A stretch of DNA of 64,000 bases from positions 372,001 through 436,000 of the forward strand of contig NZ_JBFCVL010000004.1 of assembly GCF_040712075.1 (NCBI RefSeq), in the 5' to 3' direction. Shown piece after piece: positions 1 to 64,000 of the stretch (position 1 is its first letter; each line of letters starts with the position of its first letter). The notes under the pieces were generated by a model. That model was not told the DNA's origin and did not search any database. It worked only from the letters and a program-made list of their open reading frames with translations. This DNA is from Fodinicurvata sp. EGI_FJ10296 (lineage in GTDB: Bacteria > Pseudomonadota > Alphaproteobacteria > DSM-16000 > Inquilinaceae). The position numbers and the translations under genes were made by a program.

Positions 1-414
1 CCCCGGAAGCGCGAAGCTCTGTTTGGCAACTGTGTTTGTCAATGCAGCATCCGCCCCCTATCTCATCCCCCGAGGTGCGAAGCACCATCCGGGGTCCACA
101 CGCACCGGTAGAGAGCTGATAGTGTGGTCCCCGGATCAGCGCCGCGTCACGTCCGTGCCGCAGCGCGTCCGGGGAAGGGGAATTCTCCCGCCCGCTACCA
201 TCATGATAGCAAAAGCGCGACACACAGGGTTCTACACGCACCGCATGAACTTCGTCGCCTTTCGCGCGCCGCAATCCGCCCGGCGTGAGGGTTAACCGAC
301 CCTTGAAACACGCCCTTCCCGATGTCATTTCACGTTTGCATTCACCCAAATGGCTATTCAGCCATCGTTTCACAATCCCCATCCGTGAATTCCCGGACAC
401 ACAAAGGGCACTGT
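1..414. other. non-coding region upstream of the GST gene
   Basis: No convincing gene is visible in this stretch. The short reading frames have no family resemblance and cross the repeat at 71-188. Bases 1-22 resemble the distal part of the same repeat family seen near 37400-37420 (shared string GGAAGCGCGAAGC), so another partial copy may lie at the left edge. A small perfect inverted repeat, ATGGCT-ATTC-AGCCAT, sits at 350-365, about 50 bases before the GST start, and could be an operator or a short hairpin. An AAAGGG stretch at about 403-408 is the ribosome binding site of the next gene. Confidence 0.5.
71..188 (+). repeat. interspersed intergenic repeat, copy 1
   Basis: This copy matches the reverse complement of 37300-37420. 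Shared blocks, in order, are a GCGAAGC stem, GGTCCACACG, GTGTGG, a CCCCGG block, GCGTCAC, GTGCCGCAGCGCGTCCGGGG, and a terminal GGGGAAT/T-rich..TCC tail. Two hairpins can be drawn: GGGGTCCACAC with GTGTGGTCCCC (one mismatch), and CCCCGGA with TCCGGGG. Both pairings are kept in the second copy although some bases differ, which suggests selection on structure. The family is not one I recognise. Confidence 0.7.
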
Positions 415-1110
415 ATGATTACGCTTTATACCTGGGCGACGCCCAACGGATTCAAGGTTTCCATGTTGCTTGAGGAATTGGGCCTCCCCTACGAGGTCGT
501 GCCCGTGAATATCGGCGCCGGCGACCAGTTCAAGCCGGAATTCCTGGAGATCAGCCCGAACAACAAGATACCGGCGATCGTCGACACCGACGGCCCTGAT
601 GGAAAACCGATCAGCATCTTTGAATCCGGCGCTATCCTGATCTATCTGGCGGAAAAGACGAAGAGCAGCTTCCTGCCCGCTGATCCACGGCAACGTTACG
701 AAGTCCTGCAATGGCTGATGTGGCAGATGGGCGGATTCGGCCCGATGCTCGGTCAGGCGCACCATTTCCGGCAGTATGCGCCCGAGCGAATCGACTACCC
801 CTATGATCGCTATACCAACGAAGCTGGTCGGCTCTATAATGTTCTCGACAAGCAACTCGGCAAGGGACGCTTCATGGTCAGCGACACCTATACCATCGCA
901 GATGTCGCCACATGGCCCTGGGCACGAACGATCGAGCGCCAAGGCCACAGCTATGACGACTTCCCGAACGTCAAGCGATGGTTCCAGGAGATTGAAGCCC
1001 GCCCGGCAACCGGGAAAGGCGTTAGTCTGCTTCAGGAACTCCGGTCGCCACAGATGGACGACAGTGCCAAGGCTGTGCTGTTCGGCGCCGCGCAGTATCA
1101 GCGGCGGTGA
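415..1110 (+). CDS. glutathione S-transferase family protein (YfcG/Ure2-like)
   Basis: A 231-residue protein of the usual two-domain GST length. The N-terminus (MITLYTWATPNGFKVSMLLE) is the thioredoxin-like glutathione-binding domain of the YfcG/Ure2p group, with the N-G-x-K-V motif near residues 10-14. 'NNKIPAIVD' near residues 44-52 carries the conserved cis-Pro, and 'ESGAI' follows. The C-terminal half is the helical domain ('TIADVATWPWAR'). Members conjugate glutathione or reduce disulfides in the cytoplasm; the substrate cannot be told. ATG 415 was chosen over the upstream start at 322 because homology begins there and AAAGGG lies about 7 bases before it. The stop overlaps the next start (GTGA), implying translational coupling. 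Confidence 0.88.
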   Translation: MITLYTWATPNGFKVSMLLEELGLPYEVVPVNIGAGDQFKPEFLEISPNNKIPAIVDTDGPDGKPISIFESGAILIYLAEKTKSSFLPADPRQRYEVLQWLMWQMGGFGPMLGQAHHFRQYAPERIDYPYDRYTNEAGRLYNVLDKQLGKGRFMVSDTYTIADVATWPWARTIERQGHSYDDFPNVKRWFQEIEARPATGKGVSLLQELRSPQMDDSAKAVLFGAAQYQRR

Positions 1111-1829
1111 CAGAAGCGAGCGCAAGGCCGCGCTCGCGCGCGCAATTCGGTGAGGACGTGGCACTCCACGCCCTCATCGGCGCCGGCCCTGCGACCATCG
1201 TCGAGGTGGGTGGCCACGACGGCGTAACCGGCAGCATGAGCCTCTATTTCGAGGAACTCGGCTGGCCCTGTCTGGTCGTGGAGCCGATCCCGGCGCTGGC
1301 CGAGGCGATCCGCCGCCGGCGGACCTGCATCGTCGTTGAAGCCGCGGCGGACACGACCGAGGGGCAAGCTGATTTTCTGGTGCCCGAGGGCAGCGAGACG
1401 ATCGCAACGCTGGACAACGAAAACACCGCTCATTCCCGTATCGGCGAACATACTGGCGCCGTTAGCCGCATTCAGGTGCGGACCCGCCGCCTCGACGACA
1501 TCCTGCACGATGCCGGCCTTGACCGCGCCGATGTCGTCAGCGTTGACGTCGAAGGCAACGAGCTGAACGTGCTGAACGGATTTTCCCTCAGCCGTTGGAA
1601 TCCACGATTTCTGATTCTCGAAGACAACAGCTTCGGCCGAGATCAGACGGTTCGCCGGCATCTGCAGCACCAGGGCTATCGCATCATGCGCGTGACTGGT
1701 GTCAATCACTGGTACTGTCGGGCCGACGATCCGGCGTTGACCGTGCTGGAACGCACACGATGCCAGGCGATGCTGCTCGCCGTTCGGATTTTCGGAATCG
1801 TAACCGGGCGCGGGCGACCGTCCGGCTAA
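1107..1829 (+). CDS. FkbM family methyltransferase
   Basis: A 240-residue SAM-dependent methyltransferase of the FkbM type. The N-terminal 'AQFGEDVAL...ATIVEVGGHDGVTGS' is the SAM-binding loop typical of the family, followed by 'VVEPIPALAEAIRRR' (acidic end of strand 2) and 'DVVSVDVEGNELNVLNGF', the signature D-V-E-G motif. FkbM enzymes O-methylate sugars or small molecules; the substrate here is unknown. It starts with GTG at 1107, overlapping the GST stop by four bases, so the two genes probably form an operon. The gene ends 10 bases before the convergent thioesterase gene. Confidence 0.85.
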   Translation: MTEASARPRSRAQFGEDVALHALIGAGPATIVEVGGHDGVTGSMSLYFEELGWPCLVVEPIPALAEAIRRRRTCIVVEAAADTTEGQADFLVPEGSETIATLDNENTAHSRIGEHTGAVSRIQVRTRRLDDILHDAGLDRADVVSVDVEGNELNVLNGFSLSRWNPRFLILEDNSFGRDQTVRRHLQHQGYRIMRVTGVNHWYCRADDPALTVLERTRCQAMLLAVRIFGIVTGRGRPSG

Positions 1830-1839
1830 CTAACCCGTA

Positions 1840-2370
1840 TCATGCGATATCGCCCAGCACCGCATCGGATGCCGCGAAATGCCCGACAGCCTCCGGCAGG
1901 GCCGGGCTTTCCGCCGGCAGGCCGAGGGCTTGCATCACGGTGGGCACGGAGACCGCACCATCGCGGGTTCGATACGCGCCGCGCACCAGGGCCACGGCAA
2001 TCAGCGTACCATCGGCGCGTTCGAACCGCTGGCGAATATAGAACCAGCGGTCGTCCCAGCCGATCAGACGGCTGGTGAGATGAAAGCGCTCGAACGGGGC
2101 GATGCTGCGCCGATAGCGGATCATCGCACCGCCGATCACCGCCATCCAGCCATTCTTGCGCATCGAACCGGTGAACCCGGCGCGCACGACCAGATCCAGA
2201 CGGCCAAGATCCATCAGAGTGAGGAACCGGCCGTTGTTCATATGGAAGTTGCCGTCCAGATCGTGCGGCCAGCAACGGAACGTCAATTGGCGCTCGGCCA
2301 TGACATCCCGCACGGGCCGGCCCAGAAAAGCCGCCACCAGCACCCGTAGCAATCGCATATACAGGTTCAT
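1840..2370 (-). CDS. THEM6-like acyl-CoA thioesterase (hot-dog fold)
   Basis: A 176-residue protein resembling the THEM6/4HBT-like thioesterase family: 'TFRCWPHDLDGNFHMNNGRFLTLMDLGRLDL' contains the D-x-x-x-H-M-N-N hot-dog motif near residues 38-46. A short hydrophobic N-terminus (MNLYMRLLRVLVAAFLG) may anchor it to the membrane. The family is thought to hydrolyse acyl-CoA or acyl thioesters. It lies directly downstream of, and on the same strand as, an acyl-CoA dehydrogenase gene (27-base gap), which fits a role in trimming CoA esters from the beta-oxidation cluster. Confidence 0.75.
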   Translation of the reverse strand: MNLYMRLLRVLVAAFLGRPVRDVMAERQLTFRCWPHDLDGNFHMNNGRFLTLMDLGRLDLVVRAGFTGSMRKNGWMAVIGGAMIRYRRSIAPFERFHLTSRLIGWDDRWFYIRQRFERADGTLIAVALVRGAYRTRDGAVSVPTVMQALGLPAESPALPEAVGHFAASDAVLGDIA

Positions 2371-2397
2371 ACCAAGGCAGACCGCTCGCGGCCGCGA

Positions 2398-4203
2398 TCA
2401 GAAATCGTCATCGGCCAACCCCATGATACTTCCGCCGCCGTTCATGATCGCGATGAACCGTCCATTGGCTTCCGGCAACATCCGCTCCATGAAGAACCGC
2501 GCCGTTGCCAGCTTGGCCTCGTGGAATCCGGGGTTGTCGGTCCCCGCCGCCAGTTTTTCGTGCGCGACGACGGCCATGCGCAGCCAGGCCCGCCCCATGG
2601 CGACCAGGGCAAACAGCCTCAGATAGTCACTGGCTGCGGCACCGGCCTCGTTGGGATCCTTCAGCCCGCGCTGGGCGACGATCAGGGTCGCCTGCTGAAG
2701 CTTGCCGAAGGCCTTTGCCAGCGGTCCGACGAGACCGGCAAGTTGCCCGTCTTCGGCGTGGGACCGAAGCAGCGCCTCGGTCGGATGGAAGAAGTACCTG
2801 AGCAGGCGACCCGTCTCCTGGGGCAGCTTGCGCCCGACCAGATCCATGGCCTGAACGCCGTTCGCCCCTTCGTAGATCTGGGCGATCCGGGCATCGCGGA
2901 CATGCTGTTCCATACCCCATTCGCGGATATAACCATGACCGCCGAAGATCTGGACGCCCATATTGGCGCAGTCAAAGCCCATATCGGTGAAATACGCCTT
3001 GATGATCGGCGTCATCAGCGAAACGAACGCCTCGGCCTCCCGCCGCCGTTCGGCGTCCGGGTGACGATCCGCAACGTCGATCGCCTGTCCGACCTCGTAT
3101 GCGATCATGCGGGCGCCTTCGTTGAACGCCTTCATGGTCAGCAGCATGCGCCGGACATCGGGATGCACCATCAGGCTGTCCGCCGGCTGATCGGGCGATT
3201 TCGGCCCGTCCAGCGCCCGGCCCTGACGTCTGTCCTTTGCGTAGGCGAGTGCATTCTGATAGGCGACCTCGGCGATGCCCAGACCCTGCAACCCGACGCC
3301 GAGCCGGGCGACGTTCATCATCACGAACATGGCCTTGAGGCCGCGATGCGGTTCTCCGACCAGCCAGCCCTGCGCGCCGTCGAAGTTCAGCACGCAGGTC
3401 GCCGAGCCGTTGATCCCCATCTTGTGCTCGATCGACGCGCAGCGAACGCCGTTTCGCGCGCCGGGCGTCGCATCGTCGCCCTGACCCTCGGGCAGGAACT
3501 TCGGCACAACGAACAGGCTGATACCGCGGGTGCCCGACGGCGCATCGGGCAGCCGTGCCAGCACCAGATGAACGATGTTCTCGGTCAGATCGTGTTCACC
3601 GGCCGAGATGAAGATCTTGGTCCCGGTCAGGCGATAGGCGCCGTCTAAACCGGGGTCGGCGGTCGCCTTGGTGCGGACCAGTCCCAGATCGGTGCCGCAT
3701 TGCGGCTCGGTCAGGCACATGGTGCCGGCCCAGCGCCCACTGATCATGGGCGGCAGATAGGTGCGCTTCTGATCGTCACTGCCGAACGTTTCCAACGCGT
3801 TGATGGCGCCGTGCGTCAGCCCCGGATACATGGCAAACGCCATGTTGGCCGATGACAGAATCTCCTCCATCACGAAGTTCACCGACTTCGGCAGCCCCTG
3901 TCCGCCATGGGCGGGGTCCGACGACAGCGCCGTCCAGCCGCCTTCGGCGAACGCCTTGTACGCGTCCTTGAAGCCGGCCGGCGTGCGTACGGTCCCGTCT
4001 TCGTAAGTGCACCCTTCTTCGTCGCCGACGCGGTTCAGCGGGTACAGTTCGCGCTCGGCGAATCTTGCACCCTCCTCCAATATGGCGGCGACGACATCGG
4101 GCGTGGCGTCTTCGTATCCCGGCAGTTCGGCCAGTGCGCCGACATCCAGCACGTCTTCCAGGATGAAGCGGATGTCGTCGAGTGGCGCCTTGTAACTCGG
4201 CAT
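2398..4203 (-). CDS. acyl-CoA dehydrogenase, long (FadE-type with C-terminal domain)
   Basis: A 601-residue FAD-dependent acyl-CoA dehydrogenase that oxidises acyl-CoA to trans-2-enoyl-CoA, the first beta-oxidation step. Visible in order are the N-terminal helical region ('GGWTALSSDPAHGGQGLPKSV'), the substrate/FAD loop 'MCLTEPQCGTDLGLV', the middle beta domain, 'YAKDRRQGRAL', the 'IFGGHGYIREWGMEQ' helix, and a C-terminal extension ending in 'GGGSIMGLADDDF', typical of the 590-600 residue class. ATG 4203 is preceded by AAGGAG 7 bases away; the open frame extends further upstream without homology. The next gene upstream on the same strand is the FadN-type fusion, 25 bases away, so they are probably cotranscribed. 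Confidence 0.93.
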   Translation of the reverse strand: MPSYKAPLDDIRFILEDVLDVGALAELPGYEDATPDVVAAILEEGARFAERELYPLNRVGDEEGCTYEDGTVRTPAGFKDAYKAFAEGGWTALSSDPAHGGQGLPKSVNFVMEEILSSANMAFAMYPGLTHGAINALETFGSDDQKRTYLPPMISGRWAGTMCLTEPQCGTDLGLVRTKATADPGLDGAYRLTGTKIFISAGEHDLTENIVHLVLARLPDAPSGTRGISLFVVPKFLPEGQGDDATPGARNGVRCASIEHKMGINGSATCVLNFDGAQGWLVGEPHRGLKAMFVMMNVARLGVGLQGLGIAEVAYQNALAYAKDRRQGRALDGPKSPDQPADSLMVHPDVRRMLLTMKAFNEGARMIAYEVGQAIDVADRHPDAERRREAEAFVSLMTPIIKAYFTDMGFDCANMGVQIFGGHGYIREWGMEQHVRDARIAQIYEGANGVQAMDLVGRKLPQETGRLLRYFFHPTEALLRSHAEDGQLAGLVGPLAKAFGKLQQATLIVAQRGLKDPNEAGAAASDYLRLFALVAMGRAWLRMAVVAHEKLAAGTDNPGFHEAKLATARFFMERMLPEANGRFIAIMNGGGSIMGLADDDF

Positions 4204-4228
4204 GGCTGTGATCTCCTTACCCGACCCG

Positions 4229-6559
4229 TCAGTTGCGCAGCGGCTTGTTGGTTTCGAGCATATGCTCGATCCGGGCGATGGTGGCCGGATGCCGGACCAT
4301 CTCCATAAACGCCGCCCGTTCCAGCGCCAGGATCGCGTCTTCATCGAGGGTCTCGGTGATATCGGTGTCGCCACCGGAAAGCACCCGCGCCAAGGCGTCG
4401 GCAACCACTCGGTCGTGCGGCGTCGCCACGCCGGCAAGCGCCATCTGGTCGACCGCGATCTTCATGCCGGTGCGCGCCGTCGGTCCCGGCAGGCGAATTT
4501 CCTCCGGCGGCGACGGCGGTGTATAGCCCGCCTGGACCATGGCAAGCGCGCGGGCCTTGGCATCGGCCAGAACGCGGTCACGGTTCATGGTGATGCCGTC
4601 GGTCGGCCGCAGAAAGCCCAGTTCCTGCGCCTCCATGGCCGATTTCGCGACCTTGGCCGTGCCCAGCGTCTCGAACACCGATTGTATCGGCGGCATCGGG
4701 CCGTTCGGGCGTTTGGGATTGACCATATGGCGCAGCAGCATCTCCTTGCATCCGCCCCAGCCGGGGACAAGACCGACACCGGTTTCGACGAGACCGATAT
4801 AGGATTCGCCCGCCGCCTGAACCGCGTCGCAATGCAACAGCATCTCGCAGCCTCCGCCCAGGGCCAGACCCGCGGGGGCGCCGACGACCGGGAACGGCGC
4901 GTATTTCATCGCCTGATAAGCCTTCTGGCCCCCCTCGACCAGTTGCTCGACCTGATCCCACAGCGCGACATTGATGACGAACAGGGCCAGGCCGAGATTG
5001 GCGCCGACGGAGAAATTGGTGCCGTCGCTGTAAAGCACCATTGCCTTGTAATCGCGGCCGGTCAGCGCGATCGACTTGCCGAGCAGGTCCATGACCTGGT
5101 CGTCGAGCGCGTTCATCTTCGTCGTCACCTCAAACCCGGTGACACCATCGCCGAGATCCCACAGGCAGGCCGAGCCGTTCTTGAGCAAGGGCTTCGACGT
5201 CCGCTTGATATCGTCCAGCCACAGCACGCCTTCGGCGCGGGGGACCGGGCGATAGCCACCGTCGGGATGGAGAGCGTGCAGAATGCCGTCGACTGTCTTG
5301 TAGAACCCTTCGGCGCGGGCCAATTCCAGCAAGGGCGGGACGGCGAATCCCTCGGCCTCAAGCCGGGCGGCCAGCGTGTCGGCACCGATCATATCGGCGA
5401 GTTCGAACGGCCCCCATTTCCACGCATAGCCAAGGCGCATCGCCTCATCGACGCCGTGTATGGTGTCGCTGATCTCGGGCACCAGGCCGGCGGCATAGCT
5501 CAGCGTCTGCGCCAGTACCCGCCAGGCATACTGGCCTTCGACGCTGTCATGGGCGACGAGACCGGCGAGGCCGGTAGCTTTCGTCGCCTCAACGGCTTCG
5601 ATCCGCGGTTTCGTCGATGGTGAGAACTCACCGGTGCGGAGATCGACCGACTCTTTTACCTTTTCCGGGCCCGAACGCTCAAGGCGATAGAACCCGCCCT
5701 TGCCCTTTCGGCCGGTATAGCCGTCGGCGATCAGCCGCTCGATGACCGGATCGACCCGATAGATTGCCCGATAAGCGTCGTTCGCGGGCAGCGTGGTCAG
5801 CAACGACTGTGCGATCTTGGGCATCAGGTCCAGCCCGACGAGATCGACCAGACCGAAAACGCCGGTCTTGGGCACACCCATTGGCCGTCCGACGATCTGA
5901 TCCGCCTGCTCGACGGTCAGCCCGAGATCGATGGCCTCGTTGATCGCAACCTGAATCCAGAACGTCCCGATCCGGTTGGCGATGAAACCGGGCGTGTCCT
6001 TGCAGGTCACCACGCCCTTGCCGAGCCGGCGGTCGCCGACATCGCGGATCATCGCGACTTTGGCGGCGTCGGTCTCCGGCGCCGAGACGACCTCCAGCAG
6101 GCGCATATAGCGCGGCGGATTGAAGAAATGGGTGACCATGAACGAGGCCTTGAAAGCGTCGGATCGGCCCCGGGTCAGGATCGACAGCGGGATCGTGGAC
6201 GTGTTCGACGACACCACGGCCTCGGGTTTGATCACCGGTTCCAGCCGGGCATAGAGATCGGCCTTCACCGCCGGATCCTCGACCACCGCTTCCACGATCC
6301 AGTCGCAATCGGACAACGATTGCAGGTCGTCCTCGGTATTGCCGGGCGTGACAAGCCGGGCAACCTTCTTCGACATGAAGGGCGCGGGATCTGTCTTCAG
6401 CATGCGCTGAATGGCGCCCCTGGCCAGGGTCGACCGGTCGGCCGCCCCGTCGGGCACGATGTCCAACAGCATCACGGGAATTCCGGCATTGGCGAGATGG
6501 GCGGCGATACCGCTGCCCATGACGCCGGCCCCGATCACGGCCGCCTTCTTTACTGTCAT
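4229..6559 (-). CDS. 3-hydroxyacyl-CoA dehydrogenase/enoyl-CoA hydratase fusion (FadN-type order)
   Basis: A 776-residue bifunctional beta-oxidation enzyme. The N-terminal Rossmann fold has 'AVIGAGVMGSGIAAHLANAG' (GxGxxG, about residues 7-26), then 'SSNTSTIPLS' and 'FFNPPRYMRLLEVV' of 3-hydroxyacyl-CoA dehydrogenase. The C-terminal half has a crotonase-like fold with 'NFSVGANLGL' and 'PAGLALGGGCEMLLHCDAVQAAGESYIGLVETGVGLVPGWGG'. The dehydrogenase-first order is that of Bacillus FadN, the reverse of FadB/FadJ. The reading frame continues upstream over the thiolase gene, but homology starts at ATG 6559, preceded by AAAAGGAGC. The thiolase gene ends 23 bases upstream, giving the classic pairing. 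Confidence 0.93.
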   Translation of the reverse strand: MTVKKAAVIGAGVMGSGIAAHLANAGIPVMLLDIVPDGAADRSTLARGAIQRMLKTDPAPFMSKKVARLVTPGNTEDDLQSLSDCDWIVEAVVEDPAVKADLYARLEPVIKPEAVVSSNTSTIPLSILTRGRSDAFKASFMVTHFFNPPRYMRLLEVVSAPETDAAKVAMIRDVGDRRLGKGVVTCKDTPGFIANRIGTFWIQVAINEAIDLGLTVEQADQIVGRPMGVPKTGVFGLVDLVGLDLMPKIAQSLLTTLPANDAYRAIYRVDPVIERLIADGYTGRKGKGGFYRLERSGPEKVKESVDLRTGEFSPSTKPRIEAVEATKATGLAGLVAHDSVEGQYAWRVLAQTLSYAAGLVPEISDTIHGVDEAMRLGYAWKWGPFELADMIGADTLAARLEAEGFAVPPLLELARAEGFYKTVDGILHALHPDGGYRPVPRAEGVLWLDDIKRTSKPLLKNGSACLWDLGDGVTGFEVTTKMNALDDQVMDLLGKSIALTGRDYKAMVLYSDGTNFSVGANLGLALFVINVALWDQVEQLVEGGQKAYQAMKYAPFPVVGAPAGLALGGGCEMLLHCDAVQAAGESYIGLVETGVGLVPGWGGCKEMLLRHMVNPKRPNGPMPPIQSVFETLGTAKVAKSAMEAQELGFLRPTDGITMNRDRVLADAKARALAMVQAGYTPPSPPEEIRLPGPTARTGMKIAVDQMALAGVATPHDRVVADALARVLSGGDTDITETLDEDAILALERAAFMEMVRHPATIARIEHMLETNKPLRN

Positions 6560-6582
6560 GGCCTTGCTCCTTTTCCCGCCGG

Positions 6583-7722
6583 TCAGATCGCCTCGAGAAC
6601 GGTTGCGATGCCCTGACCGCCGCCGATGCACATGGTGGCGAGCGCCAGCGACCGGCCCTCGCGCTTGAGCAGCGATGCCGCCTTGCCGGTGATCCGCGCG
6701 CCCGATGCGCCCAGCGGATGGCCGAGCGCGAGCGCGCCGCCGTCGATATTGGTCTTGTCCCAGTCCAGGCCGAGATCGTGGGCGACGGCCAGTGACTGGG
6801 CAGCAAAGGCTTCGTTCAGTTCGACGATATCGATGTCGGAAAGTGTCACGCCCGCCCGCTCCATCGCCTTTTGCGCGGCGTGGACGGGGCCAATGCCCAT
6901 GATCTCCGGGGCACAGCCGGATATCGCCATCGAACGCAGTTTCGCCAACGGCTGCAATCCGTGCTCGCGGGCGTAGGCCGCCGAACAGACGATGGTCGCC
7001 GACGCGCCGTCGGTCAGCGGGCTGGAGGTGCCGGCGGTAACGGTGCCGGCGGCGTCGAAAGCCGGCTTCAGATTGTCCAGGGCATCGTGCGTGGTTTCCG
7101 GCCGGATGGTTCCATCCGCAGCCACGGTGCCGGCTTTGGTCTCGATTGGCACGATTTCGTCGTTGAAGGAACCGGCAGCAGCGGCCCTGGCGGCGCGCGC
7201 GTGGCTCATGATCGCCAGATCCTGCTGATCCCGGCGCGGAATGTCGTATTTCTTCGCCAGATTTTCCGCCGTGATGCCCATGCTGACATACGCCCCCGGC
7301 ATACGCTCCTCCAGCGCGGGGTTCGGCGCCGGATTGAAGCCCATCATCGGCACCCGGCTCATGCTTTCCACGCCGGCAGAGACAAAGGCCCGCCCCGCGC
7401 CGCATTGAATGGCGCCCGCCGCCATATGGATCGCCTGCATCGACGAACCGCAATAGCGGTTGACCGTGACGCCGCCGACCGACAGCGGCAGGCCGGCGAT
7501 CAGCGCGACCATGCGGCCCATGTTGAAGCCCTGTTCACCTTCCGGGAACGCGTTGCCGAGGATCAGATCCTCGATATCCGCCGGCTCCAGACCCAGATCG
7601 TCGACCATGACCCGCACCACGCGGGCGATCAGATCGTCCGGACGCACGGTCTTCAGGTCGCCCTTATGGGCGAAATGGTGTGGCGAACGCCTGTAGGCGG
7701 CGATGACTACATCCTGGTGCAT
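6583..7722 (-). CDS. acetyl-CoA C-acyltransferase (thiolase)
   Basis: A 379-residue thiolase catalysing CoA-dependent cleavage of 3-ketoacyl-CoA. The acyl-accepting cysteine is C91 in 'VTVNRYCGSSMQAI'. The 'NEAFAAQSLA' loop, 'GGALALGHPLGASGARI' (catalytic His) and the C-terminal 'MCIGGGQGIATVLE' with the second Cys are all present, so the active site looks complete. With the downstream FadN-type fusion and acyl-CoA dehydrogenase it forms a fatty-acid beta-oxidation operon. The MerR regulator ends four bases upstream on the same strand, so regulator and enzymes are likely on one transcript from the promoter at 8253-8281. Confidence 0.94.
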   Translation of the reverse strand: MHQDVVIAAYRRSPHHFAHKGDLKTVRPDDLIARVVRVMVDDLGLEPADIEDLILGNAFPEGEQGFNMGRMVALIAGLPLSVGGVTVNRYCGSSMQAIHMAAGAIQCGAGRAFVSAGVESMSRVPMMGFNPAPNPALEERMPGAYVSMGITAENLAKKYDIPRRDQQDLAIMSHARAARAAAAGSFNDEIVPIETKAGTVAADGTIRPETTHDALDNLKPAFDAAGTVTAGTSSPLTDGASATIVCSAAYAREHGLQPLAKLRSMAISGCAPEIMGIGPVHAAQKAMERAGVTLSDIDIVELNEAFAAQSLAVAHDLGLDWDKTNIDGGALALGHPLGASGARITGKAASLLKREGRSLALATMCIGGGQGIATVLEAI

Positions 7723-7725
7723 CGT

Positions 7726-8178
7726 TCACTCTCCTGTCGGGCGGCCGGCGTCCGCGGCCCCCTGTTCCTGTAGATGGTCGACGATCGCCTGCTCGATATC
7801 CCGCAGTTCCGACAAAGTCTGCCGGACGTCGACAAGCTGCTGCTCCAATGCCCCGATACGATCGCGGGCCCGTTCCAGGGCGAAGCGCATCTGGCCGATC
7901 TGCCGGTCGCGGGAATCGTAGAGTTTCAGGAATTCCGCGATCTCGGCGATCGAAAAACCCAGCCTCTTACCCCGGCAGATAAGTTTGACCCGGGCGCGAT
8001 CGGCGCGCGAATAGACCCGCGTGGTTCCCTTTCGTGCCGGTGTGACCAGTCCCTCGTCCTCGTAGAACCGGATCGTGCGATGCGTAAGACCGAATTCGTC
8101 GGCCAGATCGCCGATCGACCATGTCCGGCCGTCGGGCCGGTCGTCCTCGCGTTCGACTTTGGTCTTCGCCATCGTCAT
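7726..8178 (-). CDS. MerR family transcriptional regulator (fatty-acid/LiuR-like type)
   Basis: The MerR-type winged helix is seen in 'TWSIGDLADEFGLTHRTIRFYEDEGLVTPARKGTTRVYSRADRARVKLI', followed by a long coiled coil ('RFALERARDRIGALEQQLVDVRQTLSELRDIEQAIVDHL') for dimerisation. There are no metal-binding cysteine clusters. Its place as first gene of a beta-oxidation operon fits the proteobacterial MerR regulators of acyl-CoA catabolism (LiuR and relatives). The frame opens at 8235, but the predicted promoter puts the transcript start near 8245, so an internal start at 8178 (MTMAKTK) or nearby is more likely; a GGGGGA stretch lies about 12 bases before it. Autoregulation through the palindrome at 8233-8256 is likely. 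Confidence 0.85.
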   Translation of the reverse strand: MTMAKTKVEREDDRPDGRTWSIGDLADEFGLTHRTIRFYEDEGLVTPARKGTTRVYSRADRARVKLICRGKRLGFSIAEIAEFLKLYDSRDRQIGQMRFALERARDRIGALEQQLVDVRQTLSELRDIEQAIVDHLQEQGAADAGRPTGE

Positions 8179-8232
8179 CGAAATCACGTTTCCCCCGTTC
8201 TCGAACACGCGCACGCTGCCATACCGCATCCG

Positions 8233-8256
8233 CATTCCCTTTACGTAAAGGGAATG
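8233..8256. promoter_or_regulatory. 24-base perfect palindrome, likely MerR operator
   Basis: The sequence is a perfect palindrome with 12-base arms (CATTCCCTTTAC and its complement) centred on TTTACGTAAA. It lies just upstream of the MerR regulator and overlaps the -10 element and probable start point of its promoter. A TTTACGTAAA-type core is what I recall for LiuR-like MerR regulators of acyl-CoA degradation. Its position suggests repression released by an acyl-CoA ligand. Confidence 0.75.
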
Positions 8257-8281
8257 TAGCGACTACGAGCACCTGCGTCAA
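8253..8281 (-). promoter_or_regulatory. sigma70-type promoter of the merR/beta-oxidation operon
   Basis: On the minus strand, TTGACG (8281-8276) is followed after exactly 17 bases by TACATT (8258-8253). The -10 hexamer runs into the 24-base palindrome, so a bound regulator would block RNA polymerase. The next genes on this strand are merR, thiolase, the FadN-type fusion and the acyl-CoA dehydrogenase. Confidence 0.65.
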
Positions 8282-8337
8282 TCGCCGCGTCAATCAAGGC
8301 GTGCGCATCAGCGAACCACCGCTACGGTCGAGAGTGC

Positions 8338-10035
8338 TCAGGACGACACCTTGGCAGCCTCTTCCTCGACCAATGCCTTGCGGTTCAATTTGCCGATCAT
8401 CGTCTTCGGCAATTCGTCGCGGAATTCGATCTGTTTGGGCATTTCGATCGGCGAGAGCTTGTCCTTCAGGAATACCTTCAGATCCTCTGCCGTCAGGCTC
8501 TCCCCCTCGCCAAGCTTGATATACGCCTTGACCGTCTGACCGCGATAGGGATCAGGCAACCCGGCGACCACGACCTCAGATACTGCCGGATGCAGATAAA
8601 TCGCCTCTTCCACGGTGCGGGGATAGACGTTGTAACCGCCGGCGATGATCAGATCCTTGATGCGATCGACGATGAAGGTATAGCCGTCTTCGTCCAGATA
8701 GCCGACATCGCCGGTATGAAGCAGGCCATCGACCAGGGTACTCGCAGTCTCGTCCTCACGGCCCAGATAGCCCGTCATGATCTGGGGGCCACGCAGGCAG
8801 ACCTCGCCGCGCTCGCCCATCGGCATTGATGTGCGGCCGTCCTCAAGCGAAATGATGTGCACCTCCGTGCCCGGCAGCGGCAGACCGATGGAACCGGGCT
8901 TGTTCACGCCGAACAGCGGATTGGCGCAGGCGATCGGCGAGCTTTCCGTCAGGCCATAGCCCTCGACCAGCTTGCAGCCGGTCCTGGTTTCGAAGGTCGA
9001 TTTGGCCTCGACCGGCAGCGCCGCGCCGCCGGAAATGCAGAACCTGAGGCTGGTAAGATCGTATTGAGACACATTGGGGTGATTGTTGATGGCCGTATAA
9101 ATGGTCGGCACGGCCGGAAACAGCGTCGCCCTCTTCTGCTGGATCAGCTTCAGGCATTCCACGAGATCGAATCGGGGCATCATGACGATGCGCGCAGCGA
9201 TCCGGACGGACAGCAGCATGACCACGGTCATCGCAAATACGTGAAAGAACGGCAGAACGCCCATCATCGTCTCGCCGCCTTCCTCGGCACCGTCGAACCA
9301 CAAGGCGGCCTGGTGAATGTTCGCCGACACATTGGCATGCGTCAGCATCGCCCCCTTGGGCGTACCGGTCGTTCCGCCGGTATACTGCAGGACCGCGACA
9401 TCGTTCAGATCGATGTCGACCGGACGGAACCGCCCGTCATTGCCGACCAGATCCTTCCAGCGGACATGGCGATCGTCGCGCGGAATGCCGTGCGCCCGGT
9501 CGCGGTGTTTCAGCAGCGGAAACAGCCAGTTCTTCGGAAAGGGGAGTATGCCGGCCATCGGCGCGACGATGATCTTCCGCAGGGTTGTGCCGGTCAGCAT
9601 CGGCGTCAGCTTGTCGTAAAGCACCTTGAGATCGAGAGTGACCATCACTTCGGTCCCGCTGTCATCGATCTGATGGCGGATTTCCCGATCCGCATAGAGC
9701 GGATTGAAGTTGACGACGGTAGCGCCGGCTTTCAGCGCCGCAAAATACGCGATGACGAAATAGGGCGTGTTCGGCAGAAACAGCCCGACTTTGGTTCCCT
9801 TGCCGATACCGATGGCCTGAAAACCCTTCGCCGCCCGATCGACGAATTCACCCAATTGCCGATAGGTCCAGGTCTTGCCCATGAAATCGGCGGCCGTGGT
9901 ATCGGGAAAACGCCGGACGGTTTCGTCCAGCACCTGAAACACGGGCTTGGTCTCGATCGGCGCGCGCCAGTCGACGTTGGACGGGTATCCCCGGTCCCAT
10001 ACATGGCTCGATTCGCCTCGGGCCATTTCGGCCAT
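8338..10035 (-). CDS. long-chain acyl-CoA synthetase (FadD-like)
   Basis: A 565-residue AMP-forming ligase that activates fatty acids to acyl-CoA. The phosphate-binding loop 'YTGGTTGTPKG' lies at residues 218-228. 'GYGLTESSPIACAN', 'LHTGDVGYLDEDGYTFIVDRIKDLIIAGGYNVYP' and the C-terminal catalytic lysine region 'LPKTMIGKLNRKAL' are intact. ATG 10035 has GGGAGA 8 bases upstream. It is on the same strand as the beta-oxidation operon but separated from merR by that operon's promoter, so it is probably its own unit supplying acyl-CoA. Confidence 0.92.
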   Translation of the reverse strand: MAEMARGESSHVWDRGYPSNVDWRAPIETKPVFQVLDETVRRFPDTTAADFMGKTWTYRQLGEFVDRAAKGFQAIGIGKGTKVGLFLPNTPYFVIAYFAALKAGATVVNFNPLYADREIRHQIDDSGTEVMVTLDLKVLYDKLTPMLTGTTLRKIIVAPMAGILPFPKNWLFPLLKHRDRAHGIPRDDRHVRWKDLVGNDGRFRPVDIDLNDVAVLQYTGGTTGTPKGAMLTHANVSANIHQAALWFDGAEEGGETMMGVLPFFHVFAMTVVMLLSVRIAARIVMMPRFDLVECLKLIQQKRATLFPAVPTIYTAINNHPNVSQYDLTSLRFCISGGAALPVEAKSTFETRTGCKLVEGYGLTESSPIACANPLFGVNKPGSIGLPLPGTEVHIISLEDGRTSMPMGERGEVCLRGPQIMTGYLGREDETASTLVDGLLHTGDVGYLDEDGYTFIVDRIKDLIIAGGYNVYPRTVEEAIYLHPAVSEVVVAGLPDPYRGQTVKAYIKLGEGESLTAEDLKVFLKDKLSPIEMPKQIEFRDELPKTMIGKLNRKALVEEEAAKVSS

Positions 10036-10245
10036 GGTCGTTTTCTCCCTCGGGTGGCGGCGCCGTATTGTTCACGGACCCGACCTGGTGTATCCCATGA
10101 CGCGCCGTTGGCATCGGTACGCCTGATCGACGGTAGCCTTAAACACAGTCGCCATTCAACCGGAAGTCGCCGTGATCCACACCGATAGCGGGAACCAGCG
10201 GACGACGCGGTTGCCAGTCCCCATGGACCCAAGCGGACGCATCGA

Positions 10246-12099
10246 TTGGCACGTCTAGATTTTAGCAGTTCGCCCGCGACGGCATCCATCCCCCTCGTGC
10301 GCCGATTGGTGGACGAGCATCTTCGCAATCACCTGGGCGCGATCGCAATCGCCACGATCTGCATGATCGTCGTTGCCGCCGCGACCGCTGGCATGGCGCA
10401 GATGATGGAACCTATCATAGACGATATCTTCACCAACCGCCGCGAAGATATGCTCGTGCCGGTGGCCATTGGTGTGTTCGCCATCTTCTTTGCCAAAGGC
10501 TGTGCCGCCTATGCTCAATCGGTGCTGATGGATCATGTCGGGCGGTCGATCATAGCGGAACTCCAGGTCCGCATGTTTTCCAGCCTCGTCCGTGCCGACC
10601 TGACGGATTTTCACGACATGGCGTCCGGCAAGCTGGTGTCTCGATTCACGCACGACGTCCAGCAACTCTACGCCTCCGTCTCGCAAACGATGACCGGCAT
10701 GGGCCGGGACGTGCTGACGGTAATCGCCCTCACCGGTGTCATGATCTATCAGGACTGGCAACTGGCGCTCATCGCCGCCGTCGTCTTCCCCGTCGCCCTG
10801 CTGCCGGTCGCGCGGCTGGCACGGTCGATGCGCAAGGTGGCCGGCAAAACCAACGCCCATTTCGGCGTCCTGACATCGCAACTGTCGCAGATCTTCCAGG
10901 GTATTCGCCACGTCAAGGCCTACAACGCCGAGGATCGCGAGGCCGCCCGCATCAACGCCGTCATCTGGCAAGTCGCCAATCTGATGCAAAAGGCAGCGAG
11001 AATCCGGGCCGCAACGCAGCCGATCATGGAAATATTGGGCGGAATGGCCATCGTCGGCGTCATCCTTTGGGGCGGCTGGCAGGTGATCAACGACCAGCGC
11101 AGCGCCGGATCGCTCTTCGCCTTTATCACCGCACTGCTGCTGGCCTACGAGCCGCTGAAGCGGCTCGCCAATCTGAATACGGTCCTGCAGCACGGTCTGG
11201 CCGCCGCCGACCGCGTCTTTCGAACCATTGACGCCAATCCGGCCATAACCGACCGCGGCGACGCCCGGCGGCTGGCGACGGTCAGGGGCGATATCGCGCT
11301 GGACAACGTGACCTTCGGCTATCGCGGCGGCCCTCCGGCCCTGCACGACCTGTCGATCGCCGTACCGGCGGGCAGCACCGTGGCATTGGTCGGACCGTCC
11401 GGTGCCGGCAAGTCCTCGGTCCTCAACCTGATTCCGCGGTTCTACGATGCCGAAGCGGGGCGGATCACGCTCGACGGCACCGACCTCCGGGATCTGGAAC
11501 TGACATGGCTGCGCGATCAGATCGCGCTCGTCAGCCAGGATGTGACGCTGTTCGACGATACGGTCCGCAACAATATCGCCTATAGCCGGCCCGATGCGCC
11601 GCTCGATGCCGTCATCGACGCCGCCCGCAACGCCGCGGCCCATGATTTCATCGCCGAAATGCCGGACGGTTACGAAACCATGGTCGGCGAGCAGGGCGTC
11701 AAGCTGTCCGGCGGTCAGCGCCAGCGGCTGTCGATCGCCCGGGCGATGCTGAAAGACGCGCCGATCCTGTTGCTGGACGAAGCGACGTCCGCACTGGATA
11801 CCGAAAGCGAGCGTCTGGTTCAGGACGCGCTGCAACGCCTGATCAAAGGCCGTACCACGCTGGTCATCGCCCACCGGCTATCGACCATCGTCAATGCCGA
11901 CCGGATCTATGTTCTGGACGAGGGCCGGGTAGCGGAATCCGGCAACCACGAGCAACTCATCAACCGCGGCGGGCTGTACGCGCGGCTTTGGTCGATGCAG
12001 ACCACGGGGCAGACCACGGGGCAGACCACGGGACAAACGGCGGAACAGTCGGGAGATACCCAACCCCACGGCCAGCCGCCGCAAGCCGCACAAATCTAG
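10246..12099 (+). CDS. ABC exporter, MsbA-like half transporter (membrane plus ATPase)
   Basis: A 617-residue fused ABC exporter: six-helix membrane domain (about residues 25-310) with the 'GKLVSRFTHDV' coupling region, then the ATPase domain with Walker A GPSGAGKS (383-390), LSGGQ (487-491), Walker B ILLLDEA (507-513) and 'AHRLSTI'. Such proteins flip lipid A or other hydrophobic molecules across the inner membrane; the substrate is not certain. The start is TTG 10246, with GTG 10297 (V18) as an alternative. The C-terminus has three in-frame copies of a 12-base repeat (TTGQ x3) and a Gln/Pro-rich tail. Its stop codon shares the palindromic CTAG with the convergent MerR gene. Confidence 0.9.
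   Translation: MARLDFSSSPATASIPLVRRLVDEHLRNHLGAIAIATICMIVVAAATAGMAQMMEPIIDDIFTNRREDMLVPVAIGVFAIFFAKGCAAYAQSVLMDHVGRSIIAELQVRMFSSLVRADLTDFHDMASGKLVSRFTHDVQQLYASVSQTMTGMGRDVLTVIALTGVMIYQDWQLALIAAVVFPVALLPVARLARSMRKVAGKTNAHFGVLTSQLSQIFQGIRHVKAYNAEDREAARINAVIWQVANLMQKAARIRAATQPIMEILGGMAIVGVILWGGWQVINDQRSAGSLFAFITALLLAYEPLKRLANLNTVLQHGLAAADRVFRTIDANPAITDRGDARRLATVRGDIALDNVTFGYRGGPPALHDLSIAVPAGSTVALVGPSGAGKSSVLNLIPRFYDAEAGRITLDGTDLRDLELTWLRDQIALVSQDVTLFDDTVRNNIAYSRPDAPLDAVIDAARNAAAHDFIAEMPDGYETMVGEQGVKLSGGQRQRLSIARAMLKDAPILLLDEATSALDTESERLVQDALQRLIKGRTTLVIAHRLSTIVNADRIYVLDEGRVAESGNHEQLINRGGLYARLWSMQTTGQTTGQTTGQTAEQSGDTQPHGQPPQAAQI
12001..12036 (+). repeat. 12-base tandem repeat, three copies, coding TTGQ
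   Basis: ACCACGGGGCAG is repeated at 12001, 12013 and, with two changes, 12025. It is in frame at the C-terminal tail of the ABC exporter, so slippage would add or remove TTGQ units without breaking the gene. Confidence 0.9.
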
Positions 12100-12575
12100 G
12101 CCCGTTCGGGAACGAAACCGTCCGGCTCCTCTTCCGACAATGCGTCAGTCGGGTCCGCGCCGGTTGAGTCCTCAGCAGCCAGCATCCGGACGATGCGGCA
12201 ATCGGCCACGCGGCCGCCCGCGCAGTGGGCGACCATTCGGTCCAGTTCGGCTTTCAGGCGGCTGAGTTGCTCGATCCGCGTGGCGACCGCGTCGGCATGG
12301 CGCCGCGCGACGGCATCGATCGATGCGCAGGGCCGGTCCGGCTGATCGGAAAGACCCAGCAATTCGCGGATATCGTCCAGCGGAAACCCCAGGGCGCGCG
12401 CCCGTCGGATGAACGCCAGCCGCTCGACCCGGCCATGATCGTAGACGCGCTGGTTGCCTGCCGTCCGCTCCGGCGGCGCCAGCAGACCCACCGATTCATA
12501 GTATCGGATCGTGCGTATATTGCACCCGGTGGCCTTGGCCACCGCGCCGATGGTCATGGCGTTCCGCCGCTCCAT
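12096..12575 (-). CDS. MerR family regulator, heavy-metal type (ZntR/CadR-like)
   Basis: A 159-residue regulator. The winged helix 'MTIGAVAKATGCNIRTIRYYESVGLLAPPERTAGNQRVYDHGRVERLAFIRRARALGF' is followed by the dimerisation helix and a cysteine-containing loop 'HCAGGRVADCRIV', with another Cys in 'RPCASID'. This cysteine set is typical of metal-sensing members, so Zn, Cd, Pb or Cu is the probable signal. It is divergent from an SO_0444-type permease, and the intergenic promoter has a 19-base spacer, the MerR hallmark. ATG 12575 is used; M7 is an alternative start. Confidence 0.88.
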   Translation of the reverse strand: MERRNAMTIGAVAKATGCNIRTIRYYESVGLLAPPERTAGNQRVYDHGRVERLAFIRRARALGFPLDDIRELLGLSDQPDRPCASIDAVARRHADAVATRIEQLSRLKAELDRMVAHCAGGRVADCRIVRMLAAEDSTGADPTDALSEEEPDGFVPERA

Positions 12576-12587
12576 CGCGATTTCTCC

Positions 12588-12618
12588 TTGAACCTCCAGT
12601 GGCTAGAGGTCCCATGTT
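12588..12618 (+). promoter_or_regulatory. MerR-type promoter and operator for the metal permease
   Basis: TTGAAC (12588-12593) and CATGTT (12613-12618) are separated by 19 bases. The spacer holds a dyad with ACCTC at 12592-12596 and GAGGT at 12606-12610, matching the ACCTCTAGT..CTAGAGGT pattern known for CadR/PbrR/ZntR operators. Metal-bound MerR regulators untwist such over-long spacers to activate transcription. Confidence 0.8.
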
Positions 12619-12651
12619 GGGATCGAGCCGCGGACACGCAAGGTGACGGCA

Positions 12652-13743
12652 ATGACCATGGTAACGACTTTCCTGCAAACATTCCTCGATCTGGCGCTGG
12701 CGACGGCGCCATGGCTGCTGCTGGGTCTGGTGCTGGCTGGCCTGATCCGCGCGTGGCTTCCCCAGTCGACGGTGGCGCGCCATATCGGCACCAACAGCAT
12801 GGGTTCAGTGCTGCGCGCGTCGGTTATCGGGTTGCCGCTTCCGCTGTGCTCGTGCGGCGCCATACCGGTTGCGCTGGAACTGCATCGGCGCGGGGCCGGA
12901 CGCGGTCCTTCAGCGTCATTTCTGGTTGCCACGCCGGGCATCGGGCCCGACGCCTTTATCCTGACCTCGGTCCTTTTAGGGCCGGCAATGGCAATCGCCC
13001 GCCTCGTCGGCGCGTTCGTGACGGCTGTCGCCGTCGGCGCGGCACTGCTCGGAAACCGGGAGACGGCTGTGGCCAGCACCGGTCCCGCCGCCTGCGGGTC
13101 CTGCTGCGGAGCGCACGGCAGATCAGCGGCCGACACCGGTGAACACGGCCCGGACAACCGTCGCACGCCCGCCCTGTTCGCCGGTCTGCGCGACGCGGTA
13201 ACCGATTTCATGGACGATGTAGGCCTGGCCGTGGTCCTGGGACTGGTGGTGGCGGCGGCCATCATGTCGCTGTTACCGCCGGAAAGTCTGGCCGCACTTG
13301 GCGGGGGCGTCGCTGCGATGCTGCTTATGGCGGTGATCGGCATCCCGATGTACATATGCGCAGCTGCGGCAACGCCGATCGCCGCCGCTTTGGTGGTGGG
13401 CGGCATGACGCCGGGCACGGCACTCGTCTTCCTGATCGCCGGACCTGTGACGAGCCTCGCCACACTCGCAGCCCTGCGAGCAGCGTTCGGGACGGCCGAC
13501 GTCATTCGCTATGTCGCCGCTATTGCCGTGACCTCGATTGCGGTCGGGCTGGTGGTCGATCTGCTGATCGGCATGACCGGCTTTCAGGTCACGGCACTGA
13601 CCGGCGCGGCGGCCGAGATCATCCCCGCCCCCGTCGCCTGGCTATCGCTGGCCATTATTGCGGGCCTGCTCCTGCGCCCGGCCGCCGACCGGCTGAAAAC
13701 ATTGGTGGCCTATACGGGGCGCCTGACCGGCGATGCCGGCTGA
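12652..13743 (+). CDS. SO_0444-type Cu/Zn efflux permease (DUF318 family)
   Basis: A roughly 363-residue polytopic membrane protein of the permease family that includes Shewanella SO_0444. The first half has 'IGLPLPLCSCGAIPVALELHRRGAGRGPSASFLVATPGIGPDAF' with the diagnostic C-S-C-G motif; the second half repeats the fold ('IGIPMYICAAAATPIAAALVVGGMTPGTALVFLIAGPVTS'). Between them is a soluble loop with a Cys/His-rich stretch ('ACGSCCGAHG') that may bind metal. It probably exports Cu or Zn. ATG 12652 is preferred over GTG 12643 because AAGGTG lies about 7 bases upstream of it. It is controlled by the divergent MerR. Confidence 0.85.
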   Translation: MTMVTTFLQTFLDLALATAPWLLLGLVLAGLIRAWLPQSTVARHIGTNSMGSVLRASVIGLPLPLCSCGAIPVALELHRRGAGRGPSASFLVATPGIGPDAFILTSVLLGPAMAIARLVGAFVTAVAVGAALLGNRETAVASTGPAACGSCCGAHGRSAADTGEHGPDNRRTPALFAGLRDAVTDFMDDVGLAVVLGLVVAAAIMSLLPPESLAALGGGVAAMLLMAVIGIPMYICAAAATPIAAALVVGGMTPGTALVFLIAGPVTSLATLAALRAAFGTADVIRYVAAIAVTSIAVGLVVDLLIGMTGFQVTALTGAAAEIIPAPVAWLSLAIIAGLLLRPAADRLKTLVAYTGRLTGDAG

Positions 13744-13749
13744 CGGAGA

Positions 13750-14913
13750 TCAGCCCATGCTGTCGCGCCATCGGGCCAGCCGGTCGACCGCCTCGTCCAG
13801 AACCCGATCCTGCTTGGCAAAGCAGAAGCGTGCGACCGTCGTCACCGGGTTTTCCGGGCAGAAGGCACTGACGGGGATGGAGGTGACGCCGGCTTCTTCG
13901 GTCATTCGGCGGCAATAGGTTACATCGTCGACGCTGGCGGCATCCGACAGATCGATGTTGACGAAATAGGTACCCTCGCACGGAAGAACCGTGAAACCGG
14001 TCCGGCGCAATCCCTCGGTCAGCCGGTCCCGGCGACGCTGCATCTCTTGGGCAAGGCCATCGAAATAGCCATCGTCCTTTTCGAGCCCGTGCGCCACGGC
14101 TGTCTGCAAACCGGGCGGCGTCGTAAATGTCAGGTACTGGTGCGCCTTGGCGAGAATCGAAAGCAGCTCCGGGGCCGCCGTAATATAGCCGACCTTCCAG
14201 CCGGTCAGCGAGAATGTCTTGCCGGCCGAGCCGATCTTGATGGTTCGCTCGCGCATGCCCGGTAGCGTAATCAACGGTATATGGCGGCGGCCGTCGAAGA
14301 CGATATGCTCGTAGACCTCATCGCAGATGGCGAAAAGATCGTTCACGACCACGAGGTCTGCCAGATCGCGCAGTTCCGGCTCGCCGAACACCCGTGCCGC
14401 CGGATTGAGCGGGTTGTTGAACAGAATTGCCTTGGTCGCCGGCCCGACCGCTGCCTTCACCGCCGCAATATCCAGGCGCCAGTCCGGCGGGGTCAGCGTC
14501 ACGTAGCGGGGTACGCCGCCCGCCCGGCGAACCAGCGGGGCATAGGCGTCATACATGGGCTGAAACAGGATGACCTCGTCGCCGGGCTCGATCAGCGCGA
14601 GAAGCGCGCCGGCCAGTGCCTCGGTCGCGCCGGATGTGACCATGACCTCGCGCTGCCAATCGACATCGAGACCGTAGAAGCGATTCTCGTGCCGGGCGAC
14701 GGCCTGGCGCAATTCGGGCACGCCCATCATGGATGGATACTGGTTCCAGCCGTCAACGACCGCATCGGCGGCGATGCGGAGCATGTCCTCGGGACCCTTG
14801 TCGTCGGGGAAACCCTGGCCGAGATTGACGGCACGATGCTCGGCTGCCAGCCGAGACATCGATTCGAATACCGTCGTGCCCAGCCCCGACAGCACGGCGT
14901 TACCCTGCTTCAC
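13750..14913 (-). CDS. PLP-dependent aminotransferase class I (methionine/kynurenine type)
   Basis: A 387-residue fold-type I aminotransferase. 'AVNLGQGFPDDKGPEDML' is typical of the YbdL/kynurenine-oxoglutarate aminotransferase branch. 'NNPLNPAARVF' contains the conserved Asn, 'AICDEVYEHIVFDG' the Asp/Tyr pair, and the Schiff-base lysine is K232 in 'GSAGKTFSLTGWKVG'. It would transfer the amino group of methionine, glutamine or an aromatic amino acid to a 2-oxo acid in the cytoplasm. It is convergent with the metal permease, six bases apart, and no functional partner is adjacent. Confidence 0.88.
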   Translation of the reverse strand: MKQGNAVLSGLGTTVFESMSRLAAEHRAVNLGQGFPDDKGPEDMLRIAADAVVDGWNQYPSMMGVPELRQAVARHENRFYGLDVDWQREVMVTSGATEALAGALLALIEPGDEVILFQPMYDAYAPLVRRAGGVPRYVTLTPPDWRLDIAAVKAAVGPATKAILFNNPLNPAARVFGEPELRDLADLVVVNDLFAICDEVYEHIVFDGRRHIPLITLPGMRERTIKIGSAGKTFSLTGWKVGYITAAPELLSILAKAHQYLTFTTPPGLQTAVAHGLEKDDGYFDGLAQEMQRRRDRLTEGLRRTGFTVLPCEGTYFVNIDLSDAASVDDVTYCRRMTEEAGVTSIPVSAFCPENPVTTVARFCFAKQDRVLDEAVDRLARWRDSMG

Positions 14914-15139
14914 GTCATTTCCTCCGTCACGGCCGCTATCATCCGACGAACGGCGGCATCAGGCTTCCGTCCGTCGGGAACATCCGTCAATATAGCGTCT
15001 CAACAGTCAGGTAAAGGCCACCGTCAGGCGGGTCTTGACGCCGGCCTGATCAACGCGCAATGACCTTGGCCAGCACTGTCGATTCGCGGGCCATGCGGCT
15101 TTTGCGGAAAACAGCATACCAGGAAGAGAGTACGGATCT

Positions 15140-15826
15140 GTGACCGGACACACGACACGCTTCCCATTCCGCACGCTTTCGACGATCCGAACGGCCGCGA
15201 TGGCGGCGGTTGTGATGATGTTGCCCGGCTGTGCGGCGCTATGGCCCGGCCAGGACGAACCGGCGGAAGAACAGCGCAGCTATGAGTCCTATTTCGAGGC
15301 CGAGCGGCGGGGCGAAGCCCTGCCCGACGATATGTTTCGCCTGGAAGAAGCAATACGTTTGTATGAACAGGGTCTCGAACTGGACGCAGAAGGCGACACG
15401 GCTGCGGCAGCGGACGCGTTCGAACAGGCTGGCCGGCTGTGGCCCGACGGGTTGGGCGCCTGGGTCGCTCTGGCGGAATCCGCCGATCGCCTTGGCGACG
15501 ACGACCGCTTTGCGACGGCGTCGTTCATGGTGCAGCGAACCTGGCTCCACAGCGGCAACGAGCCCTATGTCCAGCGGGAGGTCAACCGGTCACTGCGCGA
15601 TTATCTGCTGCGCCAGCGGCGCGGCGAGGTCGAAGACGACGAACGGCGTTCGGAACAGACCCTGGAACTGGCGGAGCGTCTGGCGGATTATTACGACTGG
15701 CGGGCAGCCCGATCAGGGCGCTACGAACCCCAGCGCCTGGCCTATTTCGACATATCCGCAACGGAAATCCCGGCGGTGGTGATCTCCGGGGCCGGACTGG
15801 GATATTTGCTCCGGCCGTCTGAATAG
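15140..15826 (+). CDS. predicted lipoprotein with a TPR-like region, function unknown
   Basis: A 228-residue protein. A basic N-terminus and hydrophobic stretch end in 'MMLPGCAAL', a lipobox with L-P-G-C, so it is probably lipidated at about C31 and anchored to a membrane. Residues 60-110 ('AIRLYEQGLELDAEGDTAAAADAFEQAGRLWPDGLGAWVALAESADRLGDDD') look like one or two degenerate TPR helices. The rest is acidic with no family I recognise. GTG 15140 has AGGAAGAGAG about 10 bases upstream. It is convergent with the HtpX gene. Confidence 0.7.
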   Translation: MTGHTTRFPFRTLSTIRTAAMAAVVMMLPGCAALWPGQDEPAEEQRSYESYFEAERRGEALPDDMFRLEEAIRLYEQGLELDAEGDTAAAADAFEQAGRLWPDGLGAWVALAESADRLGDDDRFATASFMVQRTWLHSGNEPYVQREVNRSLRDYLLRQRRGEVEDDERRSEQTLELAERLADYYDWRAARSGRYEPQRLAYFDISATEIPAVVISGAGLGYLLRPSE

Positions 15827-15850
15827 CCCACAGCCTGTCCATCCACCCAT

Positions 15851-15883
15851 ACGGCAGCCCCATGCGGCAGCCCCATGCGGCAG
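15851..15883. repeat. 13-base tandem repeat, 2.6 copies
   Basis: The unit (A/G)CGGCAGCCCCAT occurs at 15851 and 15864 and partly at 15877. It lies between the lipoprotein stop and the HtpX stop, so it is non-coding spacer between convergent genes. Confidence 0.85.
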
Positions 15884-17044
15884 CTATGACTGGCTGGCCG
15901 ATCCTCCTCGGGCAAGGCCCCACGGTCCGCCCGCATCACTGGCCGCTTCGGTCCTGGCTTCACGCACCATGTCCTTCTGGCGGCCATTCCAGACCGGGTC
16001 GGTGGCCGGGTCAAACGACGGGTCGAGCGCCCGGATGCGGTCCAGCAACGGTGGATGTGTCGACATCATGCCACCGCTGAGCCGCGCTGATGCGTTGCTG
16101 AACATCATGTGGCGGGCTTCCTCGGCCTTGGGCGACGCAATGGCGCCGCTTTTGCCCAAGGCGCCGATTTTCTTCAGCGCGTTCGCCAGACCCTCGGGAT
16201 GGCCGGTGAATGAGACCGCCGTCGCGTCGGCCAGATATTCGCGCTGGCGCGATACGGCCGCCTGCATCATGCGCCCGAAGAGCATTCCGAGACCGCCCAG
16301 GATCAGCAGCGCCAGGCCGATGGCCAGAATAGCGCCCGCTCCCTTGTTGTTGCCCGATCGGCGGTGGCGGCCGGCCCCGCCGACCATACCGCCGCGCAAG
16401 GCGATACGGCCGATGATGTAAAGGGCGACGAGACCGTGAACCAGCCCCATCAGCCGAACGTTCAACGCGGTGTCGCGGCTGCGGATATGAGCCATTTCGT
16501 GCGCAACGACTCCTGAAAGTTCCGCCCGGTTCAGGCTGGACAGCGCCCCGTGCGTCACAGCCACGGCCGCCTTCGACGGCTCTGCCCCTGCCGCGAATGC
16601 ATTGATGCCTTTTTCGCCCTTCAGAACAAAGATGCGCGGCACCGGCAACGCCGCCGCCAGTGCTGTTTCCTCCACGATATTCACATAGCGCCGGATCATG
16701 AAGTTCGAATGTTCGCCGGTCACTTCGGTCGCGCCCAGCGCCTTGGCGACGGTCGCGCCGTCCGTCCCCAGCCGAATGATCTGAAAAATTGCCGTACCAC
16801 CAATGACAGCCGCCACCGCCAGTCCGGCCAGAAGGACGATCTCCCAGTCGATCGACGCCGCAATCCGGCCGGGATCACCGGTATCGAACGCCGTTTGCAG
16901 CCCCGGGCTGAGCAACGCGCCCGCCAGCATGCCGACAATGGCGGCGATTATGGCGGTCGCCAGCAAGAAAACACCGACAAAAAGACTGCTGCGGCGACGC
17001 GCCTCGCGCTGGATCGCATAGTGGCTGCGATCGCCTGAGGTCAT
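15884..17044 (-). CDS. htpX: M48 family membrane zinc metalloprotease (HtpX-like)
   Basis: A 386-residue membrane protease. Two N-terminal transmembrane helices (about residues 20-50 and 68-90) precede the zinc motif 'HEMAH' at 182-186; the third zinc ligand is E269 in 'REYLADATA'. Further hydrophobic segments lie at about 200-215 and 238-262, and 'MSTHPPLLDRI' is the C-terminal family motif. HtpX-type enzymes degrade misfolded inner-membrane proteins. The start ATG overlaps the LemA stop (ATGA), and the LemA-HtpX pairing is common in bacteria. The C-terminal 50 residues are more variable. Confidence 0.92.
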   Translation of the reverse strand: MTSGDRSHYAIQREARRRSSLFVGVFLLATAIIAAIVGMLAGALLSPGLQTAFDTGDPGRIAASIDWEIVLLAGLAVAAVIGGTAIFQIIRLGTDGATVAKALGATEVTGEHSNFMIRRYVNIVEETALAAALPVPRIFVLKGEKGINAFAAGAEPSKAAVAVTHGALSSLNRAELSGVVAHEMAHIRSRDTALNVRLMGLVHGLVALYIIGRIALRGGMVGGAGRHRRSGNNKGAGAILAIGLALLILGGLGMLFGRMMQAAVSRQREYLADATAVSFTGHPEGLANALKKIGALGKSGAIASPKAEEARHMMFSNASARLSGGMMSTHPPLLDRIRALDPSFDPATDPVWNGRQKDMVREARTEAASDAGGPWGLARGGSASQS

Positions 17045-17649
17045 GTAAAGCTGACCTTGGGCATCTGCTGGATCGCGTCACGGTCTTCGAATTCCAGTTC
17101 CTGCGCCGTCTTGAACGCGAACATGTTGGCGATGAAATTGCTGGGCACGGTCTGCACAGTATTGTTGTATTCCAGAACCGTGTTGTTATAGCCGCGCCGG
17201 GACGCCGCGACCCGCTGCTCCATCGTCGAAATCTCTTCCATCAGATTGAGGAATGTCTGATCGGCTTTGAGGTCGGGATAGGCTTCGGACAAGGCAAACA
17301 AACGACCGAGTGCGGAGCCCAGTGTTCCTTCGGCCTGGCTGAGCTTTGCGATGGTCTCGCCGTCAGGACTCTGACCGGACGACTGGGCCGACTGAGATGC
17401 CTGGGCGCGGAGGTTCTCGGCGCTGTTGCGCGCCTCGATCACCGCATTGAGAGTCTCTTTCTCGTGCGCGGCATAGCCTTTGACCGTTTCCACCAATGCC
17501 GGGATCATGTCGTGGCGTTGCTTGAGGGCAACATCGATCTGCTTGTAGGCATTGCGATAGGTGTTCCGGAGCGTCACCAGTCGGTTGTAGAGCACGACGC
17601 CATACCCGGCGACCGCAACAACGATCACCAGAATAATCAGCAGTTCCAC
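17041..17649 (-). CDS. lemA: LemA family protein
   Basis: A 202-residue protein with one N-terminal membrane helix ('MELLIILVIVVAVAGYGVVLYNRLV') followed by helical repeats: 'NTYRNAYKQIDVALKQRHDMIPALVETVKGYAAHEKETLNAVIEAR', 'SEAYPDLKADQTFLNLMEEISTMEQRVAASRRGYN' and 'PSNFIANMF', all LemA hallmarks. Its function is not known with certainty; it often sits beside HtpX-type proteases, as here, with a four-base overlap. A minus-strand TATAAT at 17716-17711 may serve its promoter. Confidence 0.93.
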   Translation of the reverse strand: MELLIILVIVVAVAGYGVVLYNRLVTLRNTYRNAYKQIDVALKQRHDMIPALVETVKGYAAHEKETLNAVIEARNSAENLRAQASQSAQSSGQSPDGETIAKLSQAEGTLGSALGRLFALSEAYPDLKADQTFLNLMEEISTMEQRVAASRRGYNNTVLEYNNTVQTVPSNFIANMFAFKTAQELEFEDRDAIQQMPKVSFT

Positions 17650-17704
17650 AGCTCAGGCCTCCCATTTAATACCAGAAGATGCAGTCGGCGACCGACTCGC
17701 AGTT

Positions 17705-17731
17705 CTGCCGATTATAACAGGGAATCGGCAG
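17705..17731 (-). promoter_or_regulatory. inverted repeat overlapping a TATAAT box upstream of lemA
   Basis: CTGCCGATT (17705-17713) and AATCGGCAG (17723-17731) form a perfect 9-base inverted repeat with a 9-base gap. On the minus strand TATAAT lies at 17716-17711, inside it, about 60 bases upstream of lemA. This fits an operator over the lemA-htpX promoter. No good -35 hexamer is visible, so it could also be a hairpin in the leader. Confidence 0.45.
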
Positions 17732-17887
17732 ACACGAAGCCACGGATGCGGGGACGGCCGAGCGCGGTTCCGCCCGGCGGCTGGATCGGCATGGGCATTC
17801 CCTGCCGATTCCGGTTTCCGAAATTCAAGAATTGAAACATTATACTGACTGGCCTCCGCAAAGCGCGCCTGCGCAGGATAACGAGGT

Positions 17888-17916
17888 TTGCGAAATCGTT
17901 TTCCGCCGAATATTCT
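17888..17916 (+). promoter_or_regulatory. putative promoter of the molybdenum hydroxylase operon
   Basis: TTGCGA (17888-17893) and TATTCT (17911-17916) are 17 bases apart on the plus strand, in an AT-richer patch of an otherwise GC-rich region. The first gene downstream is the 2Fe-2S subunit at 18088. Confidence 0.4.
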
Positions 17917-18087
17917 TCGAATCGAAAGACTCGAAAAATGTTGATCCGGCCGATCGACGGTGAGATACTTTCCATTCAAACGAACATCATCCCAGCCAAA
18001 AGCAACGAATGCGGGATATGGCGATCGACGGGTGCAACGCTTCTCTCAGGTGAACGGACGGCGTTGGACGACAAGGGAGGAAATCCA

Positions 18088-18546
18088 GTGGTAGCTTTCA
18101 TGCTCAATGGTACGGACGTCGATGTCGACGTTCCGAATGAATCGCCATTACTTTACGTCCTCAATTTCGATCTGAATGATATTGGGCCGAAATACGGCTG
18201 TGGCCGATCGCAATGCGGGTCCTGTACCGTTCTGATCGACGGCGATCCGGTCCGGTCCTGCGACGTATCGGTATCGGCCGCTGCGGGACGCAGCGTGACC
18301 AGCCTGCGCGGCCTGCGCGAGGCCGACGGCTCACCCGGTCCGCTGCAACGGGCGTTCATCGAGGAACAGGCCGCGCAATGCGGCTTCTGCACGTCTGGAG
18401 CGATGCTCCAGGCCCAGGCGCTCCTCGATCGCAACCCCAATCCAAGCGAGTCCGAAGTCAGGTCCGGCCTGAACGAGATCCTGTGCCGTTGCGGAACCCA
18501 CAACCGGATCATCCGCGCCGTTCTGCGCGCGGCAGAGGAGGCGTGA
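18088..18546 (+). CDS. (2Fe-2S) subunit of a xanthine-dehydrogenase-family molybdoenzyme
   Basis: A 152-residue small subunit. The plant-type [2Fe-2S] motif is in 'GCGRSQCGSCTVLIDGDPVRSC' and the second cluster motif in 'CGFCTSGAMLQAQALL...CRCG'. It shuttles electrons from the molybdenum cofactor subunit encoded immediately downstream. GTG 18088 is chosen because AAGGGAGG lies seven bases before it and homology begins there. It resembles the small subunits of isoquinoline 1-oxidoreductase and nicotinate or aldehyde dehydrogenases. The next gene starts two bases after its stop. Confidence 0.93.
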   Translation: MVAFMLNGTDVDVDVPNESPLLYVLNFDLNDIGPKYGCGRSQCGSCTVLIDGDPVRSCDVSVSAAAGRSVTSLRGLREADGSPGPLQRAFIEEQAAQCGFCTSGAMLQAQALLDRNPNPSESEVRSGLNEILCRCGTHNRIIRAVLRAAEEA

Positions 18547-18548
18547 CC

Positions 18549-20786
18549 ATGAATGAACTCCTTAGCGTCAGCCGCCGCCGGTTCCTGCAAACCAGCGGCT
18601 TTCTGAGCATCGCTTTCAGCATGCCGGTAAGCCTGAAAATCGGCAGTGCCCTTGCCAGCGACGGGTCGCAACTGCATGGCGATCTTCGCGGAAATCCCAT
18701 GCTGGATTCCTGGATTCAGATCAATGCCGACGGCACGGTCAGAATGCTGATCGGCAAGGTGGAACTGGGCCAGGGCATCGTTACCGCTTTCGCCCAGATC
18801 GTGGCGGACGAACTCGATGTCGATATCGGCCGTCTGGACATTGTTTCCGGCGACACGTTCCTGTCACCCGATCAGGGAACGACAGCCGGCTCGAACTCGA
18901 TGCCGGCAGGTTACGGCGCACTGCGCATGGCCGCAGCCGAAGCTCGGCAGGTGATGCTCGAACTCGCATCCCAGAACCTGGGCGTCCCGGCGTCGGAACT
19001 CTCGGTTTCCGACGGCACGGTCACCGGACCCGATGGCGCAGAAGCGACCTATTGGGACCTGATCACGGGCGAGGAACTGCACCGCGAGATCAGCGGAACC
19101 GCAACGCCCAAGACGGCCGATCAACATACCATCGTCGGTCAATCGATCGGCCGGCTTGATATCCCGGGCATGATGACCGGTGAGCCGACATTCCTGCATG
19201 ACCTGCGCCCCGAGGGTATGGTTCACGGCTATATCGTCCGCCCGCCGACCTATGACGCCAGTCTGGTCGACGTCGACACCTCAGCTGCCGAAGGGTTGCC
19301 GGGCGTCATTGCCGTCGTCCGCAACGGCAGTTTCCTCGGTGTCGTCGCAGAGCGGCCAGAACAGGCCATTTCCGCCGGCGAAATGCTGAACCAGATGGCC
19401 GAATGGAACGTGCCCGCCAATTTGCCGGGCAACGACAACATTTACGACTGGCTGCTGGCGCAGGACGCGATCGTCAAGCAGACCAAGGACGAACCGCGTA
19501 ACGGCGGCCCCGAGGCGGCCCGCACGATGGAGGCGACCTATTATCGCCCCTATCACATGCATGGTTCGCTGGGCACGTCGGCGGCGATCGCCACACTGGG
19601 CGACGATGAGGTCATGACCATCCAGACCCACAGCCAGAGCGTATTTGCCACGGCCGAGGCGATTGCCGGAATGCTGGGCGTCGACCTGGACAAGGTCCGC
19701 TGCCAGCATGTCCAGGGGTCGGGCTGCTATGGTCACAATATGGCCGATGACGCGGCCGCTGACGCCGCGCTGTTGGCACGCGAGGTCCCGGGCCGGCCTG
19801 TCCGTCTGCAATATACACGCGATCAGGAGCATCGTTGGGAACCCTATGGCTCGGCCATGGTCATCAAGACACGGGCCGGCGTCGATGAAGACGGCAACGT
19901 ACTCGATTTCGAGCATGACGTCTGGTCGACACCTCATGGCCTGCGGCCCAGCGGCAACCCGGCGCGGCTGCTGCCCGCGCGGTATCTCGATCCACCGTTC
20001 GAGGACATCGGCATTCCTGAAAATTCAGGCGGCCCGCCGAACTACAACACGGCCCGAAACGCCATCGCTGACTATTCTTTCCCGGGTCATGTCGTAACCG
20101 ATCATTATGTGCCTCAAATTCCGCTCAGGGTGTCGTCAACCCGCGGATTGGGAGCGTTCGCCAACATCTTCGCCGATGAATCCTTTATGGACGAGCTGGC
20201 GGTGGATGCAGGCGTCGATACGCTGGAATACCGACTTCGGCATACTGACGACCAGCGAGCCCTGGACGTGATGAATGCCGCGGCGGAAAAGTTCGGCTGG
20301 GCGAGCTTCGAACGCCGCGAAAACCATGGGCGCGGTTTTGCCTATGCCCGTTACAAGAACTACGCCGCGCTTTCGGCCGTAGCGCTGGAAGTGGAAGTCA
20401 ACCCGCGTAACGGACGGATCCGCGTCATACGCGCGGCGACCGCTGCCGATGCCGGTGAGATCGTCAATCCCGACGGCCTGACCAACCAGATCGAAGGCGG
20501 TCTGATCCAGATGCTGAGTTGGGCGTTGAAGGAAGAGGTCCGGTTCGACGATACGCGGGTTCAGTCCAATGATTGGGCCAGCTATCCGATCCTGACCTTC
20601 TCTGAAGTGCCGACCGTCGAGACGGTTTTGATCAACCGTCCGGGCGAACCCTATCTCGGCGCCGGCGAAACCATGACGGGGCAAGCTGCCGCCGCGGTGG
20701 CGAACGCGGTCTATGACGCCATCGGCATCCGGCTGCGGCGCGTGCCGTTCACGCCGAGCGCCGTGCAATCGGCGTTGCGAAGCTAA
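18549..20786 (+). CDS. molybdopterin-binding large subunit (isoquinoline 1-oxidoreductase beta-like), Tat-exported
   Basis: A 745-residue catalytic subunit of the xanthine dehydrogenase family. The N-terminus 'SVSRRRFLQTSGFLSIAFS' is a twin-arginine signal, so the folded cofactor-bearing complex is periplasmic. 'VELGQGIVTAFAQIVADELDVD', 'GSNSMPAGYGALRMAAAEAR', 'QGSGCYGHNMADDAAADAALLARE' and 'YLGAGETMTGQAAAAVANAVYDAIG' are family motifs that hold the molybdopterin and active-site Glu. It hydroxylates an N-heterocycle or oxidises an aldehyde; the substrate cannot be told. The frame opens earlier (18213) but those codons overlap the 2Fe-2S gene. A cytochrome c gene follows as electron acceptor. 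Confidence 0.92.
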   Translation: MNELLSVSRRRFLQTSGFLSIAFSMPVSLKIGSALASDGSQLHGDLRGNPMLDSWIQINADGTVRMLIGKVELGQGIVTAFAQIVADELDVDIGRLDIVSGDTFLSPDQGTTAGSNSMPAGYGALRMAAAEARQVMLELASQNLGVPASELSVSDGTVTGPDGAEATYWDLITGEELHREISGTATPKTADQHTIVGQSIGRLDIPGMMTGEPTFLHDLRPEGMVHGYIVRPPTYDASLVDVDTSAAEGLPGVIAVVRNGSFLGVVAERPEQAISAGEMLNQMAEWNVPANLPGNDNIYDWLLAQDAIVKQTKDEPRNGGPEAARTMEATYYRPYHMHGSLGTSAAIATLGDDEVMTIQTHSQSVFATAEAIAGMLGVDLDKVRCQHVQGSGCYGHNMADDAAADAALLAREVPGRPVRLQYTRDQEHRWEPYGSAMVIKTRAGVDEDGNVLDFEHDVWSTPHGLRPSGNPARLLPARYLDPPFEDIGIPENSGGPPNYNTARNAIADYSFPGHVVTDHYVPQIPLRVSSTRGLGAFANIFADESFMDELAVDAGVDTLEYRLRHTDDQRALDVMNAAAEKFGWASFERRENHGRGFAYARYKNYAALSAVALEVEVNPRNGRIRVIRAATAADAGEIVNPDGLTNQIEGGLIQMLSWALKEEVRFDDTRVQSNDWASYPILTFSEVPTVETVLINRPGEPYLGAGETMTGQAAAAVANAVYDAIGIRLRRVPFTPSAVQSALRS

Positions 20787-20814
20787 GTCTACCGGCGCCG
20801 TTCCCGACCCTGAC

Positions 20815-20847
20815 AAGCCGGCGTGAACACGCGTTTCACGCCGGCTT
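20815..20847. terminator. 13-base-pair hairpin after the molybdoenzyme large subunit
   Basis: AAGCCGGCGTGAA (20815-20827) and TTCACGCCGGCTT (20835-20847) pair perfectly around a 7-base loop, 28 bases after the large-subunit stop. There is only a short T stretch (ATTGT) behind it, so it may be a weak terminator or a processing or stability hairpin that lowers cytochrome c expression relative to the enzyme. Confidence 0.65.
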
Positions 20848-20908
20848 ATTGTCGGCGGTTCCCGTTCGCCCGATACCCTGCCCGTAATAGTCCGGACCGA
20901 TCGATCCC

Positions 20909-22222
20909 ATGAAAATCAAGCGTATCGCCCTTGGTACCGCCGCCGTCCTCGCTGCTACCCTCGTCGTCGCAGGCGGCGGGGCCTATCTTTGGGCCGAACG
21001 CCACGACAGTCTTGATGCGATCGATCCACCGGACGCAGCTTCCTTTGACAGCGAATTGATCGATCGCGGGGAAACCCTGGCCGCGGCCGGCTTCTGCGCC
21101 AGTTGCCACACCCGGTCGAGCGCCGAGCCCTATGCCGGTGGACGGCCCATGGAAACGCCGTTCGGCGTGGTTCACGCAACCAATATCACGCCGGACCCGG
21201 AAACCGGCATCGGCCGATGGTCGGCCGACGCCTTCCGTCGAGCCATGCATCAGGGGATACGCCGGGACGGTGCCTATCTTTATCCGGTTTTTCCCTATGA
21301 TCATTTCACCCGCATCACCGATGACGACATCGATGCGCTCTACGCCTATTTCATGACCAGGAAACCCGTTGAGCAGGCGACACCCGAAAACGGCCTGTCT
21401 TTTCCTTTCAACGTCCGAACTCTGCTGGCGGGATGGACTCTGCTGTATCTCGACGAAGGCCGGTTCGAACCGGACCCGGACCGGGACGACGAATGGAACA
21501 GAGGCGCCTATCTGGTCGAAGGACTGGGCCATTGCGGCGCCTGCCACACGCCCCGAAACGACTTCGGCGCCGTCAACGAAGACGCCCGCTTCACCGGTGC
21601 CCGTGTCGATGGCTGGTACGCAACACCACTGATACCGCACTCGCCCGCACCCGTCCCCTGGTCGGAATTCGGCATGGTGAATTACCTGATCGATGGGTGG
21701 GACATGGACTACGGCATCGCCAACGGGCCGATGCAACCGGTCGTCAACAGTCTGGCTCGGCTGCCGGAAGACGACGTCTATGCGATTTCCACCTATCTGC
21801 TGTCGTTCCAGGACGATGAATCGGACGTTTCGCGTGACGATCTGCTGGCCGACGCCGAGGCGCGTGCCTTTGCTGACGACCGCGTGCCCGAAGACGAACG
21901 ACTCGAAGAAGGACCGTTGCGGCGCGGCCAACAGCGGTTCGCCGATTCATGCGCCAATTGCCATCGGTCGGTCTCGGATACTGCGCCGCTGGCGCTCCTG
22001 TCATCGGTCCAGGGGGACGATCCGATCAACCTGATCAACGCGATCATCGACGGTGTGGAACCGCCCGATGGCGTGCCGAACAAGTCGATGCCGGGCTTCA
22101 GCTCGATGCCGGACGACGAAATCAGCGATCTGGTCGCTTTCATCCGCCACCACTTCACCGACGAGCCAGCCTGGGAGAACGTATCGGACGCGATCGCCGA
22201 GAGCCGCCGGAATTTCCAGTGA
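20909..22222 (+). CDS. triheme cytochrome c, electron acceptor for the molybdoenzyme
   Basis: A 437-residue membrane-anchored or exported protein with three CxxCH heme sites: CASCH (63-67), CGACH (209-213) and CANCH (348-352), one per cytochrome domain. The N-terminal hydrophobic stretch (residues 7-28) is an uncleaved anchor or signal. This triheme layout is that of alcohol, gluconate and periplasmic aldehyde dehydrogenase cytochrome subunits, which pass electrons to ubiquinone or a terminal oxidase. It follows the 2Fe-2S and molybdopterin subunits by 122 bases with a hairpin between, so the three probably form one complex. The mature part is strongly acidic. Confidence 0.92.
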   Translation: MKIKRIALGTAAVLAATLVVAGGGAYLWAERHDSLDAIDPPDAASFDSELIDRGETLAAAGFCASCHTRSSAEPYAGGRPMETPFGVVHATNITPDPETGIGRWSADAFRRAMHQGIRRDGAYLYPVFPYDHFTRITDDDIDALYAYFMTRKPVEQATPENGLSFPFNVRTLLAGWTLLYLDEGRFEPDPDRDDEWNRGAYLVEGLGHCGACHTPRNDFGAVNEDARFTGARVDGWYATPLIPHSPAPVPWSEFGMVNYLIDGWDMDYGIANGPMQPVVNSLARLPEDDVYAISTYLLSFQDDESDVSRDDLLADAEARAFADDRVPEDERLEEGPLRRGQQRFADSCANCHRSVSDTAPLALLSSVQGDDPINLINAIIDGVEPPDGVPNKSMPGFSSMPDDEISDLVAFIRHHFTDEPAWENVSDAIAESRRNFQ

Positions 22223-22324
22223 TACGGCTGTGTAGGCCCACGAATTGAGATATATCAATGCTTCGCCCCACGCCGACCGCTATTCTCCTGAGTGATCGTC
22301 AGTCGTCGTCAGGCGGCGGATCGA

Positions 22325-22366
22325 CCCGGGAAGCGATATCGGTGGGGGCCAAGATCGCTTCCCGGG
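22325..22366. terminator. 13-base-pair hairpin between convergent cytochrome and GGDEF genes
   Basis: CCCGGGAAGCGAT (22325-22337) pairs perfectly with ATCGCTTCCCGGG (22354-22366) across a 16-base loop. It lies about 100 bases after the cytochrome c stop and 20 bases from the stop of the convergent diguanylate cyclase gene, so it may serve as a bidirectional terminator. No T-run follows on either strand. Confidence 0.6.
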
Positions 22367-22385
22367 ACCTACTATTGGCAGAAAC

Positions 22386-24101
22386 CTAGGCCGCCATCAC
22401 GGTGTTTCTGCCGCCTTCCTTGGCCCGATACAGCGCCCGGTCCGCCCGATCCAGCGCCTCCAGCACATCGCGGTCGGCCGCGACGATGGTCGCGCAGCCG
22501 AAACTGGCGGTAACGAACAGATTTCCGCCGTCATAGGCGACCGGTTCCGAGGCGATGGCCCGGCGCAGGCGCTCTGCCAACAACCGCGCGTCATTGATCG
22601 TGGCGTTCGGCATCAGGACCGTGAATTCCTCACCCCCGAATCGCGCGACCAGATCGGCATTGCGCGTTGATCGCAATGTGGTCTCTGCAACCGATTGCAG
22701 CACCGCGTCACCGGCGGCATGGCCGTGCGTGTCATTGATCGCCTTGAAACGGTCGAGGTCGAACACGATCGCGGCGGCATCACGTCGTCCGGCAACAACG
22801 TCTTCCAGCACCGGGCCAGCAGCCTCCAGAAATGCCCGACGGTTGAGCATGCGATGAAGCATAGGATCGTAATCGGCCAGCGTCCTGAGCGCGGCGATGT
22901 CGTCGGCCATCCGCCGCGTTTTTTCGGCGACCTGTTGTTCCATGACCTGCTGAGTCTGATCCAGGGCCGATTCCAGCCCGCCGATTCGCCGCAACAGCGA
23001 GCGCAGCGCGAGAGAAAGGCCCGATACTTCTCGTGAGCCGCCGACCATGGGCATCTGACCGCTGCGGGGATCGCGGCCCAGATCCTCCGCCACATCGGTA
23101 ATGTGTCCCAGCGGCCGCACCAGACGGCCAATGAGAAACCAGACGCCCAGAATTCCCGCCGCTGCAACCGGCACCGCGATGGCAATGATCGCCGCCCGCG
23201 TTTCCTGAACAGGCGCCAGGGCCGCATCGACCGGCCGGCGTGCGACAACCGACCAGCCGGGCCCCGGATAGCTGTCATAACCGCTGGCCAGAGCATAGCC
23301 ATGCAGGTACAGGCCACCATCGGGTCCCTGCCCTTCAACGATTCCGCGGCCCCAGAGCGGCATCAGCGGTGTGAACATCGTCTCTCGCGGAACGCCTTCG
23401 ACGCCGAGGATCACCTCGCCGGCGATGTTCACGACGATGATCTGCAGATCGTCCGGCGTCGCACCGTTGGCGAGCACCGTCCGCCGCATCTCGTCCGCGA
23501 AATCCCAATCGAGATAGGCCGCAAGCACGCCGACCAGGTCGCCGGCATTGTCGCGAACCGGAAATGCGATCGTGACGAACCGCCCGTTGGACAACGATTG
23601 CGAAGCCCGATCCTCCTGGGCGGATTCCAGCAGCGGTGCCGGCGCGACATCACCAGCGTGAGGCCGGCGCGACCCATCCTGAAACCATGGCCGGTCGGCG
23701 GCAGACAAACCGATCATCCTGTCGTCGGTTCCGGCCCTGATCGTTCCCCCGGCGTCGGCAAAACCGATCCAGGCATAACGGTCCTCATCCGACTGTACGG
23801 TGTCGAAAACGGCGCGGAGTTGCTCCACACCGTCGGGATCCGCTGCATGGCGGCGGATATGCGCCATCCGGGAAAGGGTATCGATTTCGCGGTAGCGCTC
23901 GAAAATGCTGCGGTCCAGAGCGTTTGCGACCGACGCCGCCGAACCTTCAAGCGAATGAGTGATCATGCCACGCAGTCGGTCGGTACCCACAACACCGACA
24001 GCAGTTCCGGCAACACCGACCAGCGCCACCGAAAGAAAGGCGACGACGGCGATGATCTGGGCGCGCAATGAAAGTCGATCCAACATGATGGCGTGGATCA
24101 T
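22386..24101 (-). CDS. membrane diguanylate cyclase with periplasmic dCACHE sensor
   Basis: A 571-residue c-di-GMP synthase. A first membrane helix (about residues 14-40) and a second at about 290-312 flank a periplasmic sensor of CACHE type ('DRYAWIGFADAGGTIRAGTDDRMIGLSAADRPWFQDG', 'VTIAFPVRDNAGDLVGVLAAYLDW'). A HAMP-like segment and a coiled coil lead to the GGDEF domain. GGEEF is at 489-493, and the inhibitory site RxxD (R480-D483) lies five residues before it, so product feedback is expected. The start may be 24101 or ATG 24086. No effector gene is adjacent. Confidence 0.9.
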   Translation of the reverse strand: MIHAIMLDRLSLRAQIIAVVAFLSVALVGVAGTAVGVVGTDRLRGMITHSLEGSAASVANALDRSIFERYREIDTLSRMAHIRRHAADPDGVEQLRAVFDTVQSDEDRYAWIGFADAGGTIRAGTDDRMIGLSAADRPWFQDGSRRPHAGDVAPAPLLESAQEDRASQSLSNGRFVTIAFPVRDNAGDLVGVLAAYLDWDFADEMRRTVLANGATPDDLQIIVVNIAGEVILGVEGVPRETMFTPLMPLWGRGIVEGQGPDGGLYLHGYALASGYDSYPGPGWSVVARRPVDAALAPVQETRAAIIAIAVPVAAAGILGVWFLIGRLVRPLGHITDVAEDLGRDPRSGQMPMVGGSREVSGLSLALRSLLRRIGGLESALDQTQQVMEQQVAEKTRRMADDIAALRTLADYDPMLHRMLNRRAFLEAAGPVLEDVVAGRRDAAAIVFDLDRFKAINDTHGHAAGDAVLQSVAETTLRSTRNADLVARFGGEEFTVLMPNATINDARLLAERLRRAIASEPVAYDGGNLFVTASFGCATIVAADRDVLEALDRADRALYRAKEGGRNTVMAA

Positions 24102-24235
24102 AAACGCGTTTTCTTACTGGAAGAATAAATTCCGGATCAAATTTCGATCCAAATTCGCCGCATTACATTAGATGCCGAATGATTATCGCTGTATCAGTCG
24201 CGATCCTGCCATTTATATACTGATCGATGGGCAGG

Positions 24236-25585
24236 CTATTCGGCGGCCGCCGGCAGCGCCGCCGCGTCGCCGTGCAAATCCGGAAGTCCGGCCGGACGGG
24301 GACCACCCGTCGCCCAGTCGAGCAGATGAACCGTATGAACGATCGGAATGCCGGTGCCGCCGGCGATCTGGGAAATGCAGCCGATATTGCCGGTTGCGAC
24401 CAATTCGGGCTCCGTCGATTCGATATTCGCGACCTTGCGGTCACGCAGCCGACCGGCGATCTCGGGCTGCAACAGGTTGTAGGTTCCCGCCGATCCGCAA
24501 CAGAGATGCCCCTCGGGCACGTCGACGACGTCGAATCCGGCATCCTTGAGCAACGATTTCGGCTGTGTGCGCAGCTGCTGGCCGTGCTGCATCGAGCAGG
24601 CCGAGTGATAGGCCACACGCTGCCCGCGCGGCGCCACGGGGGCGTTCAATCCGATATCGGCCATCACCTCGGTCACGTCTCTGGCGAGGGCACTGATCCG
24701 TTCGGCCTTGTCGCGATAGTCGGGGTCTTCCCGCAGCATGAAGCCATAGTCCTTGACCGTCGTACCGCATCCCGACGTGTTGATGACGATGGCGTCCAGG
24801 CCCGGACCGCCGCCCTCTTTCGTCTCGCGCCACCACGCGTCGACATTCGCCCGCGCCGATTCGAGCGCCGGTTCTTCCATGCCCATGTGGTGGGTCAGGG
24901 CGCCACAGCATCCGGCACCGCGGGAAACCGCGACTTCGACGCCGTGTCGGGTCAGAAGCCGTATCGTCGCCTCATTGATCGACGGGTCAAGCACCTGCTG
25001 GGCGCAACCGTTCAGAATTGCCACACGCTGCCTGGGCCGGGTCCGGTGAACGCCGTCCGCCGGAAACACCTGCGGCTTGTCGACACCGCTGGGGGCCGGA
25101 ATCGTGCGAGGCACCATCCCCATCAATGTCTTCAGCCGCCCGGGGAACAGACCCGCCGCCCGTCTGACGGGCCACGCACCCATCAGCGCCAGCCGGAACA
25201 GCCATGGCGACGGCAGCACGACCGACAGCAACCGGCGCATCAACCGGTCGGGCAGCGGCCGTGTATAGGTCTCCGCGATATGTTTGCGGCCGTGGTCTAC
25301 CAGATGCATGTAGTGGACACCGGACGGACAGGTGGTCATGCAGGACAGACACGACAGGCACCGGTCGATATGCTTGACGACCTGCGGCGTCGCCGGCTTG
25401 TCGTTCTCCAGCATGTCCTTCATCAGATAAATCCGGCCACGCGGGCTGTCGAGTTCGTCGCCCAGCAGCACATAGGTCGGACAAGTGGCCGTACAGAAGC
25501 CACAATGCACACAGGCCCGGAGGATCTTTTCCGACTCCCGGGTATCGGGATCGGCCAGTTGGGCCAGTGAGAAATTCGTCTGCAT
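24236..25585 (-). CDS. glcF: glycolate oxidase iron-sulfur subunit GlcF
   Basis: A 449-residue protein with two [4Fe-4S] motifs: C25-x2-C28-x2-C31-x3-C35 and C76-x2-C79-x2-C82-x3-C86. These are followed by two CCG-type repeats ('GAGCCGALTHHMG' and 'GHLCCGSAGTYNLLQPEIAGRLRDRK'). It carries electrons from GlcD/GlcE to the membrane quinone pool during oxidation of glycolate to glyoxylate. It is the last gene of the minus-strand glcDEF operon, 42 bases downstream of glcE. The length matches the family. Confidence 0.95.
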   Translation of the reverse strand: MQTNFSLAQLADPDTRESEKILRACVHCGFCTATCPTYVLLGDELDSPRGRIYLMKDMLENDKPATPQVVKHIDRCLSCLSCMTTCPSGVHYMHLVDHGRKHIAETYTRPLPDRLMRRLLSVVLPSPWLFRLALMGAWPVRRAAGLFPGRLKTLMGMVPRTIPAPSGVDKPQVFPADGVHRTRPRQRVAILNGCAQQVLDPSINEATIRLLTRHGVEVAVSRGAGCCGALTHHMGMEEPALESARANVDAWWRETKEGGGPGLDAIVINTSGCGTTVKDYGFMLREDPDYRDKAERISALARDVTEVMADIGLNAPVAPRGQRVAYHSACSMQHGQQLRTQPKSLLKDAGFDVVDVPEGHLCCGSAGTYNLLQPEIAGRLRDRKVANIESTEPELVATGNIGCISQIAGGTGIPIVHTVHLLDWATGGPRPAGLPDLHGDAAALPAAAE

Positions 25586-25627
25586 CGCCTACTCCGCGCG
25601 AACACGTCTTCTGATTTGCCGGGGTTT

Positions 25628-26866
25628 TCAGATACCCGCGTACATTCGTCCGGGGTTAAGGACCCGGCCGGGGTCGAAGCTCTCCTTGATGCGGCCCGAC
25701 AGTGCCAGCAGCGGGCCGGCCGGCGGCTGAAAGACCGGCACCGCGGATCGCAGTTGGCTGCTGCCCCGGATCAGGGTGGCGTGGCCTCCCGAAGCGGCGA
25801 TCGCGCCGCGAATGGCATCGGCCCCGCCATCTGCGGCTTCAGGCGCGGCGATCCATAACAGGCCCCCGCCCCAGTCGATCAGATACCGCATGTCCGGGAT
25901 CGCCGCCCGGATCGTATCGAGTATGGCCGGCGCGGCGACGGGCGGCACCGAGACCCGCCAAAGCGCCATCTGCGCCAGTGGCGTGTCGCTGCCAAAAGCC
26001 GCCCCGTCGCGGATGCCGCGCCACAGCGTCCGGCTCTCGGCATCGTCGTGGCTGTCGACCCCGCCATACTTGTCCAAAAGTGCGGTCAGGGTACGGGCTC
26101 TGTCATCGACGGATGCACTGAATCCTTCGATCCGTATCAACAGCCTGCCGGTATCGCCGATTTCAGATGAATCGGGGCCGAGCGCTGACGGCAGAAAGGC
26201 AGCGCCAGTGGGCTCAACGGCCGATCGAAGGGCCACCGTCATCGCCGCGACAGCGTCGGCGGCGGAAAGTCCCGACACCGACAAGGTCCGCACCGCTTCA
26301 GAACGGGGCAGCACCTTGAACGTGACATCGGTCAAGACGCCGAGCGTGCCAAACGCCCCGGTCAAAAGCTTGCACAAGTCATAGCCGGTGACATTCTTGA
26401 CCACGCGGCCGCCGGTCTTGAACACCTCGCCCCGCCCGGACACGGCGTGCAATCCCAGCAGATGGTCGCGGGCGGCGCCAATCTTCATGCGCCGGGGACC
26501 GGACAGATTGGCCGCAAATACGCCGCCGATCGTCCCCGCGTTCGGCGTTCCCCCGTATAGCGGACCGTAATCGGCGGGTTCGAATGCCAGTTCCTGGCCT
26601 TTGGCATCCAGGGCCGCCTCGATCTCTGCCAGAGGTGTCGCAGCCCGGGCGGACATCACCAGTTCCTCGGGCTCGTAGAGCGAGATCCCGGAGAACTGGC
26701 GCGTATCGAGGGTCATCTTCGTCTGGATCGGGCGGCCGAGAGATCGTTTCGTCCCGGCGCCGACCAGTTCCATCGGCGCCTCTTCCGATACCGCCCAGCG
26801 CACGGCATCGCGAAGTTGATCCACGGTGGTGGGAGATAAGCGCTCGCCCGCGTCCCGGTCGGTCAT
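25628..26866 (-). CDS. glcE: glycolate oxidase FAD-binding subunit GlcE
   Basis: A roughly 412-residue FAD-binding type 4 (VAO-fold) protein. 'EEAPMELVGAGTKRSLGRP', 'SARAATPLAEIEAALDAKGQELAFEPADYGPLYGGTPNAGTIGGVFAANLSGPRRMKIGAARDHLLGLHAVSGRGEVFKTGGRVVKNVTGYDLCKL' contains the flavin-binding core. The C-terminus 'FDPGRVLNPGRMYAGI' is the usual GlcE ending. ATG 26866 is preferred over TTG 26887 because GGAAAG lies seven bases upstream. It follows glcD by 55 bases. Confidence 0.93.
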   Translation of the reverse strand: MTDRDAGERLSPTTVDQLRDAVRWAVSEEAPMELVGAGTKRSLGRPIQTKMTLDTRQFSGISLYEPEELVMSARAATPLAEIEAALDAKGQELAFEPADYGPLYGGTPNAGTIGGVFAANLSGPRRMKIGAARDHLLGLHAVSGRGEVFKTGGRVVKNVTGYDLCKLLTGAFGTLGVLTDVTFKVLPRSEAVRTLSVSGLSAADAVAAMTVALRSAVEPTGAAFLPSALGPDSSEIGDTGRLLIRIEGFSASVDDRARTLTALLDKYGGVDSHDDAESRTLWRGIRDGAAFGSDTPLAQMALWRVSVPPVAAPAILDTIRAAIPDMRYLIDWGGGLLWIAAPEAADGGADAIRGAIAASGGHATLIRGSSQLRSAVPVFQPPAGPLLALSGRIKESFDPGRVLNPGRMYAGI

Positions 26867-26921
26867 CGGTTTCTTTCCATCATGCAAGAATCGTCTGGCG
26901 CCCGGCAGGCCACCACTGCGC

Positions 26922-28409
26922 CTAGAACCGCGGGATGTCGGGGAACGGTATCTGGCCGCGCTGAATGTGCATCCGGCCCATTTCGGCGCAGCGGTGCAAT
27001 TTCGGGAACATCTTGCCCGGGTTCAGCAGGCCTTCGGGATCGAAGGCACATTTCACCCGCTGCTGGTGGGCCAGATCGACCTCGTCGAACTGCACCTCCA
27101 TCAAATCGCGCTTTTCCACGCCAACGCCATGCTCGCCGGTCAGAACGCCGCCGACCTCGACGCACAGCCGAAGAATGTCGCTGCCGAAATCTTCCGCCTT
27201 TTCCAGTTCGCCAGGCTTGTTGGCATCATACAGGATAAGCGGATGGAGATTGCCGTCACCAGCGTGGAAGACGTTCGCAACGCCCAGGCCGTAGCTTTTT
27301 GACAGTTCGGTCATCCTGCCCAGCACTTCGGGCAGGCGTTTGCGCGGAATCGTGCCGTCCATGCAATAGTAATCAGGGCTGATGCGGCCAACAGCGGGAA
27401 ATGCCGCCTTGCGACCCGACCAGAACGCCATGCGCTCTTCTTCATTCTGGCTGATGCGGCTATAGACGGCGTTGTTGCGCCGGGCGATCGCCTCGACCTT
27501 GCCCAGCAGGTCATCGACTTCAACCTCGGGCCCGTCGAGTTCGCAGATCAGCAGGCTCTCGACGTCGCGCGGGTATCCGGCATGGACGAAGTCCTCAGCG
27601 GCATGGATGGCCGGCTTGTCCATCATCTCCAGCCCGGCAGGGATGATCCCGTCGGCGATGATGTCGGCCACGCAGTTGCCGCCGGCCTCGACCGTCGGGA
27701 ACCCCAGCAGCAACGCCCGCTGTGTGGTCGGACGGGGCAGGATGCGCACGGTCACCTCGGTCACCACGCCCAGCAGTCCTTCCGATCCGGTCATCACGCC
27801 GAGCAGGTCGAGCCCGCCGGCATCCATATGTTTGCCGCCCAGACGAATGATCTCGCCCTCGATCGTGACCATTTCGATGCCAAGCACATTATTCGTCGTC
27901 AGCCCGTATTTCAGGCAATGAACGCCACCGGAGTTTTCCGCAATGTTGCCGCCGATCGAACACGCGATCTGGCTGGACGGATCCGGTGCATAATAAAAGC
28001 CGTCTCCCTGCACAGCGGTGGTGATGCCCAGATTGGTGACACCCGGCTGCGCCGTCACGGTGCGATTGTCGTAGTCGATGTCGAGGATGCGGTTGAACTT
28101 GCCCAGGCCCAGCAGAATGCCGTCGCGCAGCGGCAGCGCGCCGCCGGACAGCGATGTCCCGGCACCACGGGGGACCACTTTGACTTCGTGGTCGTTGCAG
28201 TATTTCAGGATCCGCGCGACCTGATCGGTCGTTTCGGGCAGAACGACGATCAGCGGCAAGGTGCGATACGCGGACAGGCCATCGCACTCATAAGCGCGCA
28301 TCTCATCATCGTCGACGATCACCCCTTCGCCCGGGACGATCGCCCGCAGCGCGGCAACGATCTCTTCCCGCCGCTGGATCGTCGAAAGATCCGGATCCGG
28401 CATGCGCAT
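26922..28409 (-). CDS. glcD: glycolate oxidase subunit GlcD (FAD-linked)
   Basis: A 495-residue catalytic flavoprotein of the GlcD/D-lactate dehydrogenase family. The PP-loop region 'VKVVPRGAGTSLSGGALPLRDGILLGLGKFNRIL' and 'CSIGGNIAENSGGVHCLKYGLTTNNVLG' bind FAD. 'GDGNLHPLILYD' and 'GGVLTGEHGVGVEKRDLM' carry conserved His residues, and 'NPGKMFP' is the C-terminal motif. It oxidises glycolate (perhaps also D-lactate) with GlcE and GlcF. It is the first gene of the operon, and the TGGTATTACCA operator-like palindrome lies 20 bases before its start. Confidence 0.95.
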   Translation of the reverse strand: MRMPDPDLSTIQRREEIVAALRAIVPGEGVIVDDDEMRAYECDGLSAYRTLPLIVVLPETTDQVARILKYCNDHEVKVVPRGAGTSLSGGALPLRDGILLGLGKFNRILDIDYDNRTVTAQPGVTNLGITTAVQGDGFYYAPDPSSQIACSIGGNIAENSGGVHCLKYGLTTNNVLGIEMVTIEGEIIRLGGKHMDAGGLDLLGVMTGSEGLLGVVTEVTVRILPRPTTQRALLLGFPTVEAGGNCVADIIADGIIPAGLEMMDKPAIHAAEDFVHAGYPRDVESLLICELDGPEVEVDDLLGKVEAIARRNNAVYSRISQNEEERMAFWSGRKAAFPAVGRISPDYYCMDGTIPRKRLPEVLGRMTELSKSYGLGVANVFHAGDGNLHPLILYDANKPGELEKAEDFGSDILRLCVEVGGVLTGEHGVGVEKRDLMEVQFDEVDLAHQQRVKCAFDPEGLLNPGKMFPKLHRCAEMGRMHIQRGQIPFPDIPRF

Positions 28410-28426
28410 GGCCTGTGTCTCCGCCG

Positions 28427-28441
28427 AGTGGTATTACCAAT
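28427..28441. promoter_or_regulatory. PdhR/GlcC/LldR-type operator before glcD
   Basis: The 15 bases AGTGGTATTACCAAT match the known PdhR-family consensus ATTGGTNNNACCAAT at every fixed position but one. The core TGGTATTACCA (28429-28439) is a perfect palindrome with a central T. It sits 18 bases upstream of the glcD start codon, where a FadR-type GntR regulator such as GlcC could repress or activate. Confidence 0.7.
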
Positions 28442-28528
28442 TTGGTGGCTGCATGGTTGGGCACTTACGCAGGCATGTCAACACCAGCCCGTGCGCCCCA
28501 ACCTCAATCCGTAACCGAAACGCAAATA

Positions 28529-28554
28529 GGCCTGGCCCCAATTGGGACCAGGCC
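28529..28554 (-). terminator. terminator of rpmJ
   Basis: Read on the minus strand this is an 11-base-pair stem (with one G-U pair) around the loop AATT, followed by TATTTGCGTTTC. It lies about 80 bases beyond the rpmJ stop and before the glcD operator, so it separates the two transcription units. Confidence 0.7.
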
Positions 28555-28635
28555 GATTTGTTCACAGCCGCCGGTTCGCATTCCACGATTACGCACCGGC
28601 CGCAACAGGGCCATACGCAAACGCGGAAGGCAAAC

Positions 28636-28761
28636 TCAGCCCTGGCGTGCCTTGAAGCGCGGGTCGTCCTTGTTGATGACGAAGACCCGCCCCTTGCGCC
28701 GGATCACGCGGCAGGACTTGTGCCGCTTCTTCAGCGTCTTGAGAGAGTTGGAAACCTTCAT
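28636..28761 (-). CDS. rpmJ: 50S ribosomal protein L36
   Basis: A 41-residue protein beginning [20 protein letters not shown] and ending [10 protein letters not shown]: the form of L36 with a single zinc-ribbon-less Cys and a C-terminal extension that is usual in alphaproteobacteria. It binds 23S rRNA late in assembly of the large subunit. The frame extends upstream to 28821, but homology and the family length start at ATG 28761. It stands alone, as it often does in this class. Confidence 0.95.
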
Positions 28762-28927
28762 GATACCCACCCGAATAAAAATGACCCCCGGATCGGGGGC
28801 CGCCTGACATCGAAATCGCACTGAGGGTTAGCGCCCCGGCCTCCGGATGTCAACCTTCCGGCGTAGAAACAGGCTCGCGACTATTCGGGCGGCTCATAAC
28901 CGCCCGTCACCTCAGCTACTGCGATGA

Positions 28928-29560
28928 TTACCTGATCCGGAAGGCGTCGAAGATGATCCTGATCCTATCGCCATAGTCAGGGTCACCTGGGATATAGGGA
29001 CGCCGCTCTGATCGGGAGACGAAGGACCAGCGTCCTTCTTGCGACAGCTTTTCGGTGACTGCTTCGAACGCCTCGTCGTGAAGGTCCGTCCGTTGCGAAT
29101 AGAGGAAGATGCCGCCCGTGCGGACAACACGGCAGATTTCGCGGAAGAACGCCTCGACATCCTTCACGTAGGTCAGCGTTCCGATGCACTGGGCATGAGC
29201 GAAGGTATCGTCGCCGAAGGTAAGCGGCTGGCCTAGATCCTGCTTGGCGAGCTTGTCGTAGCACTTCTTCGTCTCGGCCAGGGCGAGGGATTCGGCCGAC
29301 AAGTCGATGCCCACGAGGCTGTCGAAGCCACGTTCGTAGAGACTGCGTCCGGTCAGCCCCGTCCCGCATCCGGCATCGAGGACCGGCGCATGCCTATCTC
29401 TGATGAGAGTCGCCATGTCATCTGCGGCGAACTCATGGGCGCGGTATCCCATTGACAGCAGATCCTCATCGTAACGGACGGCCCAATCATCATAGTGTCC
29501 TTCCAGCTGCTCAACATTGGCGTCCTTGAGTTTGTTGATGCTTTTCATGTCCCTGTTCAT
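28928..29560 (-). CDS. class I SAM-dependent methyltransferase (UbiE/TPMT-like fold)
   Basis: A 210-residue methyltransferase: 'HYDDWAVRYDEDLLSMGYRAHEFAADDMATLIRDRHAPVLDAGCGTGLTGRSLYERGFDSLVGIDLSAESLALAE' contains motif I (DAGCGTGLTG) and the acidic end of strand 2. 'DDTFAHAQCIGTLTYVKDVEAFFREICRVVRTGGIFLYSQRTDLHDE' is the motif post-II/III region. The substrate is unknown. Start at ATG 29560, where AGGA lies 8-10 bases upstream. Codon choice looks less GC-rich than in the neighbours, so it could have been acquired; it has no functional neighbour. Confidence 0.8.
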   Translation of the reverse strand: MNRDMKSINKLKDANVEQLEGHYDDWAVRYDEDLLSMGYRAHEFAADDMATLIRDRHAPVLDAGCGTGLTGRSLYERGFDSLVGIDLSAESLALAETKKCYDKLAKQDLGQPLTFGDDTFAHAQCIGTLTYVKDVEAFFREICRVVRTGGIFLYSQRTDLHDEAFEAVTEKLSQEGRWSFVSRSERRPYIPGDPDYGDRIRIIFDAFRIR

Positions 29561-29770
29561 CACTCCATCCTCGTTTCGTGCTGCGGTTCGGGCTTTCAGG
29601 CTCGCCGTGAGCAAACCAGCGCCCCACGTGAACAGACACTCGATCTGTTTTGCCCTTCACTTCCGGAGTCGATCGCACACTGGTGGCCGAAGAACCAGCC
29701 GAAGACGACGCGGTGAACATGGACCTCTGTAATGTCGTGAACGGCAATGCGGTCTGGAAATCGTCAAACG

Positions 29771-30490
29771 CTATGGCGTCCGGACGAGCTTGATCTCGGA
29801 AACGTAGCGATCGGCGGGTAGGACGCTGATGGTAATGACGATGGGCTGGTTCGTGGTGTCGATATAGCGGCGCGTCAGTCGCAGGGCGTGGCTATGGGCC
29901 TCGGCATCCAGGGTCTCCGCGATCGCCTCCGGCACACCGATCGATTCGATGGTCTGGCGAATCTCCTGAACGCAGACATCGAATTCGTCTTCGATCAGGT
30001 TATAGACAAGGCCCGGATAGGTGGGTATTTCGTCGCATATCCGCTTGAAGGCCATATCGATGTAGAGATCTGTCCAGCAGACCGGCAGATCCTTGCCGTT
30101 GACCCATCGGCGCTGGCCCATATAGACCCATTTTTTTCCCGGCCGGCCGTCAAGCGCCGGTGCCAGCCGTTCGTCAGCCACGATCTCGCCGATCGACGCG
30201 ATATCCCGCCAGCTTTCTCCCGCGAACTGCATGATGTCGTTCACGACCACCATGCTGTGCGTATAGCGCTGCCCCCCCTGCACCGCTTTTACCAGCGTCC
30301 CGGCACCCCGCCTGCGATTGACCAACCCGGCGGCCTGAAGCCGCTCCAACGCTGCCCGAATGGTCGAACGGCTCACGCCGTATTTTGCCGCCAGTTCCGG
30401 TTCGCTCGGCAGCATCGAGCCGACGGGAAAATGAGTGGCTTTTATATCCCGGATGATCGACTGCGCGACGTTTGAATATAAAGTGCTCAT
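29771..30490 (-). CDS. GntR family regulator with UTRA domain (HutC/FarR subfamily)
   Basis: A 239-residue repressor. The N-terminal winged helix 'SNVAQSIIRDIKATHFPVGSMLPSEPELAAKYGVSRSTIRAALERLQAAGLVNRRRGAGTLV' is followed by a UTRA ligand-binding domain ('VYMGQRRWVNGKDLPVCWTDLYIDMAF', 'YPGLVYNLIEDEFDVCVQEIRQTIESIGVPEAIAETL', 'ALRLTRRYIDTTNQPIVITISVLPADRYVSEI'). It is divergent from the TRAP/TAXI operon, and TTGTCCGGACAA-type sites lie in the shared intergenic region, so it very likely controls that uptake system. Confidence 0.92.
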   Translation of the reverse strand: MSTLYSNVAQSIIRDIKATHFPVGSMLPSEPELAAKYGVSRSTIRAALERLQAAGLVNRRRGAGTLVKAVQGGQRYTHSMVVVNDIMQFAGESWRDIASIGEIVADERLAPALDGRPGKKWVYMGQRRWVNGKDLPVCWTDLYIDMAFKRICDEIPTYPGLVYNLIEDEFDVCVQEIRQTIESIGVPEAIAETLDAEAHSHALRLTRRYIDTTNQPIVITISVLPADRYVSEIKLVRTP

Positions 30491-30599
30491 CTACCCCAAC
30501 CCCGGACCACGTCCCGACACGGACATTGCGAGCACGGTACCCACCTGCACGTTGAAATCGCAAGAATCTCAAAATTGAAGCAGAAAACGGTTGCGCTCT

Positions 30600-30672
30600 T
30601 TGTCCGGACAACCATGCTTGACACACTTGTGTGGTTCTGGAATTGTCCGAACATAAAAATTTGTACGGACTT
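30600..30672. promoter_or_regulatory. three TTGTCCGGACAA-type operator sites and a promoter upstream of the TRAP operon
   Basis: A perfect 12-base palindrome TTGTCCGGACAA is at 30600-30611; degenerate copies are TTGTCCGAACAT (30643-30654) and TTGTACGGACTT (30661-30672). A TTGACA -35 hexamer lies between them at 30618-30623. TTGTC..GACAA is the kind of site bound by UTRA-type GntR regulators, and the gntR gene is divergent. Confidence 0.7.
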
Positions 30673-30733
30673 TTTCAAGCGGCCGATTATCGAACGGTCT
30701 TCGACTGTCCCCTGGGAAGGAAACTCTGCGCTT

Positions 30734-32851
30734 ATGGACGAACCCAAAAAGAATGGGAGTGGCGCCGCGTCGCCATCGGAAGTCGATCTGATGGATTTCG
30801 AATCCCCGATGCGGGATTTGTCTCCGTTTGCCACCACTCTTCTCTTTCTCGCCGCCGTAGGCTACGCCCTGTTTCATATTTTCGTCCTGAATTTCTACCA
30901 CATGGACGAATGGGTGTTCCGGACGCTCCACGTCAATCTGGGGGCGGCGATCGGCTTTCTGATCTATGTCGGCTGGAAAGGCCAGCGCAAGGATCGGGTT
31001 CACCCGCTGGATTTCGTGCTCGTAATCGGCATTCTGGCCGCCGCCGGCTACATCATGTACGAGCATGAAACGCTGATCATGCGCACCGGCGTCATCACGA
31101 CGCCGCTCGACTTTACCTTCGGCGCCATCGGCACCGTGCTGACGATCGAATTCGCCAGGCGGACGTCTGGCGTCGTGCTGCCGATCCTGGCGCTGCTGTT
31201 CGTGGCATATGTTTTCGTCGGACCATGGATGCCGGGAATCCTTCACCACCAGGGATTCAGGACCGCCGACTTCTTCTCGTTCGTCTACAGCCAGGAAGGC
31301 ATCTTCGGCATCACGACGGCCGCCTCGTCGCGGTACATCATTCTGTTCGTGGCTTTCGCCGTCTTTCTGCAGATCAGCGGGGCGGGATCGTATTTCATGG
31401 ATCTCGCGTTCGGCGCGTTCGGCTGGGCGCGCGGTGGACCGGGCAAGGTTTCCGTTGTCTCGGGCATTCTTTTCGGCACGGTCAGCGGCAGTTCCGTCGC
31501 CAATGTCGTTGCGTCAGGCACCTTCACCATTCCGATGATGCGCCGCGTCGGCTATCAGCGCGAAACCGCAGGGGCGATCGAAGCGACATCCTCAACCGGC
31601 GGACAGCTGACACCGCCGATCATGGGCGCCGGCGCCTTCATCATGGCGGAAATTACCGGCATACCCTATACCGACATCATCGTCGCGGCTGTCCTGCCCT
31701 GCCTGCTCTTCTATATCGCGGTCTATGCGCATGTCGATATCGACGCGATCAAGAGCAACATTCACGGCCTGCCCCGTTCGGAATTACCGAAACTTGGCCG
31801 GCTAGTCCGCGACGTCTTTCTTCTGCTGCCGCTGCTCGTCCTGCTCTATCTGCTGATCTCCGGCTATTCGATCATCGCGTCGGGCACCTGGGGGCTTGCC
31901 TGTGCCGTCGTCGTCATGCTGCGCACCCATCTGGAAGTCGACTCCCGGTTCCTGGCCATTCCCCTTGCCGCCTTCCTGCTGCTTCCGCAGTTCGGTTTGC
32001 CGGTGAACTATACAGGCACGATCGCAATCACCCTCGGCTTCGTAACGATCCTGGCGGCCGGTTTCGCCAAAAGCGGCATGTCGGGTCTGGGATACGGCGC
32101 CCGGGAAACCGCAAAGAGCTGCTACAAGGCACTTGGCCAGACGACGCACTCAAGCCTGCAGATCGTCGCGGTCTGCGCCTGCGCCGGCATCATCGTCGGT
32201 GTGCTTGGGCTGACCGGCCTGGGCGGCCGCTTCTCGACCCTGATCCTCGCCATTGCCGGAGAAAGCCACTTCGTCGCGCTGCTCTTTGCCATGCTCATTT
32301 CCATCGTCCTGGGAATGGGAATGCCGACGACGGCCGCCTACGCCATCGCCGCATCGGTCGTGGCGCCGGGTCTGCAGCAACTGGGCGTCCCAGCCCTTTC
32401 GGCGCATATGTTCGTCTTCTATTACGCCGTTATTTCCGCCATCACGCCGCCGGTCGCCATTGCCGCCTTCGCAGCATCGGCGCTGTCGGGCGGGCGACCA
32501 TGGCCAACCTCGCTCAAGGCCGTGCGTTTCGGCATTGCGGCGTTCATCGTGCCGTTCTTGTTCTACTACTATCCGGAGATACTGCTCGACGGCGATTTCT
32601 GGAGCATCGTCAGGATATTCGTCACGGCCGCGCTGGGCATCCTCATCCTCGCCTATGCCAGCGAAGGTTGGCTGTTCGGGCTGATCGGATGGCCGCTGCG
32701 CACATTGCTGGCCGTGATCGCCCTTCTGATGATCCTTGGCGGCCAATATACCGACATCATCGGGTTCGGACTTGCCGGCCTGGTGGTCGCGTGGCGCTTC
32801 GTCGCAAGACGGACGGCGCAGGGACACGTCGAAGCGCCGGATCCGCAATAA
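30734..32851 (+). CDS. TRAP transporter fused permease (4TM/12TM)
   Basis: A 705-residue membrane protein joining the small (DctQ-like) and large (DctM-like) TRAP subunits, as usual for TAXI systems. 'GILFGTVSGSSVANVVASGTFTIPMMRRVGYQRETAGAIEATSSTGGQLTPPIMGAGAFIMAEITGIPYTDI' and 'GMGMPTTAAYAIAASVVAPGLQQLGV' are the conserved substrate- and sodium-binding repeats. It imports an organic acid with Na+. The frame opens at 30575, but ATG 30734 is where the acidic cytosolic start of the family lies, with GGAAGGAA upstream. The binding-protein gene follows by 53 bases. Confidence 0.93.
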   Translation: MDEPKKNGSGAASPSEVDLMDFESPMRDLSPFATTLLFLAAVGYALFHIFVLNFYHMDEWVFRTLHVNLGAAIGFLIYVGWKGQRKDRVHPLDFVLVIGILAAAGYIMYEHETLIMRTGVITTPLDFTFGAIGTVLTIEFARRTSGVVLPILALLFVAYVFVGPWMPGILHHQGFRTADFFSFVYSQEGIFGITTAASSRYIILFVAFAVFLQISGAGSYFMDLAFGAFGWARGGPGKVSVVSGILFGTVSGSSVANVVASGTFTIPMMRRVGYQRETAGAIEATSSTGGQLTPPIMGAGAFIMAEITGIPYTDIIVAAVLPCLLFYIAVYAHVDIDAIKSNIHGLPRSELPKLGRLVRDVFLLLPLLVLLYLLISGYSIIASGTWGLACAVVVMLRTHLEVDSRFLAIPLAAFLLLPQFGLPVNYTGTIAITLGFVTILAAGFAKSGMSGLGYGARETAKSCYKALGQTTHSSLQIVAVCACAGIIVGVLGLTGLGGRFSTLILAIAGESHFVALLFAMLISIVLGMGMPTTAAYAIAASVVAPGLQQLGVPALSAHMFVFYYAVISAITPPVAIAAFAASALSGGRPWPTSLKAVRFGIAAFIVPFLFYYYPEILLDGDFWSIVRIFVTAALGILILAYASEGWLFGLIGWPLRTLLAVIALLMILGGQYTDIIGFGLAGLVVAWRFVARRTAQGHVEAPDPQ

Positions 32852-32904
32852 ATCCGGCGCATAACAATGACGCGTGTCTTACTACTGAAACCTGGAGGAA
32901 ACCA

Positions 32905-33873
32905 ATGAGAACATTAATTTATACCGTATCAGCAGCCGCCTTGATGGCAGCCGGCGCAACGACCGCCTCGGCCCAGGACAACTGGCCGGAATCAATGACG
33001 GTCGCCACGGCATCGCCCGGCGGCGTCTATGCGGTCTACGGTCAGGGCATCGCCACGATCGTCAGCGATGCCGTCGGCATCCCGACATCGACGCAGCAAA
33101 CCCAGGGACCGGGCCAGAACGTCGTGCTGGTCAACAATGGTCAGGCACAGATCGGCATGACGACCATGGGTCCGGCCTGGCAGGGCTGGAACGGCGAACT
33201 TGACATGGCGCCGGGAACCGAATTCCGCGAAATGCGGGCGCTTTTCCCGATGTACCGCACGCCGTTCCAGATGATCACGCTCGCCGACACCGGCATTCAG
33301 GGGCTTGAGGATCTGGAAGGCCTGACCGTCGGCATGGCGCCGCGCGCCGGTACGGGCGGAACCTATTGGCCGATCTGGCTGGAACAGATGGGCATCAGTG
33401 TCGACGCCCAGTTCGGCCCGGCCAGTGACCAGGGTGGCCAGCTCGGCGACCGCCGGCTCGATGCCATCATCATGGCCGGCGGTGTGCCGCACCCGATGAT
33501 GTCGGAAGTCGAAGCCAGCCACGAGGTCAACATCTTCGGCATGACCCAAGAGCAGATCGACATGATCCTCGAGGCCAACCCGTATGTCGAGCCGTTCGAC
33601 ATCCCTCAGGAGATGTATACCTCGGTCGACGAAGACGTGCCGTCGGTGGCGATGTGGAACATTGCGATCGCCAATCAGGATATGCCGGACGATCTGGCAT
33701 ATGCGATTGTCGAAGCGATCTTCGAGAACCACGACCGTCTCGTCCAGACCCACGCGTCAGCCGTCGAAACGCTGCTTGAGCACGTCGGCAAGAACGAGAC
33801 CATCCCCTATCACCCCGGCGCGATCCAGTATTTCGAAGATCAGGGCATCGAAGTGCCGGAGATCTCCGAATAA
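32905..33873 (+). CDS. TAXI family TRAP transporter solute-binding protein
   Basis: A 322-residue periplasmic receptor. A Sec signal (MRTLIYTVSAAALMAAGATT, cleaved after ASA) precedes 'MTVATASPGGVYAVYGQGIATIVSDAVGIPTSTQQTQGPGQNVVLVNNGQAQIGMTTMGPAWQGWNG', the start of the TAXI fold. 'LEDLEGLTVGMAPRAGTGGTYWPIW' is another family segment. It hands substrate to the fused permease upstream. GGAGGAA lies seven bases before the ATG. The protein is acidic, as expected of a periplasmic protein in a salt-tolerant organism (inference). Confidence 0.93.
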   Translation: MRTLIYTVSAAALMAAGATTASAQDNWPESMTVATASPGGVYAVYGQGIATIVSDAVGIPTSTQQTQGPGQNVVLVNNGQAQIGMTTMGPAWQGWNGELDMAPGTEFREMRALFPMYRTPFQMITLADTGIQGLEDLEGLTVGMAPRAGTGGTYWPIWLEQMGISVDAQFGPASDQGGQLGDRRLDAIIMAGGVPHPMMSEVEASHEVNIFGMTQEQIDMILEANPYVEPFDIPQEMYTSVDEDVPSVAMWNIAIANQDMPDDLAYAIVEAIFENHDRLVQTHASAVETLLEHVGKNETIPYHPGAIQYFEDQGIEVPEISE

Positions 33874-33919
33874 GCAGGCAATCGCCTGATACCGGATCCT
33901 GATGATCCGGACCAACGGC

Positions 33920-33958
33920 CGGGCGGTGTCTCGATCCTCAGCGATCGGGCACCGCCCG
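33920..33958. terminator. intercistronic hairpin after the TAXI binding-protein gene
   Basis: CGGGCGGTG (33920-33928) pairs with CACCGCCCG (33950-33958), with an inner CGATC/GATCG stem. No T-run follows. Because catabolic genes continue on the same strand, this could be an mRNA-stabilising hairpin favouring the binding protein rather than a full terminator. Confidence 0.6.
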
Positions 33959-34020
33959 CATTCGCAGCAGCGATCACGGGCGATGCTCCCTTGCCGGACA
34001 TGGCCGATACTGGAGTCAGC

Positions 34021-35442
34021 ATGACGACACGCAAGGTCCAGGGAATCCTTCGTAACGGCACCGTGGTCGATCCCGTCAACGGCATCAATCGCACCGCCGA
34101 TCTGGTTTTCGACGACGGCCGGATTGTCGAGCGCGATCCGTCAGAATCGATCAGCGCCACGCACGACATCGACGCGGCCGGACTGCTGGTGGTGCCGGGC
34201 ATCATCGATATTCACGTTCACGCCTCGCCATGGCTGGGCGGCCGCCACGCCCACCGGATGCTGGCATCGGCCGGTATAACGACGGCATTGGAAATGGCCG
34301 GTCCGATCGACGGCATGGTCGATTTCGCCGGCAAATTCGGCGCCGGTTTGAACATGGCGTGCATCAATTATGTTCGCCCGGGCCATACCGTGCGCGACAC
34401 CGACCCCGGCGAAGACGAACTGCGCGACCTGCTGGCATCCAGTCTGGACAGCGGCGCCATCGGGCTGAAACTGCTGGGCGGTCACTTCCCCCTGACGCCG
34501 GACGCCTCAGCGGCGACGATCAAGGTCGCGGCGGAAGCCGGCGCCTATGTCGCCTTTCACGCCGGCACGCTGGAGTCGGGCTCGCACATCGACGGAATGC
34601 TGGAAGCCTGCGCATTGGCCGCCGGAAATCCGCTGCACTTGCCGCATATCAACAGCTATACGCGCGGCCAGAAGCGCGACGCCATGGCCGAGGGCGAGCT
34701 TGCACTGACGACGCTGTTGCAGCATCCGAACATCTGGTCGGAGTCCTATCTCTCGCCCATCAACGCCACCAGCGCGAAATGCAGCAATGGCGCCCCGGAA
34801 AGCCTGACCACGCGGACCTGGCTCGAAAAGGGAGGCTATGCGCCCGACGAAGCGGGACTGGAGACCGCCCTGCGCAACGGCTGGGCCCAGCTGAACCTGG
34901 AGACAGACGACGCCGTCGTGCTGGCCACAGGCGACGATGCGGTCGCGGCCTGGCGCGCCGCAGACACCAAACTCGGCGTCAGTTTCGCCGTCAATCCCAG
35001 CGAACCGCGTCTGAGACTGGCCACCGCCCGCGACCCGGACCGCGGTTTCGTGGTCGATGCGCTGGCCACGGACGGCGGCGGCATTCCTCGCAACGTCATC
35101 ATCGACATGGGCCTGTCGCTGGTTCGCCTTGAAGCCATCAGCATCGACGATTTCGTGATCAAATCCAGCGCCACACCCGCCCGGATTCTGGGCTTGCCGG
35201 ACAAGGGCCATCTCGGGGCCGGCGCCGATGCCGACATCACGATCATCGATTTCGACCGCCAGCGTCCGGTGTCCAGTTTCGTCGGCGGCGAGCCGGTCCT
35301 TCTCGACGGCAAGATCGTCGGAAAGGGCACCCGCCTGATAACGACGCCCCGGGGCCGGAAGGTCGTGAGCGAACGCGGCATTGAAGGGCCGATCGTCCCG
35401 CTCGGCACGATGCTCCCGAAAAGAAGGACGGCAACCGCATGA
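34021..35442 (+). CDS. amidohydrolase family protein (dihydroorotase/D-aminoacylase-like)
   Basis: A 473-residue metal-dependent hydrolase. 'GLLVVPGIIDIHVHASPW' holds the HxH metal motif at the end of strand 1. 'LLGGHFPLTPDA', 'VAFHAGTLESGSHIDGM' and 'LHLPHINSYTRGQ' provide further His residues, and 'NLETDD' may provide the Asp. 'TPARILGLPDKGHLGAGADADITIIDFD' is the typical composite-domain ending. It probably hydrolyses an amide or cyclic imide bond; the substrate is likely what the adjacent TRAP system imports or a derivative of it. ATG 34021 is used, and its stop overlaps the next start (ATGA). Confidence 0.85.
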   Translation: MTTRKVQGILRNGTVVDPVNGINRTADLVFDDGRIVERDPSESISATHDIDAAGLLVVPGIIDIHVHASPWLGGRHAHRMLASAGITTALEMAGPIDGMVDFAGKFGAGLNMACINYVRPGHTVRDTDPGEDELRDLLASSLDSGAIGLKLLGGHFPLTPDASAATIKVAAEAGAYVAFHAGTLESGSHIDGMLEACALAAGNPLHLPHINSYTRGQKRDAMAEGELALTTLLQHPNIWSESYLSPINATSAKCSNGAPESLTTRTWLEKGGYAPDEAGLETALRNGWAQLNLETDDAVVLATGDDAVAAWRAADTKLGVSFAVNPSEPRLRLATARDPDRGFVVDALATDGGGIPRNVIIDMGLSLVRLEAISIDDFVIKSSATPARILGLPDKGHLGAGADADITIIDFDRQRPVSSFVGGEPVLLDGKIVGKGTRLITTPRGRKVVSERGIEGPIVPLGTMLPKRRTATA

Positions 35443-36257
35443 CATCCGGTTATACCTCGACACTCGAACGGCCCGACGGCGGCGTCCTGACCTATGACGT
35501 GGTCGGCGACGGACCGCCGCTGGTGCTGATTTCCGGACTTGGCGGCACCTCGGCATTCTGGAAGCCGTTCTCGGCCCATTTGTCGGATCGGTTCACGGTA
35601 CTCAGTTTCGACCAGCCGGGCATTGCACGAAGCAGGCGCGGCAAGGCGGCATGCACCATCGCGCAGTTCGCCAACGATGTACTGGCCCTGATGGACCATG
35701 TATTTCCCGGCCAGACCGCGACCGTCATGGGCCACTCCATGGGCGGCGCCGTCGCGCAGACTCTGGCCGCAACCCAACCGGCCCGGATCGCCAGGCTGAT
35801 CCTCAGCGGCACCTGGCTGGAAACCGACGCCTATATGCGAGCCCAGTTCGAGTTCCGACGCGCCCTGCTCGACCGGGCGCCGGAACTGCATGCCGGATTT
35901 CAACGCCTGCTTTCCCGCTCTCCCGACCGCGATGGAACCGGCGTCGGGGCCGGCGCCTGGGACGGGTTGATCGAGCCGAACCACGGCATGACCGCCGCCG
36001 CCGTCGCGACCTATAACGAGCGCGTCGCGGCCATACTGGACTTTTCCGGCAAGACCCTGGCGCCACGCCTGACGATGCCATGCCTCGTTCTGGGGGTTCG
36101 CGACGATCAGGTCGTGCCGTTCCATCACCAGCGCGACGTGCATGCCGCCATCCCCGGCAGCACACTGTCAACGCTGGATTATGGCGGGCACTTCTATCCC
36201 AACGCCCGGCCCGACGCGACAGCCGGACTGGTGCTGGAGTGGCTGGATAGTCTCTGA
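35439..36257 (+). CDS. alpha/beta hydrolase
   Basis: A 272-residue hydrolase with 'PPLVLISGLGGTSAFWKPFSAHLSDRFTVLSFDQPGIARS' (oxyanion strand), nucleophile Ser in 'VMGHSMGGAVAQ', Asp in 'VLGVRDDQVVPF' and His in 'DYGGHFYPN', the complete triad. It resembles 3-oxoadipate enol-lactonase-like and carboxylesterase-like enzymes. It overlaps the amidohydrolase gene by four bases, so both act in the same pathway, probably opening a lactone or ester formed from the imported compound. Confidence 0.88.
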   Translation: MTSGYTSTLERPDGGVLTYDVVGDGPPLVLISGLGGTSAFWKPFSAHLSDRFTVLSFDQPGIARSRRGKAACTIAQFANDVLALMDHVFPGQTATVMGHSMGGAVAQTLAATQPARIARLILSGTWLETDAYMRAQFEFRRALLDRAPELHAGFQRLLSRSPDRDGTGVGAGAWDGLIEPNHGMTAAAVATYNERVAAILDFSGKTLAPRLTMPCLVLGVRDDQVVPFHHQRDVHAAIPGSTLSTLDYGGHFYPNARPDATAGLVLEWLDSL

Positions 36258-36273
36258 AGCATAGAGCCGACCG

Positions 36274-37299
36274 TCAGATCGGGGATTGCCCATCGCCGGA
36301 AGACTCGCGAACCACCAGTTCCGTCGGCAATACGATTTCACGGCCCGGACCGGTGCGTCGCTGCGATGATGACAGCGTCTCAAGCAGCAGTTCGGCCGCC
36401 CGGCGCCCCCAGGCCGGAACATTCCAGCGGATCGCGGTTACCGACGGTGTCGCCAGTTCGGCCAGTTCGGAATCGCAGCCGGCGACCACGGCGACATCCC
36501 GCCCGACCTGCAACCCGCGTTGGCGCACACCGCGCAGCACGGCCGGCAGCAACGCCATGCCGCCGGCGATGATCGCGGTTGGCGGTGGAGTGGCATCCAG
36601 CATGCCAAGGACGCGGTGGAGCGACTGGTCGGCATAGAAGCTGTCCGCCGCGATCAGTGTTCGATCGATCGGCAAGCCATGGTCGGCCAGCGATGCCTCG
36701 TACGCGGCCAACCGCTGGCGGGCCGGGCGCATCGACGGACGGCCCGTGACCAGCGCGATGCGGCGATGCCCGCCGTCTACCAGATGGTCGATAGCCGCAC
36801 GCATCCCGGCGGCATGGTCGAGCACCACGGAATCCGCCCCGTGTTCGGCGTCGCGGTCGATATAGACCACCGGAATGCCGAGTTTCGCCAGCGCCGCGCC
36901 GACCGCCGGGTCGCTATCGTCGCTGCGCGTCATCAGCAATCCGTCGACCCGCCGGCGGCCCAGCACCTTGATCAGATCGAGTTCCTGGGCGGTGTCCTCG
37001 TCGGTGTTCGCCAGCATCAGTGTGTACCCGGCGTCGCGCATGACCGCTTCGGCCGCACGGGTAAAGGTGGCGAATTCCGGGATCGAGCTGTCGCGGACGG
37101 CACAGGCGATCGTCCGGGTCGAACGGGTGCGCATCGCCTGCGCCGTGGCGTCGGGCTGATAACCGAGATCGGCCATCGCCTTTTCCACCCGCGCCCGCAA
37201 ACCAGGCCCGACCTGAGGGTGGCCGTGGACGACGCGCGAGACCGTGGCAATCGCGACCCCGGCCTCGGCCGCGACATCCCGGATCGTTACGGCCGGCAA
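36274..37299 (-). CDS. LacI family transcriptional regulator
   Basis: A 341-residue regulator. The LacI helix-turn-helix 'TIRDVAAEAGVAIATVSRVVHGHPQVGPGLRARVEKAMADLGYQPDATAQAMRT' is complete with hinge, followed by the periplasmic-binding-protein-like ligand domain. The start appears to be TTG 37299; GGGGGA seven to eight bases upstream belongs to the interspersed repeat, copy 2. It is the last gene of the minus-strand CoA-transferase operon and probably binds the AGAAAACGTTTTCT palindrome at 43104-43117. It ends 16 bases from the convergent alpha/beta hydrolase gene. Confidence 0.9.
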   Translation of the reverse strand: MPAVTIRDVAAEAGVAIATVSRVVHGHPQVGPGLRARVEKAMADLGYQPDATAQAMRTRSTRTIACAVRDSSIPEFATFTRAAEAVMRDAGYTLMLANTDEDTAQELDLIKVLGRRRVDGLLMTRSDDSDPAVGAALAKLGIPVVYIDRDAEHGADSVVLDHAAGMRAAIDHLVDGGHRRIALVTGRPSMRPARQRLAAYEASLADHGLPIDRTLIAADSFYADQSLHRVLGMLDATPPPTAIIAGGMALLPAVLRGVRQRGLQVGRDVAVVAGCDSELAELATPSVTAIRWNVPAWGRRAAELLLETLSSSQRRTGPGREIVLPTELVVRESSGDGQSPI

Positions 37300-37420
37300 G
37301 GAAAAATCCCCCTGCCCCGGACGCGCTGCGGCACGCAGTGACGCAGGCCAGCGCCGGGGCCCACACTGTCAACGCTCTCGCGGCACGTGTGGACCTCGGA
37401 CAGCGCTTCGCGCTTCCAGG
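37300..37420 (-). repeat. interspersed intergenic repeat, copy 2
   Basis: Reverse complement of this stretch matches 71-188. It fills most of the 145-base gap between the MmgE/PrpD gene and lacI. In the minus-strand sense it reads from the GGAAGCGCGAAGCG stem at 37416 to the GGGGGATTTTTCC tail at 37300, whose G-run may act as the ribosome binding site of lacI. Stems CCACAC/GTGTGG and CCCCGG/CCGGGG are conserved with sequence changes. Confidence 0.7.
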
Positions 37421-37444
37421 GAAGAAATTTTGGCACCCCCGCCG

Positions 37445-38803
37445 TCATGACGCCGTCAGCGGCAGGTCGCGCAGCGATGCGACATCCTTCAGATCGATCA
37501 GCCGGGCAAAGGCTGTTTCCGCCTGATCGTCCGGCAGGCGGCCCCGGCAGCAATCCCGGAACTTCGCCTGCAATTCCGCGCGCGTCAGCGGGTTGTCCCA
37601 GCTTCCACGGGCGTGGGCGACCGGCGGATGCGCGATCACACTGCCGTCAGTCAGGCGGACACTGACCGTATCCGCCGGCGCAAACGGCATGCTGACCATG
37701 GTCTCGTCGGTCGTCGTACAGGTGACCTTCTTCATCGCGTCGACAACATCGCCACGGCTGACGAATTCGTCGGTCAGTTCGGCCAGCCCGACCCGGCCGG
37801 CGACCAGCGACGACGCCATGGCGAATTCCAGCGAGAACTTCGCTTCCAGCCCGGTTTTGGGGGAATGGTTGCGCAGCATCAGCCGCGCGGTCGTTCCCAT
37901 ATGCACCATCACCTCCGACACGTCGGCCGGTGTCAGGGAGTGGCTTTCGACCAGCGCCAGCATGGCATCGATCGACCGATGGGTGGCATAGCAGATCGGA
38001 TAGCGTTTGACGTTGATGCCCTCGCGCAGCATGCGCCAGGTCTTGCCCAGCTGCCAATCGCCCCGCTCGACATCCGGATTGCCGCTGGCGGAATGCGCCC
38101 GCATGAAGCCGGTGCGATGTTCCAGCACATCCGGCGATCCGGTAAAGCCCGACGCCGCCAGCCGCGCGGCGATGACCCCGGACTGCGCCGCCCGGCCGGC
38201 ATGCAGCGACTTGGTCATGGTCCCGAAATTGGCCACCACACCCGATGCCAGCGACGCCGCGATGGCAATGGCATCCGCCGTTTGTTCCGCCGACAGCCGG
38301 TGCAGGCGGGCACACGCCGCCGCCACAGCCAGGGTGCCGGTCACCGCCGTGGGATGAAATCCGCGATCGTGCAGATGGCCGGGTTCCAGCTCGTCCAGCA
38401 GCGCCCAGGCTTCGTAACCGGCCGCATAGGCGGCCAGCGCGTCGCCGCCACTGGCGTTCAGATGCCAACCCTCGGCCAGGATCGCCGGTGTCAGGACGAC
38501 ACTGGTATGCCCATCGATGCCGACATCGTCGAAGTCGAGGACATGACCCGCGACCCCGTTCACAAGTGCGGCATCCGCCGGCGCCAGCCGCCGCCCCGAC
38601 GGGATGGCCGGGGCAACATCGTCGCCGGACCCTTCCTGGACCGTGGCGCCGACCAGACCCACAGCGGTCTCGTCGCAACCGGCGATCATGACGCCGACGC
38701 AATCGGTCATACCGGTGCTGGCGGTCTCGATACAGCGGTCCGGCAGATCGGCCGGATCGAGCGCCGAGACGAAGGCCGCGATGTCTTGTGTCAAACCGCC
38801 CAT
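37445..38803 (-). CDS. MmgE/PrpD family protein
   Basis: A 452-residue protein of the 2-methylcitrate dehydratase/aconitate decarboxylase superfamily. 'NGVAGHVLDFDDVGIDGHTSVVLTPAILAEGWHLNASGGDALAAYAAGYEAWALL' is the signature H-x-x-D-x-D-D region. 'KSLHAGRAAQSGVIAARLAASGFTG' and 'KRYPICYATHRSIDAMLAL' are further family motifs. It may dehydrate, decarboxylate or epimerise a hydroxy-dicarboxylate. ATG 38803 has AAAGGAGC upstream; the frame opens earlier inside the dehydrogenase gene. It is the fifth enzyme of the operon, 38 bases after the acyl-CoA dehydrogenase. Confidence 0.88.
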   Translation of the reverse strand: MGGLTQDIAAFVSALDPADLPDRCIETASTGMTDCVGVMIAGCDETAVGLVGATVQEGSGDDVAPAIPSGRRLAPADAALVNGVAGHVLDFDDVGIDGHTSVVLTPAILAEGWHLNASGGDALAAYAAGYEAWALLDELEPGHLHDRGFHPTAVTGTLAVAAACARLHRLSAEQTADAIAIAASLASGVVANFGTMTKSLHAGRAAQSGVIAARLAASGFTGSPDVLEHRTGFMRAHSASGNPDVERGDWQLGKTWRMLREGINVKRYPICYATHRSIDAMLALVESHSLTPADVSEVMVHMGTTARLMLRNHSPKTGLEAKFSLEFAMASSLVAGRVGLAELTDEFVSRGDVVDAMKKVTCTTTDETMVSMPFAPADTVSVRLTDGSVIAHPPVAHARGSWDNPLTRAELQAKFRDCCRGRLPDDQAETAFARLIDLKDVASLRDLPLTAS

Positions 38804-38841
38804 GGGTTGCTCCTTTGCAGACTGGATGAACGCCCCATCGC

Positions 38842-40041
38842 TCAGTACGAGCGTGGCAGGCCCAGAACCTTGGTGCCGACATAGGCAAGCACCATGTTGG
38901 TCGAGATCGGCGCGGTCTGATAGAGGCGTGTCTCGCGCCATTTGCGTTCGATATCGTATTCCTGGGCAAAGGCGAAACCGCCAAAGGTCTGCATCGCGGC
39001 CTCGGCGGCGTTCCACGCGGCCTCGGATGCCAGCAGCTTGGCGATGTTGGCGTCCGCACCGCAATCCGCGCCGGCCTGGAACAGCCCGGCGGCCCGGCGG
39101 CACATCATGTCGGCCGCCTGCAATTCGGCGTGGCAGCGGGCAAGCGGAAACTGAATGCCCTGATTGGCGCCGATCGGGCGGCCGAAAACCTCGCGGCTGC
39201 CGGCATATTCCGTGGCCTTGTTCAGCAGCCAGCGGCCGTCGCCCAGGGCTTCGGTGGCGACCAGAATGCGCTCGGCATTCATGCCGTCGAGAATATAGCC
39301 GAACCCCTTGCCCTCTTCACCGATCAGGCTGTCCGCCGGTATCTCCAGATCGTCGAAGAAGATCTCGGTCGTGTTGTGATTGATCATCGCCTTGATGGGC
39401 TCGATGCGCATGCCCTTGCCAACGGCTTCGCGCATGTCGACCAGGAAGACCGACAGCCCCTCGGTCTTGCGGCGCACCTCTTCCAACGGCGTCGTGCGGG
39501 CGAGCAGCAGCATCATGTCGGAATGAAGCGCGCGTGACGTCCACACCTTCTGGCCGTTGATGACATAGACATCGCCCCGCCGCTCGGCGCGTGTCTTCAG
39601 CTTGGTCGTGTCCGACCCGGTGTTTGGCTCGGTCACCGCAAAGGCCTGCAGACGAAGGTCGCCCGACGCGATCGACGGCAAATAGGCCTGTTTTTGCGCC
39701 TCGCTGCCGTGGCGCAGCAGCGTGCCCATGATATACATCTGGGCATGAGCCGGGCTGGCGGTGCAGCCGCTGGCATTGATTTCTTCCAGGATCACGGCGG
39801 CGGCCCGCAGCGGCAGCCCCGCGCCGCCATAGGCTTCCGGTATCAGAGCGGCCAGAAACCCGCCCCTGGTCAGTTCATCGACGAATTCGGTGGGATACCC
39901 CCGCCGGTCGTCGAGATCGCGCCAGTAGGTCGCCGGATACTGCGCGCAGATCCGCCGGACGGACTCGCGCAGTTCGGCATAATCCTCGCCCAGCTCGACC
40001 GACACGCCGTCGGCCGTTCCACGCTTTTGGGTATTCGTCAT
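38842..40041 (-). CDS. acyl-CoA dehydrogenase
   Basis: A 399-residue FAD enzyme with standard architecture. 'GGFLAALIPEAYGGAGLPLRAAAVILEEINASGC' is N-terminal, 'LQAFAVTEPNTGSDTTKLKTRAERRGDVYVINGQKVWTSRA' the flavin loop, 'EVFGRPIGANQGIQFPLA' mid-helix and 'QTFGGFAFAQEYDIERKWRETRLYQTAPISTNM' the C-terminal part; a Glu equivalent to the catalytic base is expected in this last region. It would introduce a 2,3 double bond into the CoA ester made by the operon's CoA transferase. The start is one of two adjacent ATGs (40044 or 40041); 40041 has better spacing from GGGAAG. Confidence 0.92.
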   Translation of the reverse strand: MTNTQKRGTADGVSVELGEDYAELRESVRRICAQYPATYWRDLDDRRGYPTEFVDELTRGGFLAALIPEAYGGAGLPLRAAAVILEEINASGCTASPAHAQMYIMGTLLRHGSEAQKQAYLPSIASGDLRLQAFAVTEPNTGSDTTKLKTRAERRGDVYVINGQKVWTSRALHSDMMLLLARTTPLEEVRRKTEGLSVFLVDMREAVGKGMRIEPIKAMINHNTTEIFFDDLEIPADSLIGEEGKGFGYILDGMNAERILVATEALGDGRWLLNKATEYAGSREVFGRPIGANQGIQFPLARCHAELQAADMMCRRAAGLFQAGADCGADANIAKLLASEAAWNAAEAAMQTFGGFAFAQEYDIERKWRETRLYQTAPISTNMVLAYVGTKVLGLPRSY

Positions 40042-40103
40042 CATTGTCTTCCCGGTTTGCCGCCCGTTGCCGGCGCCGAATTGGCGCGGCGGGCGGCGCA
40101 GGT

Positions 40104-41060
40104 TCAAGCCACCAGATCGATCGGCTGGCGAAAGGATTTCGGCAGGCCGGCACGCTCCATGGCCCCGGCGAACCGCTCGCCCGGCAGCCATGTCTCGACC
40201 TCGCGCCGCCACGAAACCAGTGCCTCGATATCGAGACCGGTGTCGAAGCCCATGGATTCCAGAAGGAAGGCGCAATCTTCGGTGTTGATGTTGCCGGTCG
40301 CGCCCGGCGCAAACGGACAGCCGCCCAATCCGCCAAGCGAGGCATCGAACCGGCGCACGCCGGCATCCAGCGCGCCGACGACATTGGCCAGCCCCAGCCC
40401 GCGCGTGTCGTGGAAATGCGCGGCCACAGGGACCGACCCGGCGACCTTGACGATGGCACCGAGAATGCGCCGCACCTGGGCCGGATTGCCATAACCGACG
40501 GTATCGGCCACGATCAGTTCGTCGGCTCCCATCTCCAGCAGCGTCTCGGCCAGCTTCAGCACCCGCTTTTCCGATACCGCGCCGGAGATCGTGCAGCCGA
40601 ACGCCGTGGCGATGCCGGCGGCGACGCGAACGCTGCCGGCAGCCTGCTGATCACGCAGACTTACGATGCGGCCGAAATCCTCCACCGAGTCCGCCACGCT
40701 GCGCCGAACATTGGCGAGGTTATGCTCTTCGCTGACCGACATGACATAGTTGATCTTGGGCATGCCAAGCGCCATCGCCCGCTCCGCCCCCTTCAGATTC
40801 GGCACCAGAGCGGCCGGAACGAAGCTGCCGTTTCTGGCCTCGTCCAACGCCAGCGCGCCCTTGGCCACGTCTTCGGCATCGGCGAATTGCGGGACGATCT
40901 TCGCCGGCACGAAGGACGTGATCTCCGCCTCCTGGATGCCGGCGGCGACCGAGGCCCGGCACCAGGCCAGCTTCCTGTCAGTCGCCACGAAGTCCTTGAC
41001 GAGTTGCAGGCCGTCGCGCAGCCCCACTTCGCGGATATAGGCTTTTTCCGTCATCGTCAT
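40104..41060 (-). CDS. hydroxymethylglutaryl-CoA lyase family protein
   Basis: A 318-residue TIM-barrel lyase. 'IREVGLRDGLQLV' binds the metal (R-D), 'AAHFHDTRGLGLANVVGALDAG' has the H-x-H metal ligands, and 'GLGGCPFAPGATGNINTED' is the HMG-CoA lyase signature with the catalytic Cys. The reaction is retro-Claisen cleavage, for example HMG-CoA to acetoacetate and acetyl-CoA, or citramalyl-CoA-like substrates. It sits between an acyl-CoA dehydrogenase and an enoyl-CoA hydratase in one operon, which fits a branched dicarboxylate route. Confidence 0.92.
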   Translation of the reverse strand: MTMTEKAYIREVGLRDGLQLVKDFVATDRKLAWCRASVAAGIQEAEITSFVPAKIVPQFADAEDVAKGALALDEARNGSFVPAALVPNLKGAERAMALGMPKINYVMSVSEEHNLANVRRSVADSVEDFGRIVSLRDQQAAGSVRVAAGIATAFGCTISGAVSEKRVLKLAETLLEMGADELIVADTVGYGNPAQVRRILGAIVKVAGSVPVAAHFHDTRGLGLANVVGALDAGVRRFDASLGGLGGCPFAPGATGNINTEDCAFLLESMGFDTGLDIEALVSWRREVETWLPGERFAGAMERAGLPKSFRQPIDLVA

Positions 41061-41079
41061 GTCCTCTTAATGGCCCCGG

Positions 41080-41895
41080 TTAATTGCCCCGGAAGACCGG
41101 CTTGCGCTTTTCGTTGAAGGCCAGAATGCCTTCCTGGCGATCCTTCGTCGGCACCGTGCGGTTATAGGCCTCGATCTCGAAGGCCAGACCGTCGGCAAGC
41201 GACATTTGCATACCCCTGCGGATCGCCTGTTTGGCCTGACGGATCGATACCGGCGCATTGCCGGCGATGCGCGCAGCAGTCGCGACAACGTCGTTTGCCA
41301 GATCGGCCGGTGCCGACACGGTATTGACCAGCCCCCATTCCTTTGCCTCGGCGGCGGTAAAGGGCGTGCCGGTCAGAATGATCTCCATCGCGCGGCGTTG
41401 ACCGACAGCGCGCGGCAGGTTCTGCGTGCCCCCGGCACCGGGAATGATCCCCAGCGTCACCTCGGTCAGCGCGAAACGGGCCGTATCGGCGGCATAGACA
41501 AAGTCCATGGCCGCCGCGATCTCGCAGCCGCCGCCATAGGCCGCGCCGTTGACCGCCCCGATCAGCGGCAGCGGACATCCGATCAGCGCCCGCACCATGC
41601 GTTCGAAAACCAGGTGCTGCGCGCCCCAGGTTTCGTCCGACATGCCCTTGCGTTCTTTCAGGTCGCCGCCGGCGCAAAACGCCTTCTCGCCAGCGCCGGT
41701 CAGGATCACACAGCGATAGCCCTCGACATCAACCGACAGCCTTTCGAACACGGCGGTCAGGTCGTGGCCCATCTGCGTGTTCATGGCATTGGCGGCCTGG
41801 GGACGGTTCAGGGTCACGCGCAACACGTATTCGGCGGGGGAATCCAGGGTCAGCGTTTCGAACGCTGTATCAATCAAAGTCGCGGGGAGAGTCAC
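41080..41895 (-). CDS. enoyl-CoA hydratase/isomerase family protein
   Basis: A 271-residue crotonase. 'LNRPQAANAMNTQM' is N-terminal, 'FCAGGDLKERKGM' the first oxyanion-hole segment, 'NGAAYGGGCEIAAAMDFVYAADTARFALTEVTLGIIPGAGGTQNLPRAVG' the second with the Glu candidates (E in ALTEV), and 'FNEKRKPVF' the C-terminus. It resembles methylglutaconyl-CoA hydratase-type members. The start is set at GTG 41895, 13 bases after the CoA-transferase stop; the open frame starts earlier inside that gene. AAGGA lies about 11 bases upstream. Confidence 0.9.
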   Translation of the reverse strand: MTLPATLIDTAFETLTLDSPAEYVLRVTLNRPQAANAMNTQMGHDLTAVFERLSVDVEGYRCVILTGAGEKAFCAGGDLKERKGMSDETWGAQHLVFERMVRALIGCPLPLIGAVNGAAYGGGCEIAAAMDFVYAADTARFALTEVTLGIIPGAGGTQNLPRAVGQRRAMEIILTGTPFTAAEAKEWGLVNTVSAPADLANDVVATAARIAGNAPVSIRQAKQAIRRGMQMSLADGLAFEIEAYNRTVPTKDRQEGILAFNEKRKPVFRGN

Positions 41896-41908
41896 GAGAC
41901 TGCAATCC

Positions 41909-43045
41909 TTAGCTGTTGTGTTCGCCGAGCGTCGGCGCACGGCGGCGGGCGCGTGGGCGGGTGCCGTCGAAGCTCAAAGGCAGGCCGGGGAGCGGCAGGG
42001 TGTCGCCATCGGTCGGCGCCATGATCCCCAGTGCCTTGGTGTGGGGATGCTCCATAACCGCATCGACGGTCTGAATTGGGGCGTTCGGAACACCGGCCGC
42101 ATCGAGGATTGCCATCAGTTCGTCAAGCTCGAAGCCTGCAGCGGTGCGTGACAGTTCGGCAATCAGCCGATCGCGGCCCGCCACCCGGCCGGAATTGGTG
42201 GCGTAGCCCGGCTCGGCTGCCAGATCGTCGCGCCCGATCGCCCGGCACAGTTTTCCGAAAAGGCCGTCGTTGCCGGCGGCGATCATCAGCCAGCCATTCT
42301 TCGTGGCAAAGGCCTCGTAGGGCACGATTTCCGCAATGCCGGAGCCATGCGGCCGCCGCACCTCGCCGGACGCGGCATAACCGGCCAGATGAACGTTCAT
42401 CCAGGCAATGCCCGTCTCGTAAAGCGAGGTTGAAACCGTGCCGCCGGCACTGTCGCCCGGTGCCGCTTTGCCGTCGCGCGCCGCCAGCTTGGCCAGGATG
42501 CCGATCACCGCCCACATGCCGGAGCCCATATCCATCATCGACACGCCGACGCGCACCGGCGGACGCCCGCCCTCGCCCGTCACGCTCATCACGCCGGCAA
42601 AGGCCTGCACCAGCGGGTCATAGCCAGGCTTGTTGCCCAGCGGCCCGTTGCCGAACGCGCCGATGTCGCAACTGATCAGTGCCGGTTTGTCCTTTTGCAG
42701 GCTGTCGCCGTCCAGGCCATATTTCGCCAACACGCCGGCGCGCATATTCTGGATGACGATATCGCCCTCGGCGATGATCCGCTGACGCAGGGCCGCGCGC
42801 TGGCCTTCGTCGGCGAGATCGACGGCGATGCCTTCCTTGCCCCGGTTCAGGCCGTGAAAACACGCCGCATCCTCGCCCCAGAACGGGGGGCCCCAGCCGC
42901 GCGCATAGTCACCGCCGGTCGGATTTTCGACCTTGATGACCCGCGCGCCCAGATCCGCCAGGATCAGCCCGGCAAATGGCGCGGCCACGCTGTGACCGAA
43001 TTCGAATACGGTGATTCCGTCCAGGGGGGGAGTCTCTCCCGGCAT
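41909..43045 (-). CDS. CaiB/BaiF family CoA transferase
   Basis: A 378-residue class III CoA transferase. 'GITVFEFGHSVAAPFAGLILADLGARVIKVENPTGGDYARGWGPPF' is the N-terminal CoA-binding part, and 'FHGLNRGKEGIAVDLADEGQRAALR' and 'LISCDIGAFG' (catalytic Asp region) follow, then 'GYDPLVQAFAGVMSVTGE'. It moves CoA between acyl-CoA donors and a carboxylic acid. It is the first gene of the operon; ATG 43045 is preferred over GTG 43051 because AGGA lies nine bases upstream. The promoter at 43076-43104 and the palindrome at 43104-43117 precede it. Confidence 0.92.
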   Translation of the reverse strand: MPGETPPLDGITVFEFGHSVAAPFAGLILADLGARVIKVENPTGGDYARGWGPPFWGEDAACFHGLNRGKEGIAVDLADEGQRAALRQRIIAEGDIVIQNMRAGVLAKYGLDGDSLQKDKPALISCDIGAFGNGPLGNKPGYDPLVQAFAGVMSVTGEGGRPPVRVGVSMMDMGSGMWAVIGILAKLAARDGKAAPGDSAGGTVSTSLYETGIAWMNVHLAGYAASGEVRRPHGSGIAEIVPYEAFATKNGWLMIAAGNDGLFGKLCRAIGRDDLAAEPGYATNSGRVAGRDRLIAELSRTAAGFELDELMAILDAAGVPNAPIQTVDAVMEHPHTKALGIMAPTDGDTLPLPGLPLSFDGTRPRARRRAPTLGEHNS

Positions 43046-43075
43046 TGACACGCTTCCTCGCTGTTATGGCGGCGA

Positions 43076-43117
43076 AGCTATCCGGCGGCCGGGCGGACTG
43101 TCAAGAAAACGTTTTCT
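43076..43117 (-). promoter_or_regulatory. promoter and LacI-type operator of the CoA-transferase operon
   Basis: A perfect 14-base palindrome AGAAAACGTTTTCT at 43104-43117, centred on CG as LacI-family sites are, abuts TTGACA (minus strand, 43104-43099). After 17 bases ATAGCT follows (43081-43076), a plausible -10. The operon's last gene encodes a LacI protein, so autoregulated control is likely. Confidence 0.7.
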
Positions 43118-43129
43118 CACTAAGTTTTT

Positions 43130-43534
43130 TCACCCTGCAGCCCGGATGCGAACCCGCGCGGCATCGGAGAGATAAGCTGACCGCGACTGTCCCGCGGTCT
43201 GAGCCGCCCGATCAATGGCATGAAGCAGATTCTCATCCATCGAGATGTTGACACGCACCGCCCTCGACGGAAGTTCATAGCTGATCAGCACCAGAACGCC
43301 GTCTTTGGCATCGTCTTCAAACGCTGGGTCGACCTTCAGTTCCCGCAAAGGCCGCGAGTCCGGGATCGGTTCGCCATCTTCAACCATACCCATGACATGA
43401 AAGGTCAATGCTTCGCTGCCCTTACGAATGGCCTCTTCCTCCGAAGGGCCGGTGGAGATGCAACCCGGAAAATCCGGAAAAGAAATCCCGAAAACCCCGT
43501 TCTCCTCATGAATCAACGCGTATGCCGTCGGCAT
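43130..43534 (-). CDS. hicB: HicB family antitoxin
   Basis: A 134-residue antitoxin. The N-terminal HicB fold 'AYALIHEENGVFGISFPDFPGCISTGPSEEEAIRKGSEALTFHVMGMVEDGEPIPDSRPL' is a degenerate RNase-H-like domain that blocks HicA. The C-terminal 'VRVNISMDENLLHAIDRAAQTAGQSRSAYLSDAARVRI' is a ribbon-helix-helix DNA-binding domain for autoregulation. ATG 43534 has AAGGAG nine bases upstream. It follows hicA by 32 bases. HicA is frameshifted, so HicB may persist without its toxin. Confidence 0.92.
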   Translation of the reverse strand: MPTAYALIHEENGVFGISFPDFPGCISTGPSEEEAIRKGSEALTFHVMGMVEDGEPIPDSRPLRELKVDPAFEDDAKDGVLVLISYELPSRAVRVNISMDENLLHAIDRAAQTAGQSRSAYLSDAARVRIRAAG

Positions 43535-43566
43535 CCAACTCTCCTTGCCTTGCCGTCGGTGTGGCT

Positions 43567-43756
43567 CTACCACCGCCAGCCCGCTTGCCGATAAACTGAT
43601 CTCAGCGTGTTTGTCGGTATTTCTCGCGCGCCCATATCGATTGTCACGTTTCCCGATTTGGTCGGATGGCTAAACTGAACATGATCACCAGGCCCCCCTG
43701 CGCTTGACTATCCAGCCGTCCTGTCGAAGAAGCTTCGCAAGGTCGCGCACCTTCAT
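43567..43756 (-). pseudogene. hicA: hicA toxin gene with a +1 frameshift in a G-run
   Basis: Reading from ATG 43756 gives MKVRDLAKLLRQDGWIVKRR then G-A-W-stop at 43685. In the next frame the protein continues as GPGDHVQFSHPTKSGNV, then TIDMGAREIPTNTLRSVYRQ and AGWRW before a stop at 43567-43569. Joined, this is a complete 62-residue HicA mRNA interferase, with the catalytic His (GDH) present. The break falls in a run of six G (minus strand, near 43693-43698); five would restore the frame. The cause may be a genuine mutation, a sequencing error, or slippage. Confidence 0.85.
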
Positions 43757-43778
43757 CGGACCGCGCTTGTTGCCCATC

Positions 43779-43816
43779 AATATAACCCATACCGATTTAT
43801 ACACAAGAATACACAA
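43779..43816 (-). promoter_or_regulatory. hicAB promoter with two direct repeats
   Basis: On the minus strand TTGTGTAT occurs twice with a 10-base period (43816-43809 and 43806-43799). TTGTGT at 43806-43801 and TATATT at 43784-43779 are 16 bases apart and could be -35 and -10. Repeats over the promoter would suit autoregulation by the HicB ribbon-helix-helix domain. A transcript start near 43772 supports ATG 43756 as the hicA start. Confidence 0.5.
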
Positions 43817-44019
43817 CACGGCGATGCGCCGAAGGAACCGCGCGCAACTTTTTATATGACGAACGTATGGAATTTACCCGCATAAAATGCATATTCCGCC
43901 TGCGGAAGAGCGGACCGTCAGCTTGGTGGCATCACGGAGACGCGACATGGCTCGCCGGCCAAGGTGGCGGCGTAGACAAGTGGTCGATCACAAAAGCCGG
44001 GTACGGATCAAGGCGCCCC

Positions 44020-44325
44020 TCACCCGCCGCTGATTGCCGTCATAACGAGCATTTCCGAACGTGGCGGCAGCGGCGCGTCGAGGGTCGAACGCTGGCCGTT
44101 GACGAAAACATTGATGTGGCGGCGGATGGCGGGGCGGCTGTCGCAGATGCGATCGCGCATGCCCGGCCAGCGCGCGTCCAGCGCGTCGATCGCCTCCGCG
44201 ACCGTCGCCGCGTCGATCTTCATCCGCGTGACACAGTCCGGAAACAGGCGCGCCAAAGCCGTGGGAATGGTCACGGTCACAGGCGCGACCATTACCGCCG
44301 GTGCTGAAACGGTTGCCTGACGCAT
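44020..44325 (-). CDS. MoaD/ThiS family ubiquitin-fold protein
   Basis: A 101-residue small protein ending in TAISGG, the diglycine tail that MoaD/ThiS-type carriers need for adenylation and thiocarboxylation. 'VTVTIPTALARLFPDCVTRMKIDAATVAEAIDALDARWPGMRDRICD' and 'RRHINVFVNGQR' fit the beta-grasp fold. ATG 44325 has GAGAGGAGC nine bases upstream. It lies 29 bases after, and on the same strand as, a BNR beta-propeller protein, a pairing I recall from other proteobacteria without a known function. No E1-like (ThiF/MoeB) gene is in the window. Confidence 0.85.
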   Translation of the reverse strand: MRQATVSAPAVMVAPVTVTIPTALARLFPDCVTRMKIDAATVAEAIDALDARWPGMRDRICDSRPAIRRHINVFVNGQRSTLDAPLPPRSEMLVMTAISGG

Positions 44326-44354
44326 AGTGCGGCGCTCCTCTCCCGCTTCGGATA

Positions 44355-45437
44355 TCAGCCCGCGACCACCATCGTTTCCACCGAACTGATCTTGGGCAGA
44401 TGTTGCGTCACCCGCACCCAATTGTCACCTTCGTCGGCGCTGGCGTAAAGGCTGCCGGAATTGCTGCCGAAATAGACACCGGCCGGGTCCGCCGTATCGG
44501 TCGCCATGGCCTGGCGCAGCACGTTGAAATAGGCGTTCTCCTGCGGCAAACCTTCACGCAACGCCTGCCATGTTTCGCCGCGATCGCGGCTGCGCCAGAC
44601 GGCCGCCTTCGCATCGGGCACATAGCGGCCGGCGATATCGCCGTTCAGCGGCAGCAGGAACAGCGTCGACGGATCGCGCGGGTGGCTTGCGACCGGAAAG
44701 CCGAAACTGGACGGCAATCCGTTCTCGATCGAAACCCACTGCCGGCCGCCATCGTCGCTGCGATACATGCCGCAATGGTTCTGCTGATACAGAACATCCC
44801 GGCCACCCGGCGCCATGACGATATTGTGAACGCATTGGCCGAATTCCGGCTCGCGCATGTCCTCCGGCATGAAATCCGCGCGCGTCCCGCGATTGCGCGG
44901 CTCCCAGGTTTCGCCGCCATCGGACGTGTAGAAGACGCCGGCCGCCGAAATGCCGACCCAGATCCGTTTCGGATCCGCCGGATCGGTGACGATGGAATGG
45001 AGTATCAGCCCCCCGCCGCCGGGATGCCATTCCGGGCGTGACGGGTGACGCTGCAGACCGTCGATGTGAGTCCAGGTCGCTCCGTCGTCGTCGCTTCGGA
45101 ACAGGCCCGCCGGCTCCACCCCGGCATAGAGGCTGTTGCCCTTGCGCGCGAGGCTCCAGACCGTTTTGATCGGCTCCTCGCCCTCGGCATAGGCCAGTCC
45201 TTCGCTGGAATGGCTCCAGGTCCGGCCGAGATCGTCGGAGCGCCACACCGCCGGGCCGAACCAAGCATCGCCGCCCCCGGCAAAGATCGTCTCTGTCGCG
45301 GGATCGCCGATCGCATGGTTCAGGGGCCAGGTTTCGCAGAACGGGCCCCGCTGGCTCCAGCTTTTCCGCCCATCCTCACTTTCGAAGACGAACAGGCCCT
45401 TGGCCGTGGCCACCAACTGGACGACTTTTTCCGGCAT
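44355..45437 (-). CDS. BNR/Asp-box beta-propeller protein (sialidase-like, non-catalytic?)
   Basis: A 360-residue protein with at least six Asp-box motifs: SDDLGRTW, SDDDGATW, SDGGETW, SDDGGRQW, SRDRGETW and SADEGDNW. These lie on turns of beta-propeller blades. No signal peptide is evident, so it is probably cytoplasmic. The sialidase arginine triad is not obvious, so a hydrolase role is doubtful and a binding or scaffold role is possible. ATG 45437 has GGGGAAG upstream. It probably forms an operon with the downstream MoaD/ThiS-like gene. Confidence 0.82.
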   Translation of the reverse strand: MPEKVVQLVATAKGLFVFESEDGRKSWSQRGPFCETWPLNHAIGDPATETIFAGGGDAWFGPAVWRSDDLGRTWSHSSEGLAYAEGEEPIKTVWSLARKGNSLYAGVEPAGLFRSDDDGATWTHIDGLQRHPSRPEWHPGGGGLILHSIVTDPADPKRIWVGISAAGVFYTSDGGETWEPRNRGTRADFMPEDMREPEFGQCVHNIVMAPGGRDVLYQQNHCGMYRSDDGGRQWVSIENGLPSSFGFPVASHPRDPSTLFLLPLNGDIAGRYVPDAKAAVWRSRDRGETWQALREGLPQENAYFNVLRQAMATDTADPAGVYFGSNSGSLYASADEGDNWVRVTQHLPKISSVETMVVAG

Positions 45438-45504
45438 AGGACTTCCCCCGCATATGATTTTTCGCGCCACGACCAACGCACAGTGCCTGCGGCATCGACG
45501 GGCT

Positions 45505-45537
45505 ATGTTGATATCAACATTAATGCGCGTCTGTCAA
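45505..45537 (-). promoter_or_regulatory. promoter with 16-base perfect palindrome upstream of the BNR gene
   Basis: ATGTTGAT/ATCAACAT (45505-45520) is a perfect palindrome of the TNG...CNA type bound by GntR-family regulators. On the minus strand TTGACA (45537-45532) stands 18 bases from TATCAA (45513-45508), which lies within the palindrome. A regulator bound there would block the BNR-MoaD operon; the AMP-ligase gene on the other strand starts 150 bases away and might share it. Confidence 0.6.
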
Positions 45538-45672
45538 GATGCACCGTCGGCGAACACCCGCCACCGTTGCGCATGCACATTGTTGTCGAACCGGGGTCGG
45601 CCGATCTGCTAAGCAGGTGACCATTATGGAATGCGGATCTGGACCAATCGGGACGACAAGGGAGCGCTGAGC

Positions 45673-47283
45673 ATGGTCTCGCGTATTAATTGGAAGAGCG
45701 AGTTTCTTGCGCTCAGCCACCGTTATGCCGACAGGGTGGCGGTCGAGGACGCCGAAGGGCCGACGACTTATGCCGCCCTTTTCGGAAAGGCCGCCGGTGT
45801 TGCAGCGGCGATCGCCGAGCATGCGGCAGCCGCCGGTGGCCTGTCGGGCGGCGCCGTCGCGTCATATCTGCCCAACAGCCGCGATGCGGTGGCCGCCAGT
45901 TATGGGACCGTCCTGTCGGGCGAGCCGGAAGCGGCGCTGAACCCGAATCTGGCGCCCGACGACATGCGCCATTGCCTGGAAACGGCCAATGCCCGCCTTC
46001 TGATAACCCGTTCGCCGCAGGCGGCGGAGGTTGCGGCATCCATTCCGGGCCTCAAGGTTCTGGACATCGACGCCATCGGGTCCGCCAGCCTGTCGGACCT
46101 GCCCGAACGCTCCCCGCCGGCCGATGGCTTCGGCAAGATCCTGTTCACCTCGGGCACGACCGGCAAGCCCAAAGGCATTGTTCACACCCAGGGCGGTCGG
46201 TGGCTGGCCAATCTGGCGCTGCGGTCCAGCCTGCCCTTTGCCCCCGGAGCCGATCTCAACCTGTTGCTGCTGACGCCGTTTTCCCACGGATCGTCGCTGC
46301 TGACCTATGCCTATCTCGATGGCGGGGCCACGATCACGCTGCTGGACCGCGTCGATGTGCCGGACATCGCGCGGCGGATCGAAAGTCAGGGCGTGAACCA
46401 GATTTTCGCCCCGCCGACGGTTCTGCGCAAACTGGTCGACGGCCTGGATGGCCAGCGCATCGAGACAGTCAAGACCATCTTCTCCGGCACGGCGCCGCTG
46501 TCGCGCGACGTCTACGAGCGGGCGCGCGCCATCTTCGGGCCGGTCGTACGGATCACCTATGGCAAGACCGAGATCTTCAATCCGATCACGATCCTGGCGC
46601 CGGACGAAACCGACCAATGGTTCCAGAACGAGGATACGGCGGCCGGAACCTGCGTCGGCTGGCCGGGTCCGGGGGTCGAAGTCAGGATCGGCACCGACAC
46701 CGCCGATGATGCTTCTGATATCAGGGACAGTTCCGGGAGCGCCTCAGTGGCCGAAAGCGCCGATGAAGCGCGCCGCGGCCCGGTCCTGATCCGTGCCCGG
46801 CACGGCTATGGCGGCATGCTGCGCGAGGGTGTCTTCCACCCGAATGACGAGGATGCCTTTCACCGATCCGAAGACATCGGGTTCGTCGACGCCATCGGCC
46901 GTCTCCATCTGACGGGGCGCGAGGCCAGCGTCATCAAGAGCGGCGGCTATCGGATCAGTCCGGAAGAGATCGAAGCCTATCTGCAGCCGGCGGCGCCGGA
47001 GCTCGATCTTGCCATCGTAGGCCTGCCGTCGGAGTATTGGGGCGAGGTGATCACCTGCGTTGCTGCCGGCGTTGAATCCGGTTGGGAGCACCGTATCGAG
47101 GACGCCATGGCCCGCCTGACGAAGTACAAGCGCCCGCGTCTGTTCGTCGGGCTGCCTTCCCTGCCCCGCAACGCCATCGGCAAGATCATGCGCAACGACA
47201 TCATCGCGCAAATCCTGGCCGGTCATACGCTGATCGACGGTCCCTATCCAGCCCTGGAACCGCGCAGTGACGCCAAAGAATGA
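45673..47283 (+). CDS. AMP-forming acyl-CoA synthetase
   Basis: A 536-residue adenylate-forming ligase. 'KILFTSGTTGKPKGIVHTQGGRW' is the phosphate-binding loop, 'VRITYGKTEIFNPIT' the A5 motif, 'FHRSEDIGFVDAIGRLHLTGREASVIKSGGYRISPEEIEAYL' the hinge region, and 'LPRNAIGKIMRND' the catalytic Lys. The A5 segment reads YGKTE rather than YGxTE with small residues, but the Glu is kept. The acid substrate is unknown. ATG 45673 has AAGGGAGC upstream. The aldo/keto reductase gene follows by 30 bases, so they probably work together. Confidence 0.88.
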   Translation: MVSRINWKSEFLALSHRYADRVAVEDAEGPTTYAALFGKAAGVAAAIAEHAAAAGGLSGGAVASYLPNSRDAVAASYGTVLSGEPEAALNPNLAPDDMRHCLETANARLLITRSPQAAEVAASIPGLKVLDIDAIGSASLSDLPERSPPADGFGKILFTSGTTGKPKGIVHTQGGRWLANLALRSSLPFAPGADLNLLLLTPFSHGSSLLTYAYLDGGATITLLDRVDVPDIARRIESQGVNQIFAPPTVLRKLVDGLDGQRIETVKTIFSGTAPLSRDVYERARAIFGPVVRITYGKTEIFNPITILAPDETDQWFQNEDTAAGTCVGWPGPGVEVRIGTDTADDASDIRDSSGSASVAESADEARRGPVLIRARHGYGGMLREGVFHPNDEDAFHRSEDIGFVDAIGRLHLTGREASVIKSGGYRISPEEIEAYLQPAAPELDLAIVGLPSEYWGEVITCVAAGVESGWEHRIEDAMARLTKYKRPRLFVGLPSLPRNAIGKIMRNDIIAQILAGHTLIDGPYPALEPRSDAKE

Positions 47284-47313
47284 CCGACACGAACGATAAA
47301 GGATGCTGACCCG

Positions 47314-48387
47314 ATGACTGCTTCCGGTACCAGCCAATCCGGCACACCCGCCATCGAACGGACAGATCTGGCCCCGGGCTACACGATCAGCCGCGTCATC
47401 AAGGGCTCGTGGCAATTGTCCGCGGGCCATAGCACGGTCGATCGCAACCAGGCGGTCGACGACATGGCGGCCTTCGTCGAAGCCGGCGTGACCGCATTCG
47501 ACTGCGCGGACATCTATACCGGGGTCGAGGACCTGATCGGCGCGTTCCGCCGCCGCTATCCCGATCTGGCGGCGAAGACACGCGTCCATACCAAATTTGT
47601 CCCCGACGACGATGTCCTGGAAACGCTGGACCGGTCGTATGTCACCGGCATCGTTGACCGGTCGCTCAAACGCTTGGGCCAGGAACGCCTCGACCTGGTG
47701 CAGTTCTCGTGGTGGCGGTATGACGCCGACCGGTATGTCGAGGTCATGGGCTGGCTGGACGACGAGCGCCGCAAGGGCAAGATCGAGCTTCTCGGCGTGA
47801 CGAACTTCAACACGCCAGCCCTTGCCCGGATCCTCGACGCCGGAATCCCCGTGGCATCGAACCAGTTGCAGTATTCCCTGCTTGACGATCGGCCGGACCG
47901 GGCAATGGCCGCCCTTTGCCACAGCCGGGGTGTCGGGCTGCTGACCTATGGCACGCTGGCCGGCGGCTTCCTGTCGGAACGGTGGCTGGGCGTACCGGAA
48001 CCCACTGACGGTTTCGATAACCGTTCACTGATCAAATACAAGCTGATCATCGACGATTTCGGCGGCTGGGAGATGTTTCAGAACCTGCTTCAGGCGCTGG
48101 ATATCGTGGCCCGGCGGCACGCGTCGACGATTTCCGCCGTCGCCACGCGGTTCATGCTCGACCGTCCCGCCGTCGCCGCCTGCATCCTGGGCGCCCGCAA
48201 TACCAGCCACCTGCCCGACACGTTGCGTGTCTTCGACCTGAACCTGACACCGCAGGACACGGCTGAACTGGAAGCCGTCACAGCGGCCCGCCACGGCCCG
48301 GACGGCGACGTTTTCGATCTGGAACGCGACCGCACCGGCAAGCACGGCCGGATCATGAAATACAATCTGAACCGGGACACCGGATAG
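47314..48387 (+). CDS. aldo/keto reductase
   Basis: A 357-residue NADPH-dependent oxidoreductase with a TIM barrel. 'GVTAFDCADIYTGVEDLIGAF' carries the catalytic Asp and Tyr, 'RVHTKFV' the Lys, and 'DLVQFSWW' lies where the catalytic His usually is, so that position is changed. 'GVTNFNTPALARIL' and 'ILGARNTSHLPD' bind cofactor. It would reduce a carbonyl or oxidise an alcohol related to the acid activated by the upstream ligase. AAAGGATG lies nine bases before the ATG. Confidence 0.88.
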   Translation: MTASGTSQSGTPAIERTDLAPGYTISRVIKGSWQLSAGHSTVDRNQAVDDMAAFVEAGVTAFDCADIYTGVEDLIGAFRRRYPDLAAKTRVHTKFVPDDDVLETLDRSYVTGIVDRSLKRLGQERLDLVQFSWWRYDADRYVEVMGWLDDERRKGKIELLGVTNFNTPALARILDAGIPVASNQLQYSLLDDRPDRAMAALCHSRGVGLLTYGTLAGGFLSERWLGVPEPTDGFDNRSLIKYKLIIDDFGGWEMFQNLLQALDIVARRHASTISAVATRFMLDRPAVAACILGARNTSHLPDTLRVFDLNLTPQDTAELEAVTAARHGPDGDVFDLERDRTGKHGRIMKYNLNRDTG

Positions 48388-48404
48388 CCAGACGTCGCGA
48401 CGCG

Positions 48405-49172
48405 TTACTGGTCGGCACCTGAAGAGTCGGCAACCGACAAGATTGTGTGCAACTCATCACGCGCTCGCCGCACGATGGCGCGCATGGCGGCCTCGGCGCC
48501 GTCGGGATCGCGGCGATCGATGGCATCGAATACGGCCTTGTGCAGAGCAAAGCCGTCGGACGGGTGGATGACCGACTTTTGCTGAACCCGGAAACTCGCC
48601 GCCAGCAGCGCCCGCACGACCGGGCCCAGGCATTCGAAGAACGGATTGCCGCAGGCGGCGAATATCGCCTCATGAAATGACAGATCGGCCCGGTAATACG
48701 CGTCCTTGTCATCGAGATTAGCTTCCATCGCCGCCACGGCGACGGCGATTTGCTGCCGCTTTACTGCCGTCGCGGATTCGGCCGCCATCCGCGCGGTCGC
48801 TGGCTCGATCGTATCGCGCAGTGCCGTCAGATCGGTAATCATACGCTCGTCGATATTATTTGCGGCGTGCCAGGCAAGCACATCCGGGTCGAGCAGATTC
48901 CATTCGTCGCGTGGGCGCACCCGCGTCCCGACCTTCTGCCTGGAAACGACCAGGCCTTTCGCAGCCAGAACCTTGATGGCTTCACGAATGGCCGTGCGGC
49001 TAACCGCGAATTCTTCCGCCAGCTCGGACTCTCGCGGGAAACTTCCGGCCGGATCGATCCGCCCGGCGACGATCCGCTCGCCGATCGCCCGTACGACCCG
49101 TCCATGAAGACCCCGATCGGGATAGCCTCGCGCATCGTCGTCCATAGCCGCACTCACTTCGCTGCGTCCCAT
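48405..49172 (-). CDS. GntR family regulator with FCD domain (FadR subfamily)
   Basis: A 255-residue regulator. 'DRGLHGRVVRAIGERIVAGRIDPAGSFPRESELAEEFAVSRTAIREAIKVLAAKGLVVSRQKVGTRVRPRDEWNLLDPDVLAWH' is the winged helix, and the helical FCD domain follows with 'LRDTIEPATARMAAESAT', 'ADLSFHEAIFAACGNPFFECL' and 'DGFALHKAVFDAIDRRDPDGAEAAMRAIVRRARDEL', keeping the metal-binding His/Asp set. Sugar acids or other small acids are usual ligands. It is convergent with the aldo/keto reductase gene and has its own palindrome 11 bases upstream. Confidence 0.9.
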   Translation of the reverse strand: MGRSEVSAAMDDDARGYPDRGLHGRVVRAIGERIVAGRIDPAGSFPRESELAEEFAVSRTAIREAIKVLAAKGLVVSRQKVGTRVRPRDEWNLLDPDVLAWHAANNIDERMITDLTALRDTIEPATARMAAESATAVKRQQIAVAVAAMEANLDDKDAYYRADLSFHEAIFAACGNPFFECLGPVVRALLAASFRVQQKSVIHPSDGFALHKAVFDAIDRRDPDGAEAAMRAIVRRARDELHTILSVADSSGADQ

Positions 49173-49182
49173 CAGCGCCGGT

Positions 49183-49203
49183 TTTATCGTATAATACGAT
49201 AAA
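49183..49203. promoter_or_regulatory. 21-base perfect palindrome upstream of the FadR-type gntR
   Basis: Arms TTTATCGTAT and ATACGATAAA flank a single central A. The GTAT..ATAC core is typical of GntR/FadR-subfamily sites. It lies 11 bases before the gntR start, and TATTAT on the minus strand (49196-49191) could be the -10 box, so autoregulation is likely. Confidence 0.75.
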
Positions 49204-49265
49204 TAATATCGACAGTCATTTTAATTGGGATCGCAATCGAAGGACGGGGCGCGGCCTTGCGCCGG

Positions 49266-50594
49266 TCAGCGGCGGCCATCCGACAGCGCGTCCCGGAATC
49301 GGTGCCATGATGCCTTGGGCGTCCGCTTCAGCGTGCCGAAATCGACATGAATCAGGCCGAACCGTTTCTCATAGCCGAAGGACCATTCATAGTTGTCGAG
49401 CAACGACCAATAGAAATATCCCTTGATGTTGGTGCCGTGGGAAAGCGATCGTCGAACCGCTTCCAGATGGGCGGCCACATAGTCTATCCGCGCGGTATCC
49501 TCGATCTTTCCGTCACATGGTTCGTCGGCCCAGGCCATGCCGTTCTCTGTCACATAGATCGGCAGGGAACCGACATAGTCATCGGCCATTCGATTGAGGA
49601 GGGACGACAGACCGCGCGGATAGACTTCCCATCCCATCTGGGTCTTCGGCAACGGACCGGTGATCGCCCCCGTCGACGGCCAGGGTTTCTCCGGTGCTTC
49701 GGTCACCAGAGCACGGGAATAATAGTTGACGCCAAGCCAGTCGATGGGCGCTGCAATGCGCGCCATATCGCCGGTCCAGCCTTTGGGCAAATGCCGTTCC
49801 AGGCCTTCGAGAGCTTCGGCCGGGTATTCCCCGCGGGCGACGGATTCGATGAACCACCGGTTCATGATGGCGTCGGTTCGTGCCGCGGCCTCGGACCATC
49901 CACCCTCGCTGTCGCCGCACTGGACATCAGTGAAATTGAGCACGATCCCCGCGCCTTTGTGACCGGCCGCGCGTAGCGCTTCCACCCCTTCGGCATGAGC
50001 CAGCATGATGTGATGCATCGAGCGTGCCGCAGCACGAATGTCGCGCAGGCCAGGCGCGTGATGCCCCTCGAAATGCGAAAGCCAACTGACGCACCAGGGC
50101 TCGTTGATCGTTGCGATCCGTGCGACGCGATCACCCAGTTTTTCAGCGATCAGGCGGGTGAAATCCCCGAAACGCGATGTCGTGTCGCGGTTCGTCCAAC
50201 CGCCGTTGTCGGCAAGAACCGACGGCAGTTCCCAATGATAAAGAGTAAGAAACGGAGCGAGACCGCGCTCTAGAATGCCATCGACAAGCCGGTCGTAGAA
50301 ATCCAGACCTTCAGGATTCACGCTTTTGCCATCGGGCATGACCCTGGCCCAACTGGTCGAGAAGCGATAGGCGTCGAAACCGCCGTCGCGCAGAAGGTCC
50401 AGATCCTCGGGCCATCGATGATAATGATCGCACGCAGACGCGCCATCCTCGGCTCCCGCCACGTTTCCGGGCGTTGCCGCGAAGCTGTCCCAATGCGTCG
50501 GGCCGGCCCCGCCGACGCGGTGACCTTCGATCTGATAGGCGGCAGTGGCGGCCCCGAAGACGAAATCTTGCGGAAAGTCGCGACGGTCGAACAT
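49266..50594 (-). CDS. GH1 beta-glucosidase
   Basis: A 442-residue family 1 glycoside hydrolase. The N-terminal signature 'FVFGAATAAYQIEG' is intact; the acid/base is E165 in ATINEPW and the nucleophile E350 in YVTENG. 'DWLGVNYYSRA' and 'NYEWSFGYEKRFGLIHVDFGTLKR' (aglycone/glucose pocket) are present. It has no signal peptide, so it hydrolyses imported beta-glucosides in the cytoplasm. It ends the ABC-importer operon (61 bases after the ATPase gene). AGGAG lies seven bases before the ATG. Confidence 0.95.
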   Translation of the reverse strand: MFDRRDFPQDFVFGAATAAYQIEGHRVGGAGPTHWDSFAATPGNVAGAEDGASACDHYHRWPEDLDLLRDGGFDAYRFSTSWARVMPDGKSVNPEGLDFYDRLVDGILERGLAPFLTLYHWELPSVLADNGGWTNRDTTSRFGDFTRLIAEKLGDRVARIATINEPWCVSWLSHFEGHHAPGLRDIRAAARSMHHIMLAHAEGVEALRAAGHKGAGIVLNFTDVQCGDSEGGWSEAAARTDAIMNRWFIESVARGEYPAEALEGLERHLPKGWTGDMARIAAPIDWLGVNYYSRALVTEAPEKPWPSTGAITGPLPKTQMGWEVYPRGLSSLLNRMADDYVGSLPIYVTENGMAWADEPCDGKIEDTARIDYVAAHLEAVRRSLSHGTNIKGYFYWSLLDNYEWSFGYEKRFGLIHVDFGTLKRTPKASWHRFRDALSDGRR

Positions 50595-50654
50595 GATTTC
50601 TCCTGATCTTGGAAAACGAAGGCAAGGCCGTCGCCCGTGGCGTCAAGAGGGCGT

Positions 50655-51743
50655 TTACAGGCGGCCTTCATCGGCGGGGTCGAAGAGCGACGCCCAGGCG
50701 GGGTCGAATCCGATTTCCAGGCGATCGCCCGATGCCGGACGCGCCGACCCCGTCATCCGGATCTTGATCGGGGTACCGCCCAGATCGGCATAAACCAGAG
50801 TATCGGCGCCCATCGGTTCGACGATATCCACGCGGGCGGCGGATCGAACCGCTGCCGACGGCAAAGCTGATCCGCAAAACACATGCTCGGGGCGAATGCC
50901 AAGCGTCACCGGTCCATCGCGCAAAACGCCTCCCTCGCCCCGGTATCCGGTCATCGGCATGTCCAGCGCGCCGGACCGGAAAACACCATCTGCCAGGCGC
51001 CCATCGATGAAATTCATGGCGGGACTGCCGATGAAACCGGCGACATAACGGTTCTGCGGTCGCCAATAGATCTCATCCGGCGTTCCCAGCTGCAGGATCC
51101 GCCCGTCACGCATGATCGCGATCCGGTCGGCCAGCGTCATTGCTTCGACCTGATCATGGGTGACATAGATCATCGTGTTGCCAAGGCTATGATGCAGGCG
51201 CTTGAGTTCGACGCGCAGATCGCCGCGCAATTTGGCATCGAGATTGGACAGCGGTTCATCGAACAGAAAGACGTCCACATCCCGCACCAGGGCCCGGCCG
51301 ATCGCGACGCGTTGGCGCTGGCCGCCGGACAGCGCGCCGGGTTTGCGGTCGAGCAGCGGTTCTATCTGAAGGATATCCGCCGCACGCGCCACCCGGCTTT
51401 CAATCTCGCGTTTGGGGAGCCGGGCATTTTTCAGCCCGAAGCTCAGATTGCCGCGAACGGTCATCTGCGGGTACAGCGCATAGGACTGAAACACCATACC
51501 GATGCCACGATCGGACGGCTCCGACCAGGTCACATTGCGGCCCTGGATGATGATCTGCCCGTCGGAGGGCTCAAGCAGTCCGGCAATGCAATTGAGCAAG
51601 GTCGACTTGCCGCAGCCCGACGACCCCAGCAGGACCAGGAATTCTCCCTGCCGAATATCCAGATCCAGATCCTGCAGGACACAAAGTTCGCCGAACCGTA
51701 GGTCGAGTTGGCGTACCTCGACCGACAAAGAGGCATTGGTCAT
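50655..51743 (-). CDS. sugar ABC transporter ATP-binding protein (MalK/UgpC-like)
   Basis: A 362-residue ATPase with Walker A GSSGCGKS (about residues 38-45), [15 protein letters not shown], Walker B '[16 protein letters not shown]' and '[19 protein letters not shown]'. A C-terminal MalK-type OB-fold regulatory domain follows ('[11 protein letters not shown]'). It powers uptake by the two permeases encoded upstream. The ATG at 51743 is 4 bases after the MalG-like stop; AAGGA lies within that gap. The frame continues upstream but without homology. Confidence 0.93.
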
Positions 51744-51747
51744 GACG

Positions 51748-52668
51748 CTATCCTTTAACCGCACCGGCCGCGATTCCACGCACGAAAAGGCGGCCCGAGG
51801 CAAAGTAGATGGCAAGCGGGACGAGCCCCGTCAGCAAGGTCGCCGCCATATTGACGTTGTATTCCTTCACGCCCTGCACCGAATTCACGATGTTGTTGAG
51901 TTGCACCGTCATCGGATAGTGGTCGGGGCGGGTGTAGATCACGCCGAACAGGAAGTCGTTCCAGATACCGGTGACCTGAAGGATCGTCGCCACGACGAAA
52001 ATCGGCAGACCCATCGGCACCATGATGCGGAAATAAATTCCCCAGAATCCGGCCCCGTCGACACGGGCGGCCTTGAACAGTTCGGCGGGGATCGAGGTGA
52101 AATAGTTCCGGAACAGAAGCGTCAGAATTGGCATGCCGAAGACCGTGTGAACCAGCACAAGCCCCCATACATTGCCGTAAAGCCCCACTTCCCGGAGGAT
52201 AATGACGATCGGATAGATCAGGATCTGATAGGGAATGAAAGCACCGAACAGCAGTATCCTGAAGAACGTCTCGGAACCGCGGAATCGCCAGTTGGCCAGG
52301 GCGTAGCCATTGACCGACGCGATGGCGATCGACAGGACCAGCGAGGGGACCAGAATGCGCACCGAATTCCAGAATCCGCGGCTCAGGCCGTCGCAGTTGA
52401 TGCCGGTGCACGCTTGGGACCACGCTTTCGACCAGGGCGCAAAGGTGATTTCAACCGGCGGGGCGAAGATATTGCCCAAGCGGATTTCCGGCATGCCTTT
52501 CAACGACGTAGCCACCATGACCCATAGCGGCAGCAAATAGTAGAACGACACCAACAGAAGCGTGCCATAGATCATGATATTCGCCCCCGAAAGGCGGCGA
52601 CGGGGCCGGGGGCCGCGCGGCCCGGCGTCGAAGCGGTCGCGAGCGGTGCGCATTGCGGGCTCAGCCAC
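51748..52668 (-). CDS. carbohydrate ABC transporter permease (MalG-like)
   Basis: A 306-residue inner-membrane permease with six predicted helices. 'FNYF..'-type ends are replaced by '[28 protein letters not shown]', the usual MalG C-terminus, and the EAA loop is '[34 protein letters not shown]', which docks to the ATPase. It starts with GTG 52668, overlapping the MalF-like stop by eight bases. Confidence 0.92.
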
Positions 52669-53596
52669 GGCGCTTTCCTCCGAATTCGAGATAGGCCCAG
52701 GGGATCAGCACGACGAGCACGGAAACGAGCATCATGGTCGATGCGGCGAAACCCTGAGCCAGGTTCTGATCCTTGAACATCTTGTCGAAGACGTACATTG
52801 CCGGCACTTGACTGGACAGGCCGGGCCCGCCGGCGGTCTGCGCGACGACGAGATCATAGATCTTGATGATCCCCGCCGCGATCAGCACCAGCGCCGTTAC
52901 GAATACAGGACGCATCATGGGGATAATGATGAACAGATAGGTCTTCACAGGTCCGATGCCGTCGACGCGGGCGGCCTTCCATATCTCGTCGTCGATGCCC
53001 CGCAATCCGGCCAGCATGATGATCATGATCAGCCCCGACCCCTGCCAGATTCCGGCGATCAGGATACCGAACATCACGAGATCGTGATTGTTGAGCGGGT
53101 CGAAGGCAAAACCCTCCCAGCCCAGGGCCCGGATATTCGCCTCGATGCCGAAATCGGGATTGAGTATCCATTGCCAGGCCAGACCGGTAACGATGAAAGA
53201 GAGCGCAAACGGATAAAGGAAAATGCTGCGAAACACGCCCTCGAACCGGATCTTGCGATCGAGCAGTGCCGCCAGCGTGAATCCGATCACCATGGTCAGG
53301 ACGACGGAACAAACGCCGTAGAGCGCCAGATTCTCGATCGATATCAACCACCGACGCGACGCCCATAGCCGCTCGTACTGCGCAAGCCCATCCCAGCGCA
53401 GTGCCGGCAGCAGTCGGGAGTCGGTGAACGAATGAACGATCGTCCACAAGGTACCGCCGGCGAAAACCACAAGCGCCGTCAGTATCATGGGGAGCGAGGC
53501 GATCTTGGCCGACAGTGTCCGCGCCAGTCGCAAAGGCCGGCGATGCGATTTGCGGACCGATTTCCGGCCCGGCGCACCCGACATGATGGTGGACAT
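52661..53596 (-). CDS. carbohydrate ABC transporter permease (MalF-like)
   Basis: A 311-residue inner-membrane permease. The EAA loop is 'IDDEIWKAARVDGIGPVKTYLFIIIPMMRPVFVTALVLIA', preceded by 'GIWQGSGLIMIIMLAGLRG'. A basic cytosolic N-terminus (KSVRKSHRRPLRLAR) precedes helix 1. It pairs with the MalG-like permease. The binding-protein gene ends 58 bases upstream. Confidence 0.92.
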   Translation of the reverse strand: MSTIMSGAPGRKSVRKSHRRPLRLARTLSAKIASLPMILTALVVFAGGTLWTIVHSFTDSRLLPALRWDGLAQYERLWASRRWLISIENLALYGVCSVVLTMVIGFTLAALLDRKIRFEGVFRSIFLYPFALSFIVTGLAWQWILNPDFGIEANIRALGWEGFAFDPLNNHDLVMFGILIAGIWQGSGLIMIIMLAGLRGIDDEIWKAARVDGIGPVKTYLFIIIPMMRPVFVTALVLIAAGIIKIYDLVVAQTAGGPGLSSQVPAMYVFDKMFKDQNLAQGFAASTMMLVSVLVVLIPWAYLEFGGKRRG

Positions 53597-53654
53597 GGCA
53601 ATGCCTTTCGTTCACCGACGTGATGGGGCTACGGTTGCAGCCCTACCGGAAAAC

Positions 53655-54887
53655 TCAGTCCGCATTGGCGATGATGTCGGCGTATCGCGTCTGGGCGTCT
53701 TCCGGCCCATAAGACGGATCGCTCCAGAATTCGGCCATCAGATCTTCGATCTGGCCGGTGGTATCCGGCGACATCGTTTGATCGCTGGAGGCCATGATCG
53801 TGCCCTCGCGCAGAATGCGAAGTCCCTTTTCCATGCACTCGTTTGCGTCGGCCATGTCGACGTCGGCGCGGACCGGCAGCGACCCCTTCAGGCGATTGAA
53901 CGCCACCTGCGTTTCCGGTGAGATCAGGACACGCGCCAGATCGTACTGGGCTTCGGTGATTTCCGGATCGTCATTGACCGGGAAATAGATCGCGTCCCCG
54001 CTGGTCGAGAGAATGTCGTGCGTGCCCAGTCCCGGCAGGCAGGAATAGTCCTCCCCGGCGGTCAGACCGGCGGCAGCAAATTCGCCCTGAGCCCAATCAC
54101 CCATGATCTGACCGCCCGCCTGGCCGGTGATGACGAGATTGGTAGCCTGATTCCAGTCCTGGACATTCGATCCCCGCGTCATCGCCCGCGCATCGGCCGC
54201 CGCTTGAAAAACGGCAGCGAATTCCGGCCCGGCGGCAACCTCCGCGTCGAGATTGGCGTTAACCGCCCGCCATGCCTCGGGACCGGCGATCGCCATCGAG
54301 ATCACACCGTTGGCCAGCGCCGCTTGCCACGGCTGCCCGCCCATGGCCAGCGGCACTTTTCCGGCGTCGCGCAAGGCGGGGGACGCAGCGACGAATTCGT
54401 CCCATGTCGTCGGCACCGATGTTCCAGCATCCTCGAACGCCTGATGGCTGAGCCATAGCCATTCCGCGGAATGAATGTTCAACGGCACGCAGTAGACCCG
54501 GCCATCGACGGTGCACCCCTCAAGCAGCGACGACGGATGGACCACGTCGCGCCATCCCTGCTCTTCTGCAATTTCCGTCAGATCCAGCATCAATCCGGCT
54601 CGGATCAGCTCTTCCGCCTGGCGACCATGATTCAATTGCGTCGCGCCCATTGGATCGCCGCCGATGATCCGGCTGATGATGATGGGGCGCGCCGTTCCAC
54701 CGGAACCGGCGATCGCGCCGTCAAGCCAGGCATGTTCGGTCCGGGATTCGAATGCCCGTGCCAACTCTGCGGCGGCTGTCGCCTCTCCGCCGGAGGTCCA
54801 CCAATGGGTAACTTCCAGCTCGGCGGCCTGAGCGGCCTGAGCGGCGCCTGCCGCCACGAATGCACCGGCAAAAATCATGCGTCGCAC
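53655..54887 (-). CDS. sugar ABC transporter substrate-binding protein
   Basis: A 410-residue periplasmic binding protein of the extracellular family 1 type. An N-terminal signal (MIFAGAFVAAGAAQAAQAAE) is followed by 'LEVTHWWTSGGEATAAAELARAFESR', 'INRLKGSLPVRADVD'-type segments and 'MGDWAQGEF'. With the GH1 enzyme its ligand is probably a beta-linked glucoside or cello-oligosaccharide. GTG 54887 is eight bases after GGGAGG; ATG 54878 is an alternative. Many Asp/Glu residues occur in the mature part. Confidence 0.93.
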   Translation of the reverse strand: MRRMIFAGAFVAAGAAQAAQAAELEVTHWWTSGGEATAAAELARAFESRTEHAWLDGAIAGSGGTARPIIISRIIGGDPMGATQLNHGRQAEELIRAGLMLDLTEIAEEQGWRDVVHPSSLLEGCTVDGRVYCVPLNIHSAEWLWLSHQAFEDAGTSVPTTWDEFVAASPALRDAGKVPLAMGGQPWQAALANGVISMAIAGPEAWRAVNANLDAEVAAGPEFAAVFQAAADARAMTRGSNVQDWNQATNLVITGQAGGQIMGDWAQGEFAAAGLTAGEDYSCLPGLGTHDILSTSGDAIYFPVNDDPEITEAQYDLARVLISPETQVAFNRLKGSLPVRADVDMADANECMEKGLRILREGTIMASSDQTMSPDTTGQIEDLMAEFWSDPSYGPEDAQTRYADIIANAD

Positions 54888-54913
54888 GCCATTACCTCCC
54901 TCAATGGTTGAAT

Positions 54914-54927
54914 CTAAAACGTTATAG
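54914..54927. promoter_or_regulatory. LacI-type operator between the importer operon and its lacI
   Basis: CTAAAACGTTATAG is a 14-base palindrome with a single mismatched pair, centred on CG. On the minus strand it includes TATAAC, a possible -10 of the importer operon. The divergent gene encodes a LacI regulator. Confidence 0.65.
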
Positions 54928-55017
54928 GACCCCTTTTAGTCGCGAAAAACTCCCCTGACAAGCGTATTGTCATGGGATATATTCTCCTTTTTAGCGCACC
55001 GAGGACGCCCAAGCCCG

Positions 55018-56013
55018 ATGACGGAGTCTCCGCCGACACTGCGCACAATCGCTGCCCTCAGTGGGCTTGCGGTACCGACCGTCTCGCGCGCTCTGGGCGA
55101 TGCGCCCGATATCAGTTTGGCGACGAAAGCGCGGGTTCAGGAAATCGCACGGAAAATCGGCTACGTCCCCAATCGGGCCGGGGTGCGCTTGCGCACGGGC
55201 CGCACCAACGTCATCGGCATGGTCCTGGCGCCCGAGCACGACGTTATGAACATGACCGCCACTCTGATCGCCGCCGTTGCCGAACATTTGCGCCTGAACG
55301 CGTACCATCTGAACGTCACGCCGGATTTCGCCGACGACGACCCCTTGAAGGCCATCCGATATCTGGTCGAAACGCGCTCGGTGGATGCGGTCATCTTCAA
55401 CCGGACTAAGCCTGAAGACGTCCGTGTGCGTTACCTGATGGAACGTCGCTTTCCCTTCGTCACCCATGGTCGAACACTATGGTCGGACCGGCATGCCTGG
55501 ATCGATTTCGACAACGAGGCATTCGGCGCCTCGGCGGTCGACGCGCTGTTCAGCGCCGGGCGGCGCGACCTGCTCGTGATTCTGCCCCCTATGGATCAGA
55601 CCTATGCCGGGCATATTCGCGACGGCGTTTTCGGCCGGGCGGCTGAACTGGGGGTATCGACCCGCATCGCCGACACGATAACGAGCGACAGTCCGCGTGA
55701 GGATGTTGCCGCCGGCATCCGGCGCGTCCTCGCGGCCGCGCCCGGACTGGACGGACTTATCTGTCCGTCGCCCAACGCGACGATGGCCGCGATCACCGCG
55801 TTCGAGGCCGCGGGGCGGGCCGTCGGCCGGGAAATCGACGTCGTCGCCAAAGAGACAGTGACGTTTCTCGGCATGTTCCGGCCCGCCATCATGACGGTGC
55901 GCGAGGATGTCGGGCATGCCGGACACCTGCTCGCCGAGGGGGCGCTCGAAGCGGTGCGATCGCCCGACGCGGCACCGGTTCAACGCCTCGATTCGGCTTC
56001 GGCACCGACCTGA
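55018..56013 (+). CDS. LacI family regulator of the beta-glucoside operon
   Basis: A 331-residue regulator. 'TLRTIAALSGLAVPTVSRALGDAPDISLATKARVQEIARKIGYVPNRAGVRLRTGRTNVIGMVL' is the helix-turn-helix and hinge, followed by the sugar-binding domain. ATG 55018 is used because it fits the family start; the frame begins with TTG at 54967. It is divergent from the sugar importer and beta-glucosidase genes and probably represses them through 54914-54927. Confidence 0.9.
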   Translation: MTESPPTLRTIAALSGLAVPTVSRALGDAPDISLATKARVQEIARKIGYVPNRAGVRLRTGRTNVIGMVLAPEHDVMNMTATLIAAVAEHLRLNAYHLNVTPDFADDDPLKAIRYLVETRSVDAVIFNRTKPEDVRVRYLMERRFPFVTHGRTLWSDRHAWIDFDNEAFGASAVDALFSAGRRDLLVILPPMDQTYAGHIRDGVFGRAAELGVSTRIADTITSDSPREDVAAGIRRVLAAAPGLDGLICPSPNATMAAITAFEAAGRAVGREIDVVAKETVTFLGMFRPAIMTVREDVGHAGHLLAEGALEAVRSPDAAPVQRLDSASAPT

Positions 56014-56106
56014 CCGGCATCGACATCTGGCGTTCAACTTCAACTCCGGCGGTCGGACGGCGATCCTGCCGGCCCTGGCCGCACGCCCATCGAATCCCTC
56101 CTCAAT

Positions 56107-56137
56107 TTGACATTTCACAAATTCTTCGTGACATGTC
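56107..56137. promoter_or_regulatory. possible promoter/operator of the GntR-dipeptide operon
   Basis: TTGACA at 56107-56112 is followed by an 18-base gap and ACATGT (56131-56136). TGACAT occurs twice (56108 and 56129), and GACATGTC (56130-56137) is a palindrome. The regulator gene begins at 56182. This is the only clear signal in the 168-base gap after lacI. Confidence 0.4.
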
Positions 56138-56181
56138 AGGATAACATTCGACACCTAAGCGGTTCGAAGAATGGGTAACGA

Positions 56182-56994
56182 ATGCTCGATCGCTCCAGCC
56201 AACCACCGGATTTGTCCGGCGCACCGACCTTCGGACGCGGACATCTCAAGGATCTCGCCTATCAGCGCCTGCGTGCCGCCGTGCTTCATTGCGAACTGGC
56301 GCCGGGGACGTTCGTGACCGAGGCCCGGCTGGCGGCGTGGCTCGGCTTGGGCAAGGCACCCGTGCGCAATGCGCTGGCTTCGCTCGTCAACACCGGTCTG
56401 GTTCAGGCGCATGCAAGGCGCGGCTATCGCGTCGCGCCGATCAGCGACCGCGAGATTGCTGATATTTTCGACCTGCGCCGGCGGCTCGAACCGACACTGG
56501 GTGACGTCTCGCTGTCCCGCAGCGATCTGGAACGCCTGCAACGGCTGGACGACATCATAGCGGCCACCGGCGGCGCAGGGGATGCGGCCACGCGGTGGAC
56601 AGCGTATCAGGCCGACCGCGAGGCATTGCATCTGTTGGCCACGGCATCGGGCAACAGCCTGCTCGTTCGTCGGCTGACCGAAATTTGGGACCTGTGCGAC
56701 CGCGCCGTCGCCTGGGTCGAGACAACCGGCGGCCACGCCATGGGCCTTGAACCGCGCGGCAACCTGATCGACGCGCTGGCCTGCGGCGATCGCGAGACAG
56801 CCACGGCCCTGATCGCGCGCCGCGTCGCGACGCTGGCCGACCGGATGCGCACCGGCCTGACCCGCATGACCGTCGCCGACCCGTCGGCGACGCCCGGCCG
56901 GTATCCGGAAACGAAACCGGCGACCGGTCGGCAGGGAACAAACACCAACAGGGAAGCCTTCTCTGAAGAACAAGGGAGAAAGAGAGATGAATAG
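56182..56994 (+). CDS. GntR family regulator with FCD domain
   Basis: A 270-residue regulator. 'HLKDLAYQRLRAAVLHCELAPGTFVTEARLAAWLGLGKAPVRNALASLVNTGLVQAHARRGYRVAPIS' is the winged helix; the helical ligand domain follows ('DIFDLRRRLEPTLG', 'DREALHLLATASGNSLLVRRLTEIWDL', 'LIDALACGDRETATALIARRV'). The C-terminal 30 residues are polar and variable. Its stop lies 8 bases inside the next gene, the peptide-type binding protein, so the regulator heads and probably controls the whole ABC operon. Confidence 0.9.
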   Translation: MLDRSSQPPDLSGAPTFGRGHLKDLAYQRLRAAVLHCELAPGTFVTEARLAAWLGLGKAPVRNALASLVNTGLVQAHARRGYRVAPISDREIADIFDLRRRLEPTLGDVSLSRSDLERLQRLDDIIAATGGAGDAATRWTAYQADREALHLLATASGNSLLVRRLTEIWDLCDRAVAWVETTGGHAMGLEPRGNLIDALACGDRETATALIARRVATLADRMRTGLTRMTVADPSATPGRYPETKPATGRQGTNTNREAFSEEQGRKRDE

Positions 56995-58498
56995 ATCCAG
57001 CCTCATGACAGGCGCCGCCGCCATCGCATTCGGCGTGGGTGCGGCTTTCGCGGCCCCCGCATTCGCCGACACCAGTGACACGATCGTCATCGATCTGGTC
57101 AACGAGCCGTCGACACTCGATCCGCATCAACAGTGGAACCCGGACAGCTATTACGTCTATCGCAATATCTTCGACAACATGGTCACTCGCGACAACGCGG
57201 GCGAGATCGTGCCGCAGGTGGCGACCGATTGGGAATACGCCGCCGAGGACGAGGTCGTCTTCACCATCCGCGACGATATCGTTTTCCACGACGGCGAGCC
57301 GCTGACGGCCGACGACGTCGCCTATTCGGTCAACCGCATCATCGATCCTGAGTTCGCCAGTCCGCAGCTCGGCCAGTTCAACCAGATCACCGGCGCCGAA
57401 GTCACCGGCGAGAACGAGGTCACGCTGACCACCGACGGCCCTTATCCGGTGCTCCTGCCTCAGTTGGTCAAGCTGTCGATCGTGCCGGAACACTATGTTG
57501 AAGAGGTCGGCAACGACGCCTTCAACGCAGAGCCCATTGGCTCCGGCCCCTATGTTTTCGACGAATGGGAACGCGGCATCCAGGTTTCGCTGATCGTGAA
57601 CGAGGATTACTGGGGCGATAGCGGCGAATTCGCCCGGGCCGAGTTCCGCGCCGTGCCGGAAGCCTCCACCCGCATGGCCAATCTGCAGTCGGGCGAAAGC
57701 GACCTGATTGTCACCATCGATCCCGACATGGCGATGCAGCTGGAAAACAGCGCCGGCGTGCAGGTGCTCAACGTCCTGACCGAGCGCGTCGCGTTCCTTC
57801 GCCTGAACGCCCAGCGCGGCCCGACCGCCGATCCGTTGATCCGGCAAGCCATCGCCCATGCGATCGACAAGGAACTGATCGTCGAGGGGCTGCTCGGCGG
57901 CTTTGACGAACCGGTCGATGTCATGCTGTCACCAGCACATTTCGGCTTCATCGAAGGCATCGAAGGGCCGGGTTACGACCCTGACCGTGCCCGCGAACTG
58001 ATGGCCGAGGCCGGCGATATCGCCACGGAACCGATGGTCTTCGCCACCTCGCCGGTGTTCGACCAGCGCATCGTTCAGGCCCTGCAGCAGATGCTGAGCG
58101 AGGTCGGCTTCAACGCCGAAATCGAACTGACCGATATGTCGACTTATCTCAGCCGGGTTCAGAGCGAGGCCGAAGAAGCGCCGCACATGAATTTCGGCCG
58201 CTGGTCCTGCGCCTGCCAGGACGCCGACGGTGTGCTCTATCCGCTGCTGCATTCCAGCTCGGCCTGGTCGACATGGCGTTCTGAGGAAACCGACGCCAGC
58301 CTCGAAGCCGCGCGATCCAGCCTGGACGAGGACGTCCGTCTGGAGAACTATGCCGACGTCCATGAAACGGTGGTCGAGGACGTGCCGCTGGTACCGCTCT
58401 ACCAGGCGGCGATCCTGTACGGCGCGGCTGAGAACCTGGAATGGCAGCCGACCCCGAACGAGAGCATGTTCCTTAACCGGATGAGCTGGAGCGAATAG
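56987..58498 (+). CDS. ABC transporter substrate-binding protein, family 5 (dipeptide/oligopeptide type)
   Basis: A 503-residue periplasmic protein. Signal MNRSSLMTGAAAIAFGVGAA then cleavage near AFA-DTS. 'DTIVIDLVNEPSTLDPHQQWNPDSYYVYRNIFDNMVTRDNAGEIVPQVATDWEYAAEDEVVFTIRDDIVFHDGEPLTADDVAYSVNRI' is the typical family 5 start. Ligands of the family include peptides, opines, glutathione, and sugar acids. With the intracellular gamma-glutamyltransferase encoded downstream, a gamma-glutamyl compound is a reasonable guess. GGGAGAAAGAG lies before the ATG. It is strongly acidic. Confidence 0.93.
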   Translation: MNRSSLMTGAAAIAFGVGAAFAAPAFADTSDTIVIDLVNEPSTLDPHQQWNPDSYYVYRNIFDNMVTRDNAGEIVPQVATDWEYAAEDEVVFTIRDDIVFHDGEPLTADDVAYSVNRIIDPEFASPQLGQFNQITGAEVTGENEVTLTTDGPYPVLLPQLVKLSIVPEHYVEEVGNDAFNAEPIGSGPYVFDEWERGIQVSLIVNEDYWGDSGEFARAEFRAVPEASTRMANLQSGESDLIVTIDPDMAMQLENSAGVQVLNVLTERVAFLRLNAQRGPTADPLIRQAIAHAIDKELIVEGLLGGFDEPVDVMLSPAHFGFIEGIEGPGYDPDRARELMAEAGDIATEPMVFATSPVFDQRIVQALQQMLSEVGFNAEIELTDMSTYLSRVQSEAEEAPHMNFGRWSCACQDADGVLYPLLHSSSAWSTWRSEETDASLEAARSSLDEDVRLENYADVHETVVEDVPLVPLYQAAILYGAAENLEWQPTPNESMFLNRMSWSE

Positions 58499-58528
58499 GC
58501 CGCTCCCGCCAACCAGCCCTGCACGAAA

Positions 58529-58554
58529 GCCCCGGCGGTCACCACCGCCGGGGC
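58529..58554. terminator. intercistronic hairpin between binding protein and permease genes
   Basis: GCCCCGGCGGT (58529-58539) pairs perfectly with ACCGCCGGGGC (58544-58554) around CACC. There is no T-run, and the operon continues, so it most likely protects the upstream binding-protein mRNA and lowers permease expression, as seen after malE in enteric bacteria. Confidence 0.75.
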
Positions 58555-58585
58555 GCCCGAACCGTTCGAATGGAAGCCCGCACCG

Positions 58586-59515
58586 GTGTCCGAATTCCTC
58601 TTCAAACGGTCCCTGCAGACGATCGTAACGATGTTCGGCGTCGTCACGCTCGTCTTCTTCATCCAGCGGCTCAGCGGCGACCCGACGCTGCTGCTGGTGC
58701 CGGAAGGTGCCAGCCGCGAGGATATCGAGGCGCTGCGGGAGTCGCTCGGCTTCAACCGCCCGCTATACATCCAGTATTTCGAATATCTCGCAGGACTGAT
58801 GCAACTGGACTTCGGCCGATCGGTGGTGCGCAACGCCGACGTTCTCGGCATCGTCGCATCGCGCCTGCCCTATACCCTGATGCTGGCGGGCGGCGCCCTG
58901 GTGGTGGCGGTGGGCATCGGCATTCCGCTCGGCGTCCTGATGGCCGTAAAAAAGGGCACCGCGACCGCCCGCGCCATGATGGCCGTCGTGCTGACCGGCC
59001 AGAGCCTGCCGACATTCTGGAGCGGCATTCTGTTGATCCTGCTATTCGCCGTGACGCTGGGCTGGCTGCCGGCCTCGGGCGCCCGCGGCTGGAGCAGCCT
59101 GATCCTGCCGTCGATCGCGCTGGGCCTGCTGTCGATGGCAACCTTTGCCCGCGTCGCGCGGACCGCCATGCTGGATGAACTGGGCAAGGACTACGTCCGC
59201 ACCGCCCGCGCCAAAGGCGTGGCGACGCGCCAGATCGTCATGCGTCATCTGCTGCGCAACAGTTCGATCCCGGTGATCACGGTGGCGGCGCTGGAAATCG
59301 CCAATCTGCTGGCCGGCGCGGTCATCGTCGAGACCGTGTTCGCCTGGCCGGGCCTGGGACGGCTGGCCGTGGAGTCGATCAATTCCCGAGACTTCCCGAT
59401 CGTTCAGGCGATCGTGCTGATCGGCTCGTTCGCCTTTATCGCGCTCAATCTGCTGGCGGACATTCTTTACAGCGTCGTCGATCCGCGCATCCGGCTCAAG
59501 GGAGACAGCCGATGA
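58586..59515 (+). CDS. ABC transporter permease (DppB-like)
   Basis: A 309-residue inner-membrane permease. 'FLFKRSLQTIVTMFGVVTLVFFIQRLSGDP' is the DppB N-terminus and 'ARTAMLDELGKDYVRTARAKGVATRQIVMRHLLRNSSIPVITV' the EAA loop contacting the ATPase. 'GAVIVETVFAWPGLGRLAVESINSRDFPIVQAIVLI' is the conserved C-terminal region. GTG 58586 is the start in the correct frame; the nearby ATG 58570 is out of frame. Its stop overlaps the next gene by four bases. Confidence 0.93.
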   Translation: MSEFLFKRSLQTIVTMFGVVTLVFFIQRLSGDPTLLLVPEGASREDIEALRESLGFNRPLYIQYFEYLAGLMQLDFGRSVVRNADVLGIVASRLPYTLMLAGGALVVAVGIGIPLGVLMAVKKGTATARAMMAVVLTGQSLPTFWSGILLILLFAVTLGWLPASGARGWSSLILPSIALGLLSMATFARVARTAMLDELGKDYVRTARAKGVATRQIVMRHLLRNSSIPVITVAALEIANLLAGAVIVETVFAWPGLGRLAVESINSRDFPIVQAIVLIGSFAFIALNLLADILYSVVDPRIRLKGDSR

Positions 59516-60441
59516 GTCTGATGCGCAATCTTCTGGGCGGCCTTCTGGGCGATCGGTTCGCTCCCGCCGGAGCCGCCGCCAAAGCCGCCCCCGGACCCGC
59601 TACAGGACCATCGCCCTGGCGCGGCGTGGCACCGGTGACGCCGTTCATCGCCATATTCGCCGCCTTCGTGCTGATGGCCGTGTTCGCGCCGATCCTGGCG
59701 CCCTACAGCCCCTATTCGCAGGAACTTCTGGGACGCTTGCAACCACCCGGCGGCGAAGCGCGGGGCACCTGGTTCCTGCTTGGCTCCGACGAACTGGGCC
59801 GCGATCTGCTCAGCCGCCTGATCTATGGCGCTCAGGTGTCGATGCTGGTAGCGACCTCGTCTGTCGCCCTGTCACTGGTGCTGGGCACGCTGCTGGGCAT
59901 GATCGCCGCCATCCGGCGCGGGTTCACCGAGATCCTGATCATGCGGCTGGTGGACGTCTTCCTGTCCATTCCGCCGATCCTGCTGGCGATCATCACGGTG
60001 GCCGTGCTGGGGCCGGGCCTGACCAATGTCGTGCTGGTGCTGGCGCTGACCCGCTGGCCGCGTTACGCCCGCGTCGCCTTCGGCCAGACCCTGTCGGTCG
60101 CCAACACGCCCTATGTCAAACTGTCCCGGCATATGGGCGTCGGCCTGCCCCGGCTGCTGCTGCGCCATGTCCTGCCCAACATCATCGGCCCGATCACCGT
60201 GGTGGCGACACTGGAATTCGGCCTGATGGTGCTGTTCGAAGCCGGTTTGTCTTTTCTGGGTCTGGGCGTGCAGCCGCCGATGTCCAGTTGGGGCGCGATG
60301 CTGAATGTCGGCCGGAACTATCTGGGCTCCGCGTGGTGGATCGCCGTGTTCCCCGGTCTTTGCCTGTTCCTGCTGATCCTGTCGGTCAATCTGATCGGCG
60401 ACCACCTGCGCGACCGCCTGGATCCGCGTTCGAGAAGATAA
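59512..60441 (+). CDS. ABC transporter permease (DppC-like)
   Basis: A 309-residue permease. After a Ala/Pro-rich cytosolic N-terminus come 'FLLGSDELGRDLLSRLIYGAQVSMLV', the DppC signature, and 'VAFGQTLSVANTPYVKLSRHMGVGLPRLLLRHVLPNIIGPITVVATL', the EAA loop. 'EAGLSFLGLGVQPPMSSWGAMLNVGRNYLGSAWWIAVFPGLCLFLLILSVNLIGDHLRDRLDPR' is the highly conserved C-terminus. It pairs with the DppB-like permease. Confidence 0.94.
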   Translation: MSLMRNLLGGLLGDRFAPAGAAAKAAPGPATGPSPWRGVAPVTPFIAIFAAFVLMAVFAPILAPYSPYSQELLGRLQPPGGEARGTWFLLGSDELGRDLLSRLIYGAQVSMLVATSSVALSLVLGTLLGMIAAIRRGFTEILIMRLVDVFLSIPPILLAIITVAVLGPGLTNVVLVLALTRWPRYARVAFGQTLSVANTPYVKLSRHMGVGLPRLLLRHVLPNIIGPITVVATLEFGLMVLFEAGLSFLGLGVQPPMSSWGAMLNVGRNYLGSAWWIAVFPGLCLFLLILSVNLIGDHLRDRLDPRSRR

Positions 60442-60452
60442 AGGGCCGAAGA

Positions 60453-61247
60453 ATGGATTTCCGTGACGAGTTCAAGGACAGCACCATCGTCATCACCGGC
60501 GCCTGCGGCGTGTTCGGACACTGGATCGCGACGGCGTTTGCCCAGCGGGGCGCCCGGCTCTGCCTGTCGGACAACCGCGCCGACGCGCTCGACGCACTGG
60601 CAGCAGACCTGGGCGCCACCGGCCCCGGCCATATCCACCATGTCACCGAGTTGACCGACGAGGCGTCGATTGCCGATCTCGTGTCAACCGTCGGGGCCGA
60701 ATGGGGGGCGCCGGATGTCGTGATCAACAACGCCGGCATCTATCCCAGCGGCTTCCTGCTCGACATCGATGCGGCCGAATGGGACCGGATCATGGACGTC
60801 AACACCCGCGCCCCGTTCCTGGTCGCGCAGGGTTTCGCCAAAGCCATGATCGCTGAGGGCAAGCAAGGCTCGATCATCAACATTTCGTCAGGCGCGGCGC
60901 GCAAGATGCGGCGCTCGGTCGTGCCGTACTGCGTGTCCAAAACGGCACTCGACCGGCTGACCAAGGGTCTGGCGCTGGAACTGGCCGAATACGGCATCCG
61001 CGTCAACATTGTCGAACCCGGCTTCGCGCCCGGCAGCAAGGTCAGCGACATCACGCCGGAACACCTGGAAGCGGTCACCGGTTCGATCCCGCTGGGCCGT
61101 CAGTCGGAACCCGACGACGCGCCGAACGCGATCATGTTTCTGGCCAGTTCGCTTGCCGAATACGTCACCGGCACCAGCATCGCGGTCGACGGCGGCAACT
61201 CCATCGGCTCGCTGGCGGTATTTCAGGCCAAGAAGAAGGCACTTTGA
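60453..61247 (+). CDS. short-chain dehydrogenase/reductase
   Basis: A 264-residue Rossmann oxidoreductase. The cofactor motif is TGACGVFG (about residues 14-21), 'VVINNAG' follows, and the catalytic S-Y-K are 'IINISSGAARKM...YCVSKTAL'. 'VNIVEPGFAPG' and 'YVTGTSIAVDGGNSIG' are also typical. NAD(P) preference and substrate are unknown. It lies 11 bases after the permease gene and inside a peptide-type ABC operon, suggesting it modifies the imported compound. ATG 60453 follows AAAGGG. Confidence 0.9.
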   Translation: MDFRDEFKDSTIVITGACGVFGHWIATAFAQRGARLCLSDNRADALDALAADLGATGPGHIHHVTELTDEASIADLVSTVGAEWGAPDVVINNAGIYPSGFLLDIDAAEWDRIMDVNTRAPFLVAQGFAKAMIAEGKQGSIINISSGAARKMRRSVVPYCVSKTALDRLTKGLALELAEYGIRVNIVEPGFAPGSKVSDITPEHLEAVTGSIPLGRQSEPDDAPNAIMFLASSLAEYVTGTSIAVDGGNSIGSLAVFQAKKKAL

Positions 61248-61249
61248 CC

Positions 61250-62176
61250 ATGGCAACGGCGACCTTTCCGCCCGGCAGCGCGACCTCCGCCGCGGCAATC
61301 CCATATCAGTGGCCGCAGTCGGTTCGAAGCGCCGCCTGTTTCACCGTCGATGTCGATGCGGAGTCGCCCTGGCTATGGGCTCATCGCGATCGGGTGCCGC
61401 CGACACTGGGACAACTGGAGATGCGGCGCTTCGGCCCGCGCCAGGGTCTGGGCCGGCTTCTGGAACTGCTCGACCGTCACCGGATCAAGGGCAGCTTTTT
61501 CGTCCCCGGCATCGTGGCCGAGACATACCCGTCGATGTTGCCGACGCTGATCGACCGCGGGCACGAGGTCGGGCTTCACGGATATTTCCACGAGATCGTC
61601 GCCGATTCCAGCGATGACGAATTCGCCCATGCCCTCGGCGCCGCAATGGCGTTGTTCCGGGCCCAGACAGGCGCGGCACCCGTCGGCTTCCGGTCCCCCG
61701 CCTGGGAAATGACCCCCGGGATGCTGGCGGAACTGGCGCGCCACGGTCTGGCCTATGACAGCTCGCTCATGGGTTTCGACCATCCCTACGATATCGGCAC
61801 CATGACCGAATTGCCGGTACAGTGGCTGACCGACGACGCGATCCATTTCAAGTTTCTGGGCGGCGGCGCCGACAAATGGCCGCCGTCCGCCCCCGGCGGC
61901 GTTCTGGACGGGTGGCGCGACGAGTGGCGGATGACCCATGACGAGGGCGGGCTGTTCATGCTGACCGTCCATCCGTGGATTTCCGGCCGAGGCCAGCGGA
62001 TCGCGCTGCTGGACCGGCTGCTGACCACGATCGCCGAAGCCGACAACGTCTGGTGGGCGCGCTGCGACGAGATCGCCGCTCACCACAAATCATCGGCCAA
62101 TAATGGCCGATACACTGTCGATGCCGCCCCGCCCGACGCCATCGGCCCCCGCCGACCCGTTTCCGGCTCCAAATGA
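61250..62176 (+). CDS. polysaccharide deacetylase family protein (PuuE/allantoinase-like)
   Basis: A 308-residue NodB-fold hydrolase. 'AACFTVDVDAESPWLW' provides the metal-binding D-x-D-x-E, 'EVGLHGYFHE' the HxxxH pair, 'GFRSPAWEMTPGML' motif 3, and 'LTVHPWISGRGQR' the C-terminal His. The D-V-D-x-E form and absence of a signal peptide match the cytosolic PuuE-like branch, which hydrolyses small amides or imides rather than chitin. TTG 61244 overlaps the SDR stop and is an alternative start; ATG 61250 is used. It overlaps the next gene by four bases. Confidence 0.87.
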   Translation: MATATFPPGSATSAAAIPYQWPQSVRSAACFTVDVDAESPWLWAHRDRVPPTLGQLEMRRFGPRQGLGRLLELLDRHRIKGSFFVPGIVAETYPSMLPTLIDRGHEVGLHGYFHEIVADSSDDEFAHALGAAMALFRAQTGAAPVGFRSPAWEMTPGMLAELARHGLAYDSSLMGFDHPYDIGTMTELPVQWLTDDAIHFKFLGGGADKWPPSAPGGVLDGWRDEWRMTHDEGGLFMLTVHPWISGRGQRIALLDRLLTTIAEADNVWWARCDEIAAHHKSSANNGRYTVDAAPPDAIGPRRPVSGSK

Positions 62177-63786
62177 GGCCCGCCGACACCATGACACCGG
62201 CCGACGCCACCTGGACGATCACCAAACCCGAACGTCACAGCGACGGCGGCATCGTCGCCGCGCAGAACCGGCAGGCCGCCGCCGCCGGCGCGGCGGTGCT
62301 GGCGCGCGGCGGTAACGCCATGGACGCCGCCGTCACCACGGCCTTTACGCTGTCGGTGGTCGAACCGTGGCTCAGCGGCGTCGGCGGCGGCGGGTTCCTG
62401 CTGCGCGCCGACGGCGCCACCGGCGCGCTCGATGCGCTGGATTTCTCGCTGGTGTCACCCGGCGCGCTGGATCCGGGGCGCTATCCGCTGGCGGGCGGCA
62501 ACGACGGCGACTGGTTCGCTTGGCCCGCCGTGGCCGACGACCGCAACCTGATCGGACACGAGTCCATCTGTGTGCCGGGCGCGGTCGCCGGACTGGCCGA
62601 AGCCTTGCGGCGTTTCGGGACGATTACGCTGGCCGAGGCCCTGGCCCCGGCGATCGCCCATGCCGAGGCCGGATTGGCGGTCGACTGGTTCACGTCGCTG
62701 GCGCTGGCCATCGATGCGGCCGGGTTGGCGCGGTTTCCGGACTCCGCAGCGCTGTTCCTGGTCGACGGACGGGCACCGCGTGCCCCGGATGCCGGGGTCA
62801 GGGACCTGCCCCGGCTACCCATGCCCGCCAAGGCCGCGATGCTGCGCCGTCTGGCGGAGGCCGGTGCCACCGACTTCTATACCGGGCAAATCGCCGAAGG
62901 GCTGGTCGCCGACCTGCGCGCCGGCGGATCGGCGATCACCATGGACGACATGGCAGCCTATCGCCCGGAATGGCGCGCGCCGCTGACCGCGCCCTACGGC
63001 GGTCTGGAACTGGCGGCGATGCCCGGCCTGTCCGGCGGGCCGTCCTTTCTGCACGCCATGGCCCGGCTGTCCGACGACCCACGCATTTCCGGCGCCAAAT
63101 CCGACAGAACACCGGGGGGCGCGGCCGCCCTGGCCTATGCCGACGCCATTCGCGACGCCTATGCCGACCGCCTGACCCGCATGGGCCATGACGCACAGTC
63201 GCCCGATCCGGGCTGCACCAGCCATATCAGCGTCGTCGATCGACACGGCACCATGGTGTCGTTGACCAACACGCTGTTGGCGCGCTTCGGCTCGAAGGTG
63301 GTCGCGCCGTCGGCGGGAATCCTGATGAACAACGGCATGATGTGGTTCGACCCCCGTCCCAACCAACCCAACAGCATCAAGGGCGGCGTGCGGCCGCTGA
63401 CCAATATGTGTCCGCTGATCGCGACCCGCCAGGGCCGGCCCGCTCTGGCCATTGGCGCGGCGGGCGGTAGGCAGATATTCCCGGCGCTGGTTCAGTTGGT
63501 GTCATACCTCGCCGATTTCGGCATGAGCCTGGAGCAGGCCTTTCACACCCCGCGCATCGACGCCAGCAGCCCGACGATCATTGTCAACAAGGCCGCCGAC
63601 CCGACGGTGGCCGGGGCAATCGCCCGCACGCACCCGGTGCGCATGGTCAGCGACACGCTATATCCGGTCCATTTCGCGATACCGTCGGCAGTCGCACGCA
63701 GCCCATCCGGCGGCACCGTCGGCATGGCCCATCCGGTGTCGCCCTGGGCCGCCGCCGTGACCGAGGAGGAGACGCGCGATGACTGA
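62173..63786 (+). CDS. gamma-glutamyltransferase family protein, cytosolic
   Basis: A 537-residue Ntn hydrolase. '[51 protein letters not shown]' is the N-terminal GGT region. The autocleavage and catalytic residue is T349 in CTSHISVVD. 'NNGMMWFDP' and '[14 protein letters not shown]' are in the small subunit. There is no signal peptide, unlike periplasmic Ggt, so it acts on imported substrate. It overlaps the deacetylase stop (ATGA) and the next ATPase start by 8 bases, so it is fully part of the ABC operon. Confidence 0.9.
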
Positions 63787-64000
63787 CCGGCCCCCCCATG
63801 ATCCGGGACTGCCCGGGGCCAACCGCGTCGGCGGCGCGGAGGCGCTGAAAGTGTCCGGGCTTCAGGTCACCATTGGCGGCGTTCCGGCCGTCGACGGCGT
63901 CGACCTGACGGTGCACGAGGGCGAAACCGTGGCGCTGGTCGGCGAAAGCGGCTGCGGCAAGAGCATGACGGCACTCGCGATCATGGGCCTGCATCCCGAC
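63779..64000 (+). CDS. ABC transporter ATP-binding protein (DppD/OppD-like), partial
   Basis: The first 74 codons are present and the gene runs off the right edge. '[53 protein letters not shown]' contains Walker A GESGCGKS and is typical of the DppD class. A fused DppD-DppF form cannot be excluded. It completes the operon's transporter; the ATG lies eight bases inside the gamma-glutamyltransferase gene, with GAGGAGA upstream. Confidence 0.92.

Follow-up and report, generated by a model that had tools for sequence, protein, structure and literature searches.

MoaE, ThiG, CysM and BexX are the acceptor partners of their sulfur carriers, and in the CysO-CysM and BexX systems a dedicated partner is combined with a shared E1 enzyme. 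The locus considered here is similar to MoaD-MoaE and ThiS-ThiG in the ubiquitin-like fold and the GG tail of its small protein and in the two-protein logic, and the best solved relatives of its small-protein family are the CysO and BexX carriers (3dwg, 4n6e). However, the partner in the CysO and BexX systems is a PLP synthase or a ThiG-like barrel, whereas here it is an Asp-box propeller. The Asp-box propeller fold itself is shared with Ycf48/HCF136 and sortilin, and, judging by the titles of the entries, some of these structures hold peptides.

Two described proteins belong to the same family as the propeller of this locus. One is 3b7f, an Asp-box protein of Ralstonia eutropha JMP134 (YP_299179.1). 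The other is PA1356 of Pseudomonas aeruginosa, whose N-terminus, as given in an excerpt of PMC6085387, matches the propeller of plasmid record L119. The partner in L119 is annotated as a 'MoaD/ThiS family protein' and, unlike the situation in the window, its gene lies upstream of the propeller gene. PA1356 is among the in-silico Tat candidates in a table of PMC6085387 and is said to promote biofilm in PMC11538994, where the relevant part of the text gives no evidence for this; no functional test of PA1356 was found in the excerpts of these two papers. Searches of the open literature yielded no description of the pair. In particular, the main text of PMC1779556, a survey of prokaryotic ubiquitin-like gene neighbourhoods, contains no mention of propeller, BNR, Asp-box, glycosyl hydrolase, sortilin, neuraminidase or sialidase.

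The two genes are encoded on the minus strand of the window, that is, the whole 64-kb stretch of DNA that was analysed. The features are as follows.

44355..45437, minus strand: propeller CDS, 360 aa, Asp-box (BNR) beta-propeller of a seven-bladed family (ORF, profile matches, full-length solved relative 3b7f).
44020..44325, minus strand: small-protein CDS, 101 aa, ThiS/MoaD fold (CysO/SAMP1-like), ending in AISGG (ORF, profile matches).
44326..44354, minus strand: intergenic spacer, 29 nt, with a Shine-Dalgarno-like AGGAG at 44335-44339 (sequence read directly).
44023..44037, minus strand: codons of the C-terminal AISGG tail, the presumed activation site (GG end in 115/122 paired loci).
44514..45401, minus strand: span with the nearly invariant propeller residues K13, W137, H204, Q219, H221, R271 and R308, the presumed top-face pocket (130-131 of 131 distinct propellers; positions from the model of a relative and the Asp-box topology described in an excerpt of PMC2716378).

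The propeller ORF starts with the ATG at 45437 and ends with the TGA stop at 44357-44355. The small-protein ORF lies 3' of it, from the ATG at 44325 to the stop at 44022-44020, and its C-terminal sequence is MTAISGG. The 29 nt between the propeller stop and the small-gene ATG contain the AGGAG box at 44339-44335, nine bases 5' of this ATG. The ATG at 44292, internal to the small gene, is a possible alternative start, and the TTG at 44421, given as the start in the ORF list, is unnecessary for the small gene. Inspection by eye reveals no apparent signal sequence in the propeller. The ORFs, the gap and the lack of a signal sequence agree with the initial annotation, which had placed both ORFs at these positions with a 29-base gap and had described the propeller as lacking a signal peptide.

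The same annotation had noted that no molybdopterin, thiamin or E1 genes were near. Indeed, the genome's own E1, MoaE, MoaD, ThiE, ThiO and ThiG (the last named by eye), used as tblastn queries, gave no match in the 64-kb window at E 1e-5. VOC, YciI, ECF-type sigma and MarR genes were not found in the window by the queries used. The neighbours of the pair read as acyl-CoA genes (by eye, with profile support for two). At 43130-43573 there is a HicB-like antitoxin gene, assigned by eye and having no NCBIfam match, with an apparent short hicA remnant upstream of it, near 43690-43780.

Conservation and gene order of the pair

The collected propellers, after removal of duplicates and of a weak archaeal match (L120), form a set of 131 distinct sequences. 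A partner small gene is present in the locus of 122 of them; in all 122 paired loci both genes are on the same strand, and in 120 the gap between them is within about 150 nt. Adjacency by chance is ruled out, since the pair recurs in 122 of 131 distinct loci and on the same strand in 122 of 122. The initial annotation had proposed a small functional module and had named absence of the pair elsewhere as the outcome that would speak against it; the survey of gene neighbours showed the opposite. The 38 pair-bearing genomes examined for this span 31 genera, and the pair occurs in two gene orders. Thus the pair is a real, widespread and co-inherited module, and the two proteins probably act together.

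In a class-wide sample, a propeller at E 1e-20 or better was found in 35 of 190 genomes, at 38 places. Among the best 30 of these 38 places, 28 have a partner, taken as a ThiS/MoaD-like ORF situated beside the propeller and carrying SGG or AGG at the C-terminus or close to it (27 found by phmmer and one, L014, by eye), and two, L008 and L023, have none. The phylum-wide sample contains 299 genomes, of which 15 have a propeller match at E 1e-30, three of the 15 loci being from genomes already present in the class sample; 13 of the 15 loci have a partner, the exceptions being L131 and L135. A scan of genome contigs yielded at least 573 stretches encoding propeller relatives. Among the best 80 of them the partner is present in 79, one of these being cut by a contig end; these 80 are close relatives and add depth rather than independence. 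The analogous scan of viral contigs matched 42 stretches, none of which encodes a relative. Three actinomycete plasmid records contain the propeller, two with the partner (L114 and L121) and one without (L115). The record of locus L048 is named Mycobacterium sp. KBS0706; its small protein is very similar to the Inquilinus ones (L038, L040, L041), and the name may be wrong.

The tail of the small protein ends in GG in 115 of the 122 paired loci. Six complete small proteins have no terminal GG: one ends in GD (L031), two in IG (L039, L085) and one in LA (L114), and two extend past the GG (L004, L017). The reading frames of the latter two run well past SGG, similar to modifier precursors, or else this is an artefact.

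The midpoint-rooted propeller tree contains 79 of the 131 distinct sequences, about one in three close relatives having been kept. One branch with 100/100 support divides the two gene orders, small gene upstream of the propeller and small gene downstream of it. Of the 23 rows on the upstream side, 22 (L021 among them) have this order and one lacks a partner; the downstream side contains 56 rows, 48 with the small gene downstream and eight without. The small-protein tree comprises 56 of the 122 partners and six outsiders; it has few columns and long branches, and its deep part is poorly resolved. The upstream group again forms one side of a well-supported branch (100/98), as would be expected from joint inheritance of both genes. 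On the other hand, plasmid-borne carriers linked to YcaO (see below) fall among the paired small proteins, so this tree does not show that the pairing arose only once.

For nine of the 131 propellers the locus contains no small gene. On the propeller tree the partnerless loci require four changes and are placed among paired loci, and so they read as cases of loss of the small gene. Whole-genome searches at E 0.001 found no member of the small family in four partnerless genomes (G117, G122, G434, G275), and none was found in the plasmid records of L111, L112 and L115, where the search covered these records only. In the plasmid record of L113 the sole match is weak (E 1.7e-6) and distant from the propeller. 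In Elioraea tepidiphila the 21-kb propeller locus contains no partner; the partner gene is elsewhere in the genome, and there is no propeller in the stretch fetched around it. The partnerless propeller L111 of Rhodobacter sp. CZR27 adjoins egtB and egtD, genes of ergothioneine biosynthesis. The annotated partnerless loci L112 and L113 have no egtB or egtD beside the propeller.

The small protein and the sulfur-gene context

The small protein of the window scores above the gathering cut-off of Pfam ThiS (PF02597; 24.2 bits vs 22.5) and ends in SGG, the C-terminal Gly-Gly of the ThiS/MoaD fold family, so the earlier description of a MoaD/ThiS-like protein with a GG end stands. Pfam ThiS matches all 26 members of the small-protein alignment A2 at E 0.01 or better. 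The models of bacterial MoaD (TIGR01682) and ThiS (TIGR01683) do not match the window protein up to E 1, and TIGR01683 matches three of the 26 A2 members at E 0.01. The best NCBIfam match is the small archaeal modifier SAMP1 (NF041918), whose model matches 26/26 A2 members at E 0.01 or better; however, the score of the window protein, 36.7 bits, is below the equivalog cut-off of 60. The closest solved relatives of the A2 profile are 4n6e_B (E 1.6e-16), which we take to be the partner of BexX, and CysO 3dwg_C (E 2.4e-16), presumably the partner of CysM, both with sulfur-transfer roles. CysO 3dwg_C is matched by the window protein alone at E 0.0098. Arginine 68 is invariant in A2 (26/26) and histidine 70 is conserved in at least 90% of its members, whereas 4n6e and CysO both have H and F at the aligned positions. 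By this comparison R68 and H70 are candidates for the surface on which the propeller docks.

The window protein is not an ordinary MoaD or ThiS, as had been suspected, because the same genome contains dedicated moaD-moaE and thiO-thiS-thiE loci. Its MoaD is above the TIGR01682 cut-off (76.7 vs 66.15) and adjoins MoaE, which is above the Pfam cut-off and scores 157.5 vs the NCBIfam cut-off of 175. Its ThiS is above the TIGR01683 cut-off (58.8 vs 37.45), the gene order being thiO, thiS, thiG (by eye), thiE. Both loci lie elsewhere, which rules out a housekeeping MoaD or ThiS in the window. There is one clear E1 in this genome (E 1.1e-78). The Pfam ThiS search of the genome listed moaD and thiS and missed the gene of the window; it could therefore have passed over further divergent copies. 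The A2 family profile matches only the window gene in this genome.

An E1 is present in all 38 pair-bearing genomes searched for it and MoaE in 37 of them. This permits a carrier function rather than proves it, as both are common in control genomes (11/14 each). The E1 of the window's genome, used as the query, has no match in the flanks fetched for 106 long loci, a set that includes many close relatives and one genome fetched twice. In three of these loci (L046, L054, L061) true moaD-moaE genes occur within about 6 kb of the pair. Genes for VOC, YciI or ECF-type sigma proteins are near the pair in 28 of the 106 loci, and a MarR gene in 22. In the P. aeruginosa plasmid record L119 the pair lies among genes of these kinds; judging by an excerpt of PMC6180224, its sigma factor may be ECF42.

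Four other plasmid-borne relatives of the small protein were inspected, and three of them (L169, L170, L172) adjoin a YcaO gene and a MoeB/ThiF E1 gene; the fourth, L171, has no such neighbours in the stretch shown. TfuA is also present in L169 and L172, and LanM in L170. These three loci resemble thioamide RiPP clusters with their own sulfur carrier, and the gene context suggests delivery of sulfur to RiPP thioamides.

The propeller and its candidate pocket

The propeller scores 37.7 bits with the BNR model (cut-off 27) and is also above the cut-off of the Sortilin-Vps10 model. The solved relative 3b7f matches it over nearly the whole length (E 4.2e-78). A model of the relative L035, with the propeller and the small gene as one chain, superimposes on 3b7f with Z 51.2 (351 aligned residues, 41% identity), vs Z 29.4 for the next structural match. 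PMC2716378 describes 3b7f as 7-bladed and lists its function as 'Not known'; the tunnel is open and measures 9 by 11 A. Since this full-length relative is 7-bladed, the family has seven blades, not six; of the initial annotation of a six-blade-type Asp-box protein, the Asp-boxes are confirmed and the blade number is corrected. A GH33 sialidase is ruled out, as the sialidases listed in PMC2716378 have six blades, and the 'exo-alpha-sialidase' annotation of the propeller is probably wrong. The propeller does not belong to Ycf48, being far below the cut-off of model PRK13684 (26.6 vs 326), and it differs from sortilin, which has ten blades according to PMC2716378.

Besides Asp-boxes, glycines and prolines, the near-invariant positions are H204, Q219, H221 and R271 (131/131) and K13, W137 and R308 (130/131). 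All seven align with the corresponding residues of 3b7f, and L035 and the window propeller share the numbering at these sites. By the strand limits of the L035 model, K13, H221 and R271 are in loops between presumed strands 2 and 3, Q219 ends a strand 2, and W137, H204 and R308 precede a strand 1 or lie where it starts. According to PMC2716378, Asp-box propellers of known structure use only the top face for function, and active-site residues of the glycosidases are in loop 2-3. In the model, the seven residues would thus map to the top face and form a putative pocket. These residues are also kept in the nine partnerless propellers, so that the pocket would work without this carrier or with another one.

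AlphaFold was run twice on fused propeller and small-protein chains (50 and 104 rows). The pTM values, 0.81 and 0.79, are near the estimate for an undocked chain, in which the propeller makes up about 0.78 of the length. Neither run gave a confident docking, and confidence was low at the very end of the tail.

Possible roles of the two proteins

The reading that we prefer, with a probability of about 0.4, is that the two genes encode a dedicated carrier/acceptor pair, in which an E1-activated tail would deliver sulfur to the propeller. As in MoaD, ThiS and CysO, the GG tail would first be adenylated, here by the housekeeping MoeB/ThiF-type E1, and then turned into a thiocarboxylate. It would dock at the top-face opening of the propeller, the presumed site of K13, R271, R308, H204, Q219, H221 and W137, and the propeller would pass the sulfur on to a probably anionic acceptor held by its K/R/R and H/Q/H residues. 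In favour of this are the pairing in 28/30, 13/15 and 79/80 loci of the three samples, the opposite gene orders across the 100/100 branch, the GG end, the propeller invariants, the CysO-type solved relatives, the plasmid relatives linked to YcaO and E1, the E1 in 38/38 genomes and the Elioraea partner kept apart from the propeller. Against it are the nine partnerless propellers, the six partners with no terminal GG, the AlphaFold runs with no confident docking, the lack of E1 in the flanks of the 106 loci and the three cases of nearby moaD-moaE.

Some of these observations fit other explanations as well. The propeller may be a receptor and not an enzyme, a chaperone or regulator that only binds the small protein by its C-terminus, with no transfer of sulfur. 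Peptide-holding Asp-box propellers are indeed among the structural matches, by their titles 'YCF48 bound to D1 peptide' (5ojr) and sortilin, whose tunnel binds ligands, and the tunnel of 3b7f is open, 9 by 11 A (both from PMC2716378). However, the pocket is kept in propellers without the partner, AlphaFold did not dock the two chains with confidence, and the H/Q/H/R/R/K set looks more than a carboxylate clamp would need. We regard a pure receptor as rather unlikely. Alternatively, the propeller may be a metabolic enzyme with the small protein as just its structural subunit or activator, the GG tail having no covalent chemistry. The persistence of propellers without the small protein, the six complete partners with other C-termini and the lack of E1 beside the pair are consistent with that, but an idle tail would be expected to drift, and GG is retained in 115 of 122 loci over deep divergence. 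We regard such a subunit as unlikely.

Conjugation of the small protein to lysines, with the propeller as the target or adaptor and K13 as the boldest candidate for the acceptor site, is quite improbable. The entire A2 alignment is matched at E 0.01 or better by SAMP1, a model whose annotation reads ubiquitin-like small modifier, K13 is present in 130 of 131 propellers, and L004 and L017 have residues after GG, as modifier precursors can. On the other hand, the window protein is below the SAMP1 cut-off, K13 also occurs in the nine propellers with no partner in the locus, and no E1 was found in the flanks.

Returning to the carrier/acceptor pair, we tentatively extend it to a sulfur-transfer system in which a beta-propeller would serve as the catalytic acceptor for a ubiquitin-fold thiocarboxylate carrier and a sulfur-containing metabolite would be made. 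To our knowledge, no other propeller is an acceptor for a carrier of this kind. Sulfur carriers are usually understood via the acceptor enzyme, and here the conserved partner of a carrier-like protein has a fold that is not known to us in that role. If true, many Pseudomonadota, P. aeruginosa among them, and some Actinomycetota would have such a system. A crystal structure has been available for the propeller family since 2007, and common, culturable bacteria carry the pair. The finding recasts the propeller annotation as a testable two-protein system.
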